Part shown: in pieces, positions 1 to 64,000 of the stretch
Position numbering within the stretch: the first letter of the stretch is position 1
Layout: every line of letters begins with the position of its first letter
Assembly: GCF_017873415.1 (NCBI RefSeq)
Contig: NZ_JAGGKD010000001.1
Location: 186,001 to 250,000, forward strand
Length of the DNA stretch: 64,000 nt
Source of the DNA: Methanolobus bombayensis
GTDB lineage: Archaea > Halobacteriota > Methanosarcinia > Methanosarcinales > Methanosarcinaceae
Direction of reading: 5' to 3'
Notes under the pieces: model-generated
What the model saw: only the letters and a program-made list of their open reading frames with translations
Told to the model about the DNA's origin: nothing
Database searches by the model: none
Position numbers and translations under genes: made by a program

Positions 1-291
1 TGTTACATGGGAATATGGCCCGTGTCCAACATCATGAAGAAGAGCAGCAACTCTGAGTTCTTCCTTTTCATCATCTGTGACAGAATCTATCTTTCCGGTA
101 AGCATAGTGGCAAGATGCATAACTCCCAGAGAGTGTTCAAAACGTGAATGGTTAGCTCCGGGGTACACGAGATTTGACAGTCCCAACTGGCTCAGTCTTC
201 TAAGTCGCTGCATCTGCGGTGAATCAATGATAGATAATGTGAGCGGGTCAAGCTCAATATATCCATGTATAGGGTCGCGGATGACTTTCAT
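1..291 (-). CDS. HD-domain phosphohydrolase, N-terminal part (cut by window edge)
   Basis: Reading leftwards from an ATG at 291-289, 97 codons stay open to the window edge. The protein begins MKVIRDPIHGYIEL and continues with QRLRRLSQLG and a histidine-aspartate pair in AALLHDVGHGPYSH. This layout (HGYIEL, then RFEHSLGVMHLA, then LLHDxGHGPYSH) is that of COG1078 HD-superfamily phosphohydrolases, related to SAMHD1 and dGTPases, which hydrolyse nucleotides or phosphoesters at a metal site built from the H...HD residues. The substrate of archaeal members is mostly unknown. The gene lies 75 bases upstream of the end of sppA on the same strand. The C-terminal part is outside the window, so completeness cannot be judged. 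Confidence 0.85.
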   Translation of the reverse strand, partial: MKVIRDPIHGYIELDPLTLSIIDSPQMQRLRRLSQLGLSNLVYPGANHSRFEHSLGVMHLATMLTGKIDSVTDDEKEELRVAALLHDVGHGPYSHVT

Positions 292-366
292 ACAACCTAC
301 ATATACCTCATCTTATAATGATTTTGCACTCGTTTATGCTTCATGCTCTGTTTTCAGGCTAACCTA

Positions 367-1302
367 TCAGAAGTACATTCCATAGGAAGAGGCTGCTTCA
401 TCAACAGAGCTTACTGCCAATCCTTTTCCAAGACCGTAACCGAAAGAATACAAAGCCTCATTGAGCTTCATTCCCAATATACCTGAAGATTGTCTTTTAT
501 ACTCGTAGATGTCAGGCTCACCGGATATTCCTGCCATCTCTGCAGTAATATCTATGGCATCTTCCTGGGTTCCAACCATATCCACAAGTCCTGCTTTCTT
601 TGCCTGGGATCCGCTGTATATCCTGCCGTCTGCAACCTTGTAGGTTTCTTCAAGGCTCATGTTCCTGTTTTCAGCCACCCAGGAAACAAAATCCTCATAG
701 CTTTCGTTCACAATTGAACCCAGCATTTCCTTCTCTTCTTCTGTCATGGGTCTTGTGGGGGAGCCAATATCCTTGTATTCCCCGCTTTTGATTGTTGTAA
801 CATTTATTCCAAGGTCATCCATCAGGCCGTAATAATGGATAATTTCCATCCTCACTCCGATATTTCCGACAAGTGACTGTTTTTCAGCTACTATGTAATC
901 AGTGGATGATGCTGCCTGATATGCTGCGGACGCTGCCATGGATTCAATGTATGCCACAACAACTTTCTTTTCAGATGCTTCCTTTATCGCCCTTGCAAGT
1001 TTCTCACTGGCAATGGCTTCCCCGCCGGGAGAATTTATCTTAATGATAATGGCCTTAGTTCCATCATCTGCTTGGGCATCCTCTATCCATTCGATGTAAT
1101 CCTCAACTCCGGGTTGATAATCACTGAACAGGTCCTCTTCTGAACCTCCGGAATATATGGTTCCGTCAAGGTCTATTACTGCAATATCTCCTGATCCTTC
1201 TATCGGAACATGCATAATGGCTACAATTATCCCTGTGAGTACAAGGATCAAAATGGCTATGGCAAGAATACCATATACCAATATTTTACTTGATTTTTCC
1301 AA
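367..1302 (-). CDS. sppA: Signal peptide peptidase SppA (S49 family)
   Basis: This 311-residue membrane-anchored serine protease probably degrades cleaved signal peptides in the membrane. Residues about 7-31 form one N-terminal transmembrane segment; the catalytic domain follows and would lie outside the membrane face. The nucleophile is expected at Ser125 in ESMAASAAY, and the general base at Lys177 in SGEYKDIGSP. The 52-residue Ser-Lys spacing is that of short SppA enzymes with a Ser/Lys dyad. SPGG at 91-94 is the family turn. The usual SxxASGGYY reads SMAASAAYQ here, so the two glycines after the nucleophile are alanines, a local deviation. The start is the ATG before MEKSSK, and the gene diverges from cofD across a 109-base promoter region. 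Confidence 0.9.
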   Translation of the reverse strand: MEKSSKILVYGILAIAILILVLTGIIVAIMHVPIEGSGDIAVIDLDGTIYSGGSEEDLFSDYQPGVEDYIEWIEDAQADDGTKAIIIKINSPGGEAIASEKLARAIKEASEKKVVVAYIESMAASAAYQAASSTDYIVAEKQSLVGNIGVRMEIIHYYGLMDDLGINVTTIKSGEYKDIGSPTRPMTEEEKEMLGSIVNESYEDFVSWVAENRNMSLEETYKVADGRIYSGSQAKKAGLVDMVGTQEDAIDITAEMAGISGEPDIYEYKRQSSGILGMKLNEALYSFGYGLGKGLAVSSVDEAASSYGMYF

Positions 1303-1356
1303 TTTCCCTTCTCCTTATTCCTCTGAAATATATTGTATTGATTTACGAGGTCTTTA

Positions 1357-1365
1357 CTTATATAG
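1357..1365 (+). promoter_or_regulatory. TATA box for cofD
   Basis: CTTATATAG lies about 50 bases before the cofD ATG. Transcription would begin near 1386-1390, leaving a leader of about 25 bases that carries AAGAGGA as ribosome binding site at 1395-1402. The position fits archaeal TATA spacing; nothing else in the 109-base divergent spacer is as TATA-like on the plus strand. Confidence 0.5.
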
Positions 1366-1411
1366 ATTGAACCGTATAACGAAACAAAACAGACAAAGAG
1401 GACGGATAAAG

Positions 1412-2323
1412 ATGATTATTTTTTCAGGGGGTACCGGTACCCCAAAATTACTGAATGGTCTTCGTGAAGTTTACCCGGAAGAAAAGATCACTGTTGTGGT
1501 GAATACTGCAGAAGATATATGGGTCTCAGGAAACCTGATCACTCCTGATATTGATACTCTGCTCTACATGTTCTCAGGGAGACTCGACACTTCAAAGTGG
1601 TGGGGTGTGAAGGATGACACATACCGAACCCATGAGGCCATGAAGGAACTGGGATATGATGAGGTTATGATGCTTGGAGATCTTGACCGTGCAACCCATA
1701 TAATGCGTTCTGATCAGATCAGGAGCGGCCTCACACTTACAGAAGCAACAATCGGTCTATCCAAATCATTCGGCGTAAAAGCTAATGTTTTCCCTATGTC
1801 CGATGATCCGGTTTCAAGCATGATAAACACGCCGGAAGGAAAGATGCACTTCCAGGATTTCTGGGTTGGAAAACATGGCGAGCCTGACGTTATGAGCGTA
1901 TGCCAGGAAGGCATTGAAAAAGCAAGCATTTCTCCGGCTGTTGTGGAAGCACTTGAAAGAGAAGATAATGTTCTGATAGGTCCAAGTAATCCAATAACAA
2001 GTATTGGCCCAATAATAGAACTTCCAGGAATGAGGGATATACTAAAAGAGAAAAAGGTTATTGCAGTCAGTCCTATTATCGGGACTGGGCCAGTGAGCGG
2101 ACCGGCAGGTAAACTCATGACAGCAAGGGGAATTGAAGTTTCATCTTTTGGTGTTGCTTCATACTATTCCGATTTCCTCGATCATCTGATAATCGATGAG
2201 CTTGACCCGATAGATGATGAACGTTTTAGTGAAATTGGATGCAATGTTTCACGGACTGATACTTTAATGAAGTCTCTGGCTATAAGTATAAATCTTGCTG
2301 AAACAGTGTTGAAACTGTTCTGA
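1412..2323 (+). CDS. cofD: 2-phospho-L-lactate transferase CofD (F420 biosynthesis)
   Basis: CofD joins the activated phospholactyl (or phosphoenolpyruvyl) moiety to the deazaflavin FO to make F420-0, in the cytoplasm. The 303-residue protein opens with IIFSGGTGTPKLLNGL, the nucleotide-binding loop of the family, and continues with VVNTAEDIWVSG and PDIDTLLYMFSG, both CofD hallmarks. ISPIIGTGPVSGPAGK lies near the C-terminal third. The reading frame is open upstream to 1157, but the ATG at 1412 is chosen because it is preceded by AGAGGA and because homologues start directly at the beta strand before the glycine loop. CofE, a later enzyme of the same pathway, is also in this window but 52 kb away. 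A T-rich tract at 2358-2370 may end transcription. Confidence 0.95.
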   Translation: MIIFSGGTGTPKLLNGLREVYPEEKITVVVNTAEDIWVSGNLITPDIDTLLYMFSGRLDTSKWWGVKDDTYRTHEAMKELGYDEVMMLGDLDRATHIMRSDQIRSGLTLTEATIGLSKSFGVKANVFPMSDDPVSSMINTPEGKMHFQDFWVGKHGEPDVMSVCQEGIEKASISPAVVEALEREDNVLIGPSNPITSIGPIIELPGMRDILKEKKVIAVSPIIGTGPVSGPAGKLMTARGIEVSSFGVASYYSDFLDHLIIDELDPIDDERFSEIGCNVSRTDTLMKSLAISINLAETVLKLF

Positions 2324-2479
2324 CGAATGTAGAATAAGTCTTTTGTTTCGTATACTCTTTTTTTTATTTAATATCCGCTATTAACTACTTTAATAAGTAT
2401 ATTTTTATTATTATACTGCATATATTGCGTATCTCCAATTTAAGTGCATACCAACAAAACATATTCTTAAGGTGAAATT

Positions 2480-2887
2480 GTGGGTGATGAATGGAAAATT
2501 GATTTGAAGATCCCTGACATAGGGATGATGGTCACGCTTATGACTGCTGCTTTGTGCTCAATGATCATGGGTGCAGCAGAGATCGCTTACACGATGCTGT
2601 GGATAACCGCATCATATGTGAGGCACGGAAAAGACTTTTTTATTGATCTTCTGAACGCCAAGGCGCTGACATGGACCGCAGAATACATTCTGGTCGCAGG
2701 TTCCTTGTTGCTCTTTTCAGCTATACTTTTCCTGCTAAGTTCCACATACTCTCTTTATGAGCTAAACGGACTGGCAAAAAATCCGGAAAAGAAAGTACAT
2801 ACGAAAGTCGTGTTCGGATTCTTCATAGGAGGGCTTGTTCTTCTCTTTTTGGCTCTTATATCTGCGATAATTCTGAGGTATCTGTAA
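2480..2887 (+). CDS. Small integral membrane protein, unknown function
   Basis: This is a 135-residue protein I do not recognise. It shows about three hydrophobic segments: residues about 13-40, 70-92 and 109-135, with the last running to the C-terminus. Basic residues in NPEKKVHTK (about 100-108) suggest that this loop is cytoplasmic. The start is a GTG at 2480, preceded by AAGGTG at 2470-2475, a good archaeal ribosome binding site; no ATG lies close enough to compete. It stands alone between cofD and the ChlI gene, with 156 and 74 bases of AT-rich spacer. No catalytic motif is visible. Confidence 0.65.
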   Translation: MGDEWKIDLKIPDIGMMVTLMTAALCSMIMGAAEIAYTMLWITASYVRHGKDFFIDLLNAKALTWTAEYILVAGSLLLFSAILFLLSSTYSLYELNGLAKNPEKKVHTKVVFGFFIGGLVLLFLALISAIILRYL

Positions 2888-2961
2888 GGCTTAAGGAACT
2901 CTATAATTAATAAAGAAAGCAACAATCAAAAGTCAAAATTACATGCTGGGAAGGCGATAAT

Positions 2962-4089
2962 ATGAATTCAAGTATTACCGGGACAATAACAGAGGTTCCT
3001 AAAGTAGTGGAAAATGATGGGCCGTCGGAATATCTCGAGGAGATTGCCAGGCAGGCTACAAAAACAGAAAGAGTTCTTTATCCGATAGCTGCCATTGTCG
3101 GACAGGAGAAGATGCTCCGTGCACTAATACTTAACACTATCAACCCTTCTATTGGTGGTGTTCTTATCCGTGGTCAGAAAGGTACTGCAAAATCAACAGC
3201 AGTGAGGGGTCTGGCTGAAATATTGCCTGAGATCGAAATGGTAGAGGGCTGTAAATTCAATTGCGACCCTAAAGACCCTGAAAAGTTCTGCTGGGAATGT
3301 CAGGAAAAGAAGCGTAAAGGTACAATGAACATTGGCAAACGTTCTATGAGAGTCGTGGATCTTCCAGTAGGTGCTACAGAAGACAGGGTTGTGGGCAGTC
3401 TTGATATCGAAAAAGCTGTGCGCCAGGGTGTACAGGCATTCGACCCCGGTATTCTTGCACAGGCAAACCGCGGTATTCTGTATGTTGATGAGATCAACCT
3501 GCTTGATGACTTTGTAGTCGATGCACTTCTGGACGCCGCTGCAATGGGTGTGAACACCGTTGAGCGTGAGGGTGTAAGTGTAAGCCACCCTGCCAATTTT
3601 ATAATTGTGGGAAGTATGAATCCTGAAGAAGGTGAACTTCGTCCGCAGTTGCTTGACAGGATAGCATTGCAGGTTGAGGTCACAGGTATCTACGATGTTG
3701 AGCAGCGTATCGAGATCGTGGAAAGACGTAACAGGTTCAACGATGATCCTAAGCAGTTCATCCGTGAGTTCGAGGCAGAGCAGGAGAAACTGCGTTCAAA
3801 GATCATAAAAGCAATGCAGATGCTTCCACGTGTCACTACAACAAGGGATAATCTGCGGACCATTGCGGAAATATGCATCGCTTTCAATGTTGACGGTCAC
3901 AGGGCTGATATTATGATAGAACGTGCTGCCAGGACAAATGCTGCATATGAAGGCAGGGAACGTATCACCAACGATGACATTATAGAAGCCGCTGAAATGG
4001 TCCTTCCGCACAGGATGCGTAAGAAACCATTTGAGGAAGAAGAGTTCAGTGTTGACCAGCTAAGAGCAGTTGTCGACGGTAAGGTATGA
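2962..4089 (+). CDS. Magnesium/cobalt chelatase ChlI-like AAA+ ATPase
   Basis: This 375-residue AAA+ subunit is of the BchI/ChlI kind, which hydrolyses ATP to help insert a divalent metal into a tetrapyrrole. Walker A is GQKGTAKS at 71-78 and Walker B ILYVDE at 172-177; the sensor and lid region ends in [16 protein letters not shown] small cysteine cluster (C97, C101, C110, C113) sits between Walker A and B, as in many prokaryotic ChlI/CobS-like proteins, and may bind metal. It is followed after 13 bases by its VWA partner, making a BchI/BchD-type pair. No large CobN/ChlH subunit is nearby. In methanogens the likely context is cobamide rather than chlorophyll, but F430 nickel insertion uses a different small chelatase, so the substrate is inferred only. 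Confidence 0.88.
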
Positions 4090-4102
4090 AAGAGGTGCGG
4101 GG

Positions 4103-5758
4103 ATGAACGATGAACTTGTTCAGCGCCTGCGAAGGAATCTTCCTCGCAATTATGGCATTAAAGTGTTATACTTAGGTTATCCTGTGCTTGGACTGCGTAT
4201 CCCCCGAGATTCTGTTTCAGAATTCTCCAAGCAGGATACTGAAGTTCTGTATGAGAATTTATACTCGAATATGGAGCAAATAAGACCCGGTGAGATAGAA
4301 GATGTTTGCATAGTTGCAGATTCCGATTATATTTCAATGGAACCTGAATCATTTTTCAAACCTCTTATCGGAACATCTGATTCAGCTCTTGCAGATGTGT
4401 TCAGGTATGCTCAGGAGAAAATATCCATTGATGATACGATAATATTGGCTCCTGATACATCAGAACCGGACAGTTCTCTTGTAGAGGATATAATTCCAGA
4501 GGAGACTTTTAGTCATTCGGAAGATTCCACTTCTCAGGAAATTGATCCTGAAAGGTCGATCTTTGCTGATATTCTGGAGCCTGCTGAAGATGAGGATATT
4601 CCAGAAGTTGAATCCTATGAAGCAAATGTTGAGACGGGTATTCCGGATAATCCAGAAAACATGGAAATTCCAGAGGATGATTATCCTGAGGAAGATTTGT
4701 CTTTTGAAAATCCGGTTTCTAATCCCGATGCAGTTCTACTTGAAGCTGAAAATAAAGAATCTGCAGAATTCTGTGTTTATGAACCTGAAATATGCGTGGA
4801 ACTTACTCCTAAAGAATACGTCCCCATTCTCAGTCATGATGAACTTGAGGAAGAGTTAGAGGACGAGTCCAGGTTGCCTAAATCCGAATCCAGTAAATTG
4901 TTCGATGACCTGAAAGAGGACAAGACCGTTGGTAAGATTCTCAATGATTTTGCCCGTAATTCCCAGAAAAAAAGACTTGCAGCAGGCAGACTAAAATCCG
5001 GCAGACGTGCAGAAGTTCTTACAAAGAGCAAGCGAGGTCGCTATGTAAGATACAGGATGCCTGGAGAAAAGATAACGGATATTGCTATTGCTCCTACTGT
5101 AAGGGCTGCAGCTCATCATGCAAAGGATGGCAAGATCGAGATTAAAAAGGGTGACATACGGGAAAAGGTCAGAAGAAGACGTATTTCCAGTCTTATCAAT
5201 ATTGTTTTTGACACTTCTGGTTCTATGGATGAGAGTGACAAGGTTCAGATCACTACAAGTGTTGTTCTTGCTTTGCTGAAAGACGCTTACCAACGCAGGG
5301 ATAGAGTATCACTGGTAACATACAGCGGGCGTTCCGGTGAACTTGTACTGCCTTTTACTTCGTCTGTGGAGGCTGCAAAAAGATATCTTGAGAAGGTTCC
5401 GTTCGGAGGAACAACTCCAATGGCTTCCGGGATGCTCAGGGGTCTGGATACTCTTATCAGGGAAGTGAAAAAAGAGCCTTCAGCCGTTCCGATCATGATC
5501 CTTGTTACGGATGGTACTGCTAATTCTCCGCTACATCTTGGTGGGAATATCAGGAGGGAGATCAGGCAGGTGTGTAAGCAGATAGCTGATCACCATGTGA
5601 ATATGCTTGTTGTTGACATCAGTGCAACAGGTTCAATGCTTGCAAAGGAAGTTGCAATGAAAAGTAACGGAAGTTATTATCATCCGATGTCACTGAGCAA
5701 AGAGGCTCTTTATTCTGCGATAAAGCAGGAAAGGGATCAGGTTACAGCTTTTGCTTGA
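4103..5758 (+). CDS. ChlD-like VWA-domain chelatase subunit
   Basis: This 551-residue partner of the preceding ATPase ends in a von Willebrand A domain. The MIDAS metal site is DTSGSMD near residue 370, with the later TDGTANSP loop about 100 residues on. The N-terminal 110 residues form a separate domain. The middle (about 115-265) is strikingly acidic and low in complexity (repeated E/D/P) and probably disordered, in the place where ChlD proteins carry an acidic proline-rich linker. A basic patch (KKRLAAGRLKSGRRAEV) joins it to the VWA domain. The ATG at 4103 is preferred over an upstream ATG inside chlI because it follows GAGGTGCGGGG. The 13-base spacing to chlI implies one transcript. Confidence 0.85.
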   Translation: MNDELVQRLRRNLPRNYGIKVLYLGYPVLGLRIPRDSVSEFSKQDTEVLYENLYSNMEQIRPGEIEDVCIVADSDYISMEPESFFKPLIGTSDSALADVFRYAQEKISIDDTIILAPDTSEPDSSLVEDIIPEETFSHSEDSTSQEIDPERSIFADILEPAEDEDIPEVESYEANVETGIPDNPENMEIPEDDYPEEDLSFENPVSNPDAVLLEAENKESAEFCVYEPEICVELTPKEYVPILSHDELEEELEDESRLPKSESSKLFDDLKEDKTVGKILNDFARNSQKKRLAAGRLKSGRRAEVLTKSKRGRYVRYRMPGEKITDIAIAPTVRAAAHHAKDGKIEIKKGDIREKVRRRRISSLINIVFDTSGSMDESDKVQITTSVVLALLKDAYQRRDRVSLVTYSGRSGELVLPFTSSVEAAKRYLEKVPFGGTTPMASGMLRGLDTLIREVKKEPSAVPIMILVTDGTANSPLHLGGNIRREIRQVCKQIADHHVNMLVVDISATGSMLAKEVAMKSNGSYYHPMSLSKEALYSAIKQERDQVTAFA

Positions 5759-5870
5759 AGGGGTATTTGAAATTATGAAGGCAGAAAAGTGCTTTGCGTT
5801 TTCAGTTAAAGATTGCAAATACAACAAATGGTGCGAGAATTTAATGCTATATAGAGTACTATAGTTCACT

Positions 5871-6088
5871 ATGGTAACAACAATACAGATAAGTGAAGAT
5901 TTGCAAAATGAACTTGCAAACAGAAAAATGTTCACAAGGAAACTTATGAAGAGGTTATCTGGGATTTGCTTGAAGACACAAAAGAGTTGTCAATCGAAAC
6001 TAAACTAGAGATAGAAAAAGCACGTGCGCAGATAAGGGCAGGTCATTTCTCAACTCTTGAAGATGTCAGAAAAGAGCTGGGAATATGA
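5871..6088 (+). pseudogene. RelB/VapB-like antitoxin, frameshifted
   Basis: An ATG at 5871 opens MVTTIQISEDLQNELANRKM, but the frame then runs into KLMKRLSGIC and a stop near 6003. One base is missing near 5938. Reading on in the +1 frame gives TYEEVIWDLLEDTKEL, then IEKARAQIRAGHFSTLEDV and RKELGI, ending at TGA 6086-6088. This is a typical small archaeal antitoxin with an N-terminal beta-strand/helix DNA-binding motif and a C-terminal toxin-wrapping helix. The stop overlaps the toxin ATG by ATGA, the usual antitoxin-toxin coupling. It is called a pseudogene because no single frame encodes it; a sequencing error is the alternative. Confidence 0.75.
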
Positions 6089-6338
6089 CTTAATATCCTA
6101 TTTTCTAAAAAGGCCAAAAAACAGCTTTTAAGCCTTGAGAAGCCTATACAGGAAAGGATAATATCTACTCTTGAAATAATACGAATACGTCCTGAAAATT
6201 ATATTTCAAAACTTGTTGGTGATCCTGGTTATAGATTACGAGTAGGGGGACTATAGGGTTATTATAGATCTCGACAATGAGAACCTGTACATCCTTGTTA
6301 TCAAAGTAAGACACAGGAAGAATATCTACAATAATTGA
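6085..6338 (+). pseudogene. RelE/ParE-like toxin, frameshifted twice
   Basis: The ATG at 6085 overlaps the antitoxin stop, but the reading frame ends after two codons (ATG ACT TAA). One frame over, the sequence reads ILFSKKAKKQLLSLEKPI, then ISTLEIIRIRPENY, then KLVGDPGYRLRVG, the canonical start of a RelE-family mRNA interferase. At 6245-6249 a run of five G replaces the expected four and shifts the frame again. After it, DYRVIIDLDNENLYIL and IKVRHRKNIYNN follow to TGA 6336-6338. Nearly every family position survives, so the inactivation is recent or the shifts are assembly errors in a G run and an AT-rich stretch. If real, the cell carries neither toxin nor antitoxin from this locus. Confidence 0.8.
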
Positions 6339-6357
6339 ATTTGTTGTTTTTCCTTGA

Positions 6358-6385
6358 TATCGGATAGTTTCGTATCACTCCGATA
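6358..6385. repeat. Inverted repeat downstream of the decayed toxin gene
   Basis: TATCGGA at 6358-6364 pairs perfectly with TCCGATA at 6379-6385 across a 14-base loop. It begins 20 bases after the toxin stop and may be the old terminator hairpin of the toxin-antitoxin module; a pyrimidine-rich tract follows only about 55 bases later, so termination is not certain. Confidence 0.4.
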
Positions 6386-6469
6386 CCGATACAAGAATAT
6401 GTTGAATCATTTGCTTTCTGCACGTATGTTGACCATTCCTTTTGTTTTTTGAAACAATTGGGTATTCTC

Positions 6470-6477
6470 TTTATATA
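6470..6477 (+). promoter_or_regulatory. TATA box of a leaderless hpt transcript
   Basis: TTTATATA is centred about 27 bases before the ATG at 6501. Archaeal initiation at this distance would place the first transcribed base at or next to the start codon, and no ribosome binding site precedes the ATG. Both points indicate a leaderless mRNA. Confidence 0.6.
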
Positions 6478-6500
6478 ATGTCAGATATTAAGCCATAACT

Positions 6501-7064
6501 ATGCTAAAGATACTACGTGAATCCCTGCTGAATGCACCAATCGTTCACAGAGGGGAATATCATTATTTCATTCATCCTATATCAGACGGAGTTCCAAGGC
6601 TTGAGCCGGAACTTCTGGAAGAGGTTACTGACCACATTCTGGGAATGGTCAATGGGGATTTTGACAAGGTAATTGCAATTGAGGCCATGGGAATCCCTCT
6701 TGCAACTGCAATTTCCATGAAGACCGGAGTTCCTTTCTGTATCATCAGGAAAAGATCGTATGGTCTTGAAGATGAGATAAAACTGTCTCAGGAAACCGGT
6801 TATTCAAAAGGTGAACTTTACATAAATGATATTTCAAAAGGCGACAGGGTTCTTATTGTAGATGATGTCATCAGCACAGGAGGTACACTTGTGGCACTGA
6901 TGGAAGCTCTAAAAGGAATTGGTGCCACCGTAACGGATACTATTGTAGTTATTGAACGTGGTGATGGTGTTTCCAGACTTAAAGAAATGGGTATTGATGT
7001 GAAAACACTTGTCCGTATTGATGTTACAGAAAAAGGCATCTCAATCGAGGATATACATGAGTGA
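6501..7064 (+). CDS. hpt: Hypoxanthine/adenine phosphoribosyltransferase
   Basis: This 187-residue purine salvage enzyme transfers phosphoribosyl from PRPP to hypoxanthine, guanine or adenine. The PRPP-binding signature is [13 protein letters not shown] near residues 115-127. The N-terminus [21 protein letters not shown] and the motif [13 protein letters not shown] match the methanogen Hpt branch rather than bacterial Apt. A related archaeal branch (GfcR-like) acts as a transcription regulator, but those carry an N-terminal helix-turn-helix that is absent here. The stop overlaps the dph2 start by eight bases, so the two genes are translationally coupled. A TATA box lies 27 bases upstream of the ATG. 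Confidence 0.9.
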
Positions 7065-8052
7065 CGGTGAAGCGTTTGATTTCCAGCTGGATTATATAAT
7101 TTCTGTAATCAGGGACACCGGTGCAAAAGTAGTGGGTTTGCAATTCCCTGAAGGTTTCAAGAGACGTTCTCCGGGAATAGCTTCACGTATTGAGAATGAG
7201 ACTGGAGTTAATGTATTCATTTCCGGAAATCCGTGTTTTGGTGCGTGTGACCTTGACGTTGCTCTGCTGAATGATGTTGATATTCTATTCCATTTCGGGC
7301 ATGCTCATCTGGATGATAACAAGCTCTCACAGAAAGTATATTTCATAGAGACCAGGTCGGCTGTTGATATTAAGGATGTTGTGGAACTGGCAGCTTCTGA
7401 ACTTGAAAGCAGGAACATTGGTCTTATCACAACGGTGCAGCATGTACACAAACTTGGTGATGCTGTAAAGGTTCTGGAACAACATGGAAAGAAATGTGTT
7501 ATCAGTCCAGGTGACAGCAAAATTGCATATTCAGGTCAGGTGCTAGGATGTAACTTCTCCGCTGCCCGCAATGCGGATTGCGATGAATATCTTTTCATTG
7601 GAAGCGGACAATTCCATCCTCTTGGTGTTTCACTTGCCATGAAGAAGCGAGTGCTTATAGCCGATCCTTTTGTCAATGAGCTAAGGGAGGCAGATTACTC
7701 TAAAGTACTAAGGCAGAGAAGTGCTGTCATCGCAAAATCTCTTGATGCAGAGGTTTTTGGTATTGTTGTATCATCAAAACCCGGACAGGAACGTATGGAA
7801 ATTGCCATGGAGCTTAAACAGATGGCAAAAGACCATGGAAAAGATGCACATATTCTCACAATGGACCTGGTAACTCCGGATCAGCTATTACAGTTCAAGG
7901 TTGATGCATTCGTCAACACTGCATGTCCCCGGCTTGCTATTGATGAGGTTGGAAGATTCCATGCTCCAATGCTGACTCCACTGGAATTTGAGATCGTGCT
8001 TGGAGAAAGGGAATGGGAAGATCTTTACTTTGATGAGATCACAGGTGATTAA
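7057..8052 (+). CDS. dph2: Diphthamide synthase Dph2 (2-(3-amino-3-carboxypropyl)histidine synthase)
   Basis: Archaeal Dph2 is a homodimeric non-canonical radical SAM enzyme. It moves the aminocarboxypropyl group of S-adenosylmethionine onto a histidine of elongation factor 2, the first step of diphthamide synthesis. Its 4Fe-4S cluster is held by one cysteine from each of three homologous domains. Visible candidates are C60/C64 in [10 protein letters not shown]165 in VLGCNFS and C290 in NTACPRLA, spaced as in the archaeal enzyme. Length (331) is normal. The frame is open further upstream inside hpt, but the ATG at 7057 is chosen because the family begins shortly before FPEGFKRR and because the eight-base overlap with hpt is a typical operon junction. 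Confidence 0.92.
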
Positions 8053-8054
8053 GA

Positions 8055-8642
8055 TTGAAACAGCGCAAGCTTGAGATTTTGTTGGAACAGGTGGAAAGCT
8101 TTGATTCACCTAATGTGAACCTGGAGCAATATTCCACTCCTGCATTGCTTGCTGCTGAGATGCTACATTTTGCATATATGCAGGGTGACCTTGAAGGAAC
8201 TGTCTTTGACTTGGGATGCGGAACTGGTATGCTTGCCATTGGTGCAAAGCTTCTTGGAGCAGAGGATGTTGTAGGTTTTGACATCGATAACAAAGCTCTG
8301 GAAGTTGCCCGCAGGAACGCTGAAAAACTTGGTGTGGATGTTGAGTTTATCCATGCCGATATTTTCGAGGTAGAAGGGCATGCTGATACCGTTGTCATGA
8401 ACCCTCCTTTTGGTGCTCAGTTCAAGGGCAATGACCGACCGTTTCTTTTAAGTGCGTTGAAAACCAGTGATGTTATATATTCCATTCATAATTGCGGGAG
8501 CCATGATTTTATTAGTAAGTTCATAGGTGATGCCAGGATAACAGAATGGTACTCAACGGCATTTCCAATGAAACGAACATTTAAATTTCATAAAAAAGAA
8601 GTAGAAATGGTAAAGGTAGAGATCTATCGGATATTACGATAA
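8055..8642 (+). CDS. METTL5-like RNA N6-adenine methyltransferase (COG2263)
   Basis: This class I SAM-dependent methyltransferase has 195 residues. Motif I is [13 protein letters not shown], the acidic end of strand 2 is FDIDNKA, and the catalytic NPPF tetrad occurs in [13 protein letters not shown]. That tetrad is characteristic of N6-adenine methylation, and COG2263 is the archaeal relative of METTL5, which methylates small-subunit rRNA; the actual target here is inferred. The start is a TTG two bases after the dph2 stop, immediately giving [11 protein letters not shown], the usual family beginning. It continues the hpt-dph2 operon and precedes the Csl4/RpoL pair, an arrangement typical of translation and RNA-processing genes in archaea. 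Confidence 0.85.
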
Positions 8643-8692
8643 TATTTTAAGAAATGCGATTCTTACTAGAAGGAATCATGGATTTGTGCACT

Positions 8693-8700
8693 TTTATATA
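8693..8700 (+). promoter_or_regulatory. TATA box ahead of csl4
   Basis: TTTATATA predicts transcription start near 8722-8725. That lies inside the upstream open frame discussed for csl4, about 235 bases before its first ATG. Confidence 0.5.
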
Positions 8701-8720
8701 ATTTCGGATTATAAGAAGGG

Positions 8721-8957
8721 ATTTTTATTAGGATAAGAAATAGACGTAAGACTTCACGCAGAAAGATCAAATCATCTGATTCTGAAGACCAGCAGGGAAG
8801 TGAAGAAGAGGTTCTTTCTTCAAAACAGGAAGTAGACGAGAAAACTGCAGAGGCTGCAGAAAAATCTGTTAACAACAAAAAAGAACAGGGCCGTAAGAAA
8901 AAGTCAGTAAAGAATAATAAGTCCAAACCCGCTGACGGGTCCACAGAAGATGATGAA
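8721..8957 (+). other. Open, lysine/glutamate-rich upstream extension in frame with csl4
   Basis: From the stop at 8712-8714 to the csl4 ATG at 8958 the csl4 frame stays open and reads as a highly charged, disordered tail. It begins RNRRKTSRRKIKSSDSEDQQ and later runs KKEQGRKKKSVKNNKSK. No ATG, GTG or TTG occurs in frame. The only near-cognate starts are ATT at 8721 and 8727 and ATA at 8733; GAAGGG at 8715-8720 would be a ribosome binding site for the ATT at 8727. The TATA box at 8693-8700 predicts an mRNA beginning almost exactly here. Either csl4 starts at a non-canonical AUU codon, or a small upstream frameshift hides the true start, or this is a long leader that happens to be open. Confidence 0.45.
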
Positions 8958-9542
8958 ATGGATGATAAAGATGAAAGTACAGAGGAATCTGTTTTTGTAA
9001 TGCCTGGTGATTTTGTAGGAACCACTGAAGAGTTCAAAGCAGGCGAAGGGACATATGTCAATGTTGCAGATATCCATTCACTTAACACCGGATATGTGAA
9101 AGTTAACAGAAAAGCAAGGACAATTTCTGTTGTACCCAGAACCGCCACACCACCTGAGATCAAGGAGGGTGATATTATTATTGGAAACGTAGTCAACATG
9201 CGTGATTCAGTTGCTCTTGTTGAGATCGGTGCTATTAAGGGTAAAGGGGAGCGCGAGTTCCAGACAAATGGTGCTGCAGCAATTCATGTTTCCAATGTGA
9301 AGGATTCCTATGTCAAGAATCTTGGATATGAGTTCTCTCTTTCTGATGTGGTAAAGGCGAAGGTGATCAACACTCAGAATATGCGTCTGAGTACCGATGA
9401 AAAGTCCCTTGGTGTCATGAAAGCTTATTGTTCCAAATGTCACTCCCCTATGGTAAAGGATAGTAAGAAACTGAAATGTCCTGAATGTGGCCGTACTGAG
9501 ACAAGAAAGCTCTCTGCAGACTATGGAACCGGAGTAGTTTAA
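8958..9542 (+). CDS. csl4: Exosome RNA-binding subunit Csl4
   Basis: Csl4 caps the archaeal exosome and helps recruit RNA and DnaG to the 3'-5' exonuclease ring. The conserved N-terminal domain begins with VMPGDFVGTTEEFKAGEGTY. An S1 fold follows (GDIIIGNVVNMRDSVALVEI) and a C-terminal zinc ribbon with CSKC and CPEC pairs (YCSKCHSPMV, LKCPECGRT). The 194 residues from this ATG already contain all family domains. However, the first residues are acidic low-complexity sequence, there is no ribosome binding site at this ATG, and the frame is open upstream to 8715, so the true protein may be about 77 residues longer. It is followed after 53 bases by rpoL. Confidence 0.9.
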   Translation: MDDKDESTEESVFVMPGDFVGTTEEFKAGEGTYVNVADIHSLNTGYVKVNRKARTISVVPRTATPPEIKEGDIIIGNVVNMRDSVALVEIGAIKGKGEREFQTNGAAAIHVSNVKDSYVKNLGYEFSLSDVVKAKVINTQNMRLSTDEKSLGVMKAYCSKCHSPMVKDSKKLKCPECGRTETRKLSADYGTGVV

Positions 9543-9595
9543 CCTGATCATCGTAAATTCAAGATTACAATTACAATATTCATGGTGAGATAAAG

Positions 9596-9874
9596 ATGGA
9601 ATTGAAGATCATTGACAAAACAGAAGACGAAATGCACCTTGAGATCATTGGTGAGAACCACACTCTTCTCAATATGCTCAAGTCCGCTCTACTCGATGAC
9701 AACAGAGTTCAGATTGCAACATACGATATGAAGCACGTATCGATCAGCGATCCTATCCTTTTTGTAAAAACAGATGGTGCAGATCCTATCGAGGTTGTAA
9801 AGGATGCTTCTAACAATATCGTAAATGATTGTGACGAGTTCCTTGGTGTTTTTAAAACAGCTATTGATATTTAA
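9596..9874 (+). CDS. rpoL: DNA-directed RNA polymerase subunit L (Rpo11)
   Basis: The 92-residue Rpo11/RpoL pairs with Rpo3 (RpoD) to form the platform on which archaeal RNA polymerase assembles, equivalent to one half of the bacterial alpha dimer. The family signature is HTLLNMLKSALLDDNRVQIATYDMKH, with the long C-terminal helix IEVVKDASNNIVNDCDEF. The start is an ATG preceded by GGTGAG, an excellent archaeal ribosome binding site. It is the last gene of the csl4-rpoL unit, and a UUCG-loop hairpin followed by a U-rich tract begins 12 bases after its stop. Confidence 0.96.
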   Translation: MELKIIDKTEDEMHLEIIGENHTLLNMLKSALLDDNRVQIATYDMKHVSISDPILFVKTDGADPIEVVKDASNNIVNDCDEFLGVFKTAIDI

Positions 9875-9886
9875 TTTTTTGAAGTT

Positions 9887-9920
9887 GCACTTCGGTGCTC
9901 TTATTTTTCTTTTTATTTAG
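9887..9920 (+). terminator. Terminator of the csl4-rpoL operon
   Basis: GCAC-TTCG-GTGC forms a four-base-pair stem capped by the very stable UUCG tetraloop. It is followed directly by TCTTATTTTTCTTTTTATTT. The hairpin starts 12 bases after the rpoL stop. U-rich tracts are the main archaeal termination signal; the hairpin is an addition. Confidence 0.75.
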
Positions 9921-10030
9921 ATCATTAGCTTAAGCGGTGCTTTGATTAGCAGGATTATATTTGTATCAATTATTTTACAATGAACATTTTTAACTAGTAT
10001 AGGAAAGTTCAATATCACTATAAATTCGTG

Positions 10031-11216
<1,186 letters not shown>

Positions 11217-11277
11217 ACTTGCTTCCTGGTACTCTTTTCTTTTATGTGACTTTTGTTAAGATTACGCAACTATAAAT

Positions 11278-11988
11278 TCATGATTTACAGATGTGTTCTT
11301 TCACCCATTGTCTGTAAAAGCTGAGCTGTTCTGATGTATGAAAATAGTGCTCACCGTTTTCCATTACTTCCAGGTCACAATTGAATTCCTTTACAAAAGA
11401 ACTCACAATATCAAATTCGCATAGATCATCTTCTTTTCCATAAAGGATTGCAGTAGCTTTATTCCAGTGATCAATAGGATTTTCTTTTACATAGCAATAA
11501 TAGTCCCAGTATAATGTTTGTCCGATGGTTGTGGGGATTTCCTGTTCATTTTTTAATTGTTCCTCACTGACGTTGAACCATCTCATCATATTGTCAATGA
11601 TCTGTTCCATGTTAACAACCGGAGAAAGGAAAAGACACTTCTGTAAAGGAATTTCTTTGTACGCAAGTAAACTGAAATATGCTCCCACGCTGCAGGCAAA
11701 AAGGCAAATGTCGGTGGCTTTCGTTTGTGCATAGTCCATTATCTTATGAAGGTCACTTATGTAGTTCTGTACCTTGCAAGGTGTAGTTTCATCTTTTCTG
11801 TCTCCGTGTTGTGGGAGATCAAAACTAAGTACCTGATAACCTAAAGGAATTGTCTCTTCGGCAAGAATGGAGATGGGGATGTCATTTTTGTGTGACATGT
11901 TTCCATGTACTGTAACAAACAGTTTTTTGCTACTTTCTCCCCATAAAACAGCCGGAATGTTATTGATTAATATATTTTGTTTTATCAT
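11278..11988 (-). CDS. Alpha/beta-hydrolase, unknown substrate
   Basis: This 236-residue soluble alpha/beta-hydrolase has the oxyanion strand KKLFVTVHGNMSHKND. The nucleophile elbow is ACSVGAYFS, so the usual GxSxG reads C-S-V-G with a cysteine before the serine. A later aspartate occurs in LYGKEDDLCEF, and the catalytic histidine in ENGEHYFHTSEQL. The set Ser-Asp-His is therefore complete. The substrate cannot be read from sequence; small esterases and dienelactone-hydrolase-like proteins share this layout. It converges on SepCysS, with 61 bases between the stops, and the upstream spacer to the RimK operon is only 83 bases. Confidence 0.7.
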   Translation of the reverse strand: MIKQNILINNIPAVLWGESSKKLFVTVHGNMSHKNDIPISILAEETIPLGYQVLSFDLPQHGDRKDETTPCKVQNYISDLHKIMDYAQTKATDICLFACSVGAYFSLLAYKEIPLQKCLFLSPVVNMEQIIDNMMRWFNVSEEQLKNEQEIPTTIGQTLYWDYYCYVKENPIDHWNKATAILYGKEDDLCEFDIVSSFVKEFNCDLEVMENGEHYFHTSEQLSFYRQWVKEHICKS

Positions 11989-12071
11989 TTTTCTCTCTTT
12001 TTACAAATTCACAGCTCTCTATTGAAAATATAATTTATCAAGGTATTAATCAGGAACCATTTAGGAATAAA

Positions 12072-13088
12072 TCACATATTCAGAGAACCCAGTTCTTCAT
12101 TGTAAGTTTCAATGTAGCCTGAGATCTCTTCTGCCTCTTGATACTTTGCGATGTGGAATATTGCATCGCCTTCATGGGCAAGTGGAAGATTTGTTTTTCC
12201 AATAACAATTCCAAAAACAGAACTTCTCACTTCAGTCTCAATTTCACCAAGGGGATCATTGATATAAGCAAGCAGGTCGCCTTTTTTCACTGAAGTTCCT
12301 AAAGGAATTATCGAACGCATAATTCCACTCTCAGGTGCTCTGATCCATTGGGTATCTGCGGAGATGACTGTGTCATAACCTGTTTTCTTTCTTTTCTTTT
12401 GCCTCATGCCCAGATGTGACATAACTCCCATAATACCACGAACGCCTGCTCTGATGGCAACTTCATCAAAACGAAGTGCTTCTCCGGCTTCGTATAGTAA
12501 CACTGGTATGTTAAGATCCCCGGCAGCTTCACGAAGAGAACCATCCCGAAGTTCTGTATGAATCACAACGGGCACACCAAATGCGCGTGCCAATTCTTCT
12601 TTTTCTTTATTATCTTTCAGATATGCACGTATCTGGGGAAGGTTATTTCTGGCAACTGCTCCGGTATGCAGGTCTATTATATGTGTGCACTTCTCCACTA
12701 TCTCTTCCATAAGGATATTTGCCAGACGGGATGCCATTGATCCCTTCTTTGAACCGGGAAATGACCTGTTAAGATCTCTTCTGTCCGGTAAATATCGTGA
12801 TTGTGAAACAAAACCGAATACGTTCACAATTGGTATGGCGATTAGTGTGCCTTTTAGGTTATTAACTGTTTTATGTTTCAATAAACGACGGATGATCTCA
12901 ACACCGTTTATTTCATCTCCGTGAATGGCGGCACATACCAGCAGACATGGTCCGGGTTTATTTCCATGTATAACGTGTACAGGCATAGATGCCGATGCGT
13001 GAGTATAAAAATCAGGAATGGGTAGGTCTACAGACTTTCTGGTTCCCGGCTGGATAACATTTCCAGCTATAGTAATTGCTTCCTGCAT
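12072..13088 (-). CDS. Succinylglutamate desuccinylase/aspartoacylase family zinc hydrolase
   Basis: This 338-residue M14-type metallohydrolase has zinc ligands expected in HGDEINGVEIIRRL (His and Glu) and in IIDLHTGA (His). It is preceded by DRRDLNRSFPG, a further AstE/AspA hallmark. The C-terminal third (APESGIMRSIIPLGTSVKKGDLLAYI) resembles a biotinyl/lipoyl-like fold that occurs in prokaryotic members. The family removes acyl or aminoacyl groups from amino acids. It is the last gene of an operon with a retropepsin-like protease and a RimK ligase, directly abutting the RimK stop. In bacteria this trio is conserved and linked to addition and removal of glutamate on ribosomal protein S6; archaea lack that S6 tail, so the substrate here is open. 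An in-frame TTG lies three bases upstream of the chosen ATG. Confidence 0.85.
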   Translation of the reverse strand: MQEAITIAGNVIQPGTRKSVDLPIPDFYTHASASMPVHVIHGNKPGPCLLVCAAIHGDEINGVEIIRRLLKHKTVNNLKGTLIAIPIVNVFGFVSQSRYLPDRRDLNRSFPGSKKGSMASRLANILMEEIVEKCTHIIDLHTGAVARNNLPQIRAYLKDNKEKEELARAFGVPVVIHTELRDGSLREAAGDLNIPVLLYEAGEALRFDEVAIRAGVRGIMGVMSHLGMRQKKRKKTGYDTVISADTQWIRAPESGIMRSIIPLGTSVKKGDLLAYINDPLGEIETEVRSSVFGIVIGKTNLPLAHEGDAIFHIAKYQEAEEISGYIETYNEELGSLNM

Positions 13089-13091
13089 CAA

Positions 13092-13997
13092 TTAACCTTT
13101 TCCTTTTGTTGCGGTCTTACCGAATTTGCTGTTCTTTTCGATGTATTCTATTATCATGCCAGCAATGTCCTTTCCTGTCGTTTCTTCTATACCCTGCAGT
13201 CCGGGACTGGAATTCACTTCCATTACTACCGGTCCGTGGTTAGAACGTAAAAGATCGACCCCTGCAACGTTGAGTCCCATTATTTTTGCAGCACGCACAG
13301 CAGTAGAGCGTTCTTCAGGTGTGATCCTGATCGTTGATGCAGTCCCGCCACGGTGCATGTTGGATCTGAATTCTCCTTCAGGTCCCTGTCTTTTCATGGA
13401 AGCAACAACTTTTCCACCAACCACAAAACAGCGGATATCTGCTCCTTTCGATTCTTTTATGTATTCCTGGACCAGAATATTTGCTTTGACTCCCATGAAC
13501 CCTTCTATAATACTTTCAGCAGCTTTCTGGCTTTCTGCAAGTACCACTCCAATTCCTTGAGTTCCCTCAAGAAGTTTGACTACCAGAGGTGCTCCCCCTA
13601 CCATATCGATCATGTCTTTGACATCGTCGGGTTTGTTTGCATATACTGTTACAGGCAAACCTATGCCCCTGCGGGATAATAGTTGTAATGAACGAAGTTT
13701 GTCACTTGCACGGGTTATAGCCACTGATTCATTCAGGGGGAAAACACCCATCATTTCAAATTGTCTCAGAACGGCTGCACCATAAGATGTGACTGAAGCT
13801 CCGATACGGGGAATCACAGCATCGAAGTTTGTGAGTTCCTCTCCTTTGTAATGAATGGAAGGTTTGTGGGAAGTGACGTTCATGTAAGCACGCAATACGT
13901 CTATTACCTGCACTTCATGTCCTCTTTCTTGAGCTGCTTCTATTAACCTTCTTGATGAGTAAAGTGTCTTGTTTCTTGACAGCAAAGCAATTTTCAT
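13092..13997 (-). CDS. rimK: RimK-family ATP-grasp amino acid ligase
   Basis: RimK-type ATP-grasp enzymes form amide bonds between a carboxylate and glutamate. The 301-residue protein shows the N-terminal preATP-grasp ([21 protein letters not shown]), [13 protein letters not shown], the ATP lid [19 protein letters not shown], and the metal site [21 protein letters not shown]. Methanogens use relatives for F420 tail glutamates (CofF) and for tetrahydrosarcinapterin (MptN), so a cofactor substrate is possible. The operon partners, a RimB-like protease and an AstE-like hydrolase, instead match the stand-alone RimK protein-modification cluster. It overlaps its upstream neighbour by one base (TAATG), a sign of coupled translation. 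Confidence 0.88.
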
Positions 13998-14473
13998 TAT
14001 AGTCCTCTATTTAATTCGTACACAATTTTTGCGTCTTTTTTTCCACAATTAAAAGATGCAGCAGGGTCTACTATGGCCCGGTTGTTCAGAGCAGTACGCC
14101 CCAGCAACATTTTAAAACGCATGGTGTCACGGTCAGTAAGTGTTAGTTCAATGGGGTAGGAATATGTGTCAATTACAATAAGTGTTTCGATGACATAGCG
14201 CATCTCCCTGTGCCCGCCGGAATCGGTAACCTGCCGCCGCTCCTTTATTGGAGCCGTGCACTCGACGATGAATTCCTGGTTTTTCTGTACCGGATGCACA
14301 AGGAACCGGAGCATATCAATACCGTCTTCTGTATATTGTTCAATGTCAAAAGCATGCAATGCTGATGTTCTGGCACCTGTGTCAACCTTTGCTTTAATTG
14401 CAGGAAGACCGAGCTCAGGCAAACTGACCCATTCTCGCCATCCAAGTGTAAGAAGTCTTTTTTTTTCACCCAT
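13997..14473 (-). CDS. RimB-like retropepsin-fold protease (PF05618)
   Basis: This 158-residue protein belongs to the family annotated as ATP-dependent zinc protease. Structurally it resembles a retroviral aspartic protease half. The active-site motif is [14 protein letters not shown], the DTGA of retropepsins, at about residues 31-44, and the C-terminal [18 protein letters not shown] is the second family signature. In bacteria the homologue trims glutamates added by RimK. It is the first gene of the operon with RimK and the AstE-like hydrolase, overlapping RimK by one base. The start is an ATG ([10 protein letters not shown]). A divergent microprotein gene lies 150 bases away. Confidence 0.85.
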
Positions 14474-14623
14474 AAGATATTCTCACAGATTTTCATTATT
14501 TGAAATATATTTTTGTTATCCTATATGGCTTTGAATGTATATATAGAGAAATCCTGCTCGAATCCCAAACAACCACAGGTTTATTTTACTTACATTACCT
14601 AATTATCTACGGAGGAGAATCCC

Positions 14624-14755
14624 ATGGTAAGATATTGTAAGATATGCGGAGCGAAAAGTGGCAGATGCAATCATCTGGTAATTGACTTCGGAGAAAGCCT
14701 GGAAAAAAGCAGCAAGAAAGAGGAAGATTCTCAAAACTCTGATACTCAAAAATGA
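14624..14755 (+). CDS. 43-residue cysteine-rich microprotein with possible zinc knuckle
   Basis: The ATG at 14624 follows GGAGGAG at 14611-14617, the strongest ribosome binding site in the region. It encodes 43 residues: VRYCKICGAKSGRCNHLV, then an acidic/serine tail rich in E, K and S. C5, C8, C15 and H17 form a Cx2C...CxH set able to hold zinc. The product is unrecognised, but the start context and clean stop argue for a real gene. The acidic tail suggests a small soluble protein acting through its finger. It sits alone between the RimK operon (divergent) and the carbonic anhydrase gene 45 bases downstream, with which it may be cotranscribed. Confidence 0.65.
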   Translation: MVRYCKICGAKSGRCNHLVIDFGESLEKSSKKEEDSQNSDTQK

Positions 14756-14800
14756 TCTCAAAAATCATTTTGTTAATCTGTTTTGTAAAACGTGATTCAA

Positions 14801-15313
14801 ATGATCCTTAAATTCAAATCTTCAAGTCCTGAAATAGCGGATTCTGCTTTCGTAGCTGATAACGCAACTGTAATTGGTGATGTTGTTCTGGGAGAAGAGT
14901 CCAGTGTGTGGTTTGGTGCTGTAATTCGTGGTGATGAGAATCCCATTCGTATTGGTAACAGATCAAACGTTCAGGATAACGTTGTGATACACATTTCGGA
15001 TACTTCCCGTGTAGACATCGCAGACGATGTAACTATCGGTCACTGTGCTGTGATTCATGGGTGTAAAATTGGCAGCAATGTTCTTATCGGGATGAATTCG
15101 ACAGTTCTGGATGGTGCGGATATTGGAGATAATTGCATCATTGGTGCAAATGCACTTGTGCCGCCGGGGAAGAAGATCCCTGCCGGGAGCATGGTCATGG
15201 GAGTTCCTGCAAAGATTGTCAGGGAACTAACAGAAAGTGAGATTCTGGGTATACAAGAGAATGCAGCCGTTTACGTTCAATTGCTGCATGAATATAAGAA
15301 TAAGGAAAAATGA
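14801..15313 (+). CDS. Gamma-class carbonic anhydrase family protein
   Basis: This 170-residue left-handed beta-helix protein has hexapeptide repeats from VADNATVIGDVVLG to IGDNCIIGANALVPPG. The three zinc/iron histidines of gamma-carbonic anhydrases are all present: one in NVVIHISD and two in IGHCAVIHGCK. Such enzymes form trimers and interconvert CO2 and bicarbonate. It is of the short CamH-like type, lacking the exported N-terminus and acidic loop of Cam, so a cytoplasmic place is likely. A GTG nine bases upstream of the chosen ATG is an alternative start; neither has a clear ribosome binding site. Its stop abuts the convergent membrane protein gene with no spacer. Confidence 0.88.
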   Translation: MILKFKSSSPEIADSAFVADNATVIGDVVLGEESSVWFGAVIRGDENPIRIGNRSNVQDNVVIHISDTSRVDIADDVTIGHCAVIHGCKIGSNVLIGMNSTVLDGADIGDNCIIGANALVPPGKKIPAGSMVMGVPAKIVRELTESEILGIQENAAVYVQLLHEYKNKEK

Positions 15314-15700
15314 TCAGAGATTAAAACGGACCATGGCTACAAACATAAGGATGCCGAATATGAACAGGGCGCCGAATATAAGTACCATCTTTTTTCTAAG
15401 GTCTCTTTCTTTTGGAGTAAGAGGTCTTAATTCGTTCTCATGCTTTTTCTCATTACGGCTGCCCAAAAACGTACCAAGTATCAGGCCGATCATATATCCA
15501 TAGAATATGTTTTCCAGAATTAACGCAATGGGAATCCCTATTGCAATACCGATTGCAAGTCCCTGGCCCATGTAGTGACCTCTTGGATATTTCCCGGTAC
15601 GATTATATTCTTCCTTTTTGAGCTTGAATGCAAAGTAAGACATCAAAAGCCCTACAAGTAGTATTAAAAGGATTATTATCAAAATTAAAGAATAATTCAT
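15314..15700 (-). CDS. Membrane protein of unknown function
   Basis: This 128-residue protein has hydrophobic segments at about 4-26, 48-64, 66-82 and 105-125. Basic patches (KLKKEEYNR, RNEKKHE, RDLRKK) lie between them. I recognise no family and see no catalytic residues. The glycine-rich stretch MGQGLAIGIAIGIPIALILE could form a helix hairpin. The gene ends base-to-base with the carbonic anhydrase gene on the opposite strand. It may share a leftward transcript with the two membrane protein genes upstream of it (to its right). Confidence 0.6.
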   Translation of the reverse strand: MNYSLILIIILLILLVGLLMSYFAFKLKKEEYNRTGKYPRGHYMGQGLAIGIAIGIPIALILENIFYGYMIGLILGTFLGSRNEKKHENELRPLTPKERDLRKKMVLIFGALFIFGILMFVAMVRFNL

Positions 15701-15777
15701 AACCCTGCTTTGTCTCCTTTTTACTTAATAGTTAACGGATGTCAGTATCAATAAATGAGCTTTCGGAATTGTTAAAT

Positions 15778-16386
15778 TCATTTTTCTTTTATTCTGCAAT
15801 CACCATTGCACATCTCTTTGATGTACTCTGTCACTGATTCATAATTTGCCGGAGTACAGAACACAATACCCTTCTCTGCAAATCCTGCTTTAAGGGCAAT
15901 TGTTTTAGATTTAGGGTAAAAAGTAGCTTTTTTTACCTTTTTCCATTTAATATCCTGGTTCTGATGTGAAGCTGCCAGGAGTCCGGTACCCACAGCACCT
16001 GGGTTTCCTGTAAGCAGTCCGGCGAATATTAGCAGGAAGTTGATCTTACTGTTCTTCGCTTTCTGGTTCTCTCTGGTGATGGTGCTTACGCCTTTGCTGT
16101 CAAGATTATAGGTAAGCATGTATTTGTTGCTGTAGTATGCAAAAATAAACAGTACTGTAAAAAAGAACAAAATTCCGATCAACATAAGTGCGTATTTCAT
16201 ATCTCTCACATTGCTGCTTGTGGAATGCACATTTCCACTCAGGACTGATGGAAGCATGATCAGTGCAACAATAGCCGCTGTGATCAAAGTGGCAATTCCC
16301 AGCACTTTCAATAGTTCATTGAGTATGAACCGGTTAGTTAGTATCGAAACATCGATGTCCCATTTAATATTTTTTTCGGAACTCAT
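15778..16386 (-). CDS. Two-helix membrane protein of unknown function
   Basis: This 202-residue protein has transmembrane segments at about 29-50 and 66-88. The cytoplasmic remainder begins YNLDSKGVSTITRENQKAKN and contains a further hydrophobic stretch, INFLLIFAGLLTGNPGAVG. The end (KKVKKATFYPKSKTIALKAG) reads as beta strands and resembles the end of bacterial PH-like (YcxB/YdbT-type) domains, though this is only a resemblance. It lies 43 bases downstream of the PrsW gene on the same strand and is probably cotranscribed with it. Confidence 0.6.
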   Translation of the reverse strand: MSSEKNIKWDIDVSILTNRFILNELLKVLGIATLITAAIVALIMLPSVLSGNVHSTSSNVRDMKYALMLIGILFFFTVLFIFAYYSNKYMLTYNLDSKGVSTITRENQKAKNSKINFLLIFAGLLTGNPGAVGTGLLAASHQNQDIKWKKVKKATFYPKSKTIALKAGFAEKGIVFCTPANYESVTEYIKEMCNGDCRIKEK

Positions 16387-16429
16387 TTTTCATCCAGCCT
16401 TTTTATTTCATAATTCCAGTATCAAAACC

Positions 16430-17332
16430 TCAGTTCCAGCACCTGGGTTGTTTGATTCCCTGCCAGAGCCTCTGTATCTGTAACTTTTTAGCTTCTTCAT
16501 ATCTTTTCCACAGGAGATAGAATCCAATGATTGCAACGGCTACCTGGCCAGTGAAAACGTTAATCAATGCTATGGGGAATACTGAAAGGACTTCCGGTAA
16601 TCCGTTCCATAGGCCATGAAGAGCAGCCACTGTTATATATGCTCCGATGACCTTGAAGTTTATATGGAATTTTCGGGGTTCGCTTTCCCTGAACATTGTA
16701 CTGACAAGTATGGCTGTCCATGTACCATGTCCTATTGGTGCGATAACCCCTCTTACAAGTGTAATAAGCACTGTTTGTGAAAGGCTTCCTCCACTGTTAA
16801 GAAAAGCTGTAAATGCATAACCACTACTCTCTAATGCGGCAAAACCCATTCCTGAAGCAGCTCCAAGGATCAATCCATCCATTTCCGAATCATGATAGCA
16901 GCGTTTGGCTATCACCAGTACTCCAAGTATCTTTGCAAACTCCTCTATCAGCCCTACTTCAAATGAATAGAACAGTGCATGTTGTGACAGGAATATCGGT
17001 TCAAGGGTTGCTGCTGCCAGCACTCCCAGAAGCCCTCCGTAGAAAAATGCCCATGCGGTTGTTGGCATATCCAGTTTGCTCAGGTGTCTTCTCTGGTAGA
17101 AGAAAGCAACATATGTGATTGGCACCAAAAAATTTCCAAGCATTACAACGGTTGGAAATATGTTGGTATTGCGGGTTGAAGCAAGTGCTAAAACTCCAAA
17201 AATGTAGAGAACCAGTCCGCCGGTGAAAACTTTAAGCCATGAAAGTTTTCTACGATTCTGAATTTCTTCATAATATGCCTGCTGATCATTAATGGCGTCT
17301 TCAGGCGTTTCTTCTGGAGTTGTAATATCCAT
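16430..17332 (-). CDS. PrsW-family intramembrane metalloprotease
   Basis: This polytopic 300-residue protein has about eight transmembrane segments. The PrsW motifs are present: EVGLIEEFAKILGVLVIAK (EExxK), GVIAPIGHGTWTAI with the first histidine, and ALHGLWNGLPE with the second. In Bacillus PrsW begins proteolysis of an anti-sigma factor. Archaea have no sigma factors, so the target must differ; several archaeal homologues stand beside membrane proteins, as here, where two genes for small membrane proteins follow. The start is the ATG giving MDITTPEETPED, an acidic cytoplasmic tail. A 150-base divergent spacer separates it from the next gene. Confidence 0.82.
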   Translation of the reverse strand: MDITTPEETPEDAINDQQAYYEEIQNRRKLSWLKVFTGGLVLYIFGVLALASTRNTNIFPTVVMLGNFLVPITYVAFFYQRRHLSKLDMPTTAWAFFYGGLLGVLAAATLEPIFLSQHALFYSFEVGLIEEFAKILGVLVIAKRCYHDSEMDGLILGAASGMGFAALESSGYAFTAFLNSGGSLSQTVLITLVRGVIAPIGHGTWTAILVSTMFRESEPRKFHINFKVIGAYITVAALHGLWNGLPEVLSVFPIALINVFTGQVAVAIIGFYLLWKRYEEAKKLQIQRLWQGIKQPRCWN

Positions 17333-17482
17333 TTTATCGTTACCTTAATTCAACTCAACTCTATAATATAACAAAGCTTATTTTTACTTAAAAATACTTG
17401 GATACATCTTTAAGGTCAGCAGATTATTTAATTCATTTATAATCAGATGCTTTAATCCAAATGAGTCTCTGGAGATACCAGT

Positions 17483-17935
17483 ATGTCATCAAAGGACGAT
17501 ACATTATCTGAATGGGAAAGAAAACAACTTCTTGCAGCTTTACATGCCAGATTATTCTGGGTAGGTGAAGAGGTACCGTATTCTATTGACATTAAAGGAA
17601 AAAAGTGCAAGCTTCATGAACTTGTATGGAGTCTCATAAACAAGGACAAACTCACAGATGAGGATATCAAACATATTGATACATACGTCTCTTATCTCAG
17701 GGAAAAAGAGCAGGAAGACGAAAATAAGCTCAAAACAGCAACGCTCACAAAAGAAGAGGCTAAGGCTCTTTTCAATGAGACAGGTGGTTTGCTCAGAGCT
17801 ATCATGGACTTAAAAGATATAGAGGATGGAACTGCTAAGGAGAAAGAAAAAGAGTTCCGTGAGATATTTTCAAAAGAACGTGTTGCTGAGGCACGTAGAT
17901 GGCTTCAGTTCCTTCGTGACACAGGCAGAGTATAA
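17483..17935 (+). CDS. DUF5788 family protein
   Basis: This 150-residue, highly charged, all-helical cytoplasmic protein is of a family I associate with Methanosarcinales (DUF5788). Visible features are SEWERKQLLAALHARLFWVGEEVPYSI, then a lysine/glutamate-rich central helix (YLREKEQEDENKLK), then LLRAIMDLKDIEDG and a C-terminal RWLQFLRDTGRV. No enzymatic motif is apparent. It is a single-gene unit with its own upstream region, convergent with mscS, with 36 bases between the stops. The family assignment is from memory of the pattern. Confidence 0.7.
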   Translation: MSSKDDTLSEWERKQLLAALHARLFWVGEEVPYSIDIKGKKCKLHELVWSLINKDKLTDEDIKHIDTYVSYLREKEQEDENKLKTATLTKEEAKALFNETGGLLRAIMDLKDIEDGTAKEKEKEFREIFSKERVAEARRWLQFLRDTGRV

Positions 17936-17971
17936 CAATAAAATATCAGAAAGTCATGTATTTCCCAGGTT

Positions 17972-18913
17972 TTATGGCATTTTAATTATCTCAATACTGG
18001 ATATGCTTCCGATAACAATGTCTGTTTCCTCATTAAAAGCATCAAGCAGGCCCTGCGTTAGAAGATCATTCACATATCTTCTTTGTTTTGGGTCCACGAC
18101 ATATCTCAGATGCATCTCTATCCTGTCACTTTCGATGAGCACGAAGATCTTTGTATCAACATCATAAGTTGTAAGCATGTATTTTCGTTCCATGCTTGCA
18201 AGCTCTTTCTTTGAATGCTCTACATAATTCTTTATCAGTTCATTTGTGGTCCGCAGTGCTATATCCCTTGCTTTCCTCCAGTCGCTTCCTGTACTCAATA
18301 TTATTGTGACCTCATCCCATATGAACGAAAAATCGCGGGTATAGTTCTTCACAGTACTGTCAAGGACAAAACTGTTAGGCATTGTGAGTATTCTTCCTGT
18401 ATACTGGTCCCCGTCAACCCATTCTCTTATCTCCATGAGAGTTGTATGGAAATAATTTATATCCAGAATATCCCCGTAACAATCACCAACCTGTATTCTG
18501 TCCCCTGCCTGGAAGGTTCTGGAAAAAAGTATGATAATACCACCGGCAAAACTGCGGATCACATCCTGCAATGTGATAACAATACCTGCACTTAATATGC
18601 CATAAGCTACGATCAGTGTGGTTGTCTCTTTCAGGAAAACTACCATTATGGCTCCGGCAGTCAGCAGAGTGATTATAACAGATACAACCTTACGAAGTGT
18701 GTACCTGTTCTTTGTGTCCTGAACCCGTTTCCCGATAATATTCTCCAAAAAGGAGTTTAACAGGTACGCGATCATCATTATGGCTGATGCCTGTATAAGT
18801 TTAACCAGGATGTCACCATAATCGGGTGCCAGGACTGTGAAATAATTGATATACGAAAGTACCAGGATAATGCAGGCAAATATAACAATACCTATGTAAT
18901 TTCTCCCACTCAC
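17972..18913 (-). CDS. mscS: MscS-type small-conductance mechanosensitive channel
   Basis: This 313-residue channel releases solutes on hypo-osmotic shock. Hydrophobic segments lie at about 5-28, 37-57 and 79-101, followed by the pore helix and beta domain: LSAGIVITLQDVIRSFAGGIIILFSR, then FQAGDRIQVGDCYGDILDI. The motif GDRIQVGD-x-GD is the MscS beta-domain signature. The cytoplasmic vestibule domain ends with DAFNEETDIVIGSISSIEI. The start is a GTG; there is no ATG upstream in frame. The divergent spacer (154 bases) also serves the small gene at 19068. Confidence 0.88.
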   Translation of the reverse strand: MSGRNYIGIVIFACIILVLSYINYFTVLAPDYGDILVKLIQASAIMMIAYLLNSFLENIIGKRVQDTKNRYTLRKVVSVIITLLTAGAIMVVFLKETTTLIVAYGILSAGIVITLQDVIRSFAGGIIILFSRTFQAGDRIQVGDCYGDILDINYFHTTLMEIREWVDGDQYTGRILTMPNSFVLDSTVKNYTRDFSFIWDEVTIILSTGSDWRKARDIALRTTNELIKNYVEHSKKELASMERKYMLTTYDVDTKIFVLIESDRIEMHLRYVVDPKQRRYVNDLLTQGLLDAFNEETDIVIGSISSIEIIKMP

Positions 18914-19039
18914 AGAATAATCTTAATTACGATCTTATATGAATCTAATCTGTCTCCTGTTTTTTATCTTTCCCTTGATATGAGACATGCAAAACCTCTC
19001 ATCATCATAATAATGATTATATATCATTGTATAGATATA

Positions 19040-19047
19040 TTTATATA
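19040..19047 (+). promoter_or_regulatory. TATA box for the 60-codon gene at 19068
   Basis: TTTATATA is centred about 24-25 bases before the ATG at 19068. The transcript would start within a few bases of the start codon, so translation would be leaderless or nearly so. Confidence 0.45.
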
Positions 19048-19067
19048 GTTTGTTATATTTGTAGGTA

Positions 19068-19250
19068 ATGTTGTCACAGCCTTTAAGATGGGCGTGGCAG
19101 AAATGTCCCAAATGGTACGATATGGACATCATCAAACCCGCAAAAAACGAAAAATTGGATTGCATAGGAATGTGGGATGAAGATAATCCCCTCAATATCT
19201 TCAATGTTGCACGCACCCACATTCCTACTGTAGATCAATTCGGAGTATGA
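19068..19250 (+). CDS. Small tryptophan-rich protein, unknown
   Basis: This 60-residue product begins MLSQPLRWAWQKCPKWYDMD and continues with IGMWDEDNPLNIFNVART. It has four tryptophans, two cysteines and several prolines, and no membrane segment. I do not recognise it. It is supported by a TATA box at leaderless distance, codon use like its neighbours, and a clean stop. An opposing open frame covers part of the same bases but starts in the mscS leader and is less protein-like. The gene converges on the large TPR gene, with 57 bases between the stops. Confidence 0.5.
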   Translation: MLSQPLRWAWQKCPKWYDMDIIKPAKNEKLDCIGMWDEDNPLNIFNVARTHIPTVDQFGV

Positions 19251-19307
19251 GCACAGGCAGGGAAGTAAAATAGCATTCTAAAGAATGCGGGGTTATTGTC
19301 ATTTCAT

Positions 19308-21776
19308 TTACTCGCTGCCTTGGTTACCTTCTTTTATCCTTCCGGCATTTTCATACATCCAGTTTGCATCATCCTTTCTTCCCATGAGTTCAAGCACATA
19401 GCCAAGGTTCTCCAGGGTTATCGCAACATAGGATCTGTATGTTTCATTTTCAGGATTCTGATCCATGATCGCAGCATATGAACGCAATGCATTTTCATAA
19501 CTTTTCTTTGCTTCACCGTACAATCCACTATTCAGGAAAAAGGATCCCATTCCATCAAGCACGCCTGCATGGTCAAGTTCGTATTCGATGTTTGAAGGGT
19601 CTGCATCCATTAGATTTTTGTAAGTTTCAAGGGATGTAAGGAACCTTGATTGTGCCTCGCTGGCATTCCCTTCACTGACAGCTATCTCTGCCAGTCTTGA
19701 ATTAAGTGCTGCTATTCTTTCAACAGGAAGTAAATTCTCATGATCCAGTTTTGCTATTTCTGAATATGCTTCAAGGGCATAGTTGCACATATAAGCAGAT
19801 TCTTCGTTTTCCTCTTCTTCTGAAAGAACATAGGCTATGTTATCAAGAACTGATGCCTTATTTACCAATATCTGAATGCTTCCGGGATAGTTTTCTGCCA
19901 GAACATTATATTTTGAAAGCAAAAATTCCAGAGTTTTTAGTTTCCTTTCAGACTGTTCATTTGTGGCAGATATTTTCATTTTCTCAAGCAGTTTTATGAT
20001 CTTGGGTACATACTCTCCTGAATTATCTGATTCCTGCAGTTGTTCATAAAGAGCAAGTGCTTCCTTTTGTTCACCGACTGCAACAAGTATGTCTGCTTTT
20101 TTCTCCTGTACTTCTTTAATCCTTTCTGCATTCCTTCCGTCTTTATCAGGAACAAGACCAAGGAGTTCCGCTCTTATCTCCAGAATGTGATCATACTCTT
20201 TCCTGATAAGTTCAACATCACCGGTAAGGTCTGCCTTTTTCTCTTTCTGGAGGAGTATCTCATCTATCTTTTCAGAATATCCCCTGTCAGTGCTTCCGGT
20301 CTTAGCAAGTTCTATGTAACTTTTCAAGGCCTCATCATAACGTCCAAGGTTAAATTGTGCCAGTGCTGTGTTCTCCAGAACATCATTCATCTTAGAATCA
20401 TCTCCTGTTGCATGTTTTACGGTCTCATATATGGATAAGGCCTTTTCAAGATTCGCAAGTGCTTCAGAATAGCTCTTATTATCAGCCAGTATAATGCCTG
20501 TTTTTTTGTATATGTCAGCACTGATAAGTCCAAGTTCAAGATTATTCTGACCTTGTTTTTCTATTTTGTTATTAAGTTCCCTGTATATTTTGAGTTTTGA
20601 ATCATTATCTTCTTCAAATTCTGCCAGTGCCAGCATATCTTCAATAATACTTATACCAGCCTGAATTGTAGTATTATCATCTTCTTCATTTTGAAGTATG
20701 TTAACTACTATATCTACTGATTCTTCTATATTTCTTATTGCCTCCCTGATATTGCCGGATTCTTTCAGAAGATTTCCGATTATATCAAGTGAGAATGCAA
20801 CGTTAAGCTGATATGATACGTTTTCAGGCATCGAAGCAAGAATCTTCCTGGAAACATCCAGTACAAGTCCGTACTTTTCCATCAGCTTTTCAGTATCTTC
20901 TACTGATTCCAGGAGTCTGTTCATGTCCCTGAGAATATCAATGCTGATCTTTCTGCCGTAATCCTCTTCTGCATCTTTACCAATGTAATCTGTGGTAATC
21001 TCAAGTGCTTCTTCAAGTTTTGAGAATGCGTCATCTTTCTTGCCTTCATTTTCCAGCACATGAGCACTGCTCTGCAGGACAGCAGCAATTTTCAGGGAAC
21101 CTTCTCCTTCCTTCTCTGCTTCATCCGTGTAAATCTGCAACAATTTATCGTATTTTTCCCTGTCCATTTCAGATGCTTTTTCCAGTGGAATGTTCAGAAG
21201 GTTCTCAAGAATAGTATTTTTTTTCTGCAGATTGATTTCTTCCTGTGTTTCTGCATTAATTTCATCCTGGAGTTCAAGAGCCTCTTCAAAAGCATCGAAA
21301 GCCTTAGTATATTTTCCCGTTTCAGCAAACAGTGCTCCCATATTATTCAGGGTGGAAACCATGTTAGAGATATGTGAAAGGTTGGAAGGGTTCTTTTGGA
21401 CAAGATCCCTGTAATTTTGTGCCGCAATTGCATATCGGTCACTTGCCTCTACTTTTCTTCCTGCATTCTCAAGTGCAAGTGCCATATTGCTGAACATATT
21501 AGCTCGCTGTTCAGGTAGCATGTGATCAGGTTCATTTTCAATAATACCTGCAACTTCTGTATATCTTTCCAGGGCTTCCTCTTTCTTTCCCTGTGAGAAT
21601 AACAGGTCTGCATATGTCTGTAACACTGCAACCTGTATCTGTGGTGATTCTGCATTCCTTGACTGCTCTTCCGCCTGTTTCAGAATATCCAGTGCGTCTT
21701 CAAGCTTTCCTTTTTCTATCAGGCTGACTCCTTTGTTAAACTGCCTGAATGCCATATCTCTTGCTCTTTTGGACAT
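19308..21776 (-). CDS. Cytoplasmic tetratricopeptide-repeat protein, 822 residues
   Basis: This is a solenoid of TPR units from residue 1 to the end, without signal peptide or membrane helix. Clear units include ALDILKQAEEQSRNAESPQ, ALERYTEVAGIIENEPDH and KAFDAFEEALELQDEI. Later units are SEALANLEKALSIYETV, ALKSYIELAKTG and EAKKSYENALRSYAAIMDQN. The best-conserved units end in NP or DP turns. Unit length is looser than the classical 34 residues in the middle (about 190-330), where repeats read ILENLLNIPLEKAS and RDMNRLLESVEDTE. TPR arrays bind peptides or partner proteins, and no catalytic domain is attached. The ATG gives MSKRARDMAFRQF. It follows the IMPACT-family gene on the same strand. 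Confidence 0.85.
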   Translation of the reverse strand: MSKRARDMAFRQFNKGVSLIEKGKLEDALDILKQAEEQSRNAESPQIQVAVLQTYADLLFSQGKKEEALERYTEVAGIIENEPDHMLPEQRANMFSNMALALENAGRKVEASDRYAIAAQNYRDLVQKNPSNLSHISNMVSTLNNMGALFAETGKYTKAFDAFEEALELQDEINAETQEEINLQKKNTILENLLNIPLEKASEMDREKYDKLLQIYTDEAEKEGEGSLKIAAVLQSSAHVLENEGKKDDAFSKLEEALEITTDYIGKDAEEDYGRKISIDILRDMNRLLESVEDTEKLMEKYGLVLDVSRKILASMPENVSYQLNVAFSLDIIGNLLKESGNIREAIRNIEESVDIVVNILQNEEDDNTTIQAGISIIEDMLALAEFEEDNDSKLKIYRELNNKIEKQGQNNLELGLISADIYKKTGIILADNKSYSEALANLEKALSIYETVKHATGDDSKMNDVLENTALAQFNLGRYDEALKSYIELAKTGSTDRGYSEKIDEILLQKEKKADLTGDVELIRKEYDHILEIRAELLGLVPDKDGRNAERIKEVQEKKADILVAVGEQKEALALYEQLQESDNSGEYVPKIIKLLEKMKISATNEQSERKLKTLEFLLSKYNVLAENYPGSIQILVNKASVLDNIAYVLSEEEENEESAYMCNYALEAYSEIAKLDHENLLPVERIAALNSRLAEIAVSEGNASEAQSRFLTSLETYKNLMDADPSNIEYELDHAGVLDGMGSFFLNSGLYGEAKKSYENALRSYAAIMDQNPENETYRSYVAITLENLGYVLELMGRKDDANWMYENAGRIKEGNQGSE

Positions 21777-21888
21777 GTTGTTCTCGTTTATTTGATGATG
21801 TTAATAGACAAACGTATGATCCTATTTATTTTTCCAGGGAAATAATATAGAATGATTTTGTTGATTCTGCTTTTTAGGTGGAAGTATC

Positions 21889-22500
21889 TTATATAATAAT
21901 AACCCTGTTCCTGGTTATGTTAATAAGCTTTTCTAAAAACGTGTCTTTTATTTCTGCATCAATTTCCACGGTAAATGAAACGACTTCTGAGTAATCAGTT
22001 TTCAGTGTAGCTCCATAACGGTCTGCAAGATGGACAACTGTATCCATGTCAGAATAATCTGACTTTATTTTTACAACCGATTTGTCAGACACTTCTATGA
22101 TGCCTGCATTTTCAATAGCTTCAATGGCTGCTTCCCTGTAGGCCCTGGCAAGACCTCCGAATCCAAGTTTAATTCCTCCGAAATAACGGGTGACAACCAC
22201 TGCAACATTGCTAAGTTCTTTCATTTCAAGGATTTTGAAAACAGGCTTTCCTGAACTGCCTGCAGGTTCTCCGTCATCATCATATTTCATTGCAAGTATG
22301 TTGTCCCTGTTTATCAGGTAGGCTGATACATTGTGGTTTGCATCATGATGCCTGTTTTTTATTGAGGATATAAATGATTTAGCTTCCTCTTCGTCTTCTA
22401 ATGGGATAGCATAGGCAATGAATATCGAGTTTTTAACATCTATCTGCGCCTGGCCTGGCCTTTTTAGTGTTTTAAAACCTGTCAATTTTTCAGTCTCCAT
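21889..22500 (-). CDS. IMPACT/YigZ family protein (UPF0029)
   Basis: This 203-residue protein has the YigZ N-terminal domain: KNSIFIAYAIPLEDEEEAKSFI, then DANHNVSAYLI, then YDDDGEPAGSSGKPVF and VVVTRYFGGIKLGFGGLARAY. The DDGEPxGTAGxP-like loop and RYFGGxKLGxGGLxRAY are diagnostic. The C-terminal ferredoxin-like DUF1949 domain begins near 135 (VVKIKSDYSDMDTVVHL). In eukaryotes IMPACT regulates Gcn2; the archaeal and bacterial role is unclear, with proposals in RNA or ribosome binding. It is upstream of the 822-residue TPR gene on the same strand. The promoter region contains an (AT)n run at about 22512-22528. Confidence 0.88.
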   Translation of the reverse strand: METEKLTGFKTLKRPGQAQIDVKNSIFIAYAIPLEDEEEAKSFISSIKNRHHDANHNVSAYLINRDNILAMKYDDDGEPAGSSGKPVFKILEMKELSNVAVVVTRYFGGIKLGFGGLARAYREAAIEAIENAGIIEVSDKSVVKIKSDYSDMDTVVHLADRYGATLKTDYSEVVSFTVEIDAEIKDTFLEKLINITRNRVIII

Positions 22501-22644
22501 TCTATCTCATTAATATATATATATATATGATATGATAATAAACGTATGCAATCAGTCAGCTTCAAGTGGATATATGTAAATACTTTCAATTACTATATCA
22601 GATTATAACTCTTAGTTACGACTTTGGATCAATCAGGTAATTTT

Positions 22645-25600
22645 ATGGAATTCAAAAACTCTATACTTGGTATAATACTCCTGTTGGCTTTTGTTTTTCT
22701 TTGTCCCTTAGCCGGGAGCATTGGGCAGGAGGCCAGCAATTTCAACTCAATAGCAGTCTCCCTGACTGAAAACGGATCTTATGATGAAGCCATTGTTTAT
22801 TATAATGATGCACTTGAGTCAGAACCTGATTCTATTCAGGTACTTGATAACAAAGGTTCCACTCTTTATCTTATGGGTGATTATAGTGAGGCTTCAAAGG
22901 TATTTGATCGCATACTTGCAGTTCATCCTGATTCTCCTGCAGCTCTTTTCAAAAAAGGGATGTCTCTTGCTTCTCAGGGTCAAAATGAAAAAGCAATCGA
23001 ATACTATAACAGATCACTTGTGTTGATAACAAATGAAAGCACACTTGATTATGAAACTGTCTTTGATATAGGTCTTTTTTCACTGAATGATATTTCTGAG
23101 AACTGCGAAGTCCCTGAAATCACATATGACCCCAGATTGCCAAGTCTCTGGTATCAAAAGGCAGTTGCTCTTGAAGAACTTGGAAGACATAATGAATCTA
23201 TGCAGTATTACGACAAACTGATTGATCTTGCAGAATCACAGTCCTTGGACTTCTCAATGACAGCAGCAAGTCTTTATGAGCTTAACAAGTACAATGACTC
23301 TATTGATTATTATAACAAGGCACTTGAGATTGAACCTGATAACCCAGATTATTGGTACGGAAAAGGACTGGCATATGATGGTCTCGAAGATTATGAGAAT
23401 GCACTCTCTGCTTATGATGAGGCCATATATTATGATTCCGAACACATTAACGCAATCTACAATAAGGCTGTTGACCTTGAGAGAACCGGACATCCTGACC
23501 TTGCAGTGCAGGAATACAATACTTATCTGACACTTGATCCATATGCTGTTGACACATGGTACAAGATGGGGGCAACCTACGAAGAACTCGGTGATTATAA
23601 GTCTGCTCTTAAGGCTTACAACCAGGTTCTTGTTTATGAGCCTGATAACGGGGAAGTGTGGACCCGCAAAGGCGACGTGCTGGATTTACTGGGCCGTTAT
23701 GAGGAAGCTATCGAAGCTTATGATAAGGCACTACAGGTAGGTACTGATAATAAAGCCTCAGGTTCCTATGGCTCGGGAGGAGATCTTTTCGGGGTGCCTG
23801 TAGAAGTATCGGACTGTTATTCAGAAACACCTGATTTTGATTCTGATTCCGCACTACTGTGGTATAATAAAGGTCTTGCTTTCTACAAGATGGCTAATTA
23901 TGAAAGTGCAATCGAAGCATTTGAAAATGTAGCAGAAATTGAATCCGGTCATCCTATTCTCTGGTACAATATGGCAATATCATATGAGAATCTTGGAATG
24001 TATGAGGAAGCTGTAGATTCATATAAAAAATCAGTGAAAGAAGATAACTCATGCCCGAGAATCTACTATGATCTTGCACTTGATTATGACAGGCTGGGGG
24101 AATACAATTCTGCGCAAAAGGCTTATTCAAGTGCCGTAAAACTGGAACCTAACTTTACTGCAGCTTATTATAACAGAGCCCTTGATCTTGATAATCTGGA
24201 GAAATATGATGAGTCGGTGGATGTTTATTCAAAAGTTCTTGAACTCCAACCGGGATCTATTGATGCACTTCTCAGAAAGGGTAATGCACTGACCGAGATT
24301 GGAGAACATGAGCAGGCAATTACTACGTATGAGCAGATTCTCAAGGTAGATCCGACTCATTCTGTAGCAAAGTTCCAGCTTGATGTTAACATGGATATTC
24401 TTGAAAGACAGAATACAAGTTCTTTCTGTTATCCTGCAGTTTCCACGCATTTTGGTGTCATAGATGATGAGGTTTTCAGCTCTGATATCTTTGTCTGGTA
24501 TTCATCAAATTCATTTGGAGATTCTTATTCTACTGATTTCAGTAATGCTGAGATATTGGGAAATGTAGTTACATATGATAGTGTATGGGTTTCCAGAGGT
24601 TCTGCTCTTGAAAGAATGTCTATGACTGACCAGGCAATAGAATCTTATATAAAAGCTTTGCTCCTGAACCCCTCTTCAACTAAAGCCTGGCTGAACCTGG
24701 CAAATTCCTATGATCTGCTTGGGGACTATGTGAATGCAATTATCTGTTACGAGCAGGCAGTAATGCTTGATCCGTCAGATATGGATGCATGGTATAGCAA
24801 GGGTCTTTCACATTATAACAATGGTGATAATCAGCTAGCTGTAGAATCCTTCTCAACGGTACTTCAAAATGATCCCGATAACCTTGCTGCTCTCTACTAC
24901 GAAGCAATGGCTTACGATAATCTGGAAATTTATGCAGAGTCATTGAAATCATATGAGGCTATACTGAAACAGGATTCCCAGAACACAGATGTATGGTACA
25001 AGGCAGGTTTTGCAGCATATAAGCTTGAACTCTATGAAAAGTCCATTGATTCTTTTAATCATGTACTGATGTATGACCCTACTAATGTGACAGTACTTAA
25101 GATACAAAGCAATGCAGCAGAGGGTCTTGGTGACTATGAAGCTGCATTGGGTTACTATGACCGGATACTTGAAGTCACTCCTTCAGATTCCATAGCACTC
25201 TTTGGACAAGCTTCTATCTACAACAGACTCGAAAGATATGATGAGGCAATTGCAACCTATAATGCTATACTTGAACTTGAATCAGATAATGTAAATGCAT
25301 TGAACAGGAAAGGTTTTACTTATTATCTGATGGGTGATCTTGATGCTGCCACTTCATCCTTTGAAGAAGCAGCGACAGCTGATCCGGCAAGTGCTTCTGC
25401 ATGGTATCACCTTGGTACAATTGCTTATATGAGGAGCAGTTATAAGGGTTCTATTCATTACTATGAGAAAGCTCTGGAACTTGATCCTTCATGCATCACT
25501 GCATGGTATAACAAAGGCTTCATCCTGAACATAATGGGTGAGGTGGATGATGCGGTTGAATGTTATGATCAGATCCTTGCACTTGATCCGGACTCAGCAT

Positions 25601-25836
25601 CAGCGCTATATAACAAACAGTTTGCTCTTTATCGTATTGGTAAATCAGTAACTGCAGACCAAACCAAGGCAAAACTTGAGTCCATTGATCCGGGCTTTAC
25701 AGCAGCTCTTGATGACAGGGGTACAAAATTCTTCCTGCCAGGCTCTTACAGTGATACTCTGGACTATGAACTGCCATCCAGGTGGTATTCTGACACTTCA
25801 GAAAGCAGTTCGGTAAATACAACTACAGAATCATGA
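22645..25836 (+). CDS. Exported tetratricopeptide-repeat protein, 1063 residues
   Basis: The chosen ATG gives MEFKNSILGIILLLAFVFLCPLA-GSIGQEAS, a signal peptide with cleavage likely near residue 27-30, so the repeats face outside. At least two dozen TPR units follow, for example DNPDYWYGKGLAYDGLEDY, DNGEVWTRKGDVLDLLGRY and ADPASASAWYHLGTIAYM. A recurring W-Y-K/N-G start shows duplication within the gene. Two long insertions break the array: a Gly/Ser-rich one at about 370-405 and an aromatic one at about 590-645 with the words FCYPAVSTHFG and DIFVWYSSNSFGD. There is no C-terminal membrane anchor or sorting signal. TCAGGT precedes the ATG as ribosome binding site, and a TTG seven codons upstream is the alternative start. 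Confidence 0.85.
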   Translation: MEFKNSILGIILLLAFVFLCPLAGSIGQEASNFNSIAVSLTENGSYDEAIVYYNDALESEPDSIQVLDNKGSTLYLMGDYSEASKVFDRILAVHPDSPAALFKKGMSLASQGQNEKAIEYYNRSLVLITNESTLDYETVFDIGLFSLNDISENCEVPEITYDPRLPSLWYQKAVALEELGRHNESMQYYDKLIDLAESQSLDFSMTAASLYELNKYNDSIDYYNKALEIEPDNPDYWYGKGLAYDGLEDYENALSAYDEAIYYDSEHINAIYNKAVDLERTGHPDLAVQEYNTYLTLDPYAVDTWYKMGATYEELGDYKSALKAYNQVLVYEPDNGEVWTRKGDVLDLLGRYEEAIEAYDKALQVGTDNKASGSYGSGGDLFGVPVEVSDCYSETPDFDSDSALLWYNKGLAFYKMANYESAIEAFENVAEIESGHPILWYNMAISYENLGMYEEAVDSYKKSVKEDNSCPRIYYDLALDYDRLGEYNSAQKAYSSAVKLEPNFTAAYYNRALDLDNLEKYDESVDVYSKVLELQPGSIDALLRKGNALTEIGEHEQAITTYEQILKVDPTHSVAKFQLDVNMDILERQNTSSFCYPAVSTHFGVIDDEVFSSDIFVWYSSNSFGDSYSTDFSNAEILGNVVTYDSVWVSRGSALERMSMTDQAIESYIKALLLNPSSTKAWLNLANSYDLLGDYVNAIICYEQAVMLDPSDMDAWYSKGLSHYNNGDNQLAVESFSTVLQNDPDNLAALYYEAMAYDNLEIYAESLKSYEAILKQDSQNTDVWYKAGFAAYKLELYEKSIDSFNHVLMYDPTNVTVLKIQSNAAEGLGDYEAALGYYDRILEVTPSDSIALFGQASIYNRLERYDEAIATYNAILELESDNVNALNRKGFTYYLMGDLDAATSSFEEAATADPASASAWYHLGTIAYMRSSYKGSIHYYEKALELDPSCITAWYNKGFILNIMGEVDDAVECYDQILALDPDSASALYNKQFALYRIGKSVTADQTKAKLESIDPGFTAALDDRGTKFFLPGSYSDTLDYELPSRWYSDTSESSSVNTTTES

Positions 25837-25891
25837 TCCATGTCTATCTTTATCACACAATCTTTATCGTTGATTAAGGCAATTACATCCC

Positions 25892-26548
25892 ATGCTCAGT
25901 TCTCTTATTTTTGATATGGATGGCGTGCTTGTGGATTCCATGCCCTATCATGCCGAGGCATGGATTCAGGTTTCCCGTGAAATGGGAGTCAACGTAACAT
26001 CGGAGGACATATACGAAGTAGAGGGCGCCAATCACAGACTGGGTTTACAGTGGCTTTTTCAGAAAGCAGGCAGAGATGTTGATTCTGACCAGTATGAACT
26101 GGTTTTACAGAAAAAAGTAGAGATATTCACAAGCATTGCTGATGTTAAACCATTTGATGGGATAGTAGATTGCCTGAAAGCCATGAAAAAAAATTACCGT
26201 CTTGCGGTTGTTACAGGTTCCGAACGTATAACCGTTGAATCTTTTATGGATCAGTTTTTTCCCGGCATATTTGAAGTTATAGTTTCCGGTGAGGATGTCC
26301 ATTACGGAAAACCATATCCTGAGCCGTATCTTAAAGCGGTTGAAATGTTAGCTATTGAAAAGGAAGAATGTCTTGTAGTGGAAAATGCTCCCCTTGGTGT
26401 TGAATCTGCAAAAAAGGCAGGTCTTTATTGTGTGGGCGTACCCACACATGTGTCTCCTGACAGGCTTTCAGGGGCTGATATTGTGTTGAAGGACCATGCT
26501 TCATTAATGGATTATCTCTATGGTCATATTATTAATCCTTCTCAATAA
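25892..26548 (+). CDS. HAD-superfamily phosphatase/phosphomutase (beta-phosphoglucomutase-like)
   Basis: This 218-residue HAD hydrolase has all four motifs: I FDMDGVLVDSMPYHAEAW with the nucleophile Asp and acid/base Asp, II VVTGSERITVE, III KPYPEPYLKA, and IV VVENAPLGVESAKKAG. The helical cap between I and II (about 17-85) is of the beta-phosphoglucomutase type, and the threonine/serine after motif I fits phosphatases of sugar phosphates. The exact substrate cannot be told. It is 56 bases after the exported TPR gene, in the same direction, and 101 bases before another TPR gene. Confidence 0.85.
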   Translation: MLSSLIFDMDGVLVDSMPYHAEAWIQVSREMGVNVTSEDIYEVEGANHRLGLQWLFQKAGRDVDSDQYELVLQKKVEIFTSIADVKPFDGIVDCLKAMKKNYRLAVVTGSERITVESFMDQFFPGIFEVIVSGEDVHYGKPYPEPYLKAVEMLAIEKEECLVVENAPLGVESAKKAGLYCVGVPTHVSPDRLSGADIVLKDHASLMDYLYGHIINPSQ

Positions 26549-26649
26549 CAATCCCGAATAATTGTTCTTCCTGATGTACCATATTTCTGAAATGCTATAT
26601 TTGAACTTATTCGTAAGTTTTTAAAATACATTGTTCTATATTATTCAGC

Positions 26650-27372
26650 ATGGAAGATAAAAGCGAACCTGATATGAAGGCTGCACTTGAGGATAACCTG
26701 AAAAATCTGAAAGAAAGTTTCCGTGAGACTCCAAGCATGGAACATCTGCTACAGATAGTTGCCACCTATCATGGACTTGATATGGCTGAACGCGGAATAG
26801 GTTTTGCAGAAGCATTCCTTATGCAGATAGAGGACGAAAAAGAAAGACTGCTTCAGACATCCATGATATTTGAGATGGTAGAGTATAATGAAGAAGCGCT
26901 CTCTTATCTTGGTGTGGCCATGGATAAATATCCTGAAGATACACAGCTAAAGAATCATCATGGTATGCTCTTGAATAAGATTTCAAAGTTTGAGGATGCT
27001 CTTTCAATTTACGAGGGATTGCTGGAAACCAGTCCAGAGTCTTTGGAATCACTTTCAGGTAAACTGATTGCTTTGATAGGGCTTGGAAGACATGGTGATA
27101 TACTGAAACTGTACAAAACTTCAATTTCCATAACTCCTTCATCACCTCAGGACTGGCACTTTAAAGGAGTTATTGATGGTCTTCTTAAAGATTATTTTGA
27201 GCATGAGAAAGGAAAATCAATTACTGAAGGGCAGGCAGAGAAATTATCCAAGAGCTTCGATTCCATCAATCATATAATGGATGGTCTTGGGTCCGAGGTC
27301 AGTAATTTCTATATGATGGGCAACTTTGCAGGCAAAGAGATTTACCACGGGATTCTGGAAAATAAAGAATGA
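26650..27372 (+). CDS. Small cytoplasmic TPR protein
   Basis: This 240-residue helical protein has TPR-like units: EEALSYLGVAMDKYPEDTQ, KFEDALSIYEGLLETSPES, LIALIGLGRHGDILKLYKTSI. It lacks a signal peptide or membrane segment, so it resembles the 822-residue protein in cell location but not length. The C-terminal 60 residues (KLSKSFDSINHIMDGLGSEV) are a separate helical tail. It is the third TPR gene within 8 kb. A strong hairpin terminator begins four bases after its stop. Confidence 0.75.
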   Translation: MEDKSEPDMKAALEDNLKNLKESFRETPSMEHLLQIVATYHGLDMAERGIGFAEAFLMQIEDEKERLLQTSMIFEMVEYNEEALSYLGVAMDKYPEDTQLKNHHGMLLNKISKFEDALSIYEGLLETSPESLESLSGKLIALIGLGRHGDILKLYKTSISITPSSPQDWHFKGVIDGLLKDYFEHEKGKSITEGQAEKLSKSFDSINHIMDGLGSEVSNFYMMGNFAGKEIYHGILENKE

Positions 27373-27375
27373 ATT

Positions 27376-27406
27376 AAAAACTTGAGGCTTTATCTCTCAA
27401 GTTTTT
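27376..27406 (+). terminator. Hairpin terminator after the TPR gene
   Basis: AAAACTTGAG at 27377-27386 and CTCAAGTTTT at 27396-27405 form a perfect ten-base-pair stem with a nine-base loop ending in T residues. Just beyond, TTTGCAA and TTGCAAA (27404-27422) make a second small dyad. This separates the TPR unit from the coenzyme M operon. Confidence 0.75.
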
Positions 27407-27495
27407 GCAAGGAAATTGCAAACTAATGTCCGTTTTGTATTTTATTTTCCAATTTCCTATCCTTTGTAGGTAAATAATTCTCATTTTAGGGTTAC

Positions 27496-27505
27496 TTTTA
27501 TAAAA
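27496..27505 (+). promoter_or_regulatory. TATA box of the coenzyme M operon
   Basis: TTTTATAAAA lies about 26 bases before the cysteate synthase ATG at 27526, which predicts a transcript starting at the ATG itself. No ribosome binding site precedes that ATG, in keeping with a leaderless first gene; the internal genes do have GGTG-type sites. Confidence 0.6.
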
Positions 27506-27525
27506 GCTCTTTCCACCTTTGTTAT

Positions 27526-28776
27526 ATGAATAAGTATAGTGTGAAATGCCTTATCTGTGGCGAAGTTCACGACCCCTATACATTGAATTGTAAAAACGGG
27601 GACGAATCTCTTCTTCGTGCATATTACACAGCAAAACAGCTAATTCCAACCGATATGCCAGGTATCTGGAAATATTACAACTGGCTTCCGGTTGACGGCA
27701 TTATCGAGGAAGGCTCCGGCAGAACTGTAACTTACAAAAGTGAGGCTTTAGCTTCTGAACTGGCCCTCGATGACCTGTGGATAGCCTTCAATGGTTACTG
27801 GCCGGAAAAAGGTGCAGATCTTATGACCTGCACTTTCAAGGATCTTGAGTCATTCCCTACAATGCAGAGGATCAGGGAGCAGGAAGAAAAGAGGATAATG
27901 GTGGTGGCATCCGCAGGAAACACTGCAAGGGCTTTTGCAAATGTTTGCAGTATAACAGGACAGCCACTTCTTCTTGTGGTCCCAAAGGAAAGTGTCCACA
28001 GATTATGGACCTTACATGATGACAATCATTCAATTTGCCTTGTAACAGTTGAAGGCGATTATTTTGATGCGATCTCTCTTGCAGGAAAGATCGCTGCCAG
28101 GGACGGATTTGTAAATGAGGGCGGTGCCAGGAACGTAGCAAGACGTGATGGTATGGGTACTGTAATGCTTGATGCTGTACTGACATCCGGCAAGCTCTAT
28201 GACCATTATTTTCAGGCAGTAGGAAGCGGTACCGGTGGAATCTCAGCATGGGAGGCATCCCTGAGATTACTTGATGATGGAAGGTTTGGGGATAAACTTC
28301 CAAAGCTTCATTTAGGTCAGAGTCGGCCATGTGCGCCTCTGTATTCACTATGGAAAGATGAGGATTCGATAGATGCTGCATGTCCTGACGGAATGTATGA
28401 TGATGTTCTCTTTAACAGAAAGCCACCATATGCTCTGAAAGGTGGTGTGAAGGATGTTATTGAAGCAAGCAGTGGCGACATTTACGCTGTAACTAACGAA
28501 GAAGCATCCGCTGCCCAGGAACTCTTTGAGAAGTCAGAGGGAATTGATATCAATCCGGCTGCCGCGGTTGCAGTTGCAACACTTGTGCAGGCTGTCAAAG
28601 CAGGAACGGTAAAACCGGCTGAGGAGATAGTCCTGAATATCACCGGTGGCGGACAAAAACGATTGGTGCAAGACTATGAATTGAAACAATTACCTGTTTC
28701 ACTCGAAGTATCGGCAAAAGATGAAGATGCCGAGGACAAGGTAGTAAAAAAGGTAACAGAAGTATTTGGAATTTGA
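27526..28776 (+). CDS. Cysteate synthase (threonine synthase paralogue)
   Basis: This 416-residue PLP enzyme replaces the phosphate of O-phosphoserine with sulfite to give L-cysteate. That is the entry step of the Methanosarcina-type coenzyme M route. N-terminal YSVKCLICGEVHDPYTLNC has the CxxC...C rubredoxin-like start seen in this clade. The PLP lysine is expected in MTCTFKDLESFPTMQR, the phosphate loop is ASAGNTARAFANV, and GSGTGGISAWEASL binds the cofactor phosphate. Threonine synthases share the fold, but FKDLESFP and the operon with comD/comE point to cysteate synthase. It heads a six-gene, tightly spaced operon, and its transcript appears leaderless. Confidence 0.92.
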   Translation: MNKYSVKCLICGEVHDPYTLNCKNGDESLLRAYYTAKQLIPTDMPGIWKYYNWLPVDGIIEEGSGRTVTYKSEALASELALDDLWIAFNGYWPEKGADLMTCTFKDLESFPTMQRIREQEEKRIMVVASAGNTARAFANVCSITGQPLLLVVPKESVHRLWTLHDDNHSICLVTVEGDYFDAISLAGKIAARDGFVNEGGARNVARRDGMGTVMLDAVLTSGKLYDHYFQAVGSGTGGISAWEASLRLLDDGRFGDKLPKLHLGQSRPCAPLYSLWKDEDSIDAACPDGMYDDVLFNRKPPYALKGGVKDVIEASSGDIYAVTNEEASAAQELFEKSEGIDINPAAAVAVATLVQAVKAGTVKPAEEIVLNITGGGQKRLVQDYELKQLPVSLEVSAKDEDAEDKVVKKVTEVFGI

Positions 28777-28790
28777 TGATTGGTGTTAAT

Positions 28791-29555
28791 ATGAGTGAAA
28801 TAATGAATCTTACTATAATGGGTGGAGTCAACAAGGAAGGAGCTGACGAGCCAATAAGATCAGTAGAGATTTCCAGTGGTGAGATAGTGGGCATTGTAGG
28901 TCCCACTGGCTCCGGGAAGAGTACTCTGATAGATGATATCGAACAGCTTGCCCAGGGAGACACTCCAACCGGCAGGACAATTCTTGTCAATGGGGAAAAA
29001 CCTGATGCAAACATACGTGTAGATCCACGCAAGAAACTTGTTGCACAGCTTTCCCAGAATATGCATTTCCTTGCAGACATGACAGTTGAGGAATTCCTAC
29101 AGATGCACGCACGCAGCAGAGGTAAGGATGCAAGTCTTGTCTCAAGAGTTATAGAACTTACTAATACACTCACAGGAGAACCTATTGCTCCGTACCACCA
29201 CCTCACAGCTCTCAGTGGCGGCCAGTCCAGGTCACTTATGACAGCTGACATTGCAGTAATAAGCGATTCTCCTGTGGTTCTTATTGATGAAGTTGAAAAT
29301 GCAGGCATCAAGAAGCAGGAAGCTTTGCAGTTACTTGCAGGTGAAGGAAAGATCGTTGTCGTTGTCACACACGACCCTGTACTTGCTCTTATGTCCTCAC
29401 GCAGGATCGTCATCAGAAATGGTGGCATGGTTGACATAATCTCCACAAGCCAGGAAGAGCAGGATGTCTGCTGCAAGATAAGTGAAGTTGATAACTGGCT
29501 CATGTCCCTGAGGGAAACCATCAGACGCGGAGATATTGTAGGTGAGGTCGCATGA
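28791..29555 (+). CDS. Orphan ABC-type ATPase in the coenzyme M operon
   Basis: This single 254-residue ATP-binding cassette has no membrane partner nearby. Walker A is GPTGSGKST at 37-45, the signature LSGGQ at 141-145, Walker B VVLIDE at 162-167, and the switch histidine H194 in VVTHDP. The Q-loop region reads QLSQNMHFLADMTVEEFL. Soluble ABC ATPases of methanogens include McrA2-type activation factors, but those are double cassettes; this one is single. It overlaps the next gene by four bases (ATGA). The start at 28791 is chosen because GGTG precedes it by seven bases; earlier in-frame starts exist at 28773 and 28776. The role is unassigned; the operon suggests energy-dependent assembly of a sulfur or metal center. 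Confidence 0.8.
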   Translation: MSEIMNLTIMGGVNKEGADEPIRSVEISSGEIVGIVGPTGSGKSTLIDDIEQLAQGDTPTGRTILVNGEKPDANIRVDPRKKLVAQLSQNMHFLADMTVEEFLQMHARSRGKDASLVSRVIELTNTLTGEPIAPYHHLTALSGGQSRSLMTADIAVISDSPVVLIDEVENAGIKKQEALQLLAGEGKIVVVVTHDPVLALMSSRRIVIRNGGMVDIISTSQEEQDVCCKISEVDNWLMSLRETIRRGDIVGEVA

Positions 29556-30250
29556 AGCTGGTAGTACTTGCAGGTACACCAGGCTCGGGGAAAACTTCTG
29601 TTCTTTTGCATACCATCAAAGCTCTCATGAGGAATGAGAAACGTCCTGCAGTTGTCAAGGTAGACTGTCTCTGGACTGATGATGACCAGCGTTTCAAAAG
29701 GCTGGATATCCCTGTGCATGTGGGTCTTGCCAAGGACATGTGTCCTGACCATTTTACAATTTACAACACCGAAGAAATGCTCAGATGGGCTGAGGTAGAA
29801 GGTGCCGATGTCCTGCTGAGTGAAACAGCCGGACTTTGCCTTCGCTGTGCCCCGTATCCTGATGAGTGTCTTGCAGTCTGTGTAATTGACGTTACAACAG
29901 GTCCCAACACACCACTTAAAGTTGGACCACTGCTCACAACTGCCGATATAGTTGTCATGACAAAGGGTGACCTTGTTTCACAGGCAGAGCGTGAGGTATT
30001 CAGGGAACGAGTACTTGAGGTCAATCCCGGATGCAACATCGTTGAAGCCAACGGACTGACGGGTAAGGGTGCTTTTGAACTTGCAGAGATGATAGGTTCA
30101 GGTCCTGATGCTGGTGACAACATGCTCCTGCGTTACAATCCGCCACTTGCAATCTGCTCACTCTGTACAGGTGAAAACAGGGTTGCAAGAAAGCATCACA
30201 TGGGAGTCCTGAGAAACCTTGACGGTTTCATGGAATACAAGGGGGAATAA
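29552..30250 (+). CDS. SIMIBI-class GTPase (HypB/CobW-like) in the coenzyme M operon
   Basis: This 232-residue P-loop protein has Walker A GTPGSGKT at 8-15, an acidic switch ADVLLSETAG near 85-94, and VVMTKGDLV at about 147-155 as the NKxD-like base-specificity motif. Metal-binding residues are plentiful: C96, C99 and C106 in GLCLRCAPYPDEC, CSLC near 205 and a HH pair shortly after. This combination resembles nickel or cobalt chaperone GTPases such as HypB, UreG and CobW, but no hydrogenase or urease gene is near. It is coupled to the ABC ATPase by an ATGA overlap and followed after three bases by the 4Fe-4S protein gene. The function is inferred only as metal or cluster delivery. Confidence 0.75.
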   Translation: MKLVVLAGTPGSGKTSVLLHTIKALMRNEKRPAVVKVDCLWTDDDQRFKRLDIPVHVGLAKDMCPDHFTIYNTEEMLRWAEVEGADVLLSETAGLCLRCAPYPDECLAVCVIDVTTGPNTPLKVGPLLTTADIVVMTKGDLVSQAEREVFRERVLEVNPGCNIVEANGLTGKGAFELAEMIGSGPDAGDNMLLRYNPPLAICSLCTGENRVARKHHMGVLRNLDGFMEYKGE

Positions 30251-30253
30251 CCC

Positions 30254-30898
30254 TTGAGCGAAATTGAAAACCTGCTTCCTGGCTACAACTGCGGAAGCTG
30301 TGGCTTCCGTCAGTGCAGGGACTTTGCAGCGGAACTTTCAGAAACTAAAAATGCTGAAGACCTGAATAAATGTCCATTTCTAGCCCGTGACAATTTCAAG
30401 GGCAATGTGGATAAGATCCTCTTTCTCCTTGGTAAAGAGATTCCAATGGCTGAAAAGATAGTCGGCATAATTGATGGTCTGGATGCCGATTTCACACTTG
30501 CACCTCTAAAGGACGAATGTTCATGCAGAGAAGATATCCATCCGTTTGACGGTTCCATTGAGATAGAGGTTGGTGACTTTCTTCGCTACAGGCCACTGGG
30601 TTGCCCTGTAACTCATTTTGCAAAGGTCATTGACAAAACACCAGGTTGCATATTCACAGTTCACATGGTAGGGCCGCTTCACAGGCTTGGAAATGATGAT
30701 TTCAAGTTCAAGGATGTTGGCCTCTGTATGATACTTGCCTTTGATGGCAAAGTGGCAAAGGGAAAGATCCCTAAAGTCGGCCAGACAGTACGTTTCGTTC
30801 CCGAATACTGCATGATGCAGAAAGTTCACTCCGGCATGGTTGTCGGAGTTGAAGGTAAGAACGTACGCATCGAAGCTATTGATCTTAAAGTATGGTAA
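30254..30898 (+). CDS. 4Fe-4S protein with PF04060-type N-terminus in the coenzyme M operon
   Basis: This 214-residue protein starts at a TTG three bases after the GTPase stop. C13, C16, C21 and C40 (YNCGSCGFRQC...KCP) form the Cx2Cx4Cx18C cluster motif found at the ends of CO dehydrogenase/acetyl-CoA synthase corrinoid subunits and electron-transfer RnfB proteins. A second set of cysteines (DECSCRED, LGCPVTHF, PGCIF) lies in the 80-140 region. The rest, about 95-214, is a beta-rich domain with GDFLRYRPLG and FDGKVAKGKIPKVGQTVRFV that I do not recognise. Twenty-three bases separate it from comD. It may be an electron donor or scaffold for the neighbouring enzymes; that is inference from position. 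Confidence 0.75.
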   Translation: MSEIENLLPGYNCGSCGFRQCRDFAAELSETKNAEDLNKCPFLARDNFKGNVDKILFLLGKEIPMAEKIVGIIDGLDADFTLAPLKDECSCREDIHPFDGSIEIEVGDFLRYRPLGCPVTHFAKVIDKTPGCIFTVHMVGPLHRLGNDDFKFKDVGLCMILAFDGKVAKGKIPKVGQTVRFVPEYCMMQKVHSGMVVGVEGKNVRIEAIDLKVW

Positions 30899-30921
30899 AG
30901 TATAGTAAAGAAGGTGATTTC

Positions 30922-31446
30922 ATGACAGGTTCGCCGGAAATTCTAACTCCATCTGAAGCTGTATTCAAAGGTATAAATGATGCAGGAATTGATTTCATAG
31001 TGAGTGTTCCATGTGCCAATCTCAAGGAACTGATTCCAATGGTCGATAAAGCTCCTGAAATACTTCATCTTCCTGTAACCCGTGAGGAAGAAGGCGTGGG
31101 AATCTGTGCAGGAGCCTACATGGGCGGGAAAAAAACTGCAATGCTAATGCAGAATTCCGGTCTTGGAAATTCTATTAATGCTCTCGCATCGCTTAATCAG
31201 CTTTACAACATCCCGCTTTTGATGATAGTAAGCCACAGGGGCGTGGAAGGCGAACCTATTGTAGCCCAGGTTCCAATGGGCGAACTCACTTCAAAGTTAC
31301 TTGATACAATGGAGATTCCATATTTCATGCCGGGAAAAGATGTTGACTCGGCAGACCTGATTGTTAAAGCATGGAACACGGCAGCAGAGCAGAAAAAACC
31401 AGTTGCGGTACTTTTACCAATTCCATTCTGGAGGAAACAGGCATGA
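30922..31446 (+). CDS. comD: Sulfopyruvate decarboxylase, alpha subunit ComD
   Basis: ComD supplies the pyrimidine half of the thiamine-diphosphate site of the ComDE enzyme, which decarboxylates sulfopyruvate to sulfoacetaldehyde in coenzyme M synthesis. The 174-residue subunit has the catalytic glutamate in VTREEEGVGICAGAYMGG and the family stretch MQNSGLGNSINALASLNQLY. The ATG at 30922 is preferred over an in-frame ATG at 30892 because GAAGGTGATTTC precedes it. It overlaps comE by four bases. Both subunits are separate proteins here, as in Methanocaldococcus; some Methanosarcinales have them fused. Confidence 0.92.
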   Translation: MTGSPEILTPSEAVFKGINDAGIDFIVSVPCANLKELIPMVDKAPEILHLPVTREEEGVGICAGAYMGGKKTAMLMQNSGLGNSINALASLNQLYNIPLLMIVSHRGVEGEPIVAQVPMGELTSKLLDTMEIPYFMPGKDVDSADLIVKAWNTAAEQKKPVAVLLPIPFWRKQA

Positions 31447-32006
31447 AACGCATAGATGCGATCAATGAAATTGCGACAAAAGTAAAGGAAAGCGGTGCCT
31501 TGCTTATAGGCAATATCGGAATTCCATGTAAGGAGATTCATCATGTCTGTGATGTTCCGACAAATTTCTACATGCTCGGTTCCATGGGACTTGCATCTTC
31601 CATAGGGCTTGGTCTTGCACTTGCACGCCCTGATAAAAAAGTTGTTGCAATAGACGGTGACGGTTCCATTCTCATGAATATGGGAACCCTTGCAACCATA
31701 GCTACACAAAGTCCTGAAAATTACCTGCTGGTAATAGTTGATAACGGTGCTTACGGTTCAACAGGAAACCAGCCCACCGCTACGTCTGTAGTTACTGACC
31801 TTGCAGCAGTTGCAAGAGGTGCTGGTAATAAGGATGTTTTTGAGGTTTCTACTCCTGAAGAACTCAGGGATGTGCTGAAAAGCACGGATAAAGGTATCAT
31901 TGTTGCAAAAGCAGAGCCGGGGAATACGGATGCACCGGTTATTGAAATGACACCTGAGGGAATTATTGAGCGGTTTACGGATATATCCTCTCAACCATCT
32001 CATTGA
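31443..32006 (+). CDS. comE: Sulfopyruvate decarboxylase, beta subunit ComE
   Basis: This diphosphate-binding half of ComDE has 187 residues. The thiamine-diphosphate motif starts with DGDGSILMNMGTLATIA and ends with DNGAYGSTGNQPT about 30 residues later, matching the GDG-x(26-30)-N pattern. The protein starts MKRIDAINEIATK at an ATG that overlaps the comD stop. Its last 32 bases overlap the 3' end of the convergent marker 16 gene, so the two transcripts must be complementary at their ends. It is the final gene of the operon begun by cysteate synthase. Confidence 0.93.
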   Translation: MKRIDAINEIATKVKESGALLIGNIGIPCKEIHHVCDVPTNFYMLGSMGLASSIGLGLALARPDKKVVAIDGDGSILMNMGTLATIATQSPENYLLVIVDNGAYGSTGNQPTATSVVTDLAAVARGAGNKDVFEVSTPEELRDVLKSTDKGIIVAKAEPGNTDAPVIEMTPEGIIERFTDISSQPSH

Positions 32007-33258
32007 GCTTGAATTCTCCACTCAGTATCTTCTCTTTCAATTTCTCTGCCAGCTCTTCTGCTCTCTTTCTGTCAGATTGTCTCAGAACAATAGGAACATC
32101 CTTGTGTTGTCCTTCCAGTTTAAAGTGAAGGGTTCCAAGTTCAGCAGTGAAAACTCCTCCAGGGCATACAGTTGAGCAGAATCCACAATTGAAGCACTGG
32201 TATCTGTTCAGCATCATTCTGTCGTCTTTGCGCTGAATTGCTTCCATAGGGCAATCTCTGATAGGTTTGCAGACTTCGCAATCAAGACATGCATCAGGAT
32301 TGAAACTTATTGTCCGGTCGGTATTTTTCCATGCATCTGCATAGGTGCTGCTGCCGATCATCACTCTTTTATCGACATCGTTTACAACCATTGGAATGTC
32401 ACTGTCTGTCTGCAGGGCAGCATCAAGTACGGACTGGCTTGTTACAGGTATTGCAACTGCCCATGATGCAATACACTCTGGTCCGGCAGATGTTTTGAAT
32501 CCTCCCATGAGGGCTGCATCCATCTTGTGCATATCAGCAACTCCGGCGAGATTTGGCTTTGCAGGGCTGCTGCGTGTTCCTTCTCCTATAACGAAGCCTT
32601 CGGCTCCGTTCATTAGCACACGTGTGCCAATTCCAATAGTTTCCATCTTAGGGTCATTCTGCACAGGATTTATCTCTCCGCATCCGGAAAGTGTTGCACC
32701 GTGCATATCAGGACTGAACTGGGTTGCGTGGAAGATGGTGTTCACTGGTCTATCGGAGCCATTCACAAAGGCTGCATAGTTCTTGAATGCATGTCTTGTA
32801 GCGTAGAGTTTTGCATAAGGCATTTCTTCCAGTTTGACCTGACTTTCAATTGTTTCTTCCTCATTTGTTACAACAGAAACATCAACTTCTTTTCCTTCAA
32901 CAAGTTCCCTGAAAAGATGACCTGCACCATAGTTGTGTTTGAGGATGGAATGCGCAGTTCCAAAAACGATCGCATCGACGATTCCAAGACTTTCATTCGG
33001 GCAGGGCCCCACATGAGCTGGTACACCGTTCAGAAGCACTTTTGATGCTCTTTTAAAGCATACCGGGGAGTTTACAGGGAATGACAGGACAGCATAGGTT
33101 CCGCTCATTATGGCTCTTGTAGCAGTTGTGACAACATCCACATCCATATTGCAGATATCTTCACCTTTGTCCATAAGTTCGGATATCTCCTGAGCTGTCA
33201 TAACCACAGCTTCTTTCTTTTGTAATTTCTCCCTGATAGCAGCTACTGAACGTTCCAA
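31975..33258 (-). CDS. Methanogenesis marker 16 metalloprotein (DUF39/HcyS superfamily, candidate ComF)
   Basis: This 427-residue protein combines a DUF39 (COG1900) domain, as in the homocysteine-forming HcyS, with a C-terminal bicluster ferredoxin. Fe-S motifs are CLDCEVCKPIRDCP and CFNCGFCSTVCPGG. DUF39 landmarks are VTTATRAIMSGTYAVLSFPV, LNGVPAHVGPCPNE, and GCGEINPVQNDP. TIGR03287 (marker 16) covers this architecture. The superfamily turns an aldehyde into a thiol with reduced sulfur, and marker 16 has been put forward for the step from sulfoacetaldehyde to coenzyme M; I recall this assignment rather than deriving it. Position next to comDE supports it. It converges on comE with a 32-base overlap. 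Confidence 0.88.
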   Translation of the reverse strand: MERSVAAIREKLQKKEAVVMTAQEISELMDKGEDICNMDVDVVTTATRAIMSGTYAVLSFPVNSPVCFKRASKVLLNGVPAHVGPCPNESLGIVDAIVFGTAHSILKHNYGAGHLFRELVEGKEVDVSVVTNEEETIESQVKLEEMPYAKLYATRHAFKNYAAFVNGSDRPVNTIFHATQFSPDMHGATLSGCGEINPVQNDPKMETIGIGTRVLMNGAEGFVIGEGTRSSPAKPNLAGVADMHKMDAALMGGFKTSAGPECIASWAVAIPVTSQSVLDAALQTDSDIPMVVNDVDKRVMIGSSTYADAWKNTDRTISFNPDACLDCEVCKPIRDCPMEAIQRKDDRMMLNRYQCFNCGFCSTVCPGGVFTAELGTLHFKLEGQHKDVPIVLRQSDRKRAEELAEKLKEKILSGEFKLNEMVERIYP

Positions 33259-33359
33259 AAGTATCCCTCTTTAATGGTTATTATGATTTGCTTAAATCTA
33301 AATTCAAGCGTAAGTAAATATAGAGCTAAAAGTAAAAAAAGATTGCAGCGATTGCTGCA

Positions 33360-34493
33360 TTAATCCACGCCAAGTATGCTGGCAAGTTCCAGACCTTCGC
33401 TTCCAAGTTCTGCGAGCTGGTCGAATGCCTCTTCCTTGGTTATGTATTTCTCAGTCCTGGTTCCGTCAGATGCTTCGATCTTGATGGTGATCTCGTTCTT
33501 AACGTAGCCTTTTTCCAGAGATTCTCTGACGATGTCTCCGTATTGTTCTGCAATGAGTTTCAGGCAGTCAAAAACCTCATTATTACGTACGGCATCCTCT
33601 CCATCAAGTAAAATGTGGGTTAATTTCTGGTGCTTGATGAAAAGTTCCATGTATTTTTTTGCATCTTCCACAATACCTGCAATATTTTTGACATTCAGTG
33701 ACTGTATGAGTTTTTCATCACCTGTGATCTCAAACTCACCATGGAAAATCTGGTATGTGTCATTATCAGAAGCAACCTTGAATTTCTGGTCACCTTTCTT
33801 GTTCACAAAGCTAATATCAACGTGTGCGTCACCATCAAAATTCATTGAAGTGATGGTGTAATCCGAGACATCGATCATTTTGACCTTGTTCTCTTTGGAA
33901 AAAAGTCCTGCTTTTGTCCAGGTCGGCAGAGATAATTCTCCGTACATTTCCCTGACAGAAAGCGTTTCATGAGCATACACAAGATCGCAGCTATATTCCA
34001 TTCCTGAGAATGAAGCTTTAAGGGTACCTTTAAGCGATCCGTTGTTTGCTGTCACAGAATATGCCTTTCTTGCTCCGTATATGCCGGATTCGAAAAGCGG
34101 ATTCAGGTTGTTAAGCAGGTCCATCTCGATCTTGTAGATACCGCTTTCGGATTGTCTCTTTATCTGTTCCAGTTTCTGGTTCAGTTCCTTGAGTCCTTTA
34201 TTAGCGGTCTCAACACATGCATCGATAACAGAATTCCTGCATTCGAGAATCTCTTTGTCCTCTGCGCCTTTTGCACGCTCATCGACATATTGCTGAACAT
34301 CTTTGCTGAATTCTTCGATGCTCCTGATTCTTGCTTCAAGAGAGGATATCTCTTCTGTCTCCTCCTCGCTGAGCTCAATAGCAGAGTTTTCAAGTGGCAG
34401 GACCTTCTTTGCCATTTCTATGAAATTGTTAAGGTCCTGAATAAAATCTCTTTGTAAAGGTAATTCGGTAGAGTCCTGAAATGTGTATTTCAT
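33360..34493 (-). CDS. Coiled-coil protein of unknown function
   Basis: This 377-residue soluble protein is not one I recognise. Residues about 40-125 are a long charged coiled coil (LSEEETEEISSLEARIRSIE, then KGLKELNQKLEQIKRQSES). A beta-rich middle follows (about 130-255; SFSGMEYSCDLVYAHETLSV, FDGDAHVDISFVNKKGDQKF), and then a helical C-terminus with DGTRTEKYITKEEAFDQLAEL. There is no membrane segment or catalytic motif. The layout (helical stalk plus beta domain) suggests a structural or binding role. It is a single gene between marker 16 and tyrS on the minus strand, with 101 and 79 bases of spacer. Confidence 0.65.
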   Translation of the reverse strand: MKYTFQDSTELPLQRDFIQDLNNFIEMAKKVLPLENSAIELSEEETEEISSLEARIRSIEEFSKDVQQYVDERAKGAEDKEILECRNSVIDACVETANKGLKELNQKLEQIKRQSESGIYKIEMDLLNNLNPLFESGIYGARKAYSVTANNGSLKGTLKASFSGMEYSCDLVYAHETLSVREMYGELSLPTWTKAGLFSKENKVKMIDVSDYTITSMNFDGDAHVDISFVNKKGDQKFKVASDNDTYQIFHGEFEITGDEKLIQSLNVKNIAGIVEDAKKYMELFIKHQKLTHILLDGEDAVRNNEVFDCLKLIAEQYGDIVRESLEKGYVKNEITIKIEASDGTRTEKYITKEEAFDQLAELGSEGLELASILGVD

Positions 34494-34572
34494 CTAATCC
34501 CCATCTTGTTTTTAATGCTTATATTCTTGCAGACATAATATATAAATTACCATTCAGGGGATATGCCTCATT

Positions 34573-35523
34573 TTAAATTACGCTTCTTACAACTTCAAGT
34601 ATCATGTTCATGTACTTTGTAGCACCGTTCTTAAGATCCATTGGATGAAGCTCACCGGATGCGAATACCTTTTCAATATCCTCATAGCTGTTGCATACAA
34701 GATTACCACCGAACTTCTCAGGTCTTTCAAAAACGATCTCTTCATACCTTGGGCAGATATGGTATTTGAAAAGTTCCATTACCGGATTATCTTCAAGCTG
34801 TCCGGCAGGGCAGAATGCTTTCTTCATCTTCTTCTTCAGGTCTGCTTCACTGTCGTCAACGGATATGAAGTTGTTATTGGAAGATGACATCTTCTCACCA
34901 TCAAGCCCCAGAAGAATTGGTGTATGGATACACAGAGGAGCTTTAAATCCAAGTCCAGGGAGTCCTTCTCTTCCGAGCATGTGGATCTTCCTCTGGTCTA
35001 TTCCACCAACTGCAACATCAACATCAAGCATCGCGATGTCTACTGCCTGCATGATTGGGTAGACCATCTGGGATACCGATGGGTCTTCCATCTTTCTTCC
35101 GACTTCATCCATACTCCTTGTCGCCCTGTTCAGGGTTGTGCTACGTGTAAGTTTCAGTACATTAAGGATATACTCCTGTCCTAGCTGGTAATCGGAGCCA
35201 TAAACGAACTTAGTGTTCTCTTCATCAAGTCCCAGTGCAATGAAGCATCTTTTGTTGTAATCTGCGATCTCACGTACCTCTTCAAGTGTTCCTTTCTTGT
35301 TGAGGTATGCATGCACGTCAGCAAGAAGTACAGTGATCTTAAAACCAGCTTTCTGAAGGTCAAGCAGCTTGTTTACAGTGAGGACGTGTCCCATATGGAT
35401 CTTACCGCTTGGCTCATATCCGACATAGGCTGTAGGATGTTCCTTTGTTTCCAGAAGCTGTTTAAGTTCGTCCTCAGTCACTATTTCCTGTACATTTCTT
35501 TTTATAAGCTCAAGTTTATCCAT
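34573..35523 (-). CDS. tyrS: Tyrosyl-tRNA synthetase, archaeal type
   Basis: This class I synthetase has 316 residues, the compact archaeal/eukaryotic form. The HIGH-equivalent is HMGH at 43-46 in GYEPSGKIHMGHVLT, and the KMSKS loop is KMSSS at 211-215. Tyrosine-binding residues occur in YVGYEPS, VYGSDYQLG and YPIMQAVDIAMLDVDVAVGGIDQRK. The bacterial S4 anticodon-binding domain is absent, as expected; archaeal TyrRS reads the C1:G72 pair of tRNA(Tyr). The start MDKLELIKRNVQ is an ATG 62 bases right of the Thg1-like gene's end. Confidence 0.96.
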   Translation of the reverse strand: MDKLELIKRNVQEIVTEDELKQLLETKEHPTAYVGYEPSGKIHMGHVLTVNKLLDLQKAGFKITVLLADVHAYLNKKGTLEEVREIADYNKRCFIALGLDEENTKFVYGSDYQLGQEYILNVLKLTRSTTLNRATRSMDEVGRKMEDPSVSQMVYPIMQAVDIAMLDVDVAVGGIDQRKIHMLGREGLPGLGFKAPLCIHTPILLGLDGEKMSSSNNNFISVDDSEADLKKKMKKAFCPAGQLEDNPVMELFKYHICPRYEEIVFERPEKFGGNLVCNSYEDIEKVFASGELHPMDLKNGATKYMNMILEVVRSVI

Positions 35524-35585
35524 AGGTTCACCTTATAAATCGTGGAATGTATAATCACATCCCTCTTTAAATGCTTTTTCTTATT

Positions 35586-36326
35586 TTACCCGTCTGCTTT
35601 TTGAGCAAGGAGTTTTTCAAGAAAAGCTTCCCCCTCTCCTGAAGAAAATATTGGAATCTCGTAGTCAGTAAACACTTTTGATCTAGTGCTTGTAGTTTTA
35701 ACATTCAGGTGAGGATTGAATCCTTCAATCTCAGTCTCTTTTTTCATTACAATAATTCCACGCCTTTGCCATGCGGGAACCTTGGAGATATTGACTCCTC
35801 TTTCAAAAAGCAGTTCATGCATGTCAGAAGCTACTTTATTCTTAAGCATCTTAGCAGCTTCATGTTCTTCCATCCCTTCGGAAATAAGGGTGTAGTAAGC
35901 ATAGGAATTGATACAATTACGCCATGCTTCATCCTGTCTCCAGATAAGATATTCACGAACATCTTCTTCATGAACCGGAATTATTCTGGAATCAAAGGAT
36001 ACGGGTTCTTCAGGATCGAGTTCCAGTGAAAAAGCGCTGCTGATGTAAGATGGGATGACTGAATCGATCTTTTCTATCCTGCCGTCAAAGGCATTATCCC
36101 TGAAAAAAAAGCTGATCTCGTCAGAAAAAGTGTAAGCAAAAACAGGGCTCAATCCGCTTTTCTTAAAAAAGGACTCAATAGCCTCTACAATCGCGGATGT
36201 GAACTTCTCATCATAAGGTTTTTCAAAACCCATGCGTGACAGCGCATTCTTAAAATTCCTGCCATCAATGCGCACGATCACAGGCGGTATGCAACGCAGA
36301 TCAGAATAGATCTCTCGCCTTTTCAT
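35586..36326 (-). CDS. tRNA(His) guanylyltransferase / Thg1-like protein
   Basis: This 246-residue enzyme adds nucleotides in the 3'-5' direction, either G-1 of tRNA(His) or repair of 5'-truncated tRNAs. The metal site of the palm domain is visible: VIVRIDGRNFKNA with the first carboxylate, and FAYTFSDEISFFF with the second. Archaeal proteins are usually template-dependent Thg1-like (TLP) enzymes. The Methanosarcina acetivorans homologue is known for an in-frame amber codon read as pyrrolysine; here the frame is uninterrupted and closes with TAA. Three bases separate it from the PRC-barrel gene upstream, so they share a transcript. Confidence 0.9.
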   Translation of the reverse strand: MKRREIYSDLRCIPPVIVRIDGRNFKNALSRMGFEKPYDEKFTSAIVEAIESFFKKSGLSPVFAYTFSDEISFFFRDNAFDGRIEKIDSVIPSYISSAFSLELDPEEPVSFDSRIIPVHEEDVREYLIWRQDEAWRNCINSYAYYTLISEGMEEHEAAKMLKNKVASDMHELLFERGVNISKVPAWQRRGIIVMKKETEIEGFNPHLNVKTTSTRSKVFTDYEIPIFSSGEGEAFLEKLLAQKADG

Positions 36327-36329
36327 GGC

Positions 36330-36602
36330 TCAATCTTCTTCTTCAACCACTTTATTAGCTTTTCTGAACTTGTTTACCACATTTCTCACAAGCACGATAT
36401 CGCCTGAAGTTACAACCCACCTGTAAGGAAGAATAACTCCTTTTGAAGTGACATCAAATATATCTCTGTTAATGTCAGAAACCGCAAGTCCTCTGACTGT
36501 TCTCTCATCGACGTCTAACACAAGGTCAGCGACTTTACCTACATATGTACCTGTTTCGGTATAAATGTTCAATCCAAAAAGTGAAGTTATGTCTGCACGC
36601 AT
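36330..36602 (-). CDS. PRC-barrel domain protein
   Basis: This 90-residue single-domain PRC-barrel protein has the sequence ITSLFGLNIYTETGTYVGKV, then ADLVLDVDERTVRGLAV and VILPYRWVVTSGDIVLVR, the six-strand pattern of the fold. The domain binds partner proteins in RNA metabolism (as in RimM) or photosynthetic and cell-division systems. Methanogens carry several stand-alone copies of unknown role. The acidic end VVEEED is typical. Its position three bases before the Thg1-like gene suggests a shared RNA-processing context, but that is inference. Confidence 0.85.
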   Translation of the reverse strand: MRADITSLFGLNIYTETGTYVGKVADLVLDVDERTVRGLAVSDINRDIFDVTSKGVILPYRWVVTSGDIVLVRNVVNKFRKANKVVEEED

Positions 36603-36732
36603 GATATCCCTACCCTCTTTTATTTTACTTATATATGAATATTTGTATGTAAGTCGGAAATTCCGTGTCTTATGTCCTCTTTTAAGCTCTGCAAATCCAC
36701 CACTTCTTTGAACTTGAGTTTTGAATACTTTA

Positions 36733-37656
36733 TTATGTCCTTATGGTTGCAATTCCCTCTTTTACTGCTTCAGCCGACTTTTGAAGAGATTTTGCTTCCT
36801 CATCAGTGAGTTCCAGTTCGATGATCTCCTCAACTCCACATCTTCCAAGTTTTACAGGTACCCCGAGACAGATGTCATGCTGCCCGTATTCACCGTTAAG
36901 GAATGTAGATGCAGGAACTATTCTTTTTGTATCGTTCAGTATTGCTTCCACCATAATTGTTATGGCAGCAGAGGGTGCATAAAAAGCACTTCCGTTCTTG
37001 AGATGCCCCACGATCTCAGCACCGGCATTGATTGTCCTGTCAACTATTCTTTTGATAGTTTCTTCATCCATGAGTTTGCTCAGAGGTATTCCAGATACAG
37101 TTGAATATTCCGGAAGCGGGACCATTGAGTCTCCATGTCCTCCAAGTACCATGGCACTAACATCTCTCACTGAACAGTTCATTTCTTTTGCGATGAAAGA
37201 TGCAAAACGACTCGAATCCAGCAACCCACTCATTCCAAAAACCCTGTTCCTGTCAAACTGGGTGCAGCGAAGTGCTGCATAAGTGATGATATCAAGAGGA
37301 TTTGTTACAGTCATTATTATGGAATCAGGCGCATACTTCTCAATATTCTCACAAACTTGTTGTGTGATCTTGATATTTGTTGCCAGCAGGTCACTCCTGT
37401 CCATTCCGGGCTTGCGTGCAATTCCTGCAGTGACCACGACAATATCAGAGTCGGCAATGTCTGCATAGTCATTCGTTCCGGTAATATCAACATCGTAACC
37501 CATAAGTGGAGCTGCCTGGAGTATGTCAAGTGCTTTCCCCTGTGGCAGTCCTTCAACTATGTCAAGCATTACAACGTCGGTTATATTAAGTTCTGCAAGT
37601 CTCTGGACCGTGGTGGCACCTACATTGCCTGAACCGATAACTGCAACTTTGTTCAT
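36733..37656 (-). CDS. mdh: Malate dehydrogenase, LDH-like
   Basis: This 307-residue NAD(P)-dependent enzyme interconverts malate and oxaloacetate in the partial citric acid cycle. The Rossmann loop is VIGSGNVGATTVQ at 6-18. Catalytic residues are D147 and R150 in GLLDSSRFA and H174 in LGGHGDSMVP. The substrate-discriminating residue in ARKPGMDR is R81 (lactate dehydrogenases have glutamine), so malate is the expected substrate. Start MNKVAVIGSGN is an ATG with GGAG a few bases upstream. It is a single-gene unit between the PRC-barrel gene and the divergent nuclease gene. Confidence 0.94.
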   Translation of the reverse strand: MNKVAVIGSGNVGATTVQRLAELNITDVVMLDIVEGLPQGKALDILQAAPLMGYDVDITGTNDYADIADSDIVVVTAGIARKPGMDRSDLLATNIKITQQVCENIEKYAPDSIIMTVTNPLDIITYAALRCTQFDRNRVFGMSGLLDSSRFASFIAKEMNCSVRDVSAMVLGGHGDSMVPLPEYSTVSGIPLSKLMDEETIKRIVDRTINAGAEIVGHLKNGSAFYAPSAAITIMVEAILNDTKRIVPASTFLNGEYGQHDICLGVPVKLGRCGVEEIIELELTDEEAKSLQKSAEAVKEGIATIRT

Positions 37657-37822
37657 GTTAATCTCCTGCTGGGTTTGATAAAATATGTAGTATAAATGTA
37701 CTTCGTCAAATTGTGGGAATTGAATCCAATATGTATATATCGGAGCTTATTTTATTTAGCACTTGCAGCCAGGAAATATAGTTATCAATACCTTCTGTTA
37801 TAAATAAAAAAGGGAATACATC

Positions 37823-38572
37823 ATGCTTACAAGTACTTACATTCATATGCCGCGGATCGGTGCAACCGTGGAAAAAAAGATATGGTCCAATGGTATCAGA
37901 ACCTGGGACGAGTTCATGGGGAATCATGATTGTCTCCTGATACCACCTTCTAAAAAAGACATGATAATGACAGGAATCCGGGATTCAGTGGAACATCTTG
38001 AAGTCCGTGATTTTGAGTTTTTCGCAAAATCACTTCCTTCATCCGAACACTGGAGGGCTTTCAGGGAATTCTCTGACAAAGTAGCTTATGTGGATATAGA
38101 GACTACAGGCCTGTCTCCCGGAAGTTCATATATCACAGTTGTAGGGATATATGACGGAAAGGAAGCCAGGACATTTGTAAAAGGCATTGACCTTGATGAT
38201 ATTGTGGACATTTTCCCGAAATATGAATATCTTGTGACCTTTAACGGTGCAAGGTTCGATCTTCCTTTCATAAAGCGCGAGTTCCCTGAGGTCGAGTTCA
38301 ACCAGCTTCATGCAGACCTGATGTATCCGCTGCGCCGTATAAAGCTCACAGGCGGTCTCAAAAAGATTGAGTGTGACCTGGGCATCTCAAGAGCTGATGA
38401 AACCGTAGGTATCAGTGGTTTTGACGCTGTTCGTCTTTGGCACCAGTATGAACGCGGTGACGAAGAGGCTCTTGACCTTCTCCTGAAATACAATCGTGAG
38501 GACATTGTCAATCTCAAAACCATCATTGACCTGACACTTCCTCGTTTTATAGAAAATAAATTCTCTCAATAA
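37823..38572 (+). CDS. RNase H-like DEDD exonuclease (YprB family)
   Basis: This 249-residue protein carries a predicted exonuclease domain of the RNase_H_2/YprB type. The DEDD carboxylates are in VAYVDIETTGLSPGS (D, E), YLVTFNGARFDLPFIKREF (D) and LLKYNREDIVNLKTI (D) with a tyrosine four residues before it, the DEDDy pattern. The first 80 residues (RIGATVEKKIWSNGIRTWDEF) are the typical helical lead, resembling a helix-hairpin-helix. The stop is seven bases before the uvrC ATG, so the pair forms one unit, consistent with a DNA-repair role. Confidence 0.85.
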   Translation: MLTSTYIHMPRIGATVEKKIWSNGIRTWDEFMGNHDCLLIPPSKKDMIMTGIRDSVEHLEVRDFEFFAKSLPSSEHWRAFREFSDKVAYVDIETTGLSPGSSYITVVGIYDGKEARTFVKGIDLDDIVDIFPKYEYLVTFNGARFDLPFIKREFPEVEFNQLHADLMYPLRRIKLTGGLKKIECDLGISRADETVGISGFDAVRLWHQYERGDEEALDLLLKYNREDIVNLKTIIDLTLPRFIENKFSQ

Positions 38573-38579
38573 TCTCAGC

Positions 38580-40376
38580 ATGAAGTTCGATCTGAAAACA
38601 CTTCCTGCACTTCCCGGTGTCTATCTGATGAAAGATACTTCCGGGGACGTGATATATGTAGGCAAGGCCAAATCTCTGGATAAAAGGGTGCGTCAGTATT
38701 TCCAGTCAAAGAGGAATCTCTCTCCTAAAACTATCACCCTTGTAAAACACATAGATGATATTGAGTATATTATTACTGATTCTGAGGTGGATGCCCTTGT
38801 ACTTGAAGCAAACCTTATCAAAAAGTACAAGCCACGTTACAATGTTCGCCTGAAGGATGACAAACGCTATCCATATGTCAAAGTTACTGTAAACTCTGCT
38901 TTTCCACGCATATTTATCACTCGCAGAAGGCGCATGGACGGAGCACTTTACTTTGGTCCTTATACAAATGTAAAAGGTCTTCGTACTACTCTTGATATTA
39001 TTTCCCGAATCTTCATGCTCAGGCAATGCAAGAAGAAGATCGAGCCAGGAAAAACGAGGCCATGTCTTAATTATCATATAAAACGATGTATGGCTCCATG
39101 TAAAGAAGGTATAGATAAAGAGGAATATCACAGAAGAGTCATGGAAGCCGTGAGTCTGCTGAAAGGTGAAACTTCAGGTCTTCTGAAAGAGCTCGAAGAA
39201 AAGATGCGTGTTTTTGCAGAGCAGCAGGACTATGAATCTGCCGCAATTATCAGGGACCAGATCGAATCTGTTAGATCAATATCCGAACAGCAGATTGCAA
39301 CATCGGGAACAGATGACCGTGATGTCATTGCAGCGGTTTCAGATGAGAAAACTATCTACATTCAGGTGTTCTATATTCGCCAGGGAAGTATGGTTGGTAA
39401 GGCTGACTTTACACTTCTGGGTGCCAATTCTTCGGAAAGTATCGAGGAATCTGTGGCTCAGTTTGTCAAGCAGTATTATCAGGATTCACCGATTCCTCCG
39501 GAGATTCTTGTGCAGTACGAACTTCCTGACAGTGAACTGATCGTAAAATGGCTCTGTCAGCGGTCTGGCAGGGATGTGCGTGTACATGTTCCACAGCGAG
39601 GGGACAAGAAAAAACTGGTGGAAATGGCTGCAAGAAATGCTGAGATGTCAAAACGGATGGCAGGCTTGAAATCAACTCCTTCTGAATCAGCTATTGAAGC
39701 ACTTGAGGCTCTGAAAGACGTTCTCTCTCTTGAAACGCTTCCTCTGCATATTGAAGGTTTTGATATTTCCAATATTTCAGGAACCAATGCTGTAGGCTCA
39801 ATGGTGTATTTTGAGAACGGAAGACCTTCAAACAGCAAGTACCGCCAGCACAACATCAAAACCGTAAAGGGAATTGATGATTTTGCTATGATGGCTGAAG
39901 TAGTGTACAGGCGATATTCACGTTTATTGAAGAGCAAAGAACAGCTGCCGGATTTGATTCTTATAGACGGGGGTCCGGGGCAGGTAGGTGCTGCAAAATC
40001 TTCCCTGGATGCACTGGGACTTGATATTCCTATGATTGGTCTGGCAAAAAGATTCGAGCATATAATTACTACAAAGAAAGGCCCGGATGAAGTTATAATT
40101 CTTCCTCACAGTTCTCCTGCACTGAAACTGCTCATGCATATTCGTGATGAAGCTCACAGGTTTGCTGTAAGCTCACATCGCAGGAGGCGGTCTGCAAGTC
40201 TTACCCACTCAAAACTGGATTCTATTCCCGGTGTTGGTTCTTCAAGAAAGAAGACCTTGCTTGAGAATTTTGATTCCATCGACAAAATAAGAATGGCATC
40301 AGTGGAAGACCTTGCATCTATTGATGGGATCAGCCGAAATCTCGCTCAGAAGATACTGGATCATCTCAATAAATAA
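38580..40376 (+). CDS. uvrC: UvrABC excinuclease subunit C
   Basis: UvrC makes both incisions in nucleotide excision repair. The 598-residue protein has the N-terminal GIY-YIG nuclease (LPGVYLMKDTSGDVIYVGKA), a cysteine region (MLRQCKKKI, CLNYHIKRCMAPC), the UVR domain (LEEKMRVFAEQQDYESAAII), a C-terminal RNase H-like nuclease (IEGFDISNISGTNAVGSM, DLILIDGGPGQVGAA) and a double helix-hairpin-helix (IPGVGSSRKKTLLENF, IDGISRNLAQKILDHL). All expected domains are complete. UvrABC occurs patchily in mesophilic methanogens and is thought to come from bacteria. uvrA and uvrB are not in this window. The preceding exonuclease gene is seven bases away. Confidence 0.96.
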   Translation: MKFDLKTLPALPGVYLMKDTSGDVIYVGKAKSLDKRVRQYFQSKRNLSPKTITLVKHIDDIEYIITDSEVDALVLEANLIKKYKPRYNVRLKDDKRYPYVKVTVNSAFPRIFITRRRRMDGALYFGPYTNVKGLRTTLDIISRIFMLRQCKKKIEPGKTRPCLNYHIKRCMAPCKEGIDKEEYHRRVMEAVSLLKGETSGLLKELEEKMRVFAEQQDYESAAIIRDQIESVRSISEQQIATSGTDDRDVIAAVSDEKTIYIQVFYIRQGSMVGKADFTLLGANSSESIEESVAQFVKQYYQDSPIPPEILVQYELPDSELIVKWLCQRSGRDVRVHVPQRGDKKKLVEMAARNAEMSKRMAGLKSTPSESAIEALEALKDVLSLETLPLHIEGFDISNISGTNAVGSMVYFENGRPSNSKYRQHNIKTVKGIDDFAMMAEVVYRRYSRLLKSKEQLPDLILIDGGPGQVGAAKSSLDALGLDIPMIGLAKRFEHIITTKKGPDEVIILPHSSPALKLLMHIRDEAHRFAVSSHRRRRSASLTHSKLDSIPGVGSSRKKTLLENFDSIDKIRMASVEDLASIDGISRNLAQKILDHLNK

Positions 40377-40469
40377 TCAGATCTAATTATTCTATTTGCG
40401 GCAAAAATAAATACTGTGGGCTCCAATATTGATTATAAAAATTTTGTGCAAATTATAAAGTGTGATCAT

Positions 40470-41192
40470 ATGGGAAATGAACTGGAGTTTTACGGGAAAA
40501 GTCACAATCCTGATATCAGGATGCTGCATGATATGGACGAAGTAGTACACGACCAGCAGTGGCTGCGTTCACAGGACAATATTGAGCTTTATTACATGTA
40601 TCGTGATCTTTCTGCAGATGAGGCAGATCATAAAAGAATAGTTGAGAACAGGCTTCGTTATGATATAACTATAATTCCGCCTGCTATGCTTGGTGATGAG
40701 TATGTAAAGACAGCAGGTCACTATCATCCGGCTGTGGAAGGTCATCATATTTCATATGCCGAACTTTATCAGGTGCTTGAAGGTGAAGCAACATATCTTC
40801 TCCAGAAAGCCGAAAATGGAAAAGTTGTAGATGTGATTGTCTGTGAAGCAACAGCAGGTGATCTTGTTCTGGTACCACCTGATTACGGACATATAACAAT
40901 CAATGCTTCACAGGAAACATTGAAAATGGCCAACTGGGTATGCCGTGATTTCTCATCCCTTTATGGGCCTGTCAAAAAGATGTCCGGTGGAGCTTATTAT
41001 CTATTGAAAGATGGTTTTGTTAAGAATCCAGATTATCCATCTGTTCCTGATATCAGGTATGTGAAACCACAGGATTATCCTGAGGCCAATCTTTTCTGTG
41101 GAACAGACATGTATATCATGGTAAAAGAAATCGAAAAACTTGATTTCCTTGTACATCCGCAGGATCATCCGGAGATATTCGGCAAGGTTTGA
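40470..41192 (+). CDS. pgi: Glucose-6-phosphate isomerase, archaeal cupin type
   Basis: This metal-dependent cupin isomerase interconverts glucose 6-phosphate and fructose 6-phosphate. The metal set lies in KTAGHYHPAVEG (two His), YAELYQVLEGEATYLL (Glu) and DYGHITINAS (His), as in the Pyrococcus/Thermococcus enzyme family. YITIPPAMLG-type DITIIPPAMLGDEYVKTAGH is characteristic of cPGI. The frame is open upstream to a GTG at 40416, but the ATG at 40470 is preferred: a TATA-like TTATAAAAA at about 40433 predicts transcription starting around 40460, and the conserved domain begins soon after. Length from this ATG is 240. Confidence 0.88.
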   Translation: MGNELEFYGKSHNPDIRMLHDMDEVVHDQQWLRSQDNIELYYMYRDLSADEADHKRIVENRLRYDITIIPPAMLGDEYVKTAGHYHPAVEGHHISYAELYQVLEGEATYLLQKAENGKVVDVIVCEATAGDLVLVPPDYGHITINASQETLKMANWVCRDFSSLYGPVKKMSGGAYYLLKDGFVKNPDYPSVPDIRYVKPQDYPEANLFCGTDMYIMVKEIEKLDFLVHPQDHPEIFGKV

Positions 41193-41290
41193 TCACCTGC
41201 CACCTTCCTGTTCCATATGCGAAACTATAAATGCCTGTTAGTTACTAGTTCTTAGAAATAAAGCAATTACAAAACGGTAGAGGTATATCT

Positions 41291-42046
41291 TTGCAAATGA
41301 ACCAGCGTATTCAGTTTACATCATCAAAAATAGAGGATTTGATGTTCAGAACCACCTTTGATCCAAAAACTATGAAAGGTGATGTTATTGTGAACCTTTC
41401 CCTTATTGACAAAAGAGATTTTGATGATGTTCTCAAGATCTTCAGTATGGCTATAAACAGCGGACTTGCTGTAAGTCCATTACTTAAGATACTCCATGAG
41501 GGAGATTCAATAGGTGACCGAAAGATTGACAAAGATGAGGTCGGTTTTGCAACTGTTTGTAGTATTACTATTGACGGTCTTCTTCTCAAAGCAGGTGTTA
41601 TGGTTAAGCCACGTTTCGGTGGTCTTGTTGAGATTCGTGATGGTGAACCGTTACGTTTCACAAATGTGCTGACATACCAGAGTACTACAATAGACCCACT
41701 TGAAGTTCTTATGTCACAGGAACTGACCTCCGTAATGAGTATGTTGAAGACGGGTTCAGGTAAAATACTTGCAAACCTGCGTGAAGCTCCAATGGTTGCA
41801 AGGGACACTATTGATAGCACTCTTGCTGATATGGTGGATGCAGGAATAAACGGAATTCTTGAAGTTGGTGAACCAAACACCAGAATACTCGATGTACCTG
41901 TGGAACGAGATCATCTTGGTATTGTGGTTATCGGTGGTACCAATCCAATGGCAATTGTTCAGGAACACGGTATTCCTATCAGAACAAATGCAATGTCCAC
42001 TCTTATTGACATTAATGAATTGTCCCACATCAATGACCTGGTCTGA
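41291..42046 (+). CDS. NrpR-domain nitrogen regulator lacking the HTH (NrpRII-like)
   Basis: NrpR represses nitrogen-assimilation genes in methanogens and releases DNA when 2-oxoglutarate rises. The 251-residue protein is a single NrpR domain (DUF128): [20 protein letters not shown], then [19 protein letters not shown] and [20 protein letters not shown], then [20 protein letters not shown]. There is no winged-helix N-terminus. In Methanosarcina such a protein (NrpRII) works with an HTH-bearing NrpRI and contacts the general transcription factors; the partner is not in this window. The TTG at 41291 sits six bases from AGAGGT, whereas the ATG two codons later is twelve away, so TTG is used here. 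Confidence 0.88.
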
Positions 42047-42080
42047 TGTGGTTCACAATTCTTTTGGGAACTTGCTACTA

Positions 42081-43460
42081 TTATTGACTTAGTTGGGCAG
42101 CAATTGCCGAATTAAGTCTCTGGATGAATTCTTCTTTTTTGCCGAAAGGTACTGTTGCTCCGGCAGCGATATCGTGTCCGCCTCCGGCACCCCCGAGTTC
42201 CTGACAAACGATGCTCAATGCTTCTGCAAGATTAAGTCCTCTGTTAACAAGTTCCTGGGTTCCCCTTGCTGAAACCTTATAACCATCGTCCTTGTCTGCT
42301 AAAGCGATAATCGGAAGTTTCCTATTTCCTGCAGATGAATGGCTCATGCCTGCCACGATTCCAACGATAGTTTCAGGTATTGCACTTCCTGCATCAAAAT
42401 ACTGCATATGGGAAAGATGTGTGATTCCATTGTCCCTGACAAAATTCAGTCCGTCAACAAGGTTCTTTCGATGGTTATGCAGCAGATCCTGTGCTTCCAC
42501 ATATGCTTTGTCCCGGTCACCCATACAGACCTGCATTCCGACTTCAGCCTGCATGTATCTTCCGGTTGCATTCAGGAGTGTTGAATACTCACTTGCATCT
42601 CTCATTTCAGTGCCTTCCTGTTCTGCCAGAAGTATATATCCTTCAGAAACCAGTCTGCCAACATTGTATGGGGACATTCCGCTTTGCATCGCATGCTGCA
42701 GGAGTGATGATGTTACTTTCTTTTTCTCCTCTTCAGAAAGGTCTATCCATCTTCTCCATTTTTCATCATTTGCAAACTGAAGTCCGATATTTGAAAGGAA
42801 ATCAATGCATGCATCTTCATTGCCAGTAAGTCCGGGTATGAAAGGGTCTGATGAGAACTGCAGCATCTTATAGACAGGTCTTGTCTGTTTTCCGAAAAGT
42901 GAAATATCATTAATAGATGCTATTACTCCGGGATTTGCATCAAGTATCATTCTGTTAAGGCTGACAAGTTTGCCAAATTTCCTGTATTGCATATCACCTA
43001 CGCATCCCACTATGGCAAGGTCTGCAAGGTCTCGGTTATCTCCCAGTTGTGTTGCAAGTATGAATGTTGTGCCTGATCCGCTTATTTCGTAGGAACCATT
43101 AGCACCGAAAAGATGTGGATTCAGGTGGAATTCTGTATCTCCCTGTGGTCTGTGGTGGTCTGAAACAACTGCATTCAGTCCATAATTTGCAATATGTCCC
43201 AGTTGTCCGCTTCCAAGGTCTGTAAATATCGTAAGTTCCGGATTGATGTCTGCAAGGTCCTTTACAATAATTTCATCAAGCTGCTTTACGAACATCATGT
43301 CATAACCTATGCCTGCTCTTTCAAGGGCCTTTGCAATGACGGCTCCTGAAGTGATACCGTCAGCATCAATGTGCGATACCAGTTGCACCTCATCATATTT
43401 CTTAATCTCTTCAGCACATTTCCTGGCTCTTTCTGCCATAATTGCCATGGTTTCAGACAT
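42081..43460 (-). CDS. RecJ-like DHH-family single-strand exonuclease
   Basis: This 459-residue DHH/DHHA1 phosphoesterase has the catalytic motifs QLVSHIDADGITSGAVI (H30, D32, D34), FTDLGSGQLG, VVSDHHRPQGD (the DHH triad) and the C-terminal DHHA1 signature GGAGGGHDIAAGA. Archaeal relatives include GAN, which joins the replisome via GINS, and HAN/NurA-associated forms; the exact subgroup is not certain. The protein begins MSETMAIMAERARKC. The start lies 10 bases after the predicted nuclease gene, so the two are cotranscribed, which supports a joint DNA repair or replication role. Confidence 0.88.
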   Translation of the reverse strand: MSETMAIMAERARKCAEEIKKYDEVQLVSHIDADGITSGAVIAKALERAGIGYDMMFVKQLDEIIVKDLADINPELTIFTDLGSGQLGHIANYGLNAVVSDHHRPQGDTEFHLNPHLFGANGSYEISGSGTTFILATQLGDNRDLADLAIVGCVGDMQYRKFGKLVSLNRMILDANPGVIASINDISLFGKQTRPVYKMLQFSSDPFIPGLTGNEDACIDFLSNIGLQFANDEKWRRWIDLSEEEKKKVTSSLLQHAMQSGMSPYNVGRLVSEGYILLAEQEGTEMRDASEYSTLLNATGRYMQAEVGMQVCMGDRDKAYVEAQDLLHNHRKNLVDGLNFVRDNGITHLSHMQYFDAGSAIPETIVGIVAGMSHSSAGNRKLPIIALADKDDGYKVSARGTQELVNRGLNLAEALSIVCQELGGAGGGHDIAAGATVPFGKKEEFIQRLNSAIAAQLSQ

Positions 43461-43470
43461 TTTAATCCTC

Positions 43471-43968
43471 TTATTCGATCAACCTGAGTTTTTTCCATCC
43501 TTTCGGGTCTATCAGGTATTTGTTGCTCTCTCTTTCAATCTTTGGGAATTGCTGTATCTCTTGCACTGTAACCTTTGGATTTCCTTCTTCGTGATATCTG
43601 CGACACAGCTCGGTCCATGGAATCATATATGCTTCCCGTGTACGTCCCACGCCCATTCTAAGTTCCACTGCAAGAAATCCTGATCTTCCTGATCTAAGCA
43701 GGAAATCAGATATTCTATCTATCTGGTGTACACCTTTCTTATCTGTTGTGAAGTGCTGCGTGAAATAAAGTGCCTTTGCACCTTTATGAACGGATATGCT
43801 TTTACATTCAATGCCCATGTAATGGTCAGGGTCAAGTGAATCTACGAGTACATCAAGAAACTGGGATGTGAATCTGTGCTGCTTCAGGCGATACGCTACA
43901 CCTTTCATGTTTTTCTCTTCAAAGAAAGCATTGAATGACTTGACAAGTTCCCTTTCAAATTCTGTCAT
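43471..43968 (-). CDS. Predicted PD-(D/E)XK nuclease (Hjc-like)
   Basis: This 165-residue protein has a possible restriction-endonuclease-like core: an N-terminal helix with glutamate (MTEFERELVKSFNAFFEE), then FTSQFLDVLVDSLD and YMGIECKSISV, an arrangement fitting E...D...ExK. Holliday junction resolvases and other archaeal nucleases share this order, but no clear resolvase signature is present, so the substrate is uncertain. The C-terminal half contains HQIDRISDFLLRSGRSGFLAV, also seen in resolvase-like proteins. It is the first gene of the unit with the RecJ-like exonuclease, separated by 10 bases. Confidence 0.65.
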   Translation of the reverse strand: MTEFERELVKSFNAFFEEKNMKGVAYRLKQHRFTSQFLDVLVDSLDPDHYMGIECKSISVHKGAKALYFTQHFTTDKKGVHQIDRISDFLLRSGRSGFLAVELRMGVGRTREAYMIPWTELCRRYHEEGNPKVTVQEIQQFPKIERESNKYLIDPKGWKKLRLIE

Positions 43969-44104
43969 AGCAAAATCACGTTTTTGGAATTATATTATTT
44001 TTAATGTTATATTTAATATTGCACTGTAGGGTGAAAGTATTCCTGCCATAAAACTGGCATGTTTCCTGTTCGATAGATTCATGTATATGTGAACTCAATT
44101 AGCA

Positions 44105-44290
44105 ATGATGAATAAGAAAAACCTTGAGATTATCTCTTCAGTTGGCTCAGTAATATTATTGATTATACTGTTCGCTCTCTCCCACCAGATGGAAAATTCC
44201 ATTACTCAGGAATATGGTTTTATCGGAGCACTTGTGATATTCATACTTGTCATGTCTTTTATCGGCATGAAACTGAATGAAATGCAGTGA
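44105..44290 (+). CDS. Two-helix small membrane protein
   Basis: This 61-residue protein has hydrophobic stretches SVGSVILLIILFALSH and GALVIFILVMSFIGM, with a short polar link, so it probably forms a membrane hairpin with both ends inside. I do not know the family. It precedes the YjbQ gene by 10 bases and is on the same transcript. Two adjacent ATG codons at 44105 and 44108 are both possible starts. Confidence 0.6.
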   Translation: MMNKKNLEIISSVGSVILLIILFALSHQMENSITQEYGFIGALVIFILVMSFIGMKLNEMQ

Positions 44291-44300
44291 GACTAAAATA

Positions 44301-44720
44301 ATGGCAGTTTACAGCGGGAACTTTGATCTTGATACATCAGGAAATGCAGATGTTATTGATATTACGGCCGGTGTATCGGAGATAGTAATTTCATCCGGTC
44401 TAAACAATGGTATTGTTCTTGTATATGTTCCAGGTTCGACTGCAGCTATAACTACAATAGAATATGAACCCGGCCTTGTTCAGGATATGAAAGAAACTCT
44501 TGAAAGGCTGGCTCCTGAAGGACGTGTTTATCATCATAATGAAAGATGGCATGATGGTAACGGTCACTCTCATATACGGGCTTCTTTTATCGGGCAAAGT
44601 GAATCGTTTCCACTGATGGATGGAAAACTGCTACTTGGCACATGGCAACAAATAATTCTTGTGGATATGGATAATCGTCCCCGCTCAAGAAAAATATTTG
44701 TTCAGATTTGCGGAGAATGA
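44301..44720 (+). CDS. YjbQ / UPF0047 family protein
   Basis: This 139-residue protein of the YjbQ superfamily has DITAGVSEIVISSGLNNGIVLVYVPGSTAAITTIE, then HHNERWHDGNGHSHIRASFIG, then GTWQQIILVDMDNRPRSRKIFV. The His/Glu-rich loop (RWHDGNGHSH) and GTWQ are the family marks and form a metal-like pocket. YjbQ proteins have been described as having weak thiamine-phosphate synthase activity, but their main role is unclear. The frame is open eight codons further upstream, overlapping the small membrane protein gene; the ATG at 44301 gives the usual family start. Confidence 0.85.
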   Translation: MAVYSGNFDLDTSGNADVIDITAGVSEIVISSGLNNGIVLVYVPGSTAAITTIEYEPGLVQDMKETLERLAPEGRVYHHNERWHDGNGHSHIRASFIGQSESFPLMDGKLLLGTWQQIILVDMDNRPRSRKIFVQICGE

Positions 44721-44722
44721 AG

Positions 44723-44744
44723 TACAGAATATTAATGTTCTGTA
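44723..44744. repeat. Inverted repeat in the yjbQ 3' region
   Basis: TACAGAA and TTCTGTA are exact complements with an eight-base AT-rich spacer. It begins two bases after the yjbQ stop and precedes the stronger GC hairpin at 44761; both may act in ending the two convergent transcripts. Confidence 0.55.
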
Positions 44745-44760
44745 TAAAGAAAAGAGTGAT

Positions 44761-44778
44761 TTCCGGCTTTTGCCGGAA
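44761..44778. terminator. GC-rich hairpin between convergent genes
   Basis: TTCCGGC-TTTT-GCCGGAA is a perfect seven-base-pair stem with a TTTT loop. It is placed 40 bases after yjbQ and 12 bases beyond the DUF1699 stop on the other strand, so it can serve both directions. No long T-run follows, so the termination role is inferred from position. Confidence 0.55.
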
Positions 44779-44790
44779 GCGGGTGAGTGT

Positions 44791-45189
44791 TTATCCCTGT
44801 TTAACTAGGAACTTAACGAAATCGGCACTGAGCCTTGTTTCTCTGATCATCTTATCTTCTACTTCTTCATCAGAAAGTCCGTCCTGCTTATACTGTGCAA
44901 TACGGTCATATACACTCTGTGAAACTTCAGAGTATTCATTGATGTCCTTTCTGTGACCCCATACATCTCCTTCGAGGAGCTCGATTCCCTGCATCTCAAG
45001 GTACATCTTTGCGGAATTTGATATTGTTCTCTTGTATGAACTTGGGATGTGCAGTGCCTTTACGTTAGGACATTTCATTATAAGGGAAAAGATGTCTGTG
45101 TTTGATGGTCTGAATGCCAGGTGGATGATCTCTTCATTTGGACCAAGTGAATCGATCTCTTCTTTTGAACTTACAACTCTTATTTTCAT
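44791..45189 (-). CDS. DUF1699 family protein
   Basis: This 132-residue protein is of the DUF1699 family, known almost only from methanogens. It begins MKIRVVSSKEEIDSLGPNEE and carries LIMKCPNVKALHIPSSYKRT and DVWGHRKDINEYSEV. The C-terminal part YKQDGLSDEEVEDKMIRETR resembles a small DNA-binding-like helical segment, but this is not established. It converges on yjbQ. Upstream lies a 559-base AT-rich gap, so its promoter region is unusually roomy. Confidence 0.8.
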   Translation of the reverse strand: MKIRVVSSKEEIDSLGPNEEIIHLAFRPSNTDIFSLIMKCPNVKALHIPSSYKRTISNSAKMYLEMQGIELLEGDVWGHRKDINEYSEVSQSVYDRIAQYKQDGLSDEEVEDKMIRETRLSADFVKFLVKQG

Positions 45190-45748
45190 GTTTAACCTTC
45201 CTATTTTTTCCGTTTTGCCAAATTTTACAATTTCGTTCTGAGAAATTTACTCTCTAAAAATTGCTGTATATACAAACTTTTATTTAAAGGTTGCTAGTAT
45301 AACATTATATTGATGATATAATGTAGTTTAATGGTATAATTATTTAATTTTATTGTATTGTGTTTACTTCGCAATACCGGTATCAACGTGTTCATATTTA
45401 ATTTTATTTTTCAGTAGTGTTGTGTTTTTTTAAATTCAAATATCTAATTATTTTATCATGACTGAAAAATAATGATTTTATATTTTGTACTCAATATTGG
45501 TATTATTGAGTTGCCCGTTAAGAAACTTTGCAAAGATTAACAACAAATCAGCATGTGTGTATCTGTATATCAACATTACAAAAAAGTATTATTCATAATG
45601 TTCTCTTAAAGTATACAAATGTATATACACTAATCCATGTCTTAATTTTCAATCTTCAAAAAAGAAATGCTTATCAATACGTTTTTTTAGTCACTTAGTT
45701 CTGTCAAGATGTAAAAGTTTATATAAATACGATTCCAATTTAAGAGAC
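45190..45748. other. 559-base AT-rich intergenic gap with several dyads
   Basis: I find no gene here. It contains the perfect inverted repeat ACATTATAT-TGATG-ATATAATGT (45302-45324), the palindrome ATACCGGTAT (45374-45383), and CTCAATA-ttggtat-TATTGAG (45490-45510). Both later repeats contain the word CAATA next to GGTAT (GCAATACCGGTATC and CTCAATATTGGTATTATTGAG), which suggests related protein sites. TATA-like sequence at 45718 serves the next gene. No tRNA or C/D box set could be assembled. Confidence 0.5.
45718..45725 (+). promoter_or_regulatory. TATA box of a leaderless transcript
   Basis: TTTATATA centred at about 45722 predicts initiation near 45748, directly at the GTG start codon at 45749. 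No ribosome binding site of the usual form precedes the GTG. Confidence 0.6.
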
Positions 45749-46558
45749 GTGTATCCCAAACTGTTGCCAAAGCTAAGAGTAAAAAATGACGTAAAAGTAG
45801 TTTACATTGCATTTGGCATAGTTTTGACGTATTTTTCGATATACATGCCTGATTTCATGGAAGTTGTAGGTATTGATAATGTTCAGATAAGTTCCACAAA
45901 TTCTTTTAGCGCACTTAACGGGATGCTATTTGGTCCTTTTTGGGGTTCTCTTGTAACTCTTTCGGGATTCTCTTTGTATAAGCTTAGTGCCGGGACTTTC
46001 TTTTCAATGAGTGCCTTTGCAATGCTCTCGTTGGTCTTCAATGCCATGACTTCGATAGTTTCAGGTCTCATTGTTAACAGGGAGCACAAGGCTGCCAAAG
46101 GTATTTTCTTCTCTCTCATTTGTATATGGTATCTTTTTGATGTGGGTAGAACAGCCTATCTGTATCCATGGTATCATGTATTAGTGCTGGGAGCTTTTGT
46201 CTTTTTTGAAAGTCACATTCTTAAAAAAAGTGTCACTTCTAAAATATTCATCTTCATCTCTTTGTTCTTTGCATCATTACTTGGGGTTTTGACAGACCAT
46301 CTGGCAGGCAGCACTGCATATCATCTTTTGTATGATCTTCCTGCAACTGCTTATGAGTCTGTAATTCTTGTCTATCCTGTTGAAAGAACTATACTTGCAT
46401 TCTTCCCTGCATTTCTTGTATATGTTCTGGTGGTCGTTTTCAAGGATATTCTCCTTTCATCAGACGATATTGAACAGGATATAAATGAACGTAAATCTCG
46501 TGACATGGATGAATACATCAAAAAAGATGTTATGAATATCCTTGAAAAGGAAAAATAA
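45749..46558 (+). CDS. Polytopic membrane protein, possibly ECF-transporter S-component-like
   Basis: This 269-residue protein has about six membrane segments (for example VVYIAFGIVLTYFSIYMPDF, GMLFGPFWGSLVTLSGFSLY and FAMLSLVFNAMTSIVSGLIV) and a cytoplasmic charged tail from about 230 (SSDDIEQDINERKSRDMDEY). The FGPFWGSLVTLSGF...NAMTSIVSGLIV pattern recalls substrate-binding S components of ECF transporters, but no ATPase or T component is adjacent, so this is a weak suggestion. The start is a GTG 26 bases after a TATA box, implying leaderless translation. It converges on the MinD-like gene. Confidence 0.65.
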   Translation: MYPKLLPKLRVKNDVKVVYIAFGIVLTYFSIYMPDFMEVVGIDNVQISSTNSFSALNGMLFGPFWGSLVTLSGFSLYKLSAGTFFSMSAFAMLSLVFNAMTSIVSGLIVNREHKAAKGIFFSLICIWYLFDVGRTAYLYPWYHVLVLGAFVFFESHILKKSVTSKIFIFISLFFASLLGVLTDHLAGSTAYHLLYDLPATAYESVILVYPVERTILAFFPAFLVYVLVVVFKDILLSSDDIEQDINERKSRDMDEYIKKDVMNILEKEK

Positions 46559-46573
46559 ATGCTTTAAGACTTA

Positions 46574-47317
46574 TTACATAATTTCTATTTTATCTTTGAT
46601 CGAGACTATGCTCTTTGAGAACATGTGATCAGGATCTGTATGTACCAGGACTTCTTCCTTACTTCTGGTTGCTATCTCACACATGCATGGGATAGTTGCA
46701 AGTATCGGTACGCCATATCTCTCTTTATCAATTAGATCAAGGCAATTTCCATGGTACATGTTGTCTATTATAGCACATTTTTTGTCAAGAAGTGAATATA
46801 CTCCGGTGATCAATTGTTCTGTACAACTTGTACATGCACTTGTATCATTGTGTACTATGATTACCATATCGGATGCTGCCACAGCATTGATCGATTCATA
46901 TTCAACTCCGGGGCTGGTATCGAATATTATCACATCAAGACCTCTTTCAGCAAGCTCTTTCTTTCCGTTCATAAGGGCTTTCAAAGCACCTGCCTGCCAG
47001 TCGCGGTCTTTGCTTACAAGATCTCTAATTTCCCCTATTTCAGGGTTTGAAAAGCTAAGATAAAGATGTGCTTTTGTTCCAACCTCATCTCTTATATCGG
47101 TGAGTGTGTCTTTTATGCTGCATTTTCCTGAAAGAAAATCGTTAATCCAGAAGTGACTTCTGGGTTTAAACATGGAGCAGAGTGACGGTCCCCTAAGATC
47201 AAGATCTATAAGACACGTGTTTTTCCCGGAAGCTGCAAAAGCGACTGCCAGGTTCACTGCAATACTGGTTTTTCCTGTACCGCCTTTGGAAGAGTGGATT
47301 GCTAATGTTAGTGTCAT
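46574..47317 (-). CDS. MinD/ParA-family ATPase
   Basis: This 247-residue deviant-Walker ATPase has the P-loop KGGTGKTSIAVNLA at 11-24 with the signature lysine K11, CLIDLDLRGPSLCSMF (switch region) and VIIFDTSPGVEYESINAV (Walker B-like DTSPG). A CxxC pair occurs in HNDTSACTSCTEQLI. The MinD/ParA/Mrp group includes spatial regulators and Fe-S carriers; a C-terminal amphipathic helix is not clear, and the CxxC raises the possibility of an Mrp/NBP35-like or CooC-like metal role. It has no partner gene beside it; a winged-helix regulator gene lies upstream on the same strand. Confidence 0.82.
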   Translation of the reverse strand: MTLTLAIHSSKGGTGKTSIAVNLAVAFAASGKNTCLIDLDLRGPSLCSMFKPRSHFWINDFLSGKCSIKDTLTDIRDEVGTKAHLYLSFSNPEIGEIRDLVSKDRDWQAGALKALMNGKKELAERGLDVIIFDTSPGVEYESINAVAASDMVIIVHNDTSACTSCTEQLITGVYSLLDKKCAIIDNMYHGNCLDLIDKERYGVPILATIPCMCEIATRSKEEVLVHTDPDHMFSKSIVSIKDKIEIM

Positions 47318-47394
47318 GTTTCTTCAGTAATACTTTTTGTTTAGATATATCAAAAGTTCCGTTAGGCAGAAAGAAGCATTTATGTCATCATATA

Positions 47395-47754
47395 TTATTT
47401 TTTCTTTAAGCTGTCGTTTATACGGAAATAAACTTTCCTTCCTTCCCTGTACTTTACGACATGGTTCATTCTGACAAGCTGGTTAAGGTAGTTACTTTCA
47501 ACAGCTCTCTCCTTATTTGTTATCTTTGCTATCTCATCTGCAGTTGCAGGTCCGATCTCAAACAGTGTTGTGGCAGTCGTCCTCAAATGGTCCGGGAGGG
47601 ATAACAGTGTAATCACATCCAGTGAATCAGCCATAATCCTGTCCTTTTCACTTACCTGCTCATCCCTGTTCTCGACCTGCACTATGAGCTTGTCAAGTTT
47701 GGAATTTATATCTTTTAGGTTAGTGACAATTTGTTCTAGGAGTTCAGAGTCCAA
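47395..47754 (-). CDS. Winged-helix transcriptional regulator
   Basis: This 119-residue protein has an N-terminal coiled coil (EQIVTNLKDINSKLDKLIVQ) followed by a winged helix: VITLLSLPDHLRTTATTLFE, then GPATADEIAKITNKERAVES and YLNQLVRMNHVVKYREGRKV. The basic wing and the ADEIAKIT...YLNQL recognition region are typical of ArsR/MarR-type archaeal regulators. The coiled coil probably sets dimerization. The start is a TTG eight bases after AGGAG, a clear ribosome binding site. Its target is unknown; the MinD-like gene downstream is a candidate. Confidence 0.75.
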   Translation of the reverse strand: MDSELLEQIVTNLKDINSKLDKLIVQVENRDEQVSEKDRIMADSLDVITLLSLPDHLRTTATTLFEIGPATADEIAKITNKERAVESNYLNQLVRMNHVVKYREGRKVYFRINDSLKKK

Positions 47755-47835
47755 TATTATGTCTCCTGTATTTCATCATCAGAATATTCAGACCATTTTA
47801 TGTCTGTTTGTATATACAATCATCTGTCATACATA

Positions 47836-49509
47836 CTAATAAAACTTTCTGCTCAAGTCTTTCTGTAAGCTTTTTACCATGTATGTTTTTTCCAGTTCAT
47901 AACCGGCTTTTCTATAATATTCACGCACTCCGATACCACTTATTATGGCAAGTTTTTTGTAACCCTCGTTTAATGAAAGTTCTTCAGCGTATGATATTAA
48001 CTCTCTTCCATAACCTCTGTGTTGCCAGTCATTCATACCTGCTTCTTTTCCAACAGCTACAGTTGAACCGTATATGTGTAGTTCTCTGACAAGAGCAGCA
48101 TGGGACAGCTCCTTGCGATGTGGACTGGCCGGGAATCTCAATCTTAGAAAACCGATCAGTATGTCCTTTTTGGCATCTTCGAAGGCAATAAAGTGTTCCT
48201 CACCTTCGCAACATTCATAGGATTCCACAGTCAATTCAATGTTTTCTGTGTCAGGTTCATTTCCTCTCAAAACATTATGTCCGACTTCACGACACCTGAT
48301 ACAACGGCATTTTCCTCCATGCTCTTCCAGATGTTCGTGTGCAAGCTGCCGTATATTGCTTTTTCTGACCCCTGCAAGTATCTGGGGGGATGGGATATCT
48401 CTCTGGATACGTTGAAGCCTGACCCATTTTGGAATGAAGGATTTAATCTCTGAAAGTAGCAGTGTAGCTTCATCATCCTCGATAGCCTGATACTTACCTT
48501 CTTTCCACATCTGATAAAGTTCAGTACCTTCAGTGACAAGTGTGGGATATATCTTCAGGTAATCAGGCCTGAATCCCGGTTCATCAAAAAGGCGTTTGAA
48601 GTTCCTGATGTCCATCTCCATATCAGTGCCAGGAAGTCCTGGCATCATGTGAAATCCGACTTTCAGAGCACTATCCCTGAGTATTCTGTTAGCCTCTATG
48701 CTTTCAGCAACCGTGTGTCCACGCTTCATTCTTTCAAGTATGAAATCATAGGTGCTCTGTACTCCAATCTCAACTTTGGTGGCACCAAGTTCAAGCATCT
48801 TGTCAATATGATGTGTTTTCGCCCAATCAGGACGCGTTTCAAAAGTGATTCCGGTGTTCCTTACTTCTGCAGTCTCATTCGCCTTCTGGACATCCTCAAT
48901 AGTGTAATATGGGATTGTTTTACCAATTGGTTTTGCGTTCAGTCTCCATGAGTTTCCGTAAAAGTCGTTCATGGCTTCAAGACAACGTTTTGTATACCAC
49001 TCCTGATAGTCAATAGACCTGGAGGAAAAAGTTCCACCCATGACTATAAGTTCGGCTTTTTTAACTTCATGTCCTATCTGCTTTAACTGGGTAAGTCTGT
49101 TTGTTACAATCTTATAGGGGTCGTATTCGAACTGTATGGCTCGCATGGTAGATGGTTCTCTACCCATGTAACTCTGAGGTGAATGGAAATCAGAATCAGG
49201 CCCTCCCGGACACGGAACACATATCCCGTGGGGACATGGTGCAGGTGATGTCATAGCAGCGATGACCGCGACACCTGATATTGTGCGGACTGGTTTGCGC
49301 TGCAGAACAGCCCTGACAATTTCCTGTTCTTTGTCATTCCCTGAAATTATGATGTCCGCGTTCTTTGGCAAAGTTGAAAGGGTGAATTTTTTTGCTATCT
49401 TTTTCTTGGCATTATTAAGTTCTTTATCGTCATTGATGCTACCGTCAAGTACCATGTCAAGTATTTCACGACATGCTGTTTCAAAGTTAGTTCGCTCTTT
49501 ATCACTCAT
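47836..49509 (-). CDS. elp3: tRNA uridine(34) 5-carboxymethylaminomethyl synthase Elp3
   Basis: Archaeal Elp3 combines radical SAM chemistry with acetyl-CoA to make carboxymethyl uridine at the wobble base of tRNAs. The 557-residue protein has the Fe-S motif CPHGICVPC (Cx4Cx2C), the radical SAM core with VEIGVQSTYDFILERMKRGH and HMMPGLPGTDMEMDI, a cysteine cluster KCRCIRCREVGH, and a C-terminal GNAT acetyltransferase with HRGYGRELISYAEEL and YYRKAGYEL. All parts of the enzyme are present. The ATG giving MSDKERTNF is chosen over one two codons upstream. It runs in the same direction as the RFC gene 16 bases upstream. Confidence 0.95.
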   Translation of the reverse strand: MSDKERTNFETACREILDMVLDGSINDDKELNNAKKKIAKKFTLSTLPKNADIIISGNDKEQEIVRAVLQRKPVRTISGVAVIAAMTSPAPCPHGICVPCPGGPDSDFHSPQSYMGREPSTMRAIQFEYDPYKIVTNRLTQLKQIGHEVKKAELIVMGGTFSSRSIDYQEWYTKRCLEAMNDFYGNSWRLNAKPIGKTIPYYTIEDVQKANETAEVRNTGITFETRPDWAKTHHIDKMLELGATKVEIGVQSTYDFILERMKRGHTVAESIEANRILRDSALKVGFHMMPGLPGTDMEMDIRNFKRLFDEPGFRPDYLKIYPTLVTEGTELYQMWKEGKYQAIEDDEATLLLSEIKSFIPKWVRLQRIQRDIPSPQILAGVRKSNIRQLAHEHLEEHGGKCRCIRCREVGHNVLRGNEPDTENIELTVESYECCEGEEHFIAFEDAKKDILIGFLRLRFPASPHRKELSHAALVRELHIYGSTVAVGKEAGMNDWQHRGYGRELISYAEELSLNEGYKKLAIISGIGVREYYRKAGYELEKTYMVKSLQKDLSRKFY

Positions 49510-49525
49510 ATGCAATCAAATAAGA

Positions 49526-50569
49526 TCATATATCTGTGTCTATCTGACAGAATCCTGCAGCAAGGGCTTCAAGCTGTATCCTTTCATTTGCACTTTCTGT
49601 AAGGTAGAGGTCTGTATCCGCAATCTTGGTAACCCAACCGGCAATAATATCATCCGGTTCATTTGAATTTACAGTAGCCTGGTGTAATTGTAAGAGAATC
49701 TCCTGCCCGGAGAGTCCTTCTCCAAGAATAAGCTGGTCAATATATTTTCTGGCTTCAAGTATATTCTTTGAAAGCATAGATTCAAAGAGCTTACTGATAT
49801 TCTCAGATTGCTCGCCAAGAGTTGCATCATATATCTGCTGTGTACCGATGTTCTCATTCCCGGGCTGGATGGATGCAACCTGTAAGGTGTTCAGGGCTCT
49901 GGCGACATTTCCTTTTGCATGGTATACAAGAGCATCAATTCCTTCAGTACTGATATTCAAATTTTCACTCTCTGCAACATTTGAGATGAATTTAATCATT
50001 TTATCATCAGAGACATGTGTAAAGAAAAGTTGCAGACCTCTGGATCTTAACGGAGTTATCAGTTTTGAAGGCTGGGTGGTGGAAAGAATGAAACGGCATG
50101 TTGTGGTGTATTTTTCCATAATTCTCCTGAGGGCATGCTGGGAATCTGAATTCAGTGATTCGGCATTGTCAATGAATATGATCTTGTAGCTGGCGTCTAC
50201 TGGTGCCATGCTGGAGTATTCATTTATGACCTCTTTAAAAATATGAATTACACTACTTGATATCTTTTTAGGATCATCGGTTCCCAGGATGCGCAGGAAT
50301 CTCTTGTCACGTACAAGGTAGCTTTTACCCTGCTCAAAGAAATCGGATGCATTGAAATATGCCATGTTGCGCTCATAATCTTCTCCATATAGCTCAAAAG
50401 CAAGTGCAAAGGCTGTGCTTGATTTTCCTGAATTTTCCGGTCCATGGAATATCAGATGAGGAAGATTGTTGGACATGGCCAGCTTCCTGATCATGTCCAG
50501 TGATTGTTCGTTACCGACGATATCATCAAAGGTCTTAGGCCGGTATTTTACAGTCCACAGATCTTTCAA
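49526..50569 (-). CDS. Replication factor C small subunit paralogue with altered Walker B
   Basis: RFC loads the PCNA clamp with ATP. This 347-residue clamp-loader subunit has the RFC start WTVKYRPKTFDDIVGNEQ, Walker A GPENSGKS at 43-50, and the C-terminal collar. Walker B reads IIFIDNAESL at 130-139: the usual DEAD is DNAE, so the catalytic glutamate is asparagine (N135). The arginine-finger motif SRC is S176-R177-G178. Methanosarcinales and halophiles have a second small subunit (RfcS2) besides a normal one, and this appears to be that type. It may bind ATP yet hydrolyse poorly, acting as a structural or regulatory subunit. It is 18 bases from the secD end. Confidence 0.85.
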   Translation of the reverse strand: MKDLWTVKYRPKTFDDIVGNEQSLDMIRKLAMSNNLPHLIFHGPENSGKSSTAFALAFELYGEDYERNMAYFNASDFFEQGKSYLVRDKRFLRILGTDDPKKISSSVIHIFKEVINEYSSMAPVDASYKIIFIDNAESLNSDSQHALRRIMEKYTTTCRFILSTTQPSKLITPLRSRGLQLFFTHVSDDKMIKFISNVAESENLNISTEGIDALVYHAKGNVARALNTLQVASIQPGNENIGTQQIYDATLGEQSENISKLFESMLSKNILEARKYIDQLILGEGLSGQEILLQLHQATVNSNEPDDIIAGWVTKIADTDLYLTESANERIQLEALAAGFCQIDTDI

Positions 50570-50587
50570 TTAATCACTTCTCCTTCT

Positions 50588-52279
50588 TTACTGAGCTTCT
50601 GCTTCTGCTGCAAGAACTTCGTGTATTACCTTACCATATACCGGTCTTGCGATCAGTATTCCTATGAGAACACCGACAATTGTTGTGATGGCAAATCCCT
50701 TTAGGGTTCCAAAGCCCATGACAACAAGTGGTGACATTGCAATAACGGTTGTTGTAGCTGCTGCAAATATTATTCCGAATGCTTTTGTTATTCTTGAAAG
50801 ATAAACTTTCTTTGGTGGAAGTTTCCCTTCATAAAGCACTTCGTCAGTAATGATCACAAGGTGGTCAATACCTGTTCCTATGGCAGCTATGATACCTGCG
50901 ATACTTGCAAGGTCCAGTTGCCATCCGATAGCTGCTGCAAATCCAAGTATCATTATTGCTTCGCTGATTGAAGTGCTGACCATTGGTATCAGTATTGCAG
51001 GCTTGTTATATTTTCTGAAAACCACAAATGCAACAGCAAGAAGTGCTATCATACCTGCAATGACTGCCTGTATCTTGAACTGCTGTCCAAGGGCTGCGTC
51101 CACATGTCCTGAACCCATAAGTTCTACGTTAACAGGTAAAGCACCCGCACGCAGGTGTATCTGTAACTCTTCAGCCCTTGTCTTGCTGTCTTCATCTGCA
51201 CCTGTTGATGCCTGCCATGAGTATATTGGTGCCTGTTCAAGTTTGGATGCTGCCGAATAACTTAAAGGTGCACTGTAAACCTCATTCTCATCAAGGTACA
51301 TTACAAGGTTGTGTGACATAGGATCCAGTGTTGCTCCAGTTTCAATGGCAATTTCCTGAAGTGCCTGGGCACCGGCCTCTGTCAGTGTAAAAGGCACGTA
51401 CCATTGACCTTCATCTTCATGATATCCTACAATGCTTACGGATTCTATCTCGTCACCGTAAAGGACGTGCTTTGATTGGTTGCCCTGAGTTATAATTCTG
51501 ATCTCGAATTTACCGGGCTTTTCTGCAATATTCTTGGCTGTTGCGAGATCAATTCCTGCAAAATCGATAAGAATATAGTCATCACCAACTGTTTTTACCG
51601 GGATGTCCTTAAGTCCAAGTGAATTAAGTTTGTCACTGAGAATCTCTTTTGTGAGGTCCCTTGTTTCAGTTGATACTCCTTCCTTATAGATCGGATCTCC
51701 ATTAATGTCAGTTACAATGGAGCCTCCAACCTTTTCCATCAGAGATTCAAGTTCTTCCTGTGTGATTGCAGTCCTGATTTCGTATTCCACACCATCGGAA
51801 ATGAGTGTGGGGATTACTTCCGTTTTTAGGGAATCTGCAATATAGGCGCTGATGAGTGTTTCTTTAGAGGTATGAAGTTCCACCTGTGTCAAATTGTTGC
51901 TTCGGGAGATGGTTGTCTGACCAACGCCAATCTGATCCATCTGGTTATTTGTGAGCACAGAACCTGATGTGAAAGTTATTGTTAAATCATCTTCTCCTTC
52001 ATTCACAGATGTAATAGTAACGTCTTCTGCAAGGTTGATATTGACAATCTCTTTTACCAGAAGACCGCTGTCAGCATCAAGTTGTACTACAGCACCCTGT
52101 AGTTTTAACTGAAGCCAGGAACCGCCTTCAAGGTCAAGTCCATAGTTGAGGTTAGTTGAGAACCCCTCGTCTGAACTGTACCAGGGTTGTATGAATATTA
52201 CAGAAGCAAGTATTGCAATAATGAATATGATCACTCTTGCGTCTTTGAACAGGCTTTGTTCTTTTTCATCATCCCTCAT
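50588..52279 (-). CDS. secD: Protein translocase subunit SecD
   Basis: SecD works with SecF in protein export, using the ion gradient. The 563-residue protein has an N-terminal membrane helix (ARVIIFIIAILASVIFIQPW), a large outer domain that includes NYGLDLEGGSWLQLKLQGA (the D1 motif), and five C-terminal helices with GMIALLAVAFVVFRKYNKPA and LASIAGIIAAIGTGIDHLVI (the family D5 motif with its aspartate). The frame is open further upstream inside secF; the ATG at 52279 is used because it overlaps the secF stop (ATGA) and gives MRDDEKEQSLF. Membrane export of the S-layer and TPR proteins in this window would use this system. Confidence 0.93.
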   Translation of the reverse strand: MRDDEKEQSLFKDARVIIFIIAILASVIFIQPWYSSDEGFSTNLNYGLDLEGGSWLQLKLQGAVVQLDADSGLLVKEIVNINLAEDVTITSVNEGEDDLTITFTSGSVLTNNQMDQIGVGQTTISRSNNLTQVELHTSKETLISAYIADSLKTEVIPTLISDGVEYEIRTAITQEELESLMEKVGGSIVTDINGDPIYKEGVSTETRDLTKEILSDKLNSLGLKDIPVKTVGDDYILIDFAGIDLATAKNIAEKPGKFEIRIITQGNQSKHVLYGDEIESVSIVGYHEDEGQWYVPFTLTEAGAQALQEIAIETGATLDPMSHNLVMYLDENEVYSAPLSYSAASKLEQAPIYSWQASTGADEDSKTRAEELQIHLRAGALPVNVELMGSGHVDAALGQQFKIQAVIAGMIALLAVAFVVFRKYNKPAILIPMVSTSISEAIMILGFAAAIGWQLDLASIAGIIAAIGTGIDHLVIITDEVLYEGKLPPKKVYLSRITKAFGIIFAAATTTVIAMSPLVVMGFGTLKGFAITTIVGVLIGILIARPVYGKVIHEVLAAEAEAQ

Positions 52280-53178
52280 GCTTTTCTCCTCCTTGTTCCA
52301 ACATTTGTGGCATGCCATCTGAGGATCGATGTGTTGAGTAACCATGTGTTCATCATATCTGCCACCAGTCCGAAGATGAGGACAATGGATATGTTTGAAA
52401 GAAGGCTTATCTGTGAAAATGAAGGGCTGAGAACGTAGGAGAATGTTGATACAAAATACATTGCCACAAGTGCTGCAAGGGTTGTTGTTGTCATTGTAAT
52501 ACCCGTATGCATTGCATTGCTGATGTTCTCCTGGGGTGTTCCACGTCGTTTCAAAACCCGTGTGGTAAGCAAAATATCACTGTCTACCGAATAACCTATG
52601 AGCATCAAAAGAGCTGCCACCGTAGCAAGGGACAGTTCTATTCCTGCAATGTTCATGAATGCTGCTGCGATAGCAATGTCTGATAATGCTGAAAGAACAA
52701 CTGCCACAGAAGGTACAAAAGTCTTGAATATCAAAAAGACAACAATGGCCATTCCTATGAATGATACAATAACTGCTTGAACTGCCTGTTTCTGCAGGCT
52801 TGCACCGTATACAGGTCCTATCTGATTGATTTCCACATTGTCGTAGGTATCTATAGCATCGCTTACGAGTTCCTGCTGCAGTTCGTTATTCATTGGCCCG
52901 AATTGCATTATTATGCGTGATCCGGCCTGTCTGACGTCAGTGATCGGGTAATCTGCATACTTTTGCTCAATGGCTGAAACACTTTCCTGAGTTGCCATAG
53001 AGATCATAGTTCCGCCTTCAAAATCCATCCCAAGCTTCACAGGTGATCCACTGCTTGCAAAAGTCATTGCAAGTATAATTAATGAAATAACAAATACAGC
53101 AAGAGGTAATGTTACAAGCTGCCGATCGTTATGTTTTCTAACAAAAGAATCTAAACGTTCAGTCAAACCGACTTCCAT
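52276..53178 (-). CDS. secF: Protein translocase subunit SecF
   Basis: This 300-residue partner of SecD has six membrane helices and the outer loop with SPVKLGMDFEGGTMISMATQ. The conserved transmembrane word is MLIGYSVDSDILLTTRVLKRR (helix 4), and the C-terminal helices include VALVFGLVADMMNTWLLNT-like IVLIFGLVADMMNTWLLNTS. In bacteria secD precedes secF; here, as is common in archaea, secF comes first and overlaps secD by four bases. The start is the ATG giving MEVGLTERLDSFVRKHN, with a short cytoplasmic tail. The gene is divergent from dCMP deaminase over 114 bases. Confidence 0.93.
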   Translation of the reverse strand: MEVGLTERLDSFVRKHNDRQLVTLPLAVFVISLIILAMTFASSGSPVKLGMDFEGGTMISMATQESVSAIEQKYADYPITDVRQAGSRIIMQFGPMNNELQQELVSDAIDTYDNVEINQIGPVYGASLQKQAVQAVIVSFIGMAIVVFLIFKTFVPSVAVVLSALSDIAIAAAFMNIAGIELSLATVAALLMLIGYSVDSDILLTTRVLKRRGTPQENISNAMHTGITMTTTTLAALVAMYFVSTFSYVLSPSFSQISLLSNISIVLIFGLVADMMNTWLLNTSILRWHATNVGTRRRKA

Positions 53179-53260
53179 GTTTCTATGCTCCAGAAATAAT
53201 AACTTCTAAATCTTCCTATATAAATAATTGAAATTGATGATTACCACTTTACACTACAAC

Positions 53261-53268
53261 TTATATAT
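53261..53268 (+). promoter_or_regulatory. TATA box of the dCMP deaminase gene
   Basis: TTATATAT is centred 28 bases before the ATG at 53293. Transcription would begin at or within a few bases of the start codon, and no ribosome binding site is seen, so the transcript is probably leaderless. Confidence 0.55.
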
Positions 53269-53292
53269 ACCACTTACTGCTTCATTTAAACG

Positions 53293-53754
53293 ATGACTGA
53301 AAGGCCAAGTATAGATGAGTATTTTCTTGAGATTGCTACGGTTGTGGCCAAACGCTCCACTTGCTTGCGAAACAGGGTAGGTGCTGTGATAGCAAGGGAT
53401 AAACGTATTCTGTCCACAGGTTACAATGGTGCACCGAGAAATATGGAGCATTGTCTTGATATAGGATGTATCAGGCAGCAGAATAATATTGCTTCAGGCA
53501 CCCGTCATGAAAAATGCCGTGCGGTACATGCAGAGCAGAATGCTATTATCCAGGCTGCCTTGCATGGTGTGAGCACAGATGGTGCAACAATTTACTGCAC
53601 TCATCAGCCATGCATACTCTGTGCAAAAATGATAATAAATTCAAATATCAAAAGGGTTGTTTATATCCAGCCTTATCCTGACACAGATGCACTTTGTTTC
53701 TTCAAGGACTCAGGTGTAGAGGTTGTAAACATTCAGATATCAGACTTTGCTTAA
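53293..53754 (+). CDS. Deoxycytidylate deaminase (dCMP deaminase)
   Basis: This 153-residue zinc enzyme deaminates dCMP to dUMP for thymidylate synthesis. Zinc and catalytic residues are H79-A80-E81 (HAEQNAI) and C107/C110 in [12 protein letters not shown]; a second metal or regulatory site is suggested by the cysteines in CLDIGC and by [24 protein letters not shown] is the dCMP-binding signature and separates it from cytidine deaminases. The last 15 bases overlap the convergent cofE gene end. The promoter is divergent from secF. Confidence 0.93.
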
Positions 53755-54513
53755 ACAGCGGAGTCCTTTTTTAACTATATCTTCACGTTCACTGCGGTAC
53801 ATTTCCTGAACAGATGATTCTTCTGATCTGAACTGGAGTCCCCTGACAATTACCACCGGGTATCCACCGTCTCCTTCTCCCATGAGCAAATTTGCTGCTC
53901 CTGCAATCTCATCTGCAATAGCTTCCTCGGTAATTTCCAATATGTTACCGAAAAGGTCTTTCTGTCCTTTCCAGTTCTTTATCGGATGTATTTTGTAAAC
54001 CCCAATAGCAATTCCGGTTTGTCCGATCTTAAAAGCTCTGCCATTTGTATCTGTTAGTATAACACTGACCCTTTTTCCTGTGATCTTTTCAACTTTTGTT
54101 CCAATTTTTCCTGCACTCTCATCAGGATTAGAAGGCAGGTCTGCCAGATAGCCTGTGTTAACGTTTGAATCATCAATACCTGCCTTGATACACACATGCC
54201 CATTCTGTGTTTCAACCAGGAAAATAGGATAATCTACCAGCACTTCCTTGCTGCGGTCAAGAACTGCTTGAACAAACCTTGCATCCAGATTATGCTTATT
54301 TGCAATTGTTAGTGCCTTTTCTCCGGGAATGATATCTTCAAGCCTGAACATCCTTCCTTCTGCCTTGGCAACAATTGTGGAAGCTATTACAACAATGTCA
54401 TTATCTTCTATGGTGGTATTTTCACAGATGATCGATGCAATGTCGTCTCCTTCTTTTATTAGAGGAATGTTTTCTACAGTAAATACCTGTATTTTCAATT
54501 TGAGATTCTCCAA
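53740..54513 (-). CDS. cofE: Coenzyme F420-0:L-glutamate ligase CofE
   Basis: CofE adds the glutamate tail to F420-0 using GTP. The 257-residue protein starts [20 protein letters not shown], with [20 protein letters not shown] and [20 protein letters not shown], both central family motifs; the aspartate in DTNGR belongs to the metal site. [14 protein letters not shown] near the C-terminus is also characteristic. Length matches archaeal CofE (bacterial homologues carry an extra FMN domain). The 3' end overlaps the dCMP deaminase gene by 15 bases. Upstream is a 258-base spacer with the structured element described at 54633. Confidence 0.94.
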
Positions 54514-54632
54514 TAGATATGATTATGTTATTGTGAATAATGCTCTTATGTTAATTAACAATGCCATGTTAAATTCATACAAGTTTAGTTTATATCCGAA
54601 ACTTCCAATAATATATGTTGGGAGTGGATTAT

Positions 54633-54715
54633 TGAAGTAAGCACTCTGTTTCGATATTGTTCCAAAAGCCAACCAACCAACCAGCAAATTGGAAATTATT
54701 TTAGTGCTTGCTTCA
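54633..54715 (+). ncRNA. Candidate structured RNA with a (CCAA)n loop
   Basis: T54633-GAAGTAAGCACT-54645 can pair with AGTGCTTGCTTC-A (54703-54715) over 13 positions. The only non-Watson-Crick pair is U38-G710, a wobble in plus-strand RNA (in minus-strand RNA it would be a C-A clash, favouring plus). Inside it, TTCCAA (54660-54665) pairs with TTGGAA (54689-54694) and displays a loop containing CCAACCAACCAACC. AATAATATATG at about 54607-54617 could be its TATA box. A real RNA is plausible but unproven; the region could equally be a cofE leader or the end of the regulator gene read from the other strand. Confidence 0.35.
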
Positions 54716-54750
54716 CATTCCGTTTCTTATTGGGGAAAAGATAGGGTTAA

Positions 54751-54773
54751 GAAAACAAGTGGGAATTGTTTTC
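54751..54773 (-). terminator. Hairpin at the end of the FilR1-type regulator gene
   Basis: GAAAACAA (54751-54758) and TTGTTTTC (54766-54773) pair perfectly over eight bases with a seven-base loop. The stem includes two bases of the regulator stop codon (54772-54774). Read leftwards, the stem itself ends in a run of T, so it can act as a terminator. Confidence 0.55.
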
Positions 54774-55563
54774 AGGTCCTTTGCAGCAGTTCTGACTGCT
54801 TGAGATAATACTGAAAAAGTTTTTCACCCCAGGCGATTGCCTCTTTGTTGTATGATAATAGGTATCTTGGGTCGTAGAGTTTATCTTCTCTTAAAAGCTT
54901 TAAAAGCAAACAGTCCTCTACAAATGAAATGGTAGACAATCCGGGATCTTCAGGGTATATGTAGAAATTAAGATGAGGCGTTTTCAAAAGTTTATCAAAC
55001 ATCTGTTTGTCTTCAGCAATGAACTTATCAAGGACATCTTGAGTCATAATGAAATGAAATTCGATATTGTTCTGAGCATAGTGGTTGTATATTTCAAAAT
55101 AGTCAGAATGATATAGTGAAGCTAAAGCACATACTTTTTTGGATTTGAAAGCAAAATCGATTGCTTCTTTACTCAGTTCCATGGATTCGGATAATTCAGG
55201 CTCGATTAGTTTGCATTCTTTCAGTTCACGCAGCCTGCTAAATAATTGCGGTGGTATGCAATCAGTGTAATGATTTATCCAGTATTCCATTTTATCTTCA
55301 AGGACTTCAAGAGTTCCAAGTAATGGAGTCAGATCACTGACTATTAGCTTTCCGAATTTTGTAAGCATGTAGCCATCATTATGTTTATCTTTTTCAACCA
55401 GATGACCTTCTTCCAGAATTTTCATTTGAGGGAGAAGTGCATTTCTGCTAACATCCAGTGTTTGCAAAATCGTGGACATACTCAGTGGTCCGTCCTGCAG
55501 GAGTAATAAAACATCCTTTCGTTTTTCAGACCTGCTAATAGTTTCAATCAGTGCTTGTCTCAT
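54772..55563 (-). CDS. Winged-helix regulator with C-terminal FilR1 domain
   Basis: This 263-residue transcription regulator is of the type expanded in Methanosarcinales. The N-terminal winged helix is RKDVLLLLQDGPLSMSTILQ, then SRNALLPQMKILEEGHLVEK and GYMLTKFGKLIVSDL. The C-terminal FilR1/DUF1724 domain ends YDPRYLLSYNKEAIAWGEKL and carries FHFIMTQDVLDKFIAEDKQM. Members of this group regulate methanogenic or chemotaxis-related genes, and the FilR1 domain is named after the filament regulator in Methanosaeta. The target cannot be inferred from position: it stands alone, upstream of the C/D RNA and hsp20 region. Confidence 0.82.
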   Translation of the reverse strand: MRQALIETISRSEKRKDVLLLLQDGPLSMSTILQTLDVSRNALLPQMKILEEGHLVEKDKHNDGYMLTKFGKLIVSDLTPLLGTLEVLEDKMEYWINHYTDCIPPQLFSRLRELKECKLIEPELSESMELSKEAIDFAFKSKKVCALASLYHSDYFEIYNHYAQNNIEFHFIMTQDVLDKFIAEDKQMFDKLLKTPHLNFYIYPEDPGLSTISFVEDCLLLKLLREDKLYDPRYLLSYNKEAIAWGEKLFQYYLKQSELLQRT

Positions 55564-55839
55564 TGATTCTCATTCTCTTTTGTGATGACTATGTTCAGGA
55601 TAAAACTCTTTTAACTGCGTATTTATTTATAGATGAAACTGTGACACAATCATTTTCACTTAATCTTGAGCCCAACCGCCCATTTAAAACCTTTTTTAAA
55701 TTCTGATTGGAAATATATAAACATACTGATTTTGTTGTATATGATGAAGTAGTATTGATTATCATTTGCTGATTTAATATGATATAATTATTGTTTTTAT
55801 TCAGAGAAAAGTAATATACTATATTTGCGTTGTACTTTT
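55564..55839. other. Gap between the regulator and the C/D sRNA gene
   Basis: No open reading frame of interest. It holds an inverted repeat ATTTAAAA-cctt-TTTTAAAT at 55682-55701, an AT-rich tract, and TATA-like AAATATATAAAC near 55711-55722 that could serve a plus-strand transcript. A single C-box-like ATGATGA near 55741 has no matching second box or stem. Confidence 0.4.
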
Positions 55840-55905
55840 TTGCGGTGATGATGATAGTTACCCCGACTGAGCAAAGGATGATGATATCTTTAACTGATGC
55901 CGCAA
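55840..55905 (+). ncRNA. C/D box sRNA, probable 23S rRNA helix 69 2'-O-methylation guide
   Basis: All four boxes are present in order: C box GTGATGA (55845-55851), D' CTGA (55867-55870), C' ATGATGA (55878-55884), D CTGA (55894-55897). TTGCGG (55840-55845) closes with CCGCAA (55900-55905). The D' guide between C and D' contains GATAGTTACCCCGA, complementary to UCGGGGUAACUAUC. The word GGGGUAACUAU is what I remember of archaeal 23S rRNA helix 69. By the D'+5 rule the target is the G equivalent to Escherichia coli position 1909. The D guide is TATCTTTAA; its target is unknown. Upstream GTAATATA (55811-55818) is a possible TATA box. This is a strong sequence-level call; the target needs the organism's rRNA. 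Confidence 0.85.
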
Positions 55906-55934
55906 TCTAACAAAATAATACAAAATGGGGTAAT

Positions 55935-55962
55935 TAAAAAATAAAAGTCCGAATGTTCGGAC
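55935..55962 (-). terminator. hsp20 terminator
   Basis: On the minus strand GTCCGAA-CA-TTCGGAC (55962-55947) forms a seven-base-pair stem, followed by TTTTATTTTTTAATTA. It starts 14 bases after the hsp20 stop. Confidence 0.8.
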
Positions 55963-55976
55963 CTGAATCAAAATCC

Positions 55977-56465
55977 TTATTCTATCATTATCCTGTGCTT
56001 CTCTTCTATCTCTGCCTTTGGCATTGTGATTGTAAGCACACCATTCTCAAGCTTTGCACTTGCTTCATCTTCATTTACCATTGATGGAAGATTAAATGCT
56101 CTTGCAAATCTGCTGTATGTTCTTTCACGCATAAGGTAGCCTTCTTTTTCCTCTTCTGACTCCTTGTGTGTGTTAGCTTTTATCCATACCCTGTTGTTCT
56201 TTATGTCTATGTCAACATCTTCTTTGCTGACGCCGGGAAGGTCTGTTGTAACCACAATATTGTTGTCATTCTCTTTGATGTCCACCAGAGGGGAAAGGGT
56301 ATCAATATCCATCATTTCAGCACTCTGTTCTCTCTCTCCGAATAAGCGGTTCAGGCGCTCATGCATTTGCCTCATGTCGTCAAATGGATCCCATCTCGAG
56401 GCCGAAGATGGTGACCATGGAGTTAGTCCAAATTTCACTTTTACCACTCTCTTTATTTCATTCAT
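55977..56465 (-). CDS. Small heat shock protein Hsp20
   Basis: This 162-residue ATP-independent chaperone has an alpha-crystallin domain from about residue 55 (LSPLVDIKENDNNIVVTTDL, then PGVSKEDVDIDIKNNRVWIK and GVLTITMPK near the end) and an N-terminal region rich in arginine (MRQMHERLNRLFGEREQSAE) that drives assembly. The C-terminal IxI-like end is KHRIMIE. The start MNEIKRVVKVKFGL is an ATG with a weak ribosome binding site. Its promoter region has two palindromes (see 56478-56517), and a hairpin terminator follows the gene. Confidence 0.92.
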   Translation of the reverse strand: MNEIKRVVKVKFGLTPWSPSSASRWDPFDDMRQMHERLNRLFGEREQSAEMMDIDTLSPLVDIKENDNNIVVTTDLPGVSKEDVDIDIKNNRVWIKANTHKESEEEKEGYLMRERTYSRFARAFNLPSMVNEDEASAKLENGVLTITMPKAEIEEKHRIMIE

Positions 56466-56477
56466 ATATGGATGGGA

Positions 56478-56517
56478 CTATCCGGATAGAAGATACTCCC
56501 ACTAAACAATAGTATCT
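56478..56517 (-). promoter_or_regulatory. Operator-like palindromes in the hsp20 promoter/leader
   Basis: AGATACT (56491-56497) and AGTATCT (56511-56517) form a seven-base dyad with a 13-base gap. CTATCCGGATAG (56478-56489) is a perfect 12-base palindrome between that dyad and the gene. The TATA box on this strand (TTTATATA, plus positions 56529-56536) predicts the transcription start at about 56506, inside the dyad. The palindrome would then lie at about +17 to +28 of the mRNA, 13 bases before the ATG. Either heat-responsive repressor sites or leader hairpins (an RNA thermometer) would fit. Confidence 0.5.
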
Positions 56518-56590
56518 AAGTGGTTCTATATATAAATGATGAGTCTGGCAAGTGTGCAAAAAAAGGAACCAAGGGGCATATTATTGTGGG

Positions 56591-57796
56591 CTACTCTGTC
56601 CACTTTCCATCTATTAATTTACCCACAAGATCAGCAGCGTAAACTGTTCCAAGGGCACCTTTCTTTACTGATTCCTCGTTAAATGCATCTGCGTCGTCAG
56701 ATACCTTTTCTGAAGTACAGTAGATAGCTACCGGAATAGGGTTTGAAGTATGAGTTCTCAGTGCAATAGGTGTTGGATGGTCAGGAAGTACCATAATGGT
56801 AACATCTTCATCCATTTCCCTGGCTGCTTTCAGTACAGTACCTACAACTTTCTCATCAAAATCCTCAATAGCCTGGATCTTTGCATTCATGTCACCCATG
56901 TGTCCTGCTTCATCAGGAGCTTCAACGTGGACAAAAACAAAATCATGGTCTTTGAGTGCATCGATTGCATATTGTGCTTTACCAAGATAGTTTGTGTCAA
57001 GATATCCTGTGGCACCAGGTACTTCGATTACATCAAGTCCTGCATAGATTCCAATTCCTTTTACAAGATCAACTGCTGAGATTATAGCTCCTTTGAGGCC
57101 ATAAAGTTCACTAAAATGTGTGAATGCGGGTGCAAATCCCTGTCCCCAGAGCCATATGGAATTTCCGGGGTTTTTGCCTTCCTTTATTCTTTTGAGGTTG
57201 ACAGGATGGTCTTTGAGTATCTCAATGGATTTTTCAGTAAGCTCGCAGATGAGCTCGCTGTCTTCTCCTTTTGGCATATGTTCATGTCTGCTCTCATCAA
57301 TTACATCGTGGGGGGGTACACATTCAGTATTTGCACCAAATCCTTTCTTTCCAACCATCAGGTGACGGTAACTGATTCCTGGATAAAAACGAACCTTATC
57401 ATTACCAAGTTTGGAATCAATACTTTCTATCAATTCCTTTGCTTCATCGTTAGTAATGTGTCCGGAACTGTGGTCGGCTATCGTCTCATCTTTGATTGTT
57501 ATCAGGTTGCAGCGGAAGGCAACATCATCTTCTTCAAGCTCCACTTTCATGCTTGCGGCTTCAAGTGGTGATCTGCCTGTATAGTACTTTTCCGGATCGT
57601 ATCCTACAATAGACATGTTGGCCACGTCACTTCCGGGGTGCATGCCTTCCGGAACTGTCTGTGCGAGTCCTGCTCTGCCACGTTTGGCAATGTAATCCAT
57701 GTTGGATGTGTTGGCTTTCTGAAGAACTGTCATGCCACCAATTTCTTCAAGAGGCTCATCTGCCATGCCATCTCCGATTAGTACTACATATTTCAT
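56591..57796 (-). CDS. apgM: Cofactor-independent phosphoglycerate mutase ApgM
   Basis: This 401-residue metalloenzyme of the alkaline phosphatase superfamily interconverts 3- and 2-phosphoglycerate. It begins [20 protein letters not shown] with the first metal aspartate. Further landmarks are [20 protein letters not shown] with the serine region, [25 protein letters not shown] with metal residues, and [20 protein letters not shown] near the C-terminus. The frame is open nine codons further upstream, but GGTGA lies six bases before the ATG at 57796, fixing the start. It diverges from the surface protein gene over 106 bases. Confidence 0.92.
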
Positions 57797-57902
57797 ATTT
57801 TCACCTATATTAATAGAAATCAATAAAAACCATAAGACAGTAATAATGCCATGGAAATGGCAGAAGTCCTGTTATTTTATTGGTTTTATGAGTGAGGTTT
57901 CG

Positions 57903-59186
57903 ATGAAATATATACGTTTTGTAATTATCTTCGTTTGTCTTTTTTTGCTTTGCCTGTCTCCTGCATCTGGCGCAAGTACAAAAACAATGGTCCATTATTC
58001 GGAACCTCAGGTAACTGTGCAGGATGAGATATACCTTGAACAAGGTTATTCGTTCAGAGTAGTGGACATGAACTCTAATAGTGGTGACCTCTGGATTTCA
58101 TTATATCTTAACGGAGAAGAAATAGAATTGGATGACAATTTTGCTAAAGAAGGTGAACCGCTTGAATATATTCGCTCTGTAGTTGAAGATGAGGATGATG
58201 ACGAAGAGAAGGAAGTGGACTATTTCATTCTGAGAATAACTCCTGCGGGTGATGTGGATGAAGAAGATGGTGTAGTATACTCCAATGTTTATGTGGAGCA
58301 GTATATGGATCCGGTTGAAGATGTTGAGGATTATCTGTTGCTTGACAAAAGTTACTCATTGAAAATGGACTCTGGATTGGAACTGGCAGGTCTATACACG
58401 CTGGACGCCACGGATGTGGATGATGATGAAGTCACTCTTGAACTCAGGCTCGATGGAAAACTTCTCAGGGAGGATGATATCAAGGAAGATGAATACTTCT
58501 ATTATACAGTTTATTCAGGTGGCAATCCGCAGACTCTTTTCCTTGCCAGCGTAAAAGCCTTTTTTGAGAGTGAAGACGAAGTTACTGTATTCCTGAATCA
58601 TGTATCATTAAAACAAAGTCAGGTTTTTTCTTCAGATGAACTTCCCGACGGACTGGATATTGATGTATCCTCTCCTGTGGACGGAGGACTCAAAGCCGGA
58701 AGAATTGCAATTGTCAGCTATTCACTGAATGATTCATTTTCAGAAGTACGTATTCTGGTGGATGGTGAATTTCTGGATTCCAGATCTAATGTAAGTCCGG
58801 GTGTGTATAAAGCTGTAAGCGATGAACTGGATGCTGGTATTCATAAAGTCACTCTTGTGACTATAAATGGGGATGCTGAATCTTCATATTATTCGGAGGA
58901 CTTCTCTGTCTCTGTAAATATCAGGGATAATATCACAGAATCAATTGTTGAAATTGCAAGTTCAGCAGCAGATGAAATAAAGAAAACTTACAACTCGACA
59001 TCTGATGAATCAGAATCAGATGATACAGTTAAGGCGTCGGCAGATGATACTGCTGAATCTTCTGGATCGCCAGCATCAGGTTTGGCTACATGGTCTTCAT
59101 CTACCGGGGTATCAAATGCTGTTTCTCTTGTAATAACCGTAGCTGTGTTCCTGATATTTTTCCTATTCTTCAATAAGTTCCGATAG
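57903..59186 (+). CDS. S-layer-like surface protein with C-terminal membrane anchor
   Basis: This 427-residue protein has a signal peptide (MKYIRFVIIFVCLFLLCLSPASGA) with cleavage near residue 24. A Methanosarcina-type S-layer domain follows: VQDEIYLEQGYSFRVVDMN, then LWISLYLNGEEIELDDN. A second similar unit starts LLLDKSYSLKMDSGLELAGL, so two diverged copies are in tandem. The part from about 240 to 345 is immunoglobulin-like (VDGGLKAGRIAIVSYSLNDS). A Ser/Thr/Asp linker precedes the final membrane helix SLVITVAVFLIFFLFFNKF. It is much smaller than the main S-layer protein, so it may be a minor cell-envelope component. GAGGTTTCG precedes the ATG at 57903. Confidence 0.75.
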   Translation: MKYIRFVIIFVCLFLLCLSPASGASTKTMVHYSEPQVTVQDEIYLEQGYSFRVVDMNSNSGDLWISLYLNGEEIELDDNFAKEGEPLEYIRSVVEDEDDDEEKEVDYFILRITPAGDVDEEDGVVYSNVYVEQYMDPVEDVEDYLLLDKSYSLKMDSGLELAGLYTLDATDVDDDEVTLELRLDGKLLREDDIKEDEYFYYTVYSGGNPQTLFLASVKAFFESEDEVTVFLNHVSLKQSQVFSSDELPDGLDIDVSSPVDGGLKAGRIAIVSYSLNDSFSEVRILVDGEFLDSRSNVSPGVYKAVSDELDAGIHKVTLVTINGDAESSYYSEDFSVSVNIRDNITESIVEIASSAADEIKKTYNSTSDESESDDTVKASADDTAESSGSPASGLATWSSSTGVSNAVSLVITVAVFLIFFLFFNKFR

Positions 59187-59298
59187 ATCTATATTCTTCT
59201 ATTGGGACTTTTTATGAATCTGGTTTTACACATAATCTTTATATTAGTCTTTACTGTTTATAGACGCAATTAGCTGACAAACTAGGCGTGGTTGTATC

Positions 59299-60696
59299 AT
59301 GAGAATCGTAATGAAGTTCGGCGGGACTTCCGTGGAAAACGGTGAAAAGATCCGCCATGTGGCTGAACTTTTAAAGCAGTATCATATGGATGGAAATGAA
59401 CTTGTAGCAGTAACCTCAGCACTTGGCGGTGTTACAGACGGCCTGTTGACTACTGCAAATGAAGTATCAAAGAATGGTAAAGTAAGCCAGGTAAAGGAAT
59501 TTATAACTGACTTATCCAAAAAACATTATGATGCAATCAACGTTGCAATTGATGATGAAAAGATCAGATCTGAATGTGTTGATTCCATTGACACAAGGGT
59601 CGACGAACTTGAAAAAGCCCTGATAGGTATCTGTTATCTGGGTGAACTGACCAATCGTTCAATTGATTACATTTCTTCATACGGTGAGCGTCTTGCTGCA
59701 CCCATTGTAAGCGGTTCGATTCGTTCACTTGGAATCCCTTCTCAGTCTTTTACGGGAGGAGAAGCCGGCATTGTTACAGATTCAAATTATGGGGATGCAA
59801 GGCTACTTGAAGACAGTTATACCCTGGTAAAAAGTAAACTTGGTCCTCTTCTTAAAGAAAATATTCCGGTAGTTACGGGATTTATTGCTCATAACAAACA
59901 GGGTATTATCACAACCCTTGGCCGGGGTGGCTCTGATTTCTCAGCATCTATCATCGGTGCTTCAGTTGATGCAGACGAGATCTGGTTGTGGAAAGAGGTT
60001 CACGGAATCATGACCACTGACCCGAAAATAGTTCCGGAATCAAGACCTATTCCACAGATATCCTACATAGAGGCAATGGAATTATCCTATTTTGGAGCCA
60101 AGGTGCTTCATCCAAGAACTATTGAACCGGCAATTAAACACAAGATACCTGTACGTGTGAAAAATACATTCGAGCCGGAATTCCCGGGCACTCTTATTGT
60201 TGCAGAACAGAAACAGATAGAAGATGTTGTCAAAGCAGTAACCCTGATTAATAAGGTTGCCCTGATCAACATAAGTGGTGCAGGAATGGTCGGAACCATT
60301 GGTACGGCTGCCAGGGTTTTTTCCGCACTTGCTAATGCAGGTGTTAACATTACCATGATCAGTCAGGGTTCATCTGAGGCAAACCTGTCTCTTGTGGTTA
60401 ATGAGGATCAACTTGAGGCGGCAGTGGCAGCTGTGAGATCGGAATTCACAACCAATGTTGTTGGTGATGTGGCATATGACCGTGATGTATGCGTGGTTGC
60501 AGTTGTAGGTGCTGGAATGGATGGTATTCCGGGAGTTGCAGGAAAGGTATTCTATTCACTCGGAAATGCCGGAATTAATATTATTATGATCAGTCAGGGT
60601 TCATCACAGCACAATATTTCCTTTGTGGTGAGTTCTGATGAAGCGCTCGATGCAGTTAAGACCTTACACTGTGAATTTGAACTTGACAAACAATAA
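59299..60696 (+). CDS. lysC: Aspartokinase with two ACT domains
   Basis: This 465-residue enzyme phosphorylates aspartate in the lysine, threonine and methionine pathway. It starts MRIVMKFGGTSVENGEKI, with LGRGGSDFSASIIGASVDAD for ATP/aspartate binding and ELSYFGAKVLHPRTIEPA. Two C-terminal ACT domains carry ITMISQGSSEANLSLVV and IIMISQGSSQHNISFVV, which sense an end product, usually lysine or threonine. The internal repeat shows how close these copies are. It is upstream of purM by 16 bases, an unusual pairing of amino acid and purine genes in one transcript. Confidence 0.93.
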   Translation: MRIVMKFGGTSVENGEKIRHVAELLKQYHMDGNELVAVTSALGGVTDGLLTTANEVSKNGKVSQVKEFITDLSKKHYDAINVAIDDEKIRSECVDSIDTRVDELEKALIGICYLGELTNRSIDYISSYGERLAAPIVSGSIRSLGIPSQSFTGGEAGIVTDSNYGDARLLEDSYTLVKSKLGPLLKENIPVVTGFIAHNKQGIITTLGRGGSDFSASIIGASVDADEIWLWKEVHGIMTTDPKIVPESRPIPQISYIEAMELSYFGAKVLHPRTIEPAIKHKIPVRVKNTFEPEFPGTLIVAEQKQIEDVVKAVTLINKVALINISGAGMVGTIGTAARVFSALANAGVNITMISQGSSEANLSLVVNEDQLEAAVAAVRSEFTTNVVGDVAYDRDVCVVAVVGAGMDGIPGVAGKVFYSLGNAGINIIMISQGSSQHNISFVVSSDEALDAVKTLHCEFELDKQ

Positions 60697-60712
60697 ATAA
60701 GCAGGGATAGCA

Positions 60713-61717
60713 ATGAAAGATAAACACCTTACGTATGCAGAGTCAGGAGTTGACATTGAAAAGGAAGAAGTGACCATTAAGGCACTCACAAAGAGCATGG
60801 ACTACAAGCGTGAGGGTCTGGGTGCTCCTTTAACAGGCATTGGTCATTATGCAGGACTAATTGATTTTGGTGAATATGCTCTTGCCCTTGCTACAGATGG
60901 TGTTGGTTCCAAAGTGCTCATCGCAAATGAGATGAAGCGCTGGAATACTGTTGGAATTGATTGCATTGCAATGAATGTCAATGATCTGCTTGCCATAGGT
61001 GCCGAACCTATTTCTTTTGTAGACTATCTTGCCCTTGAGAAACACAATGCCGATTTTGCATCCCAGATAGGTGAAGGATTGAGAAAAGGTGCTGAAATTT
61101 CCCGTATGACAATTGTTGGCGGTGAAACAGCAACACTTCCCGATATCATAAAAGGATTTGATCTTGCAGGAACCTGTCTTGGAATGGTTAAAAAAGAAGA
61201 TATCATTACAGGTGAGGATGTCAGGGAAGGAGATGTCATTGTAGGTATTCCAAGTGCCGGTGTTCACAGTAATGGTTACACTCTTGTGAGAAACATAGTT
61301 GATCAATCTTCGTACTCATATCATGACCAATTCCCATACGATGAATCCACAACCATCGGGGATGAACTTCTTATTCCTACAAGGATCTATATGGAAGTAC
61401 TTGATGTGATAAAGGAATGTGATGTCCATGGGCTTGCACATATCACAGGAAGTGGTCTATTGAAACTAAAGAGGGTTACAGATCTTGGCTTTGATTTCTA
61501 TGACCCTATTGAGCCAGGTAAGATTTTCAAATTCCTTCAGGAAGAAGGCAATGTTGATGACCTTGAGATGTACAGGACTTTCAACATGGGGATGGGATTT
61601 GTTATCATCCTGCCTGCTGAACAGGCAGAAAAAGCTGCCAGTATGACAGGTGGTAAAATTGTTGGATGTATCACAGAAAAAGGTATTAAAGTTGGGGACC
61701 TTGTAATTGTTGAATAA
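60713..61717 (+). CDS. purM: Phosphoribosylformylglycinamidine cyclo-ligase PurM
   Basis: PurM closes the imidazole ring of aminoimidazole ribotide with ATP, the fifth step of purine synthesis. The 334-residue protein has LATDGVGSKVLIANEM, DCIAMNVNDLLAIGAEPISF (with the characteristic Asn-Asp), VGGETATLPDII and GIPSAGVHSNGYTLVRNIVD, and ends in GCITEKGIKVGDLVIVE. All are family motifs. It follows aspartokinase by 16 bases and precedes a 92-residue conserved protein by 16 bases, forming a three-gene unit. Confidence 0.95.
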   Translation: MKDKHLTYAESGVDIEKEEVTIKALTKSMDYKREGLGAPLTGIGHYAGLIDFGEYALALATDGVGSKVLIANEMKRWNTVGIDCIAMNVNDLLAIGAEPISFVDYLALEKHNADFASQIGEGLRKGAEISRMTIVGGETATLPDIIKGFDLAGTCLGMVKKEDIITGEDVREGDVIVGIPSAGVHSNGYTLVRNIVDQSSYSYHDQFPYDESTTIGDELLIPTRIYMEVLDVIKECDVHGLAHITGSGLLKLKRVTDLGFDFYDPIEPGKIFKFLQEEGNVDDLEMYRTFNMGMGFVIILPAEQAEKAASMTGGKIVGCITEKGIKVGDLVIVE

Positions 61718-61733
61718 TATTTAAGGTATTAAA

Positions 61734-62012
61734 ATGGCCTGCATAAACGACATTCCTTTTGAAATCCTTCTTAAAGGAGCTACTCCTGCACAGTGTGAGG
61801 ATCTGATTCAGGAGAATTCCGATACAGTTTACCATGTGCCCGGTGGATATAGGTTACGTGGTGTGGCCCTGATGGGTGACAATGTGCCCGTAGGCGTAAA
61901 AGGGGATGAGGTGTTCTTCCAGTTCATCAAGCCCTGTTTTGGGCTTTTTGTACTACGGGTTCCTGATGCTTCAGATATTGCAGAGCAGCTCAGAAAGGAT
62001 TTTGGTAATTAA
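61734..62012 (+). CDS. Small conserved protein of unknown function
   Basis: This 92-residue protein begins MACINDIPFEILLKGATPAQ and has QENSDTVYHVPGGYRLRGVA, then FFQFIKPCFGLFVLRVPDAS. It contains three cysteines and no membrane segment. I do not recognise a family name. Strong beta/turn patterning suggests a compact globular fold. It follows purM in the same unit and ends convergent to the 188-residue protein gene, eight bases apart. Confidence 0.65.
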   Translation: MACINDIPFEILLKGATPAQCEDLIQENSDTVYHVPGGYRLRGVALMGDNVPVGVKGDEVFFQFIKPCFGLFVLRVPDASDIAEQLRKDFGN

Positions 62013-62020
62013 TTATATTA

Positions 62021-62587
62021 TTATAACTTACTCTTTTTTGCAGTTTCATTAATCCACTTAAGGAATTCTCCAGAGGGGAACTCATGGATCGTTGTGGCAA
62101 TTATCCTTCCTTCACCAAGTTCTTTTACAACCATAAGGGGATTTCCTTCATCATTTTTGAACACGACTTCACCATCGGATTTTGAGAAATATCCATCAAA
62201 TTCGACTTCACAGCAGTAGTCTTCTACAAGACACTGAGCTTCATGATCCTGATTCTTGCATATATTGGTGACCTGATGTTTTTGTTTATATTCAAGTTCC
62301 ATTGGCAGCCACTTATAATCATATTCAGGGACCACAGGACTGAATACCACTAGATTTCCTCCTCCTCTCACAAATTTCTCAAAACTTTTAGCATTTCGCT
62401 CAATGCCGGGTAAGATGTTTGTATATGTTTTATTTGCAAAACCTGTGGGAATTACCACACATTTGCATGGAGGGATGAATGGAGTGCCAATAGAATCAGA
62501 TACAATTCTCTGGCATTTGATTCCATGTTCTGTGAATAGTTTTTCGAATAAAAGTGGATTGTCCCAGATAAGCATTACCTCAGTCAT
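62021..62587 (-). CDS. Class I glutamine-amidotransferase-like protein of unknown role
   Basis: This 188-residue protein has a flavodoxin/GATase1-like fold (EVMLIWDNPLLFEKLFTEHG, CVVIPTGFANKTYTNILPGI, FVRGGGNLVVFSPVVPEYDY, MVVKELGEGRIIATTIHEFP). The order of strands and the glycine-rich nucleophile-elbow position fit ThuA- or biotin-ligase-N-like domains, but no catalytic cysteine is at the usual place. Six cysteines are spread along it, with CC in EDYCCEV. It is a single gene on the minus strand facing the purM unit. Confidence 0.6.
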   Translation of the reverse strand: MTEVMLIWDNPLLFEKLFTEHGIKCQRIVSDSIGTPFIPPCKCVVIPTGFANKTYTNILPGIERNAKSFEKFVRGGGNLVVFSPVVPEYDYKWLPMELEYKQKHQVTNICKNQDHEAQCLVEDYCCEVEFDGYFSKSDGEVVFKNDEGNPLMVVKELGEGRIIATTIHEFPSGEFLKWINETAKKSKL

Positions 62588-62790
62588 GCTAGCTGATAGT
62601 AGTTGTTGCTTTAATTATTTTCTGTCACGAATTTGTGTAGGTCATCAGTACTGCTGAATTCCAACCGCACTCGTCATAATTAATATATTATTAAATAGTA
62701 TATATGATATACATAACTCCTTATTGTATACAAATGATGCAGGTTGGAGAGTGGGGTTCCCTAACAAGCCTGCGGCTCTTTTTTCAGGCA

Positions 62791-62812
62791 AATTATAAAA
62801 AAGAAAAAAATT
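62791..62812 (-). terminator. Poly-U terminator after mtrH
   Basis: On the minus strand the sequence after the mtrH stop is CAGCAATTTTTTTCTTTTTTATAATTTG; the U-rich stretch begins nine bases beyond the gene. Archaeal transcription ends at such tracts, so this probably terminates the long mtr operon. Confidence 0.7.
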
Positions 62813-62821
62813 GCTGGTTGT

Positions 62822-63778
62822 TTAGACCAGCTTGTTGAGTGGGTGGTTCTCGTCCTGAACTTCAAGACCGAGTTCCTTAGCAGTTTCTGCAAGCATAATG
62901 TCGACCATTGCTGTTGCAGGGAATACCTTGTCTGTGTTCTCGATAGGACCGAAGAGCTGGAAGTTTGATCCGAGTATCTGTGATACAAGGTTAGTTCCGA
63001 TGTCAGTTGGCATGTAGATTGCCTGTCTCTGCTCTTTTGTCTCGAACTGTTTTTTGTATGCCTTCATCCAGTCCCATGCTGAAGCCATGTTGTGATATCC
63101 ACCGCCAACTGGAAGTCCGAGGTGGCCCTTGACGGCAATTACTGCTCTCATGGATGCACCGGAACCTGCGCCAAGTGGAGTTGCAGCGACATCGATTAGT
63201 GGCTTTGTGATTCCACATTCCTTTGCGATCTCGAGCATACCCTTCTCCTGACCAGTACCACCGGTTTCGAGAATCTCAAGCTTTCCTTTTACGCTTGGGT
63301 CTGTTGCGTTGAATGCAAGTACAATAGATGCAGTAATGTCACTGTCTCTGATTGCCTCGATCTCGTCAGCATGGACACTGGCATTGATGGAGTTGTAGAT
63401 AGCTCTGTCAGCTACACCAATCTCTGTTACATACTCTGCTGCTGCTGCACGAACGTCACCAGCGGATGAGTCGATAAGGAATGGTGTCTTGTCGTCGACC
63501 TCTACGAACCAGTCGATATACTTCTTGATCGCTTCAGGTGTTTCTCCGACGATTTGGTTTACTATTGGGTTACCTGTGACTTCGCCCATATCAACCATTG
63601 CCTGCCAGAGTTTGTTTGCAGCTTCTACATCGAAGACACCATTGTCTTCATCAGTCACGATCTTGTGCCTGTTATAGAACATTGTTCCTATAAGCACTGT
63701 GGGGTATTCTCCTGGCTGGCCACCGAATTTGACCCCACCGACGTCGAATACTTCTTGCTTCTTGTCAAATTTGAACAT
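62822..63778 (-). CDS. mtrH: Tetrahydromethanopterin S-methyltransferase subunit H
   Basis: MtrH moves the methyl group from methyl-tetrahydrosarcinapterin to the corrinoid of MtrA, part of the sodium-pumping Mtr complex. The 318-residue protein starts MFKFDKKQEVFDVGGVKFGG and has TIM-barrel marks: GTMFYNRHKIVTDEDNG, FLIDSSAGDVRAAAAEYVTE and CGITKPLIDVAATPLGAGSG. The gene is the last of the mtr operon. The start is preceded by GAGGTT, and 18 bases separate it from mtrG. The end QDENHPLNKLV is normal, so the subunit is complete. Confidence 0.97.
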   Translation of the reverse strand: MFKFDKKQEVFDVGGVKFGGQPGEYPTVLIGTMFYNRHKIVTDEDNGVFDVEAANKLWQAMVDMGEVTGNPIVNQIVGETPEAIKKYIDWFVEVDDKTPFLIDSSAGDVRAAAAEYVTEIGVADRAIYNSINASVHADEIEAIRDSDITASIVLAFNATDPSVKGKLEILETGGTGQEKGMLEIAKECGITKPLIDVAATPLGAGSGASMRAVIAVKGHLGLPVGGGYHNMASAWDWMKAYKKQFETKEQRQAIYMPTDIGTNLVSQILGSNFQLFGPIENTDKVFPATAMVDIMLAETAKELGLEVQDENHPLNKLV

Positions 63779-63796
63779 ATGAATAACCTCTTTATT

Positions 63797-64000
63797 TTAA
63801 ATACCGAGCATAGGTGCAAGGAACAGTACATAAAGCAGGAACATGATAATTCCGATAACAGCTCCGTAAAGTATTCCTATGTCTCTTCCAACTTTCTTAC
63901 CAATACGCTGTGCAACTTCACTGTTAACAAACTCGATCTTCTCATCTATCTGGTTGAGTTTATCGAGTACTGCCTGGAAGTCTTCCGGGTCTGTGACCAC
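63797..64000 (-). CDS. mtrG: Tetrahydromethanopterin S-methyltransferase subunit G (start beyond window)
   Basis: This is the C-terminal part of the small Mtr subunit. Visible are FQAVLDKLNQIDEKIEFVNS, then EVAQRIGKKVGRDIGILYG and a single membrane helix GAVIGIIMFLLYVLFLAPML. EVAQRIGKKVGRDIGILYG is the near-invariant MtrG signature. Codons are open to the last base of the window, and known MtrG proteins have a few more residues at the front, so the true start lies outside. It is upstream of mtrH, in the usual mtrFGH order, which implies mtrE-F lie just beyond the window. Confidence 0.93.
   Translation of the reverse strand: MVTDPEDFQAVLDKLNQIDEKIEFVNSEVAQRIGKKVGRDIGILYGAVIGIIMFLLYVLFLAPMLGI

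Follow-up and report, generated by a model that had tools for sequence, protein, structure and literature searches.

An AUU codon as the probable start of csl4 across Methanosarcinales

In a window of Methanolobus bombayensis DNA (the whole stretch of 64,000 nucleotides that was analysed), csl4 very probably starts at an AUU codon (8727..8729, + strand). This assignment follows from the open reading frame, from the conservation of the codon and from its distance to a Shine-Dalgarno (SD) sequence, which is the modal one. Sequence comparisons indicate with considerable confidence that csl4 would be translated from this codon through the SD, yielding a Csl4 protein of 271 residues with an N-terminal tail of 77 residues.

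Reading frame and Shine-Dalgarno sequence of csl4

The csl4 frame is bounded upstream by an in-frame TAA (8712..8714, + strand) and is open from 8715 to 9539, with its stop codon at 9540..9542. No ATG, GTG or TTG was found in this frame between 8715 and 8958. The first in-frame ATG (8958..8960), judged from the ORF scan and its SD count, is likely an internal methionine. The original prediction had put the open stretch before this ATG at about 80 codons, and our count is 81. This value ranks first among 421 ORFs examined over 450 kb of this genome, for which the 99th percentile of open codons before the first canonical start is 52.4. The ATT at 8727 lies six bases 3' of GAAGGG (8715-8720), exactly as predicted, and the segment from 8727 to 8957 comprises 77 codons. 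The equivalog model NF034126 for the archaeal exosome subunit Csl4 matches residues 90-267 of 271 (8994..9527, + strand) with 216.2 bits against a cut-off of 90 and covers profile positions 2-179 of 180, indicating a complete core. The gene is preceded by a small methyltransferase gene with an MTS domain (8055..8642, + strand; Pfam PF05175, E = 2.6e-16) and followed by an ORF (9596..9874, + strand) that we take, by eye, to encode RNA polymerase subunit L.

The SD-like sequence GAAGGGAT (8715..8722, + strand; GAGGGAT in most relatives) was defined from the loci of the order and from the 16S 3' end of relatives, GGATCACCTCCTAA; the 16S rRNA of the genome itself was searched for and not found, and the tails of relatives were taken instead. 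The GAAGGG of the window is weaker than the GAGGG present in 151 of 157 loci. Counted from the 3'-terminal G of the SD core, the codon at 8727 is 7 nt away, the codon at 8724 is 4 nt away and the codon at 8721 is 1 nt away. In a scan of 450 kb, an SD of at least 5 nt preceded just 64 of 235 genes taken from their first ATG, and 7 nt was the modal spacing (23 of these 64 genes). At the ATG 8958 the SD match is just 4 nt, the lowest counted, and the claim that this codon has no ribosome-binding site stands in the sense that nothing beyond this match was found.

Conservation of the start across Methanosarcinales

Across the order, csl4 was present in 178 of 185 genomes, and its 5' region was read in 160 of these (161 loci, one genome being represented twice). 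We searched for an in-frame GGGAT-NNNN-ATT/ATC followed by a frame open to the csl4 core, a criterion that presets the GGGAT itself. This arrangement was recovered in 157 of the 161 loci (156 genomes, representing five families and 24 genera). The criterion leaves open the two bases preceding GGG; these are GA in 151 of the 157 loci and AA in six, including this genome, and conservation fades upstream of the SD. The codon aligned with 8727 is ATT in 151 loci and ATC in six. By comparison, the commonest codon accounts for 39-44% in five other isoleucine-rich columns of the same csl4 genes; in this control alignment the 8727 codon of 130 rows falls in one column, all ATT, and that of the other 27 rows falls elsewhere. 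ATT is the majority codon in 21 of 24 genera (binomial probability 3.4e-6 at p = 0.41, with genera treated as independent, although related genomes are not independent samples). The codon at 8721 is ATT in 112 loci, ATC in 26, ATA in 17 and ATG in two, with a majority of ATT in 20 of 24 genera, and the codon at 8724 varies freely (TTT, CTA, CCT, CAT, AAG and others).

Four loci lacked the full arrangement. Near the place aligned with 8727, TTG is found in G039 and ATG in G035; a third locus (G027) begins within the tail, and the fourth (G151) has the motif followed by a stop in the tail. In this last genome, a member of genus g7, the combination of start motif and stop may reflect a frameshift, an assembly error or decay.

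No in-frame canonical start lies upstream of the codon aligned with 8727 in 100 of the 157 loci. The other 57 comprise 28 with ATG at the 8724 codon, two with ATG at the 8721 codon and 27 with other codons at varying distances. The 28 loci whose ATG directly precedes the ATT belong to genera g7, g11 and g2, apparently Methanosarcina-like, and in these loci ATT may be the second codon. Judging from g7, csl4 of M. mazei probably also has ATG immediately ahead of ATT, but G171, a g7 genome, has AAG instead of ATG at this place. In G054, no canonical start precedes the csl4 core and the first one occurs 18 codons inside it. A different layout was found in family f6, which belongs to another order of the same class (33 genomes searched): all 18 loci read have an ATG at the core, at most about ten codons ahead of the PGD motif, and lack a comparable tail. 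Taken as sequence evidence, codon, modal SD spacing and a frame kept across the order agree with the proposed initiation at AUU 8727 and point to a start that is fixed across the order and is not the oddity of a single genome.

The N-terminal tail

The tail encoded by 8727..8957 (+ strand) is basic and then acidic, and opens with a conserved basic block, (M)RIRNRRKTSRRKIKSS (8727..8777, + strand), defined from the consensus of relatives. Its length varies widely: the distance from the start to the PGD motif takes 70 different values between 33 and 181 codons in the 156 loci measured. The csl4 frame is open in 157 of the 161 loci, which is part of the search criterion, and each of the other two frames is interrupted by at least one stop in all of them. 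A stop-free frame kept despite varying length, with the other frames closed, looks like the signature of a coding sequence. The first 25 residues contain on average 9.2 Lys/Arg and 2.9 Asp/Glu, and the remainder is net acidic (11.2 Lys/Arg to 16.3 Asp/Glu). An AlphaFold2 model built with 40 aligned sequences has pLDDT below 50 at residues 10-66 and 69-85 and no secondary structure before residue 90, and the 77-residue tail is thus predicted to be disordered. The original view of a genuine, disordered basic/acidic tail finds support in a codon, an SD at modal spacing and a reading frame that are kept across the order. Between two Methanolobus genomes, changes in the tail at codon positions 1, 2 and 3 number 20, 20 and 30, with 11 silent against 32 replacement codons; the tail evolves fast, and this pair alone does not prove coding. 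From its charge, our guess would be that the tail helps to hold RNA or a partner.

Transcription context

A TATA box had been proposed to place the mRNA start in this region. The TATA-like sequence TTTATATAA is present (8693..8701, + strand), and a TATA-like hexamer occurs in the region 5' of csl4 in 17 of 27 Methanolobus loci. The mRNA start is expected 24-27 nt past a TATA box. Such a start would fall after the SD, and the argument from the TATA box is therefore weak. The small methyltransferase gene precedes csl4 in the retrieved DNA of 126 of the 157 loci, at distances that differ between groups. In 27 loci of family f5 its stop lies 2 or 10 nt before the AUU (23 loci), 15 nt before it (one) or overlaps it (three); in six of the eight g8 loci the distance is 17 nt; and in the 27 Methanolobus loci the two genes are separated by 80-115 nt. 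Since the f5 methyltransferase ends near or within the SD, an operon mRNA carrying the SD would be the simpler general picture. A leaderless mRNA set by the TATA box was rejected as a general explanation, given that the hexamer is limited to 17 of 27 Methanolobus loci and that the upstream gene of f5 ends in the SD or close to it.

Alternative starts of csl4

Several other readings of this region were weighed against initiation at 8727. The most probable of them is that csl4 yields two products, a long form from the AUU and a short form from the ATG 8958. We consider it unlikely: a methionine near 8958 is found in many Methanolobus sequences and, if AUU initiates poorly, a second site could become important, but the SD at 8958 is no longer than the 4-nt match and the first canonical start occurs at widely differing places within the order.

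It is improbable that the start is instead the other AUU, at 8721. This codon is ATT in 112 of 157 loci, including all six loci with ATC at 8727, and ATG in two Methanolobus genomes. However, just 1 nt separates it from the SD core, where the modal spacing is 7 nt, and its third base varies (ATC in 26 loci, ATA in 17). On this spacing and third-base variation it was rejected.

There is a similarly small chance that csl4 is reached by termination-reinitiation or frameshifting, either from the short upstream frame AUGAGGGAUUNNNAUUAG (AUG...UAG overlapping the AUU) or from the methyltransferase gene. Sequences compatible with such coupling do occur, namely an ATGA before GGG in 53 of 157 loci and the close methyltransferase stops of the f5 loci (2-15 nt before the AUU in 24, overlapping it in three) and of the six g8 loci. 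Nevertheless, the upstream ATG is absent from 104 of the 157 loci, the intergenic gap in Methanolobus is 80-115 nt, and the overlapping stop is no longer present in g25 (which has ATTCGG and similar sequences) or in the ATC-bearing f3 loci. The mini-frame at the csl4 start, ATGAGGGAT..., is seen in 53 of 157 loci, the window not being among them, and many of its copies end in TAG over the AUU. As a coupling device, the mini-frame AUG AGG GAU NNN NAU UAG was rejected, as it would serve 53 of 157 loci at most.

Initiation solely at the ATG 8958, the first standard start in the csl4 frame, would make the conserved stretch before it an untranslated leader. This is very doubtful in view of the amino-acid conservation, the in-frame length variation and the closure of the other frames across the order, as well as the 4-nt SD match at 8958. 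The first canonical start is also not fixed in place and lies inside the core in G054. Finally, a sequencing or assembly error masking a normal upstream start can be dismissed almost entirely: we found no support for one at the csl4 start, the same layout recurs in many other genomes, several in one contig, and, since the relatives read the same way, the missed indel once considered for this genome is excluded as an explanation of the missing start.

Other genes with near-cognate starts

The csl4 gene does not seem to be a single-gene curiosity. The same 450 kb contain further ORFs without a canonical start but with an SD and a near-cognate codon, and their sequences point to additional genes with AUA, AUU and CUG starts. 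One of them is radB (C1:263321-263980, - strand; TIGR02237 match), which would start as GAGGTGTAAAG-AUA-ACU. The aligned start codon is ATA in 43 of the 45 family loci. These include all 22 Methanolobus loci, 12 of which have an in-frame stop two codons before, and 21 of 23 loci in the other genera of the family, the exceptions being G035 with ATC and G141, which aligns with an offset. Of those 21 loci, nine have no in-frame canonical codon upstream and 12 have one, which in six cases is a GTG three codons before, inside the SD. ATA was absent at the start in eight loci of other families. Position 3 of the RadB profile NF006861 meets residue 3 of the protein, which indicates that the AUA is where the RadB family begins. 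In this genome the first standard start of radB is 44 codons downstream of the AUA, presumably beyond the GEAGSGKT nucleotide-binding motif.

An ABC ATPase gene (C1:39769-40674, + strand) has its putative AUA start directly after an in-frame stop. The codon is ATA in all 17 Methanolobus loci and ATC in three loci of other families (20 in total), and in two of the 17 Methanolobus loci the next codon is a GTG that could serve. Three cases are weaker. A CbiG N-domain-like protein (C1:151643-152185, + strand) has GGGAGGTCTTACTT-ATA, with ATA in 23 of 23 Methanolobus loci and absent in seven others. In these 23 loci the DNA just 3' of the ATA is nearly invariant, silent sites included. An FAD-dependent protein (C1:10804-12198, + strand) seems to begin at ATT in 10 of the 19 Methanolobus loci; in the others the N-terminus is different, and five of these have TTG. 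For crcB, a fluoride channel gene (C1:181587-181937, - strand), the start would be CUG, replaced by GTG, ATG or TTG in other species (six CTG, six GTG, four ATG, one TTG and three other codons in 20 Methanolobus loci).

We also compared 351 ortholog pairs between two genomes (G000 and G004), counting changes at codon positions 1/2/3 between the near-cognate and the first canonical start. In 56 of the 351 pairs the sequence ahead of the first canonical start is conserved; among the matches listed, most are, by eye, short leaders before ATG. Ordinary coding sequence of this pair has 1122/743/3523 changes, and the segments in question have 3/1/16 in radB, 8/6/23 in crcB, 7/5/21 in the FAD-dependent protein, 4/4/14 in the ABC ATPase, an uninformative 3/1/2 in the CbiG-like protein, and 20/20/30 in csl4. 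The near-cognate share is then 6 of 351 pairs (1.7%), a rough figure for one Methanolobus stretch only. Further long upstream open frames (C1 98752, 330507, 222333, 320718, 138407 and 231599) were rejected and taken to be leaders or non-coding sequence, their changes not being enriched at position 3.

Discussion

In the mechanism that we propose for initiation at 8727, the 30S subunit would be placed by GAAGGGAU (GAGGGAU in most relatives), the (G)AGG pairing with CCUCC of the 16S tail. The initiator Met-tRNA would read AUU with a third-base mismatch, and methionine would presumably be the first residue. The product would carry a basic block and then an acidic linker, predicted to be disordered, before the exosome-binding core. 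A weak AUU could hold Csl4 at a low level compared with Rrp4, or make it respond to aIF1. Both proteins belong to the trimeric exosome cap according to a passage of PMC4227792, so dosage could matter. We infer that csl4 expression is low or regulated.

Considered together, our results make it somewhat more plausible than its converse that the order uses AUU, AUA, AUC and CUG as regular, long-conserved starts for a class of genes that includes csl4 and radB (roughly 1-2% in the Methanolobus stretch studied), either through a relaxed choice of start codons or as a fixed expression brake on proteins of RNA decay and recombination. The rules for start codons in these archaea may be less strict than gene-finding programs presume. 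If AUU and AUA starts are conserved throughout an order or a family, they would offer a natural system for testing how aIF1 and the archaeal 30S subunit judge the start, and the N-termini of Csl4 and RadB would need correction.

We found no archaeal AUU or AUA start in the open-access literature, as represented mostly by titles and the beginnings of abstracts, nor in passages of PMC8211752, PMC6237735, PMC11456600, PMC5397173, PMC1976387, PMC5622118 and PMC2943090. The gene set described in a passage of PMC5397173 took in annotated genes starting at AUA, AUU or AUC, which implies that some such starts are annotated. By the marks of an AUU start, csl4 has no usable in-frame ATG, GTG or TTG, except in the 28 loci that have ATG at the preceding codon; its codon is conserved beyond amino-acid need; and its SD is at the usual distance, with the 16S tail taken from relatives. 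Compared with the archaeal family model NF034126, the core is the same and complete, whereas the N-terminal tail is outside the model and absent from the 18 f6 loci read.

Two bacterial genes invite comparison. The AUU start of infC, which encodes IF3, is named in the titles of Butler 1987 and Brombach 1987 (references of PMC9845219). Both infC and csl4 would be genes of the RNA or translation machinery with an AUU start; however, csl4 is archaeal and Csl4 is no initiation factor, so an autocontrol like that of IF3 is not expected. In Escherichia coli, the AUU start of pcnB (poly(A) polymerase I) keeps its level low according to a passage of PMC9764084, and AUU limiting pcnB expression is also the subject of the title of Binns and Masters 2002. 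Both pcnB and csl4 are genes of RNA tailing or decay with AUU starts, and the archaeal exosome itself makes A-rich tails, as stated in part of PMC4227792. The two genes share no homology, however, and the ribosome-binding site of pcnB is described as poor, in contrast to the conserved, modally spaced SD of csl4. The parallel between csl4 and pcnB is purely functional and at most a case of convergence.

Follow-up and report, generated by a model that had tools for sequence, protein, structure and literature searches.

We report that positions 55840-55905 (+) of a 64,000-nucleotide stretch of Methanolobus bombayensis DNA (the window, as the whole analysed stretch is called below) very probably represent a self-standing C/D box sRNA gene, whose product would direct 2'-O-methylation of 23S rRNA to the helix 69 base that corresponds to E. 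coli 1909. Conservation of the guide is strong in Methanosarcinaceae, and copies were also recovered from Methanomicrobiales, haloarchaea and Methanococcales; none was detected in the sister families of the order. The gene, missed by Rfam thresholds, joins a family of guides for a base that lies where the ribosomal subunits meet.

Structure and genomic setting of the sRNA gene

The locus reads TTGCGGTG-ATGATGA-TAGTTACCCCGA-CTGA-GCAAAGG-ATGATGA-TATCTTTAA-CTGA-TGCCGCAA, i.e. a closing stem enclosing box C, a 12-nt guide and boxes D', C' and D in this order. Its parts are as follows:

55812..55826, +: probable promoter element, A+T-rich and TATA-like (TAATATACTATATTT), about 14-28 bases 5' of the closing stem
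55840..55847, +: 5' arm of the closing stem, TTGCGGTG; seen in the sequence, with compensatory changes across relatives
55848..55854, +: box C, ATGATGA; TGATGA is invariant in alignment A1
55855..55866, +: D' guide, TAGTTACCCCGA, 12 nt; complementary to GGGGUAACUA of 23S helix 69 at positions 3-12 (counted from D')
55867..55870, +: box D', CTGA (sequence and alignment)
55871..55877, +: D'-C' linker (k-loop), GCAAAGG; G(C/T)AAA is conserved across Methanosarcinaceae
55878..55884, +: box C', ATGATGA (sequence and alignment)
55885..55893, +: D spacer, TATCTTTAA, 9 nt; differs from species to species and probably has no conserved target
55894..55897, +: box D, CTGA (sequence and alignment)
55898..55905, +: 3' arm of the closing stem, TGCCGCAA; seen in the sequence, with compensatory changes

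The boxes agree with those of archaeal C/D box sRNAs (RUGAUGA for C, CUGA for D', a RUGAUGA-like C' and CUGA for D), the length falls within 50-70 nt, and a guide of about 12 nt lies 5' of D'; the distance between C and D' is 12 nt in 112 of 115 sequences. The terminal stem shuts the C/D k-turn. An initial annotation of the window had recognized the four boxes in their order and spacing, which is borne out here; the six-base closing stem it described (TTGCGG/CCGCAA) is present as well, but extends to 8 pairs with two G-U pairs included. A normal-length guide between C' and D, usual in these RNAs though not obligatory, was not found, the spacer having 9 nt and lacking conservation. Single-guide C/D box sRNAs are known.

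When the whole 64-kb window was scanned for the four-box pattern, 55840-55905 was the sole locus, matched in two overlapping registers, one of which has the 8-pair stem. At the gathering threshold, no Rfam family (snoPyro_CD, sR1, snoR38 and others) reaches its score at this locus. Below the threshold, the families spanning the locus are mostly of the C/D-box kind, among the best archaeal matches being snoPyro_CD (RF00095; 23.8 bits, gathering score 45) and sR1 (RF01152; 20.2 bits, gathering score 45, E=0.002). The comparison with covariance models of C/D RNAs, a check the initial annotation had suggested, thus favours the expected class of RNA, although every match stays below its gathering score.

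The gene lies between genes for a FilR1-like regulator (54772-55563, -) and for Hsp20 (55977-56465, -), the latter being retained on the opposite strand, 3' of the sRNA, in most of Methanosarcinaceae. A terminator of hsp20 on the opposite strand had been proposed too, and it is indeed there: a minus-strand stem (55964-55945) followed by TTATTTTTTA ends the hsp20 transcript ahead of the sRNA locus. On the upstream side, an A+T-rich element (ATAAATAATACTATCTATATA in most genera) is kept at a constant distance from the sRNA across Methanosarcinaceae, so that the sRNA gene probably has its own promoter. The host genome also encodes protein components of a methylating RNP, with genes for fibrillarin (1.2e-85) and Nop (1.5e-56; Nop5) adjoining each other.

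Conservation among archaea

A BLAST search with a 75-nt query recovered the element from all 26 Methanolobus congeners (E down to 4.7e-29) and from nearly all other Methanosarcinaceae, G032 being missed. We then ran a covariance model, R1, built from 37 diverse sequences, on a 120-genome sample of the host's order. It detected the element in 46 of 46 Methanosarcinaceae genomes, G032 included, and gave a single match in the host genome (2.8e-20; the next one 0.08). The boxes, whose loss from related genomes would have spoken against the initial annotation, are therefore kept in all congeners and all sampled members of the family.

Within Methanosarcinaceae, conservation extends to the closing stem, the core of the D' guide and the D'-C' linker, whereas the D guide is not kept. 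Both the guide core AGTTACCC and the linker G(C/T)AAA are present in 36 of 36 loci obtained by BLAST, and the adjoining D spacer varies freely: 49 Methanosarcinaceae-type sequences contain 35 distinct spacers of 9-11 nt.

Outside the family, scanning the genome collection with a DNA pattern brought up this RNA in Methanomicrobiales, haloarchaea and Methanococcales. Because TGATGA, AGTTACCCC and CYGA were prescribed, sequences found this way have a constant guide core by construction. The pattern made no demand on the closing stem, C' or D, and yet they are present in the archaeal sequences recovered. Bacterial matches to the pattern (L097, L110, L116, L118, L124 and L137) have no C'/D half and were discarded as chance occurrences. 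Across archaea, the closing stem shows two-sided changes in four of its six pairs; its covariation score is 0.323 (0.158 for shuffled and at most 0.100 for slid alignments), and 16 cells are altered on both sides, compared with 3.1 after shuffling.

In Methanomicrobiales orthologues (L079, L088, L141 and others), the D spacer is conserved as GCAGGGG, which can form 7 Watson-Crick pairs, plus possible G-U pairing, with CCCUGCU in Methanolobus 16S rRNA. Given this conservation and complementarity, the Methanomicrobiales orthologue may be a double guide.

R1 detected no copy of the guide in the remaining families of the order (f2-f5; genomes G037-G128). Their helix 69 carries the same target stretch as in Methanosarcinaceae, and the absence would reflect either loss of the RNA or another guide in its place. 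Weak R1 matches in f3 and f5 turned out to be other C/D sRNAs with different guides. Those of L220, L222 and L223 (genomes G049, G053 and G038 of f3) have in common a D guide, AACCCTATGAGAC, beside CTGA, while their D' guides differ.

Target of the D' guide

Neither the Rfam model nor a helix 69 pattern matched a 23S gene in the host assembly (G000), which is 99.98% complete by markers and consists of 35 contigs. Probably, the rRNA repeats were collapsed out of these contigs. Since the host's own 23S sequence is missing, the target was checked in the 23S rRNA of relatives, where helix 69 reads GCGGGGGUAACUAUGACCCUC without exception in Methanosarcinaceae and the target stretch GCGGGGGUAACUAU is invariant.

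Positions 3-12 of the D' guide, numbered from D', form an unbroken run of 10 Watson-Crick pairs with helix 69 of congeners, and positions 1 and 2 are mismatched. The 13-14 pairs implied by the initial annotation presupposed UCGGGGUAACUAU; because helix 69 of the relatives has GCGGGGGUAACUAUGACC instead, with the target stretch given above, only 10 are formed. By the N+5 rule, which is established for C/D guides, the D' guide points to the G that corresponds to E. coli 1909, and in congener 23S rRNA this base indeed stands opposite the fifth guide base from D'.

One may ask whether a genuine C/D box sRNA could have its main target elsewhere, at a different place in rRNA or in a tRNA or mRNA. 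Position 2 of the guide is G in M. bombayensis and unpaired with helix 69, there are weaker alternative sites in 16S and 23S, and once G-U pairs are admitted, many shuffled guides (95 of 300) reach a run of 10. Such runs being common, the match taken by itself is of moderate strength, and it is conservation that carries the argument for the target. Here the evidence turns towards helix 69: it is the best Watson-Crick site for the guide in 16S and 23S together (longest run 10, equalled by 54 of 5000 shuffled guides), and outside Methanosarcinaceae all 65 archaeal sequences, with one bacterial chance match left out, have C at position 2, giving a perfect 10-pair duplex with helix 69 over positions 2-11. 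Moreover, the methyl group at 1909 is known experimentally in Haloarcula (PMC2584109). With the guide compared against 16S and 23S rRNA, we consider a main target other than helix 69 improbable; conservation, the relatives' rRNA and earlier literature all support the target base originally proposed.

It is more improbable still that the RNA is a double guide whose D side pairs with 23S rRNA at AAAGAUAUCA, 346 nt after the helix 69 anchor. It is true that TGATATCTTT has 10 nt of complementarity to this conserved 23S hairpin, but three of the ten bases lie in box C', and the free part, TATCTTTAA, matches over 7 nt only, which 2053 of 5000 shuffles equal. The 9-nt spacer also differs among congeners, whereas the 23S site is constant, and we rejected this D-guide target for its reliance on box C' bases and its lack of preservation in congeners. 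As to the sequence words themselves, TGATGA and CTGA are short and the gene-free gap is A+T-rich, so one could imagine that they assembled by accident. None of 200 simulated first-order Markov windows contained the four-box pattern, however, and family-wide conservation together with compensatory changes in the stem refutes such an origin, leaving it a negligible probability.

Discussion

According to our reading of the locus as a helix 69 guide, the transcript would fold into a k-turn (C/D), which the 8-pair stem shuts, and a k-loop (C'/D'), and the folded RNA would bind L7Ae, Nop5 and fibrillarin. The D' guide would then pair with 5'-GGGGUAACUA-3' of 23S helix 69, and fibrillarin would 2'-O-methylate the G that faces the fifth guide base upstream of D' and corresponds to E. 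coli 1909. For the D spacer, a conserved target is unlikely. The predicted Gm at this position is testable in genetically tractable Methanosarcina.

The guide may have been reshaped in Methanosarcinaceae, where position 2 is mostly unpaired (41 of 49 sequences have G or A there) and G(C/T)AAA is fixed in the linker, and where the D guide would have been abandoned. A conceivable, though rather unlikely, explanation is that the linker has gained a role, or that methylation at 1909 is partial or conditional. Were it true, the linker might serve protein contact, stability or a second target; inspection by eye revealed no further pairing of the linker with rRNA beside helix 69.

Yeast snR63 is likewise a C/D guide acting on helix 69, but the base differs. 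The initial annotation was mistaken in equating its Am2256 with position 1909: in a published table, E. coli 1909 corresponds to yeast A2252 and 1915 to Psi2258 (PMC2584109), which places Am2256 at E. coli 1913. Among archaeal RNAs represented in Rfam, snoPyro_CD (RF00095) and sR1 (RF01152) resemble the Methanolobus sRNA in box order, spacing and k-turn layout, and their guides are unlike its own. The Pyrococcus orphan C/D box sRNA sR41 has been suggested for the same base, 1909 (PMC2584109); the likeness lies in that suggested target, and no sR41 model was among the Rfam matches at the locus.

Dennis et al. 2015 (PMC4644070) describe helix 69 of archaea as a hotspot of methylation. In Haloarcula marismortui, Gm1950 of helix 69, a 2'-O-methylated G equivalent to E. 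coli 1909, was assigned to fibrillarin and an sRNA, and a C/D box guide candidate with homologues in 25 archaeal genomes was predicted for it (Grosjean et al. 2008, PMC2584109). The Methanolobus sRNA shares with that candidate both the predicted target base and the kind of guide. As base and guide had already been described, the Methanolobus gene is a correctly identified member of a predicted family, ordinary and of low novelty; its contribution is an unannotated Methanolobus copy, and current understanding is unchanged by it. The haloarchaeal sequences we recovered have the same layout, with the guide AGTTACCCCC beside D'. Differences concern the linker, C' and the D spacer, as well as guide position 2, where the M. 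bombayensis RNA has G instead of C and has thereby lost one pair.
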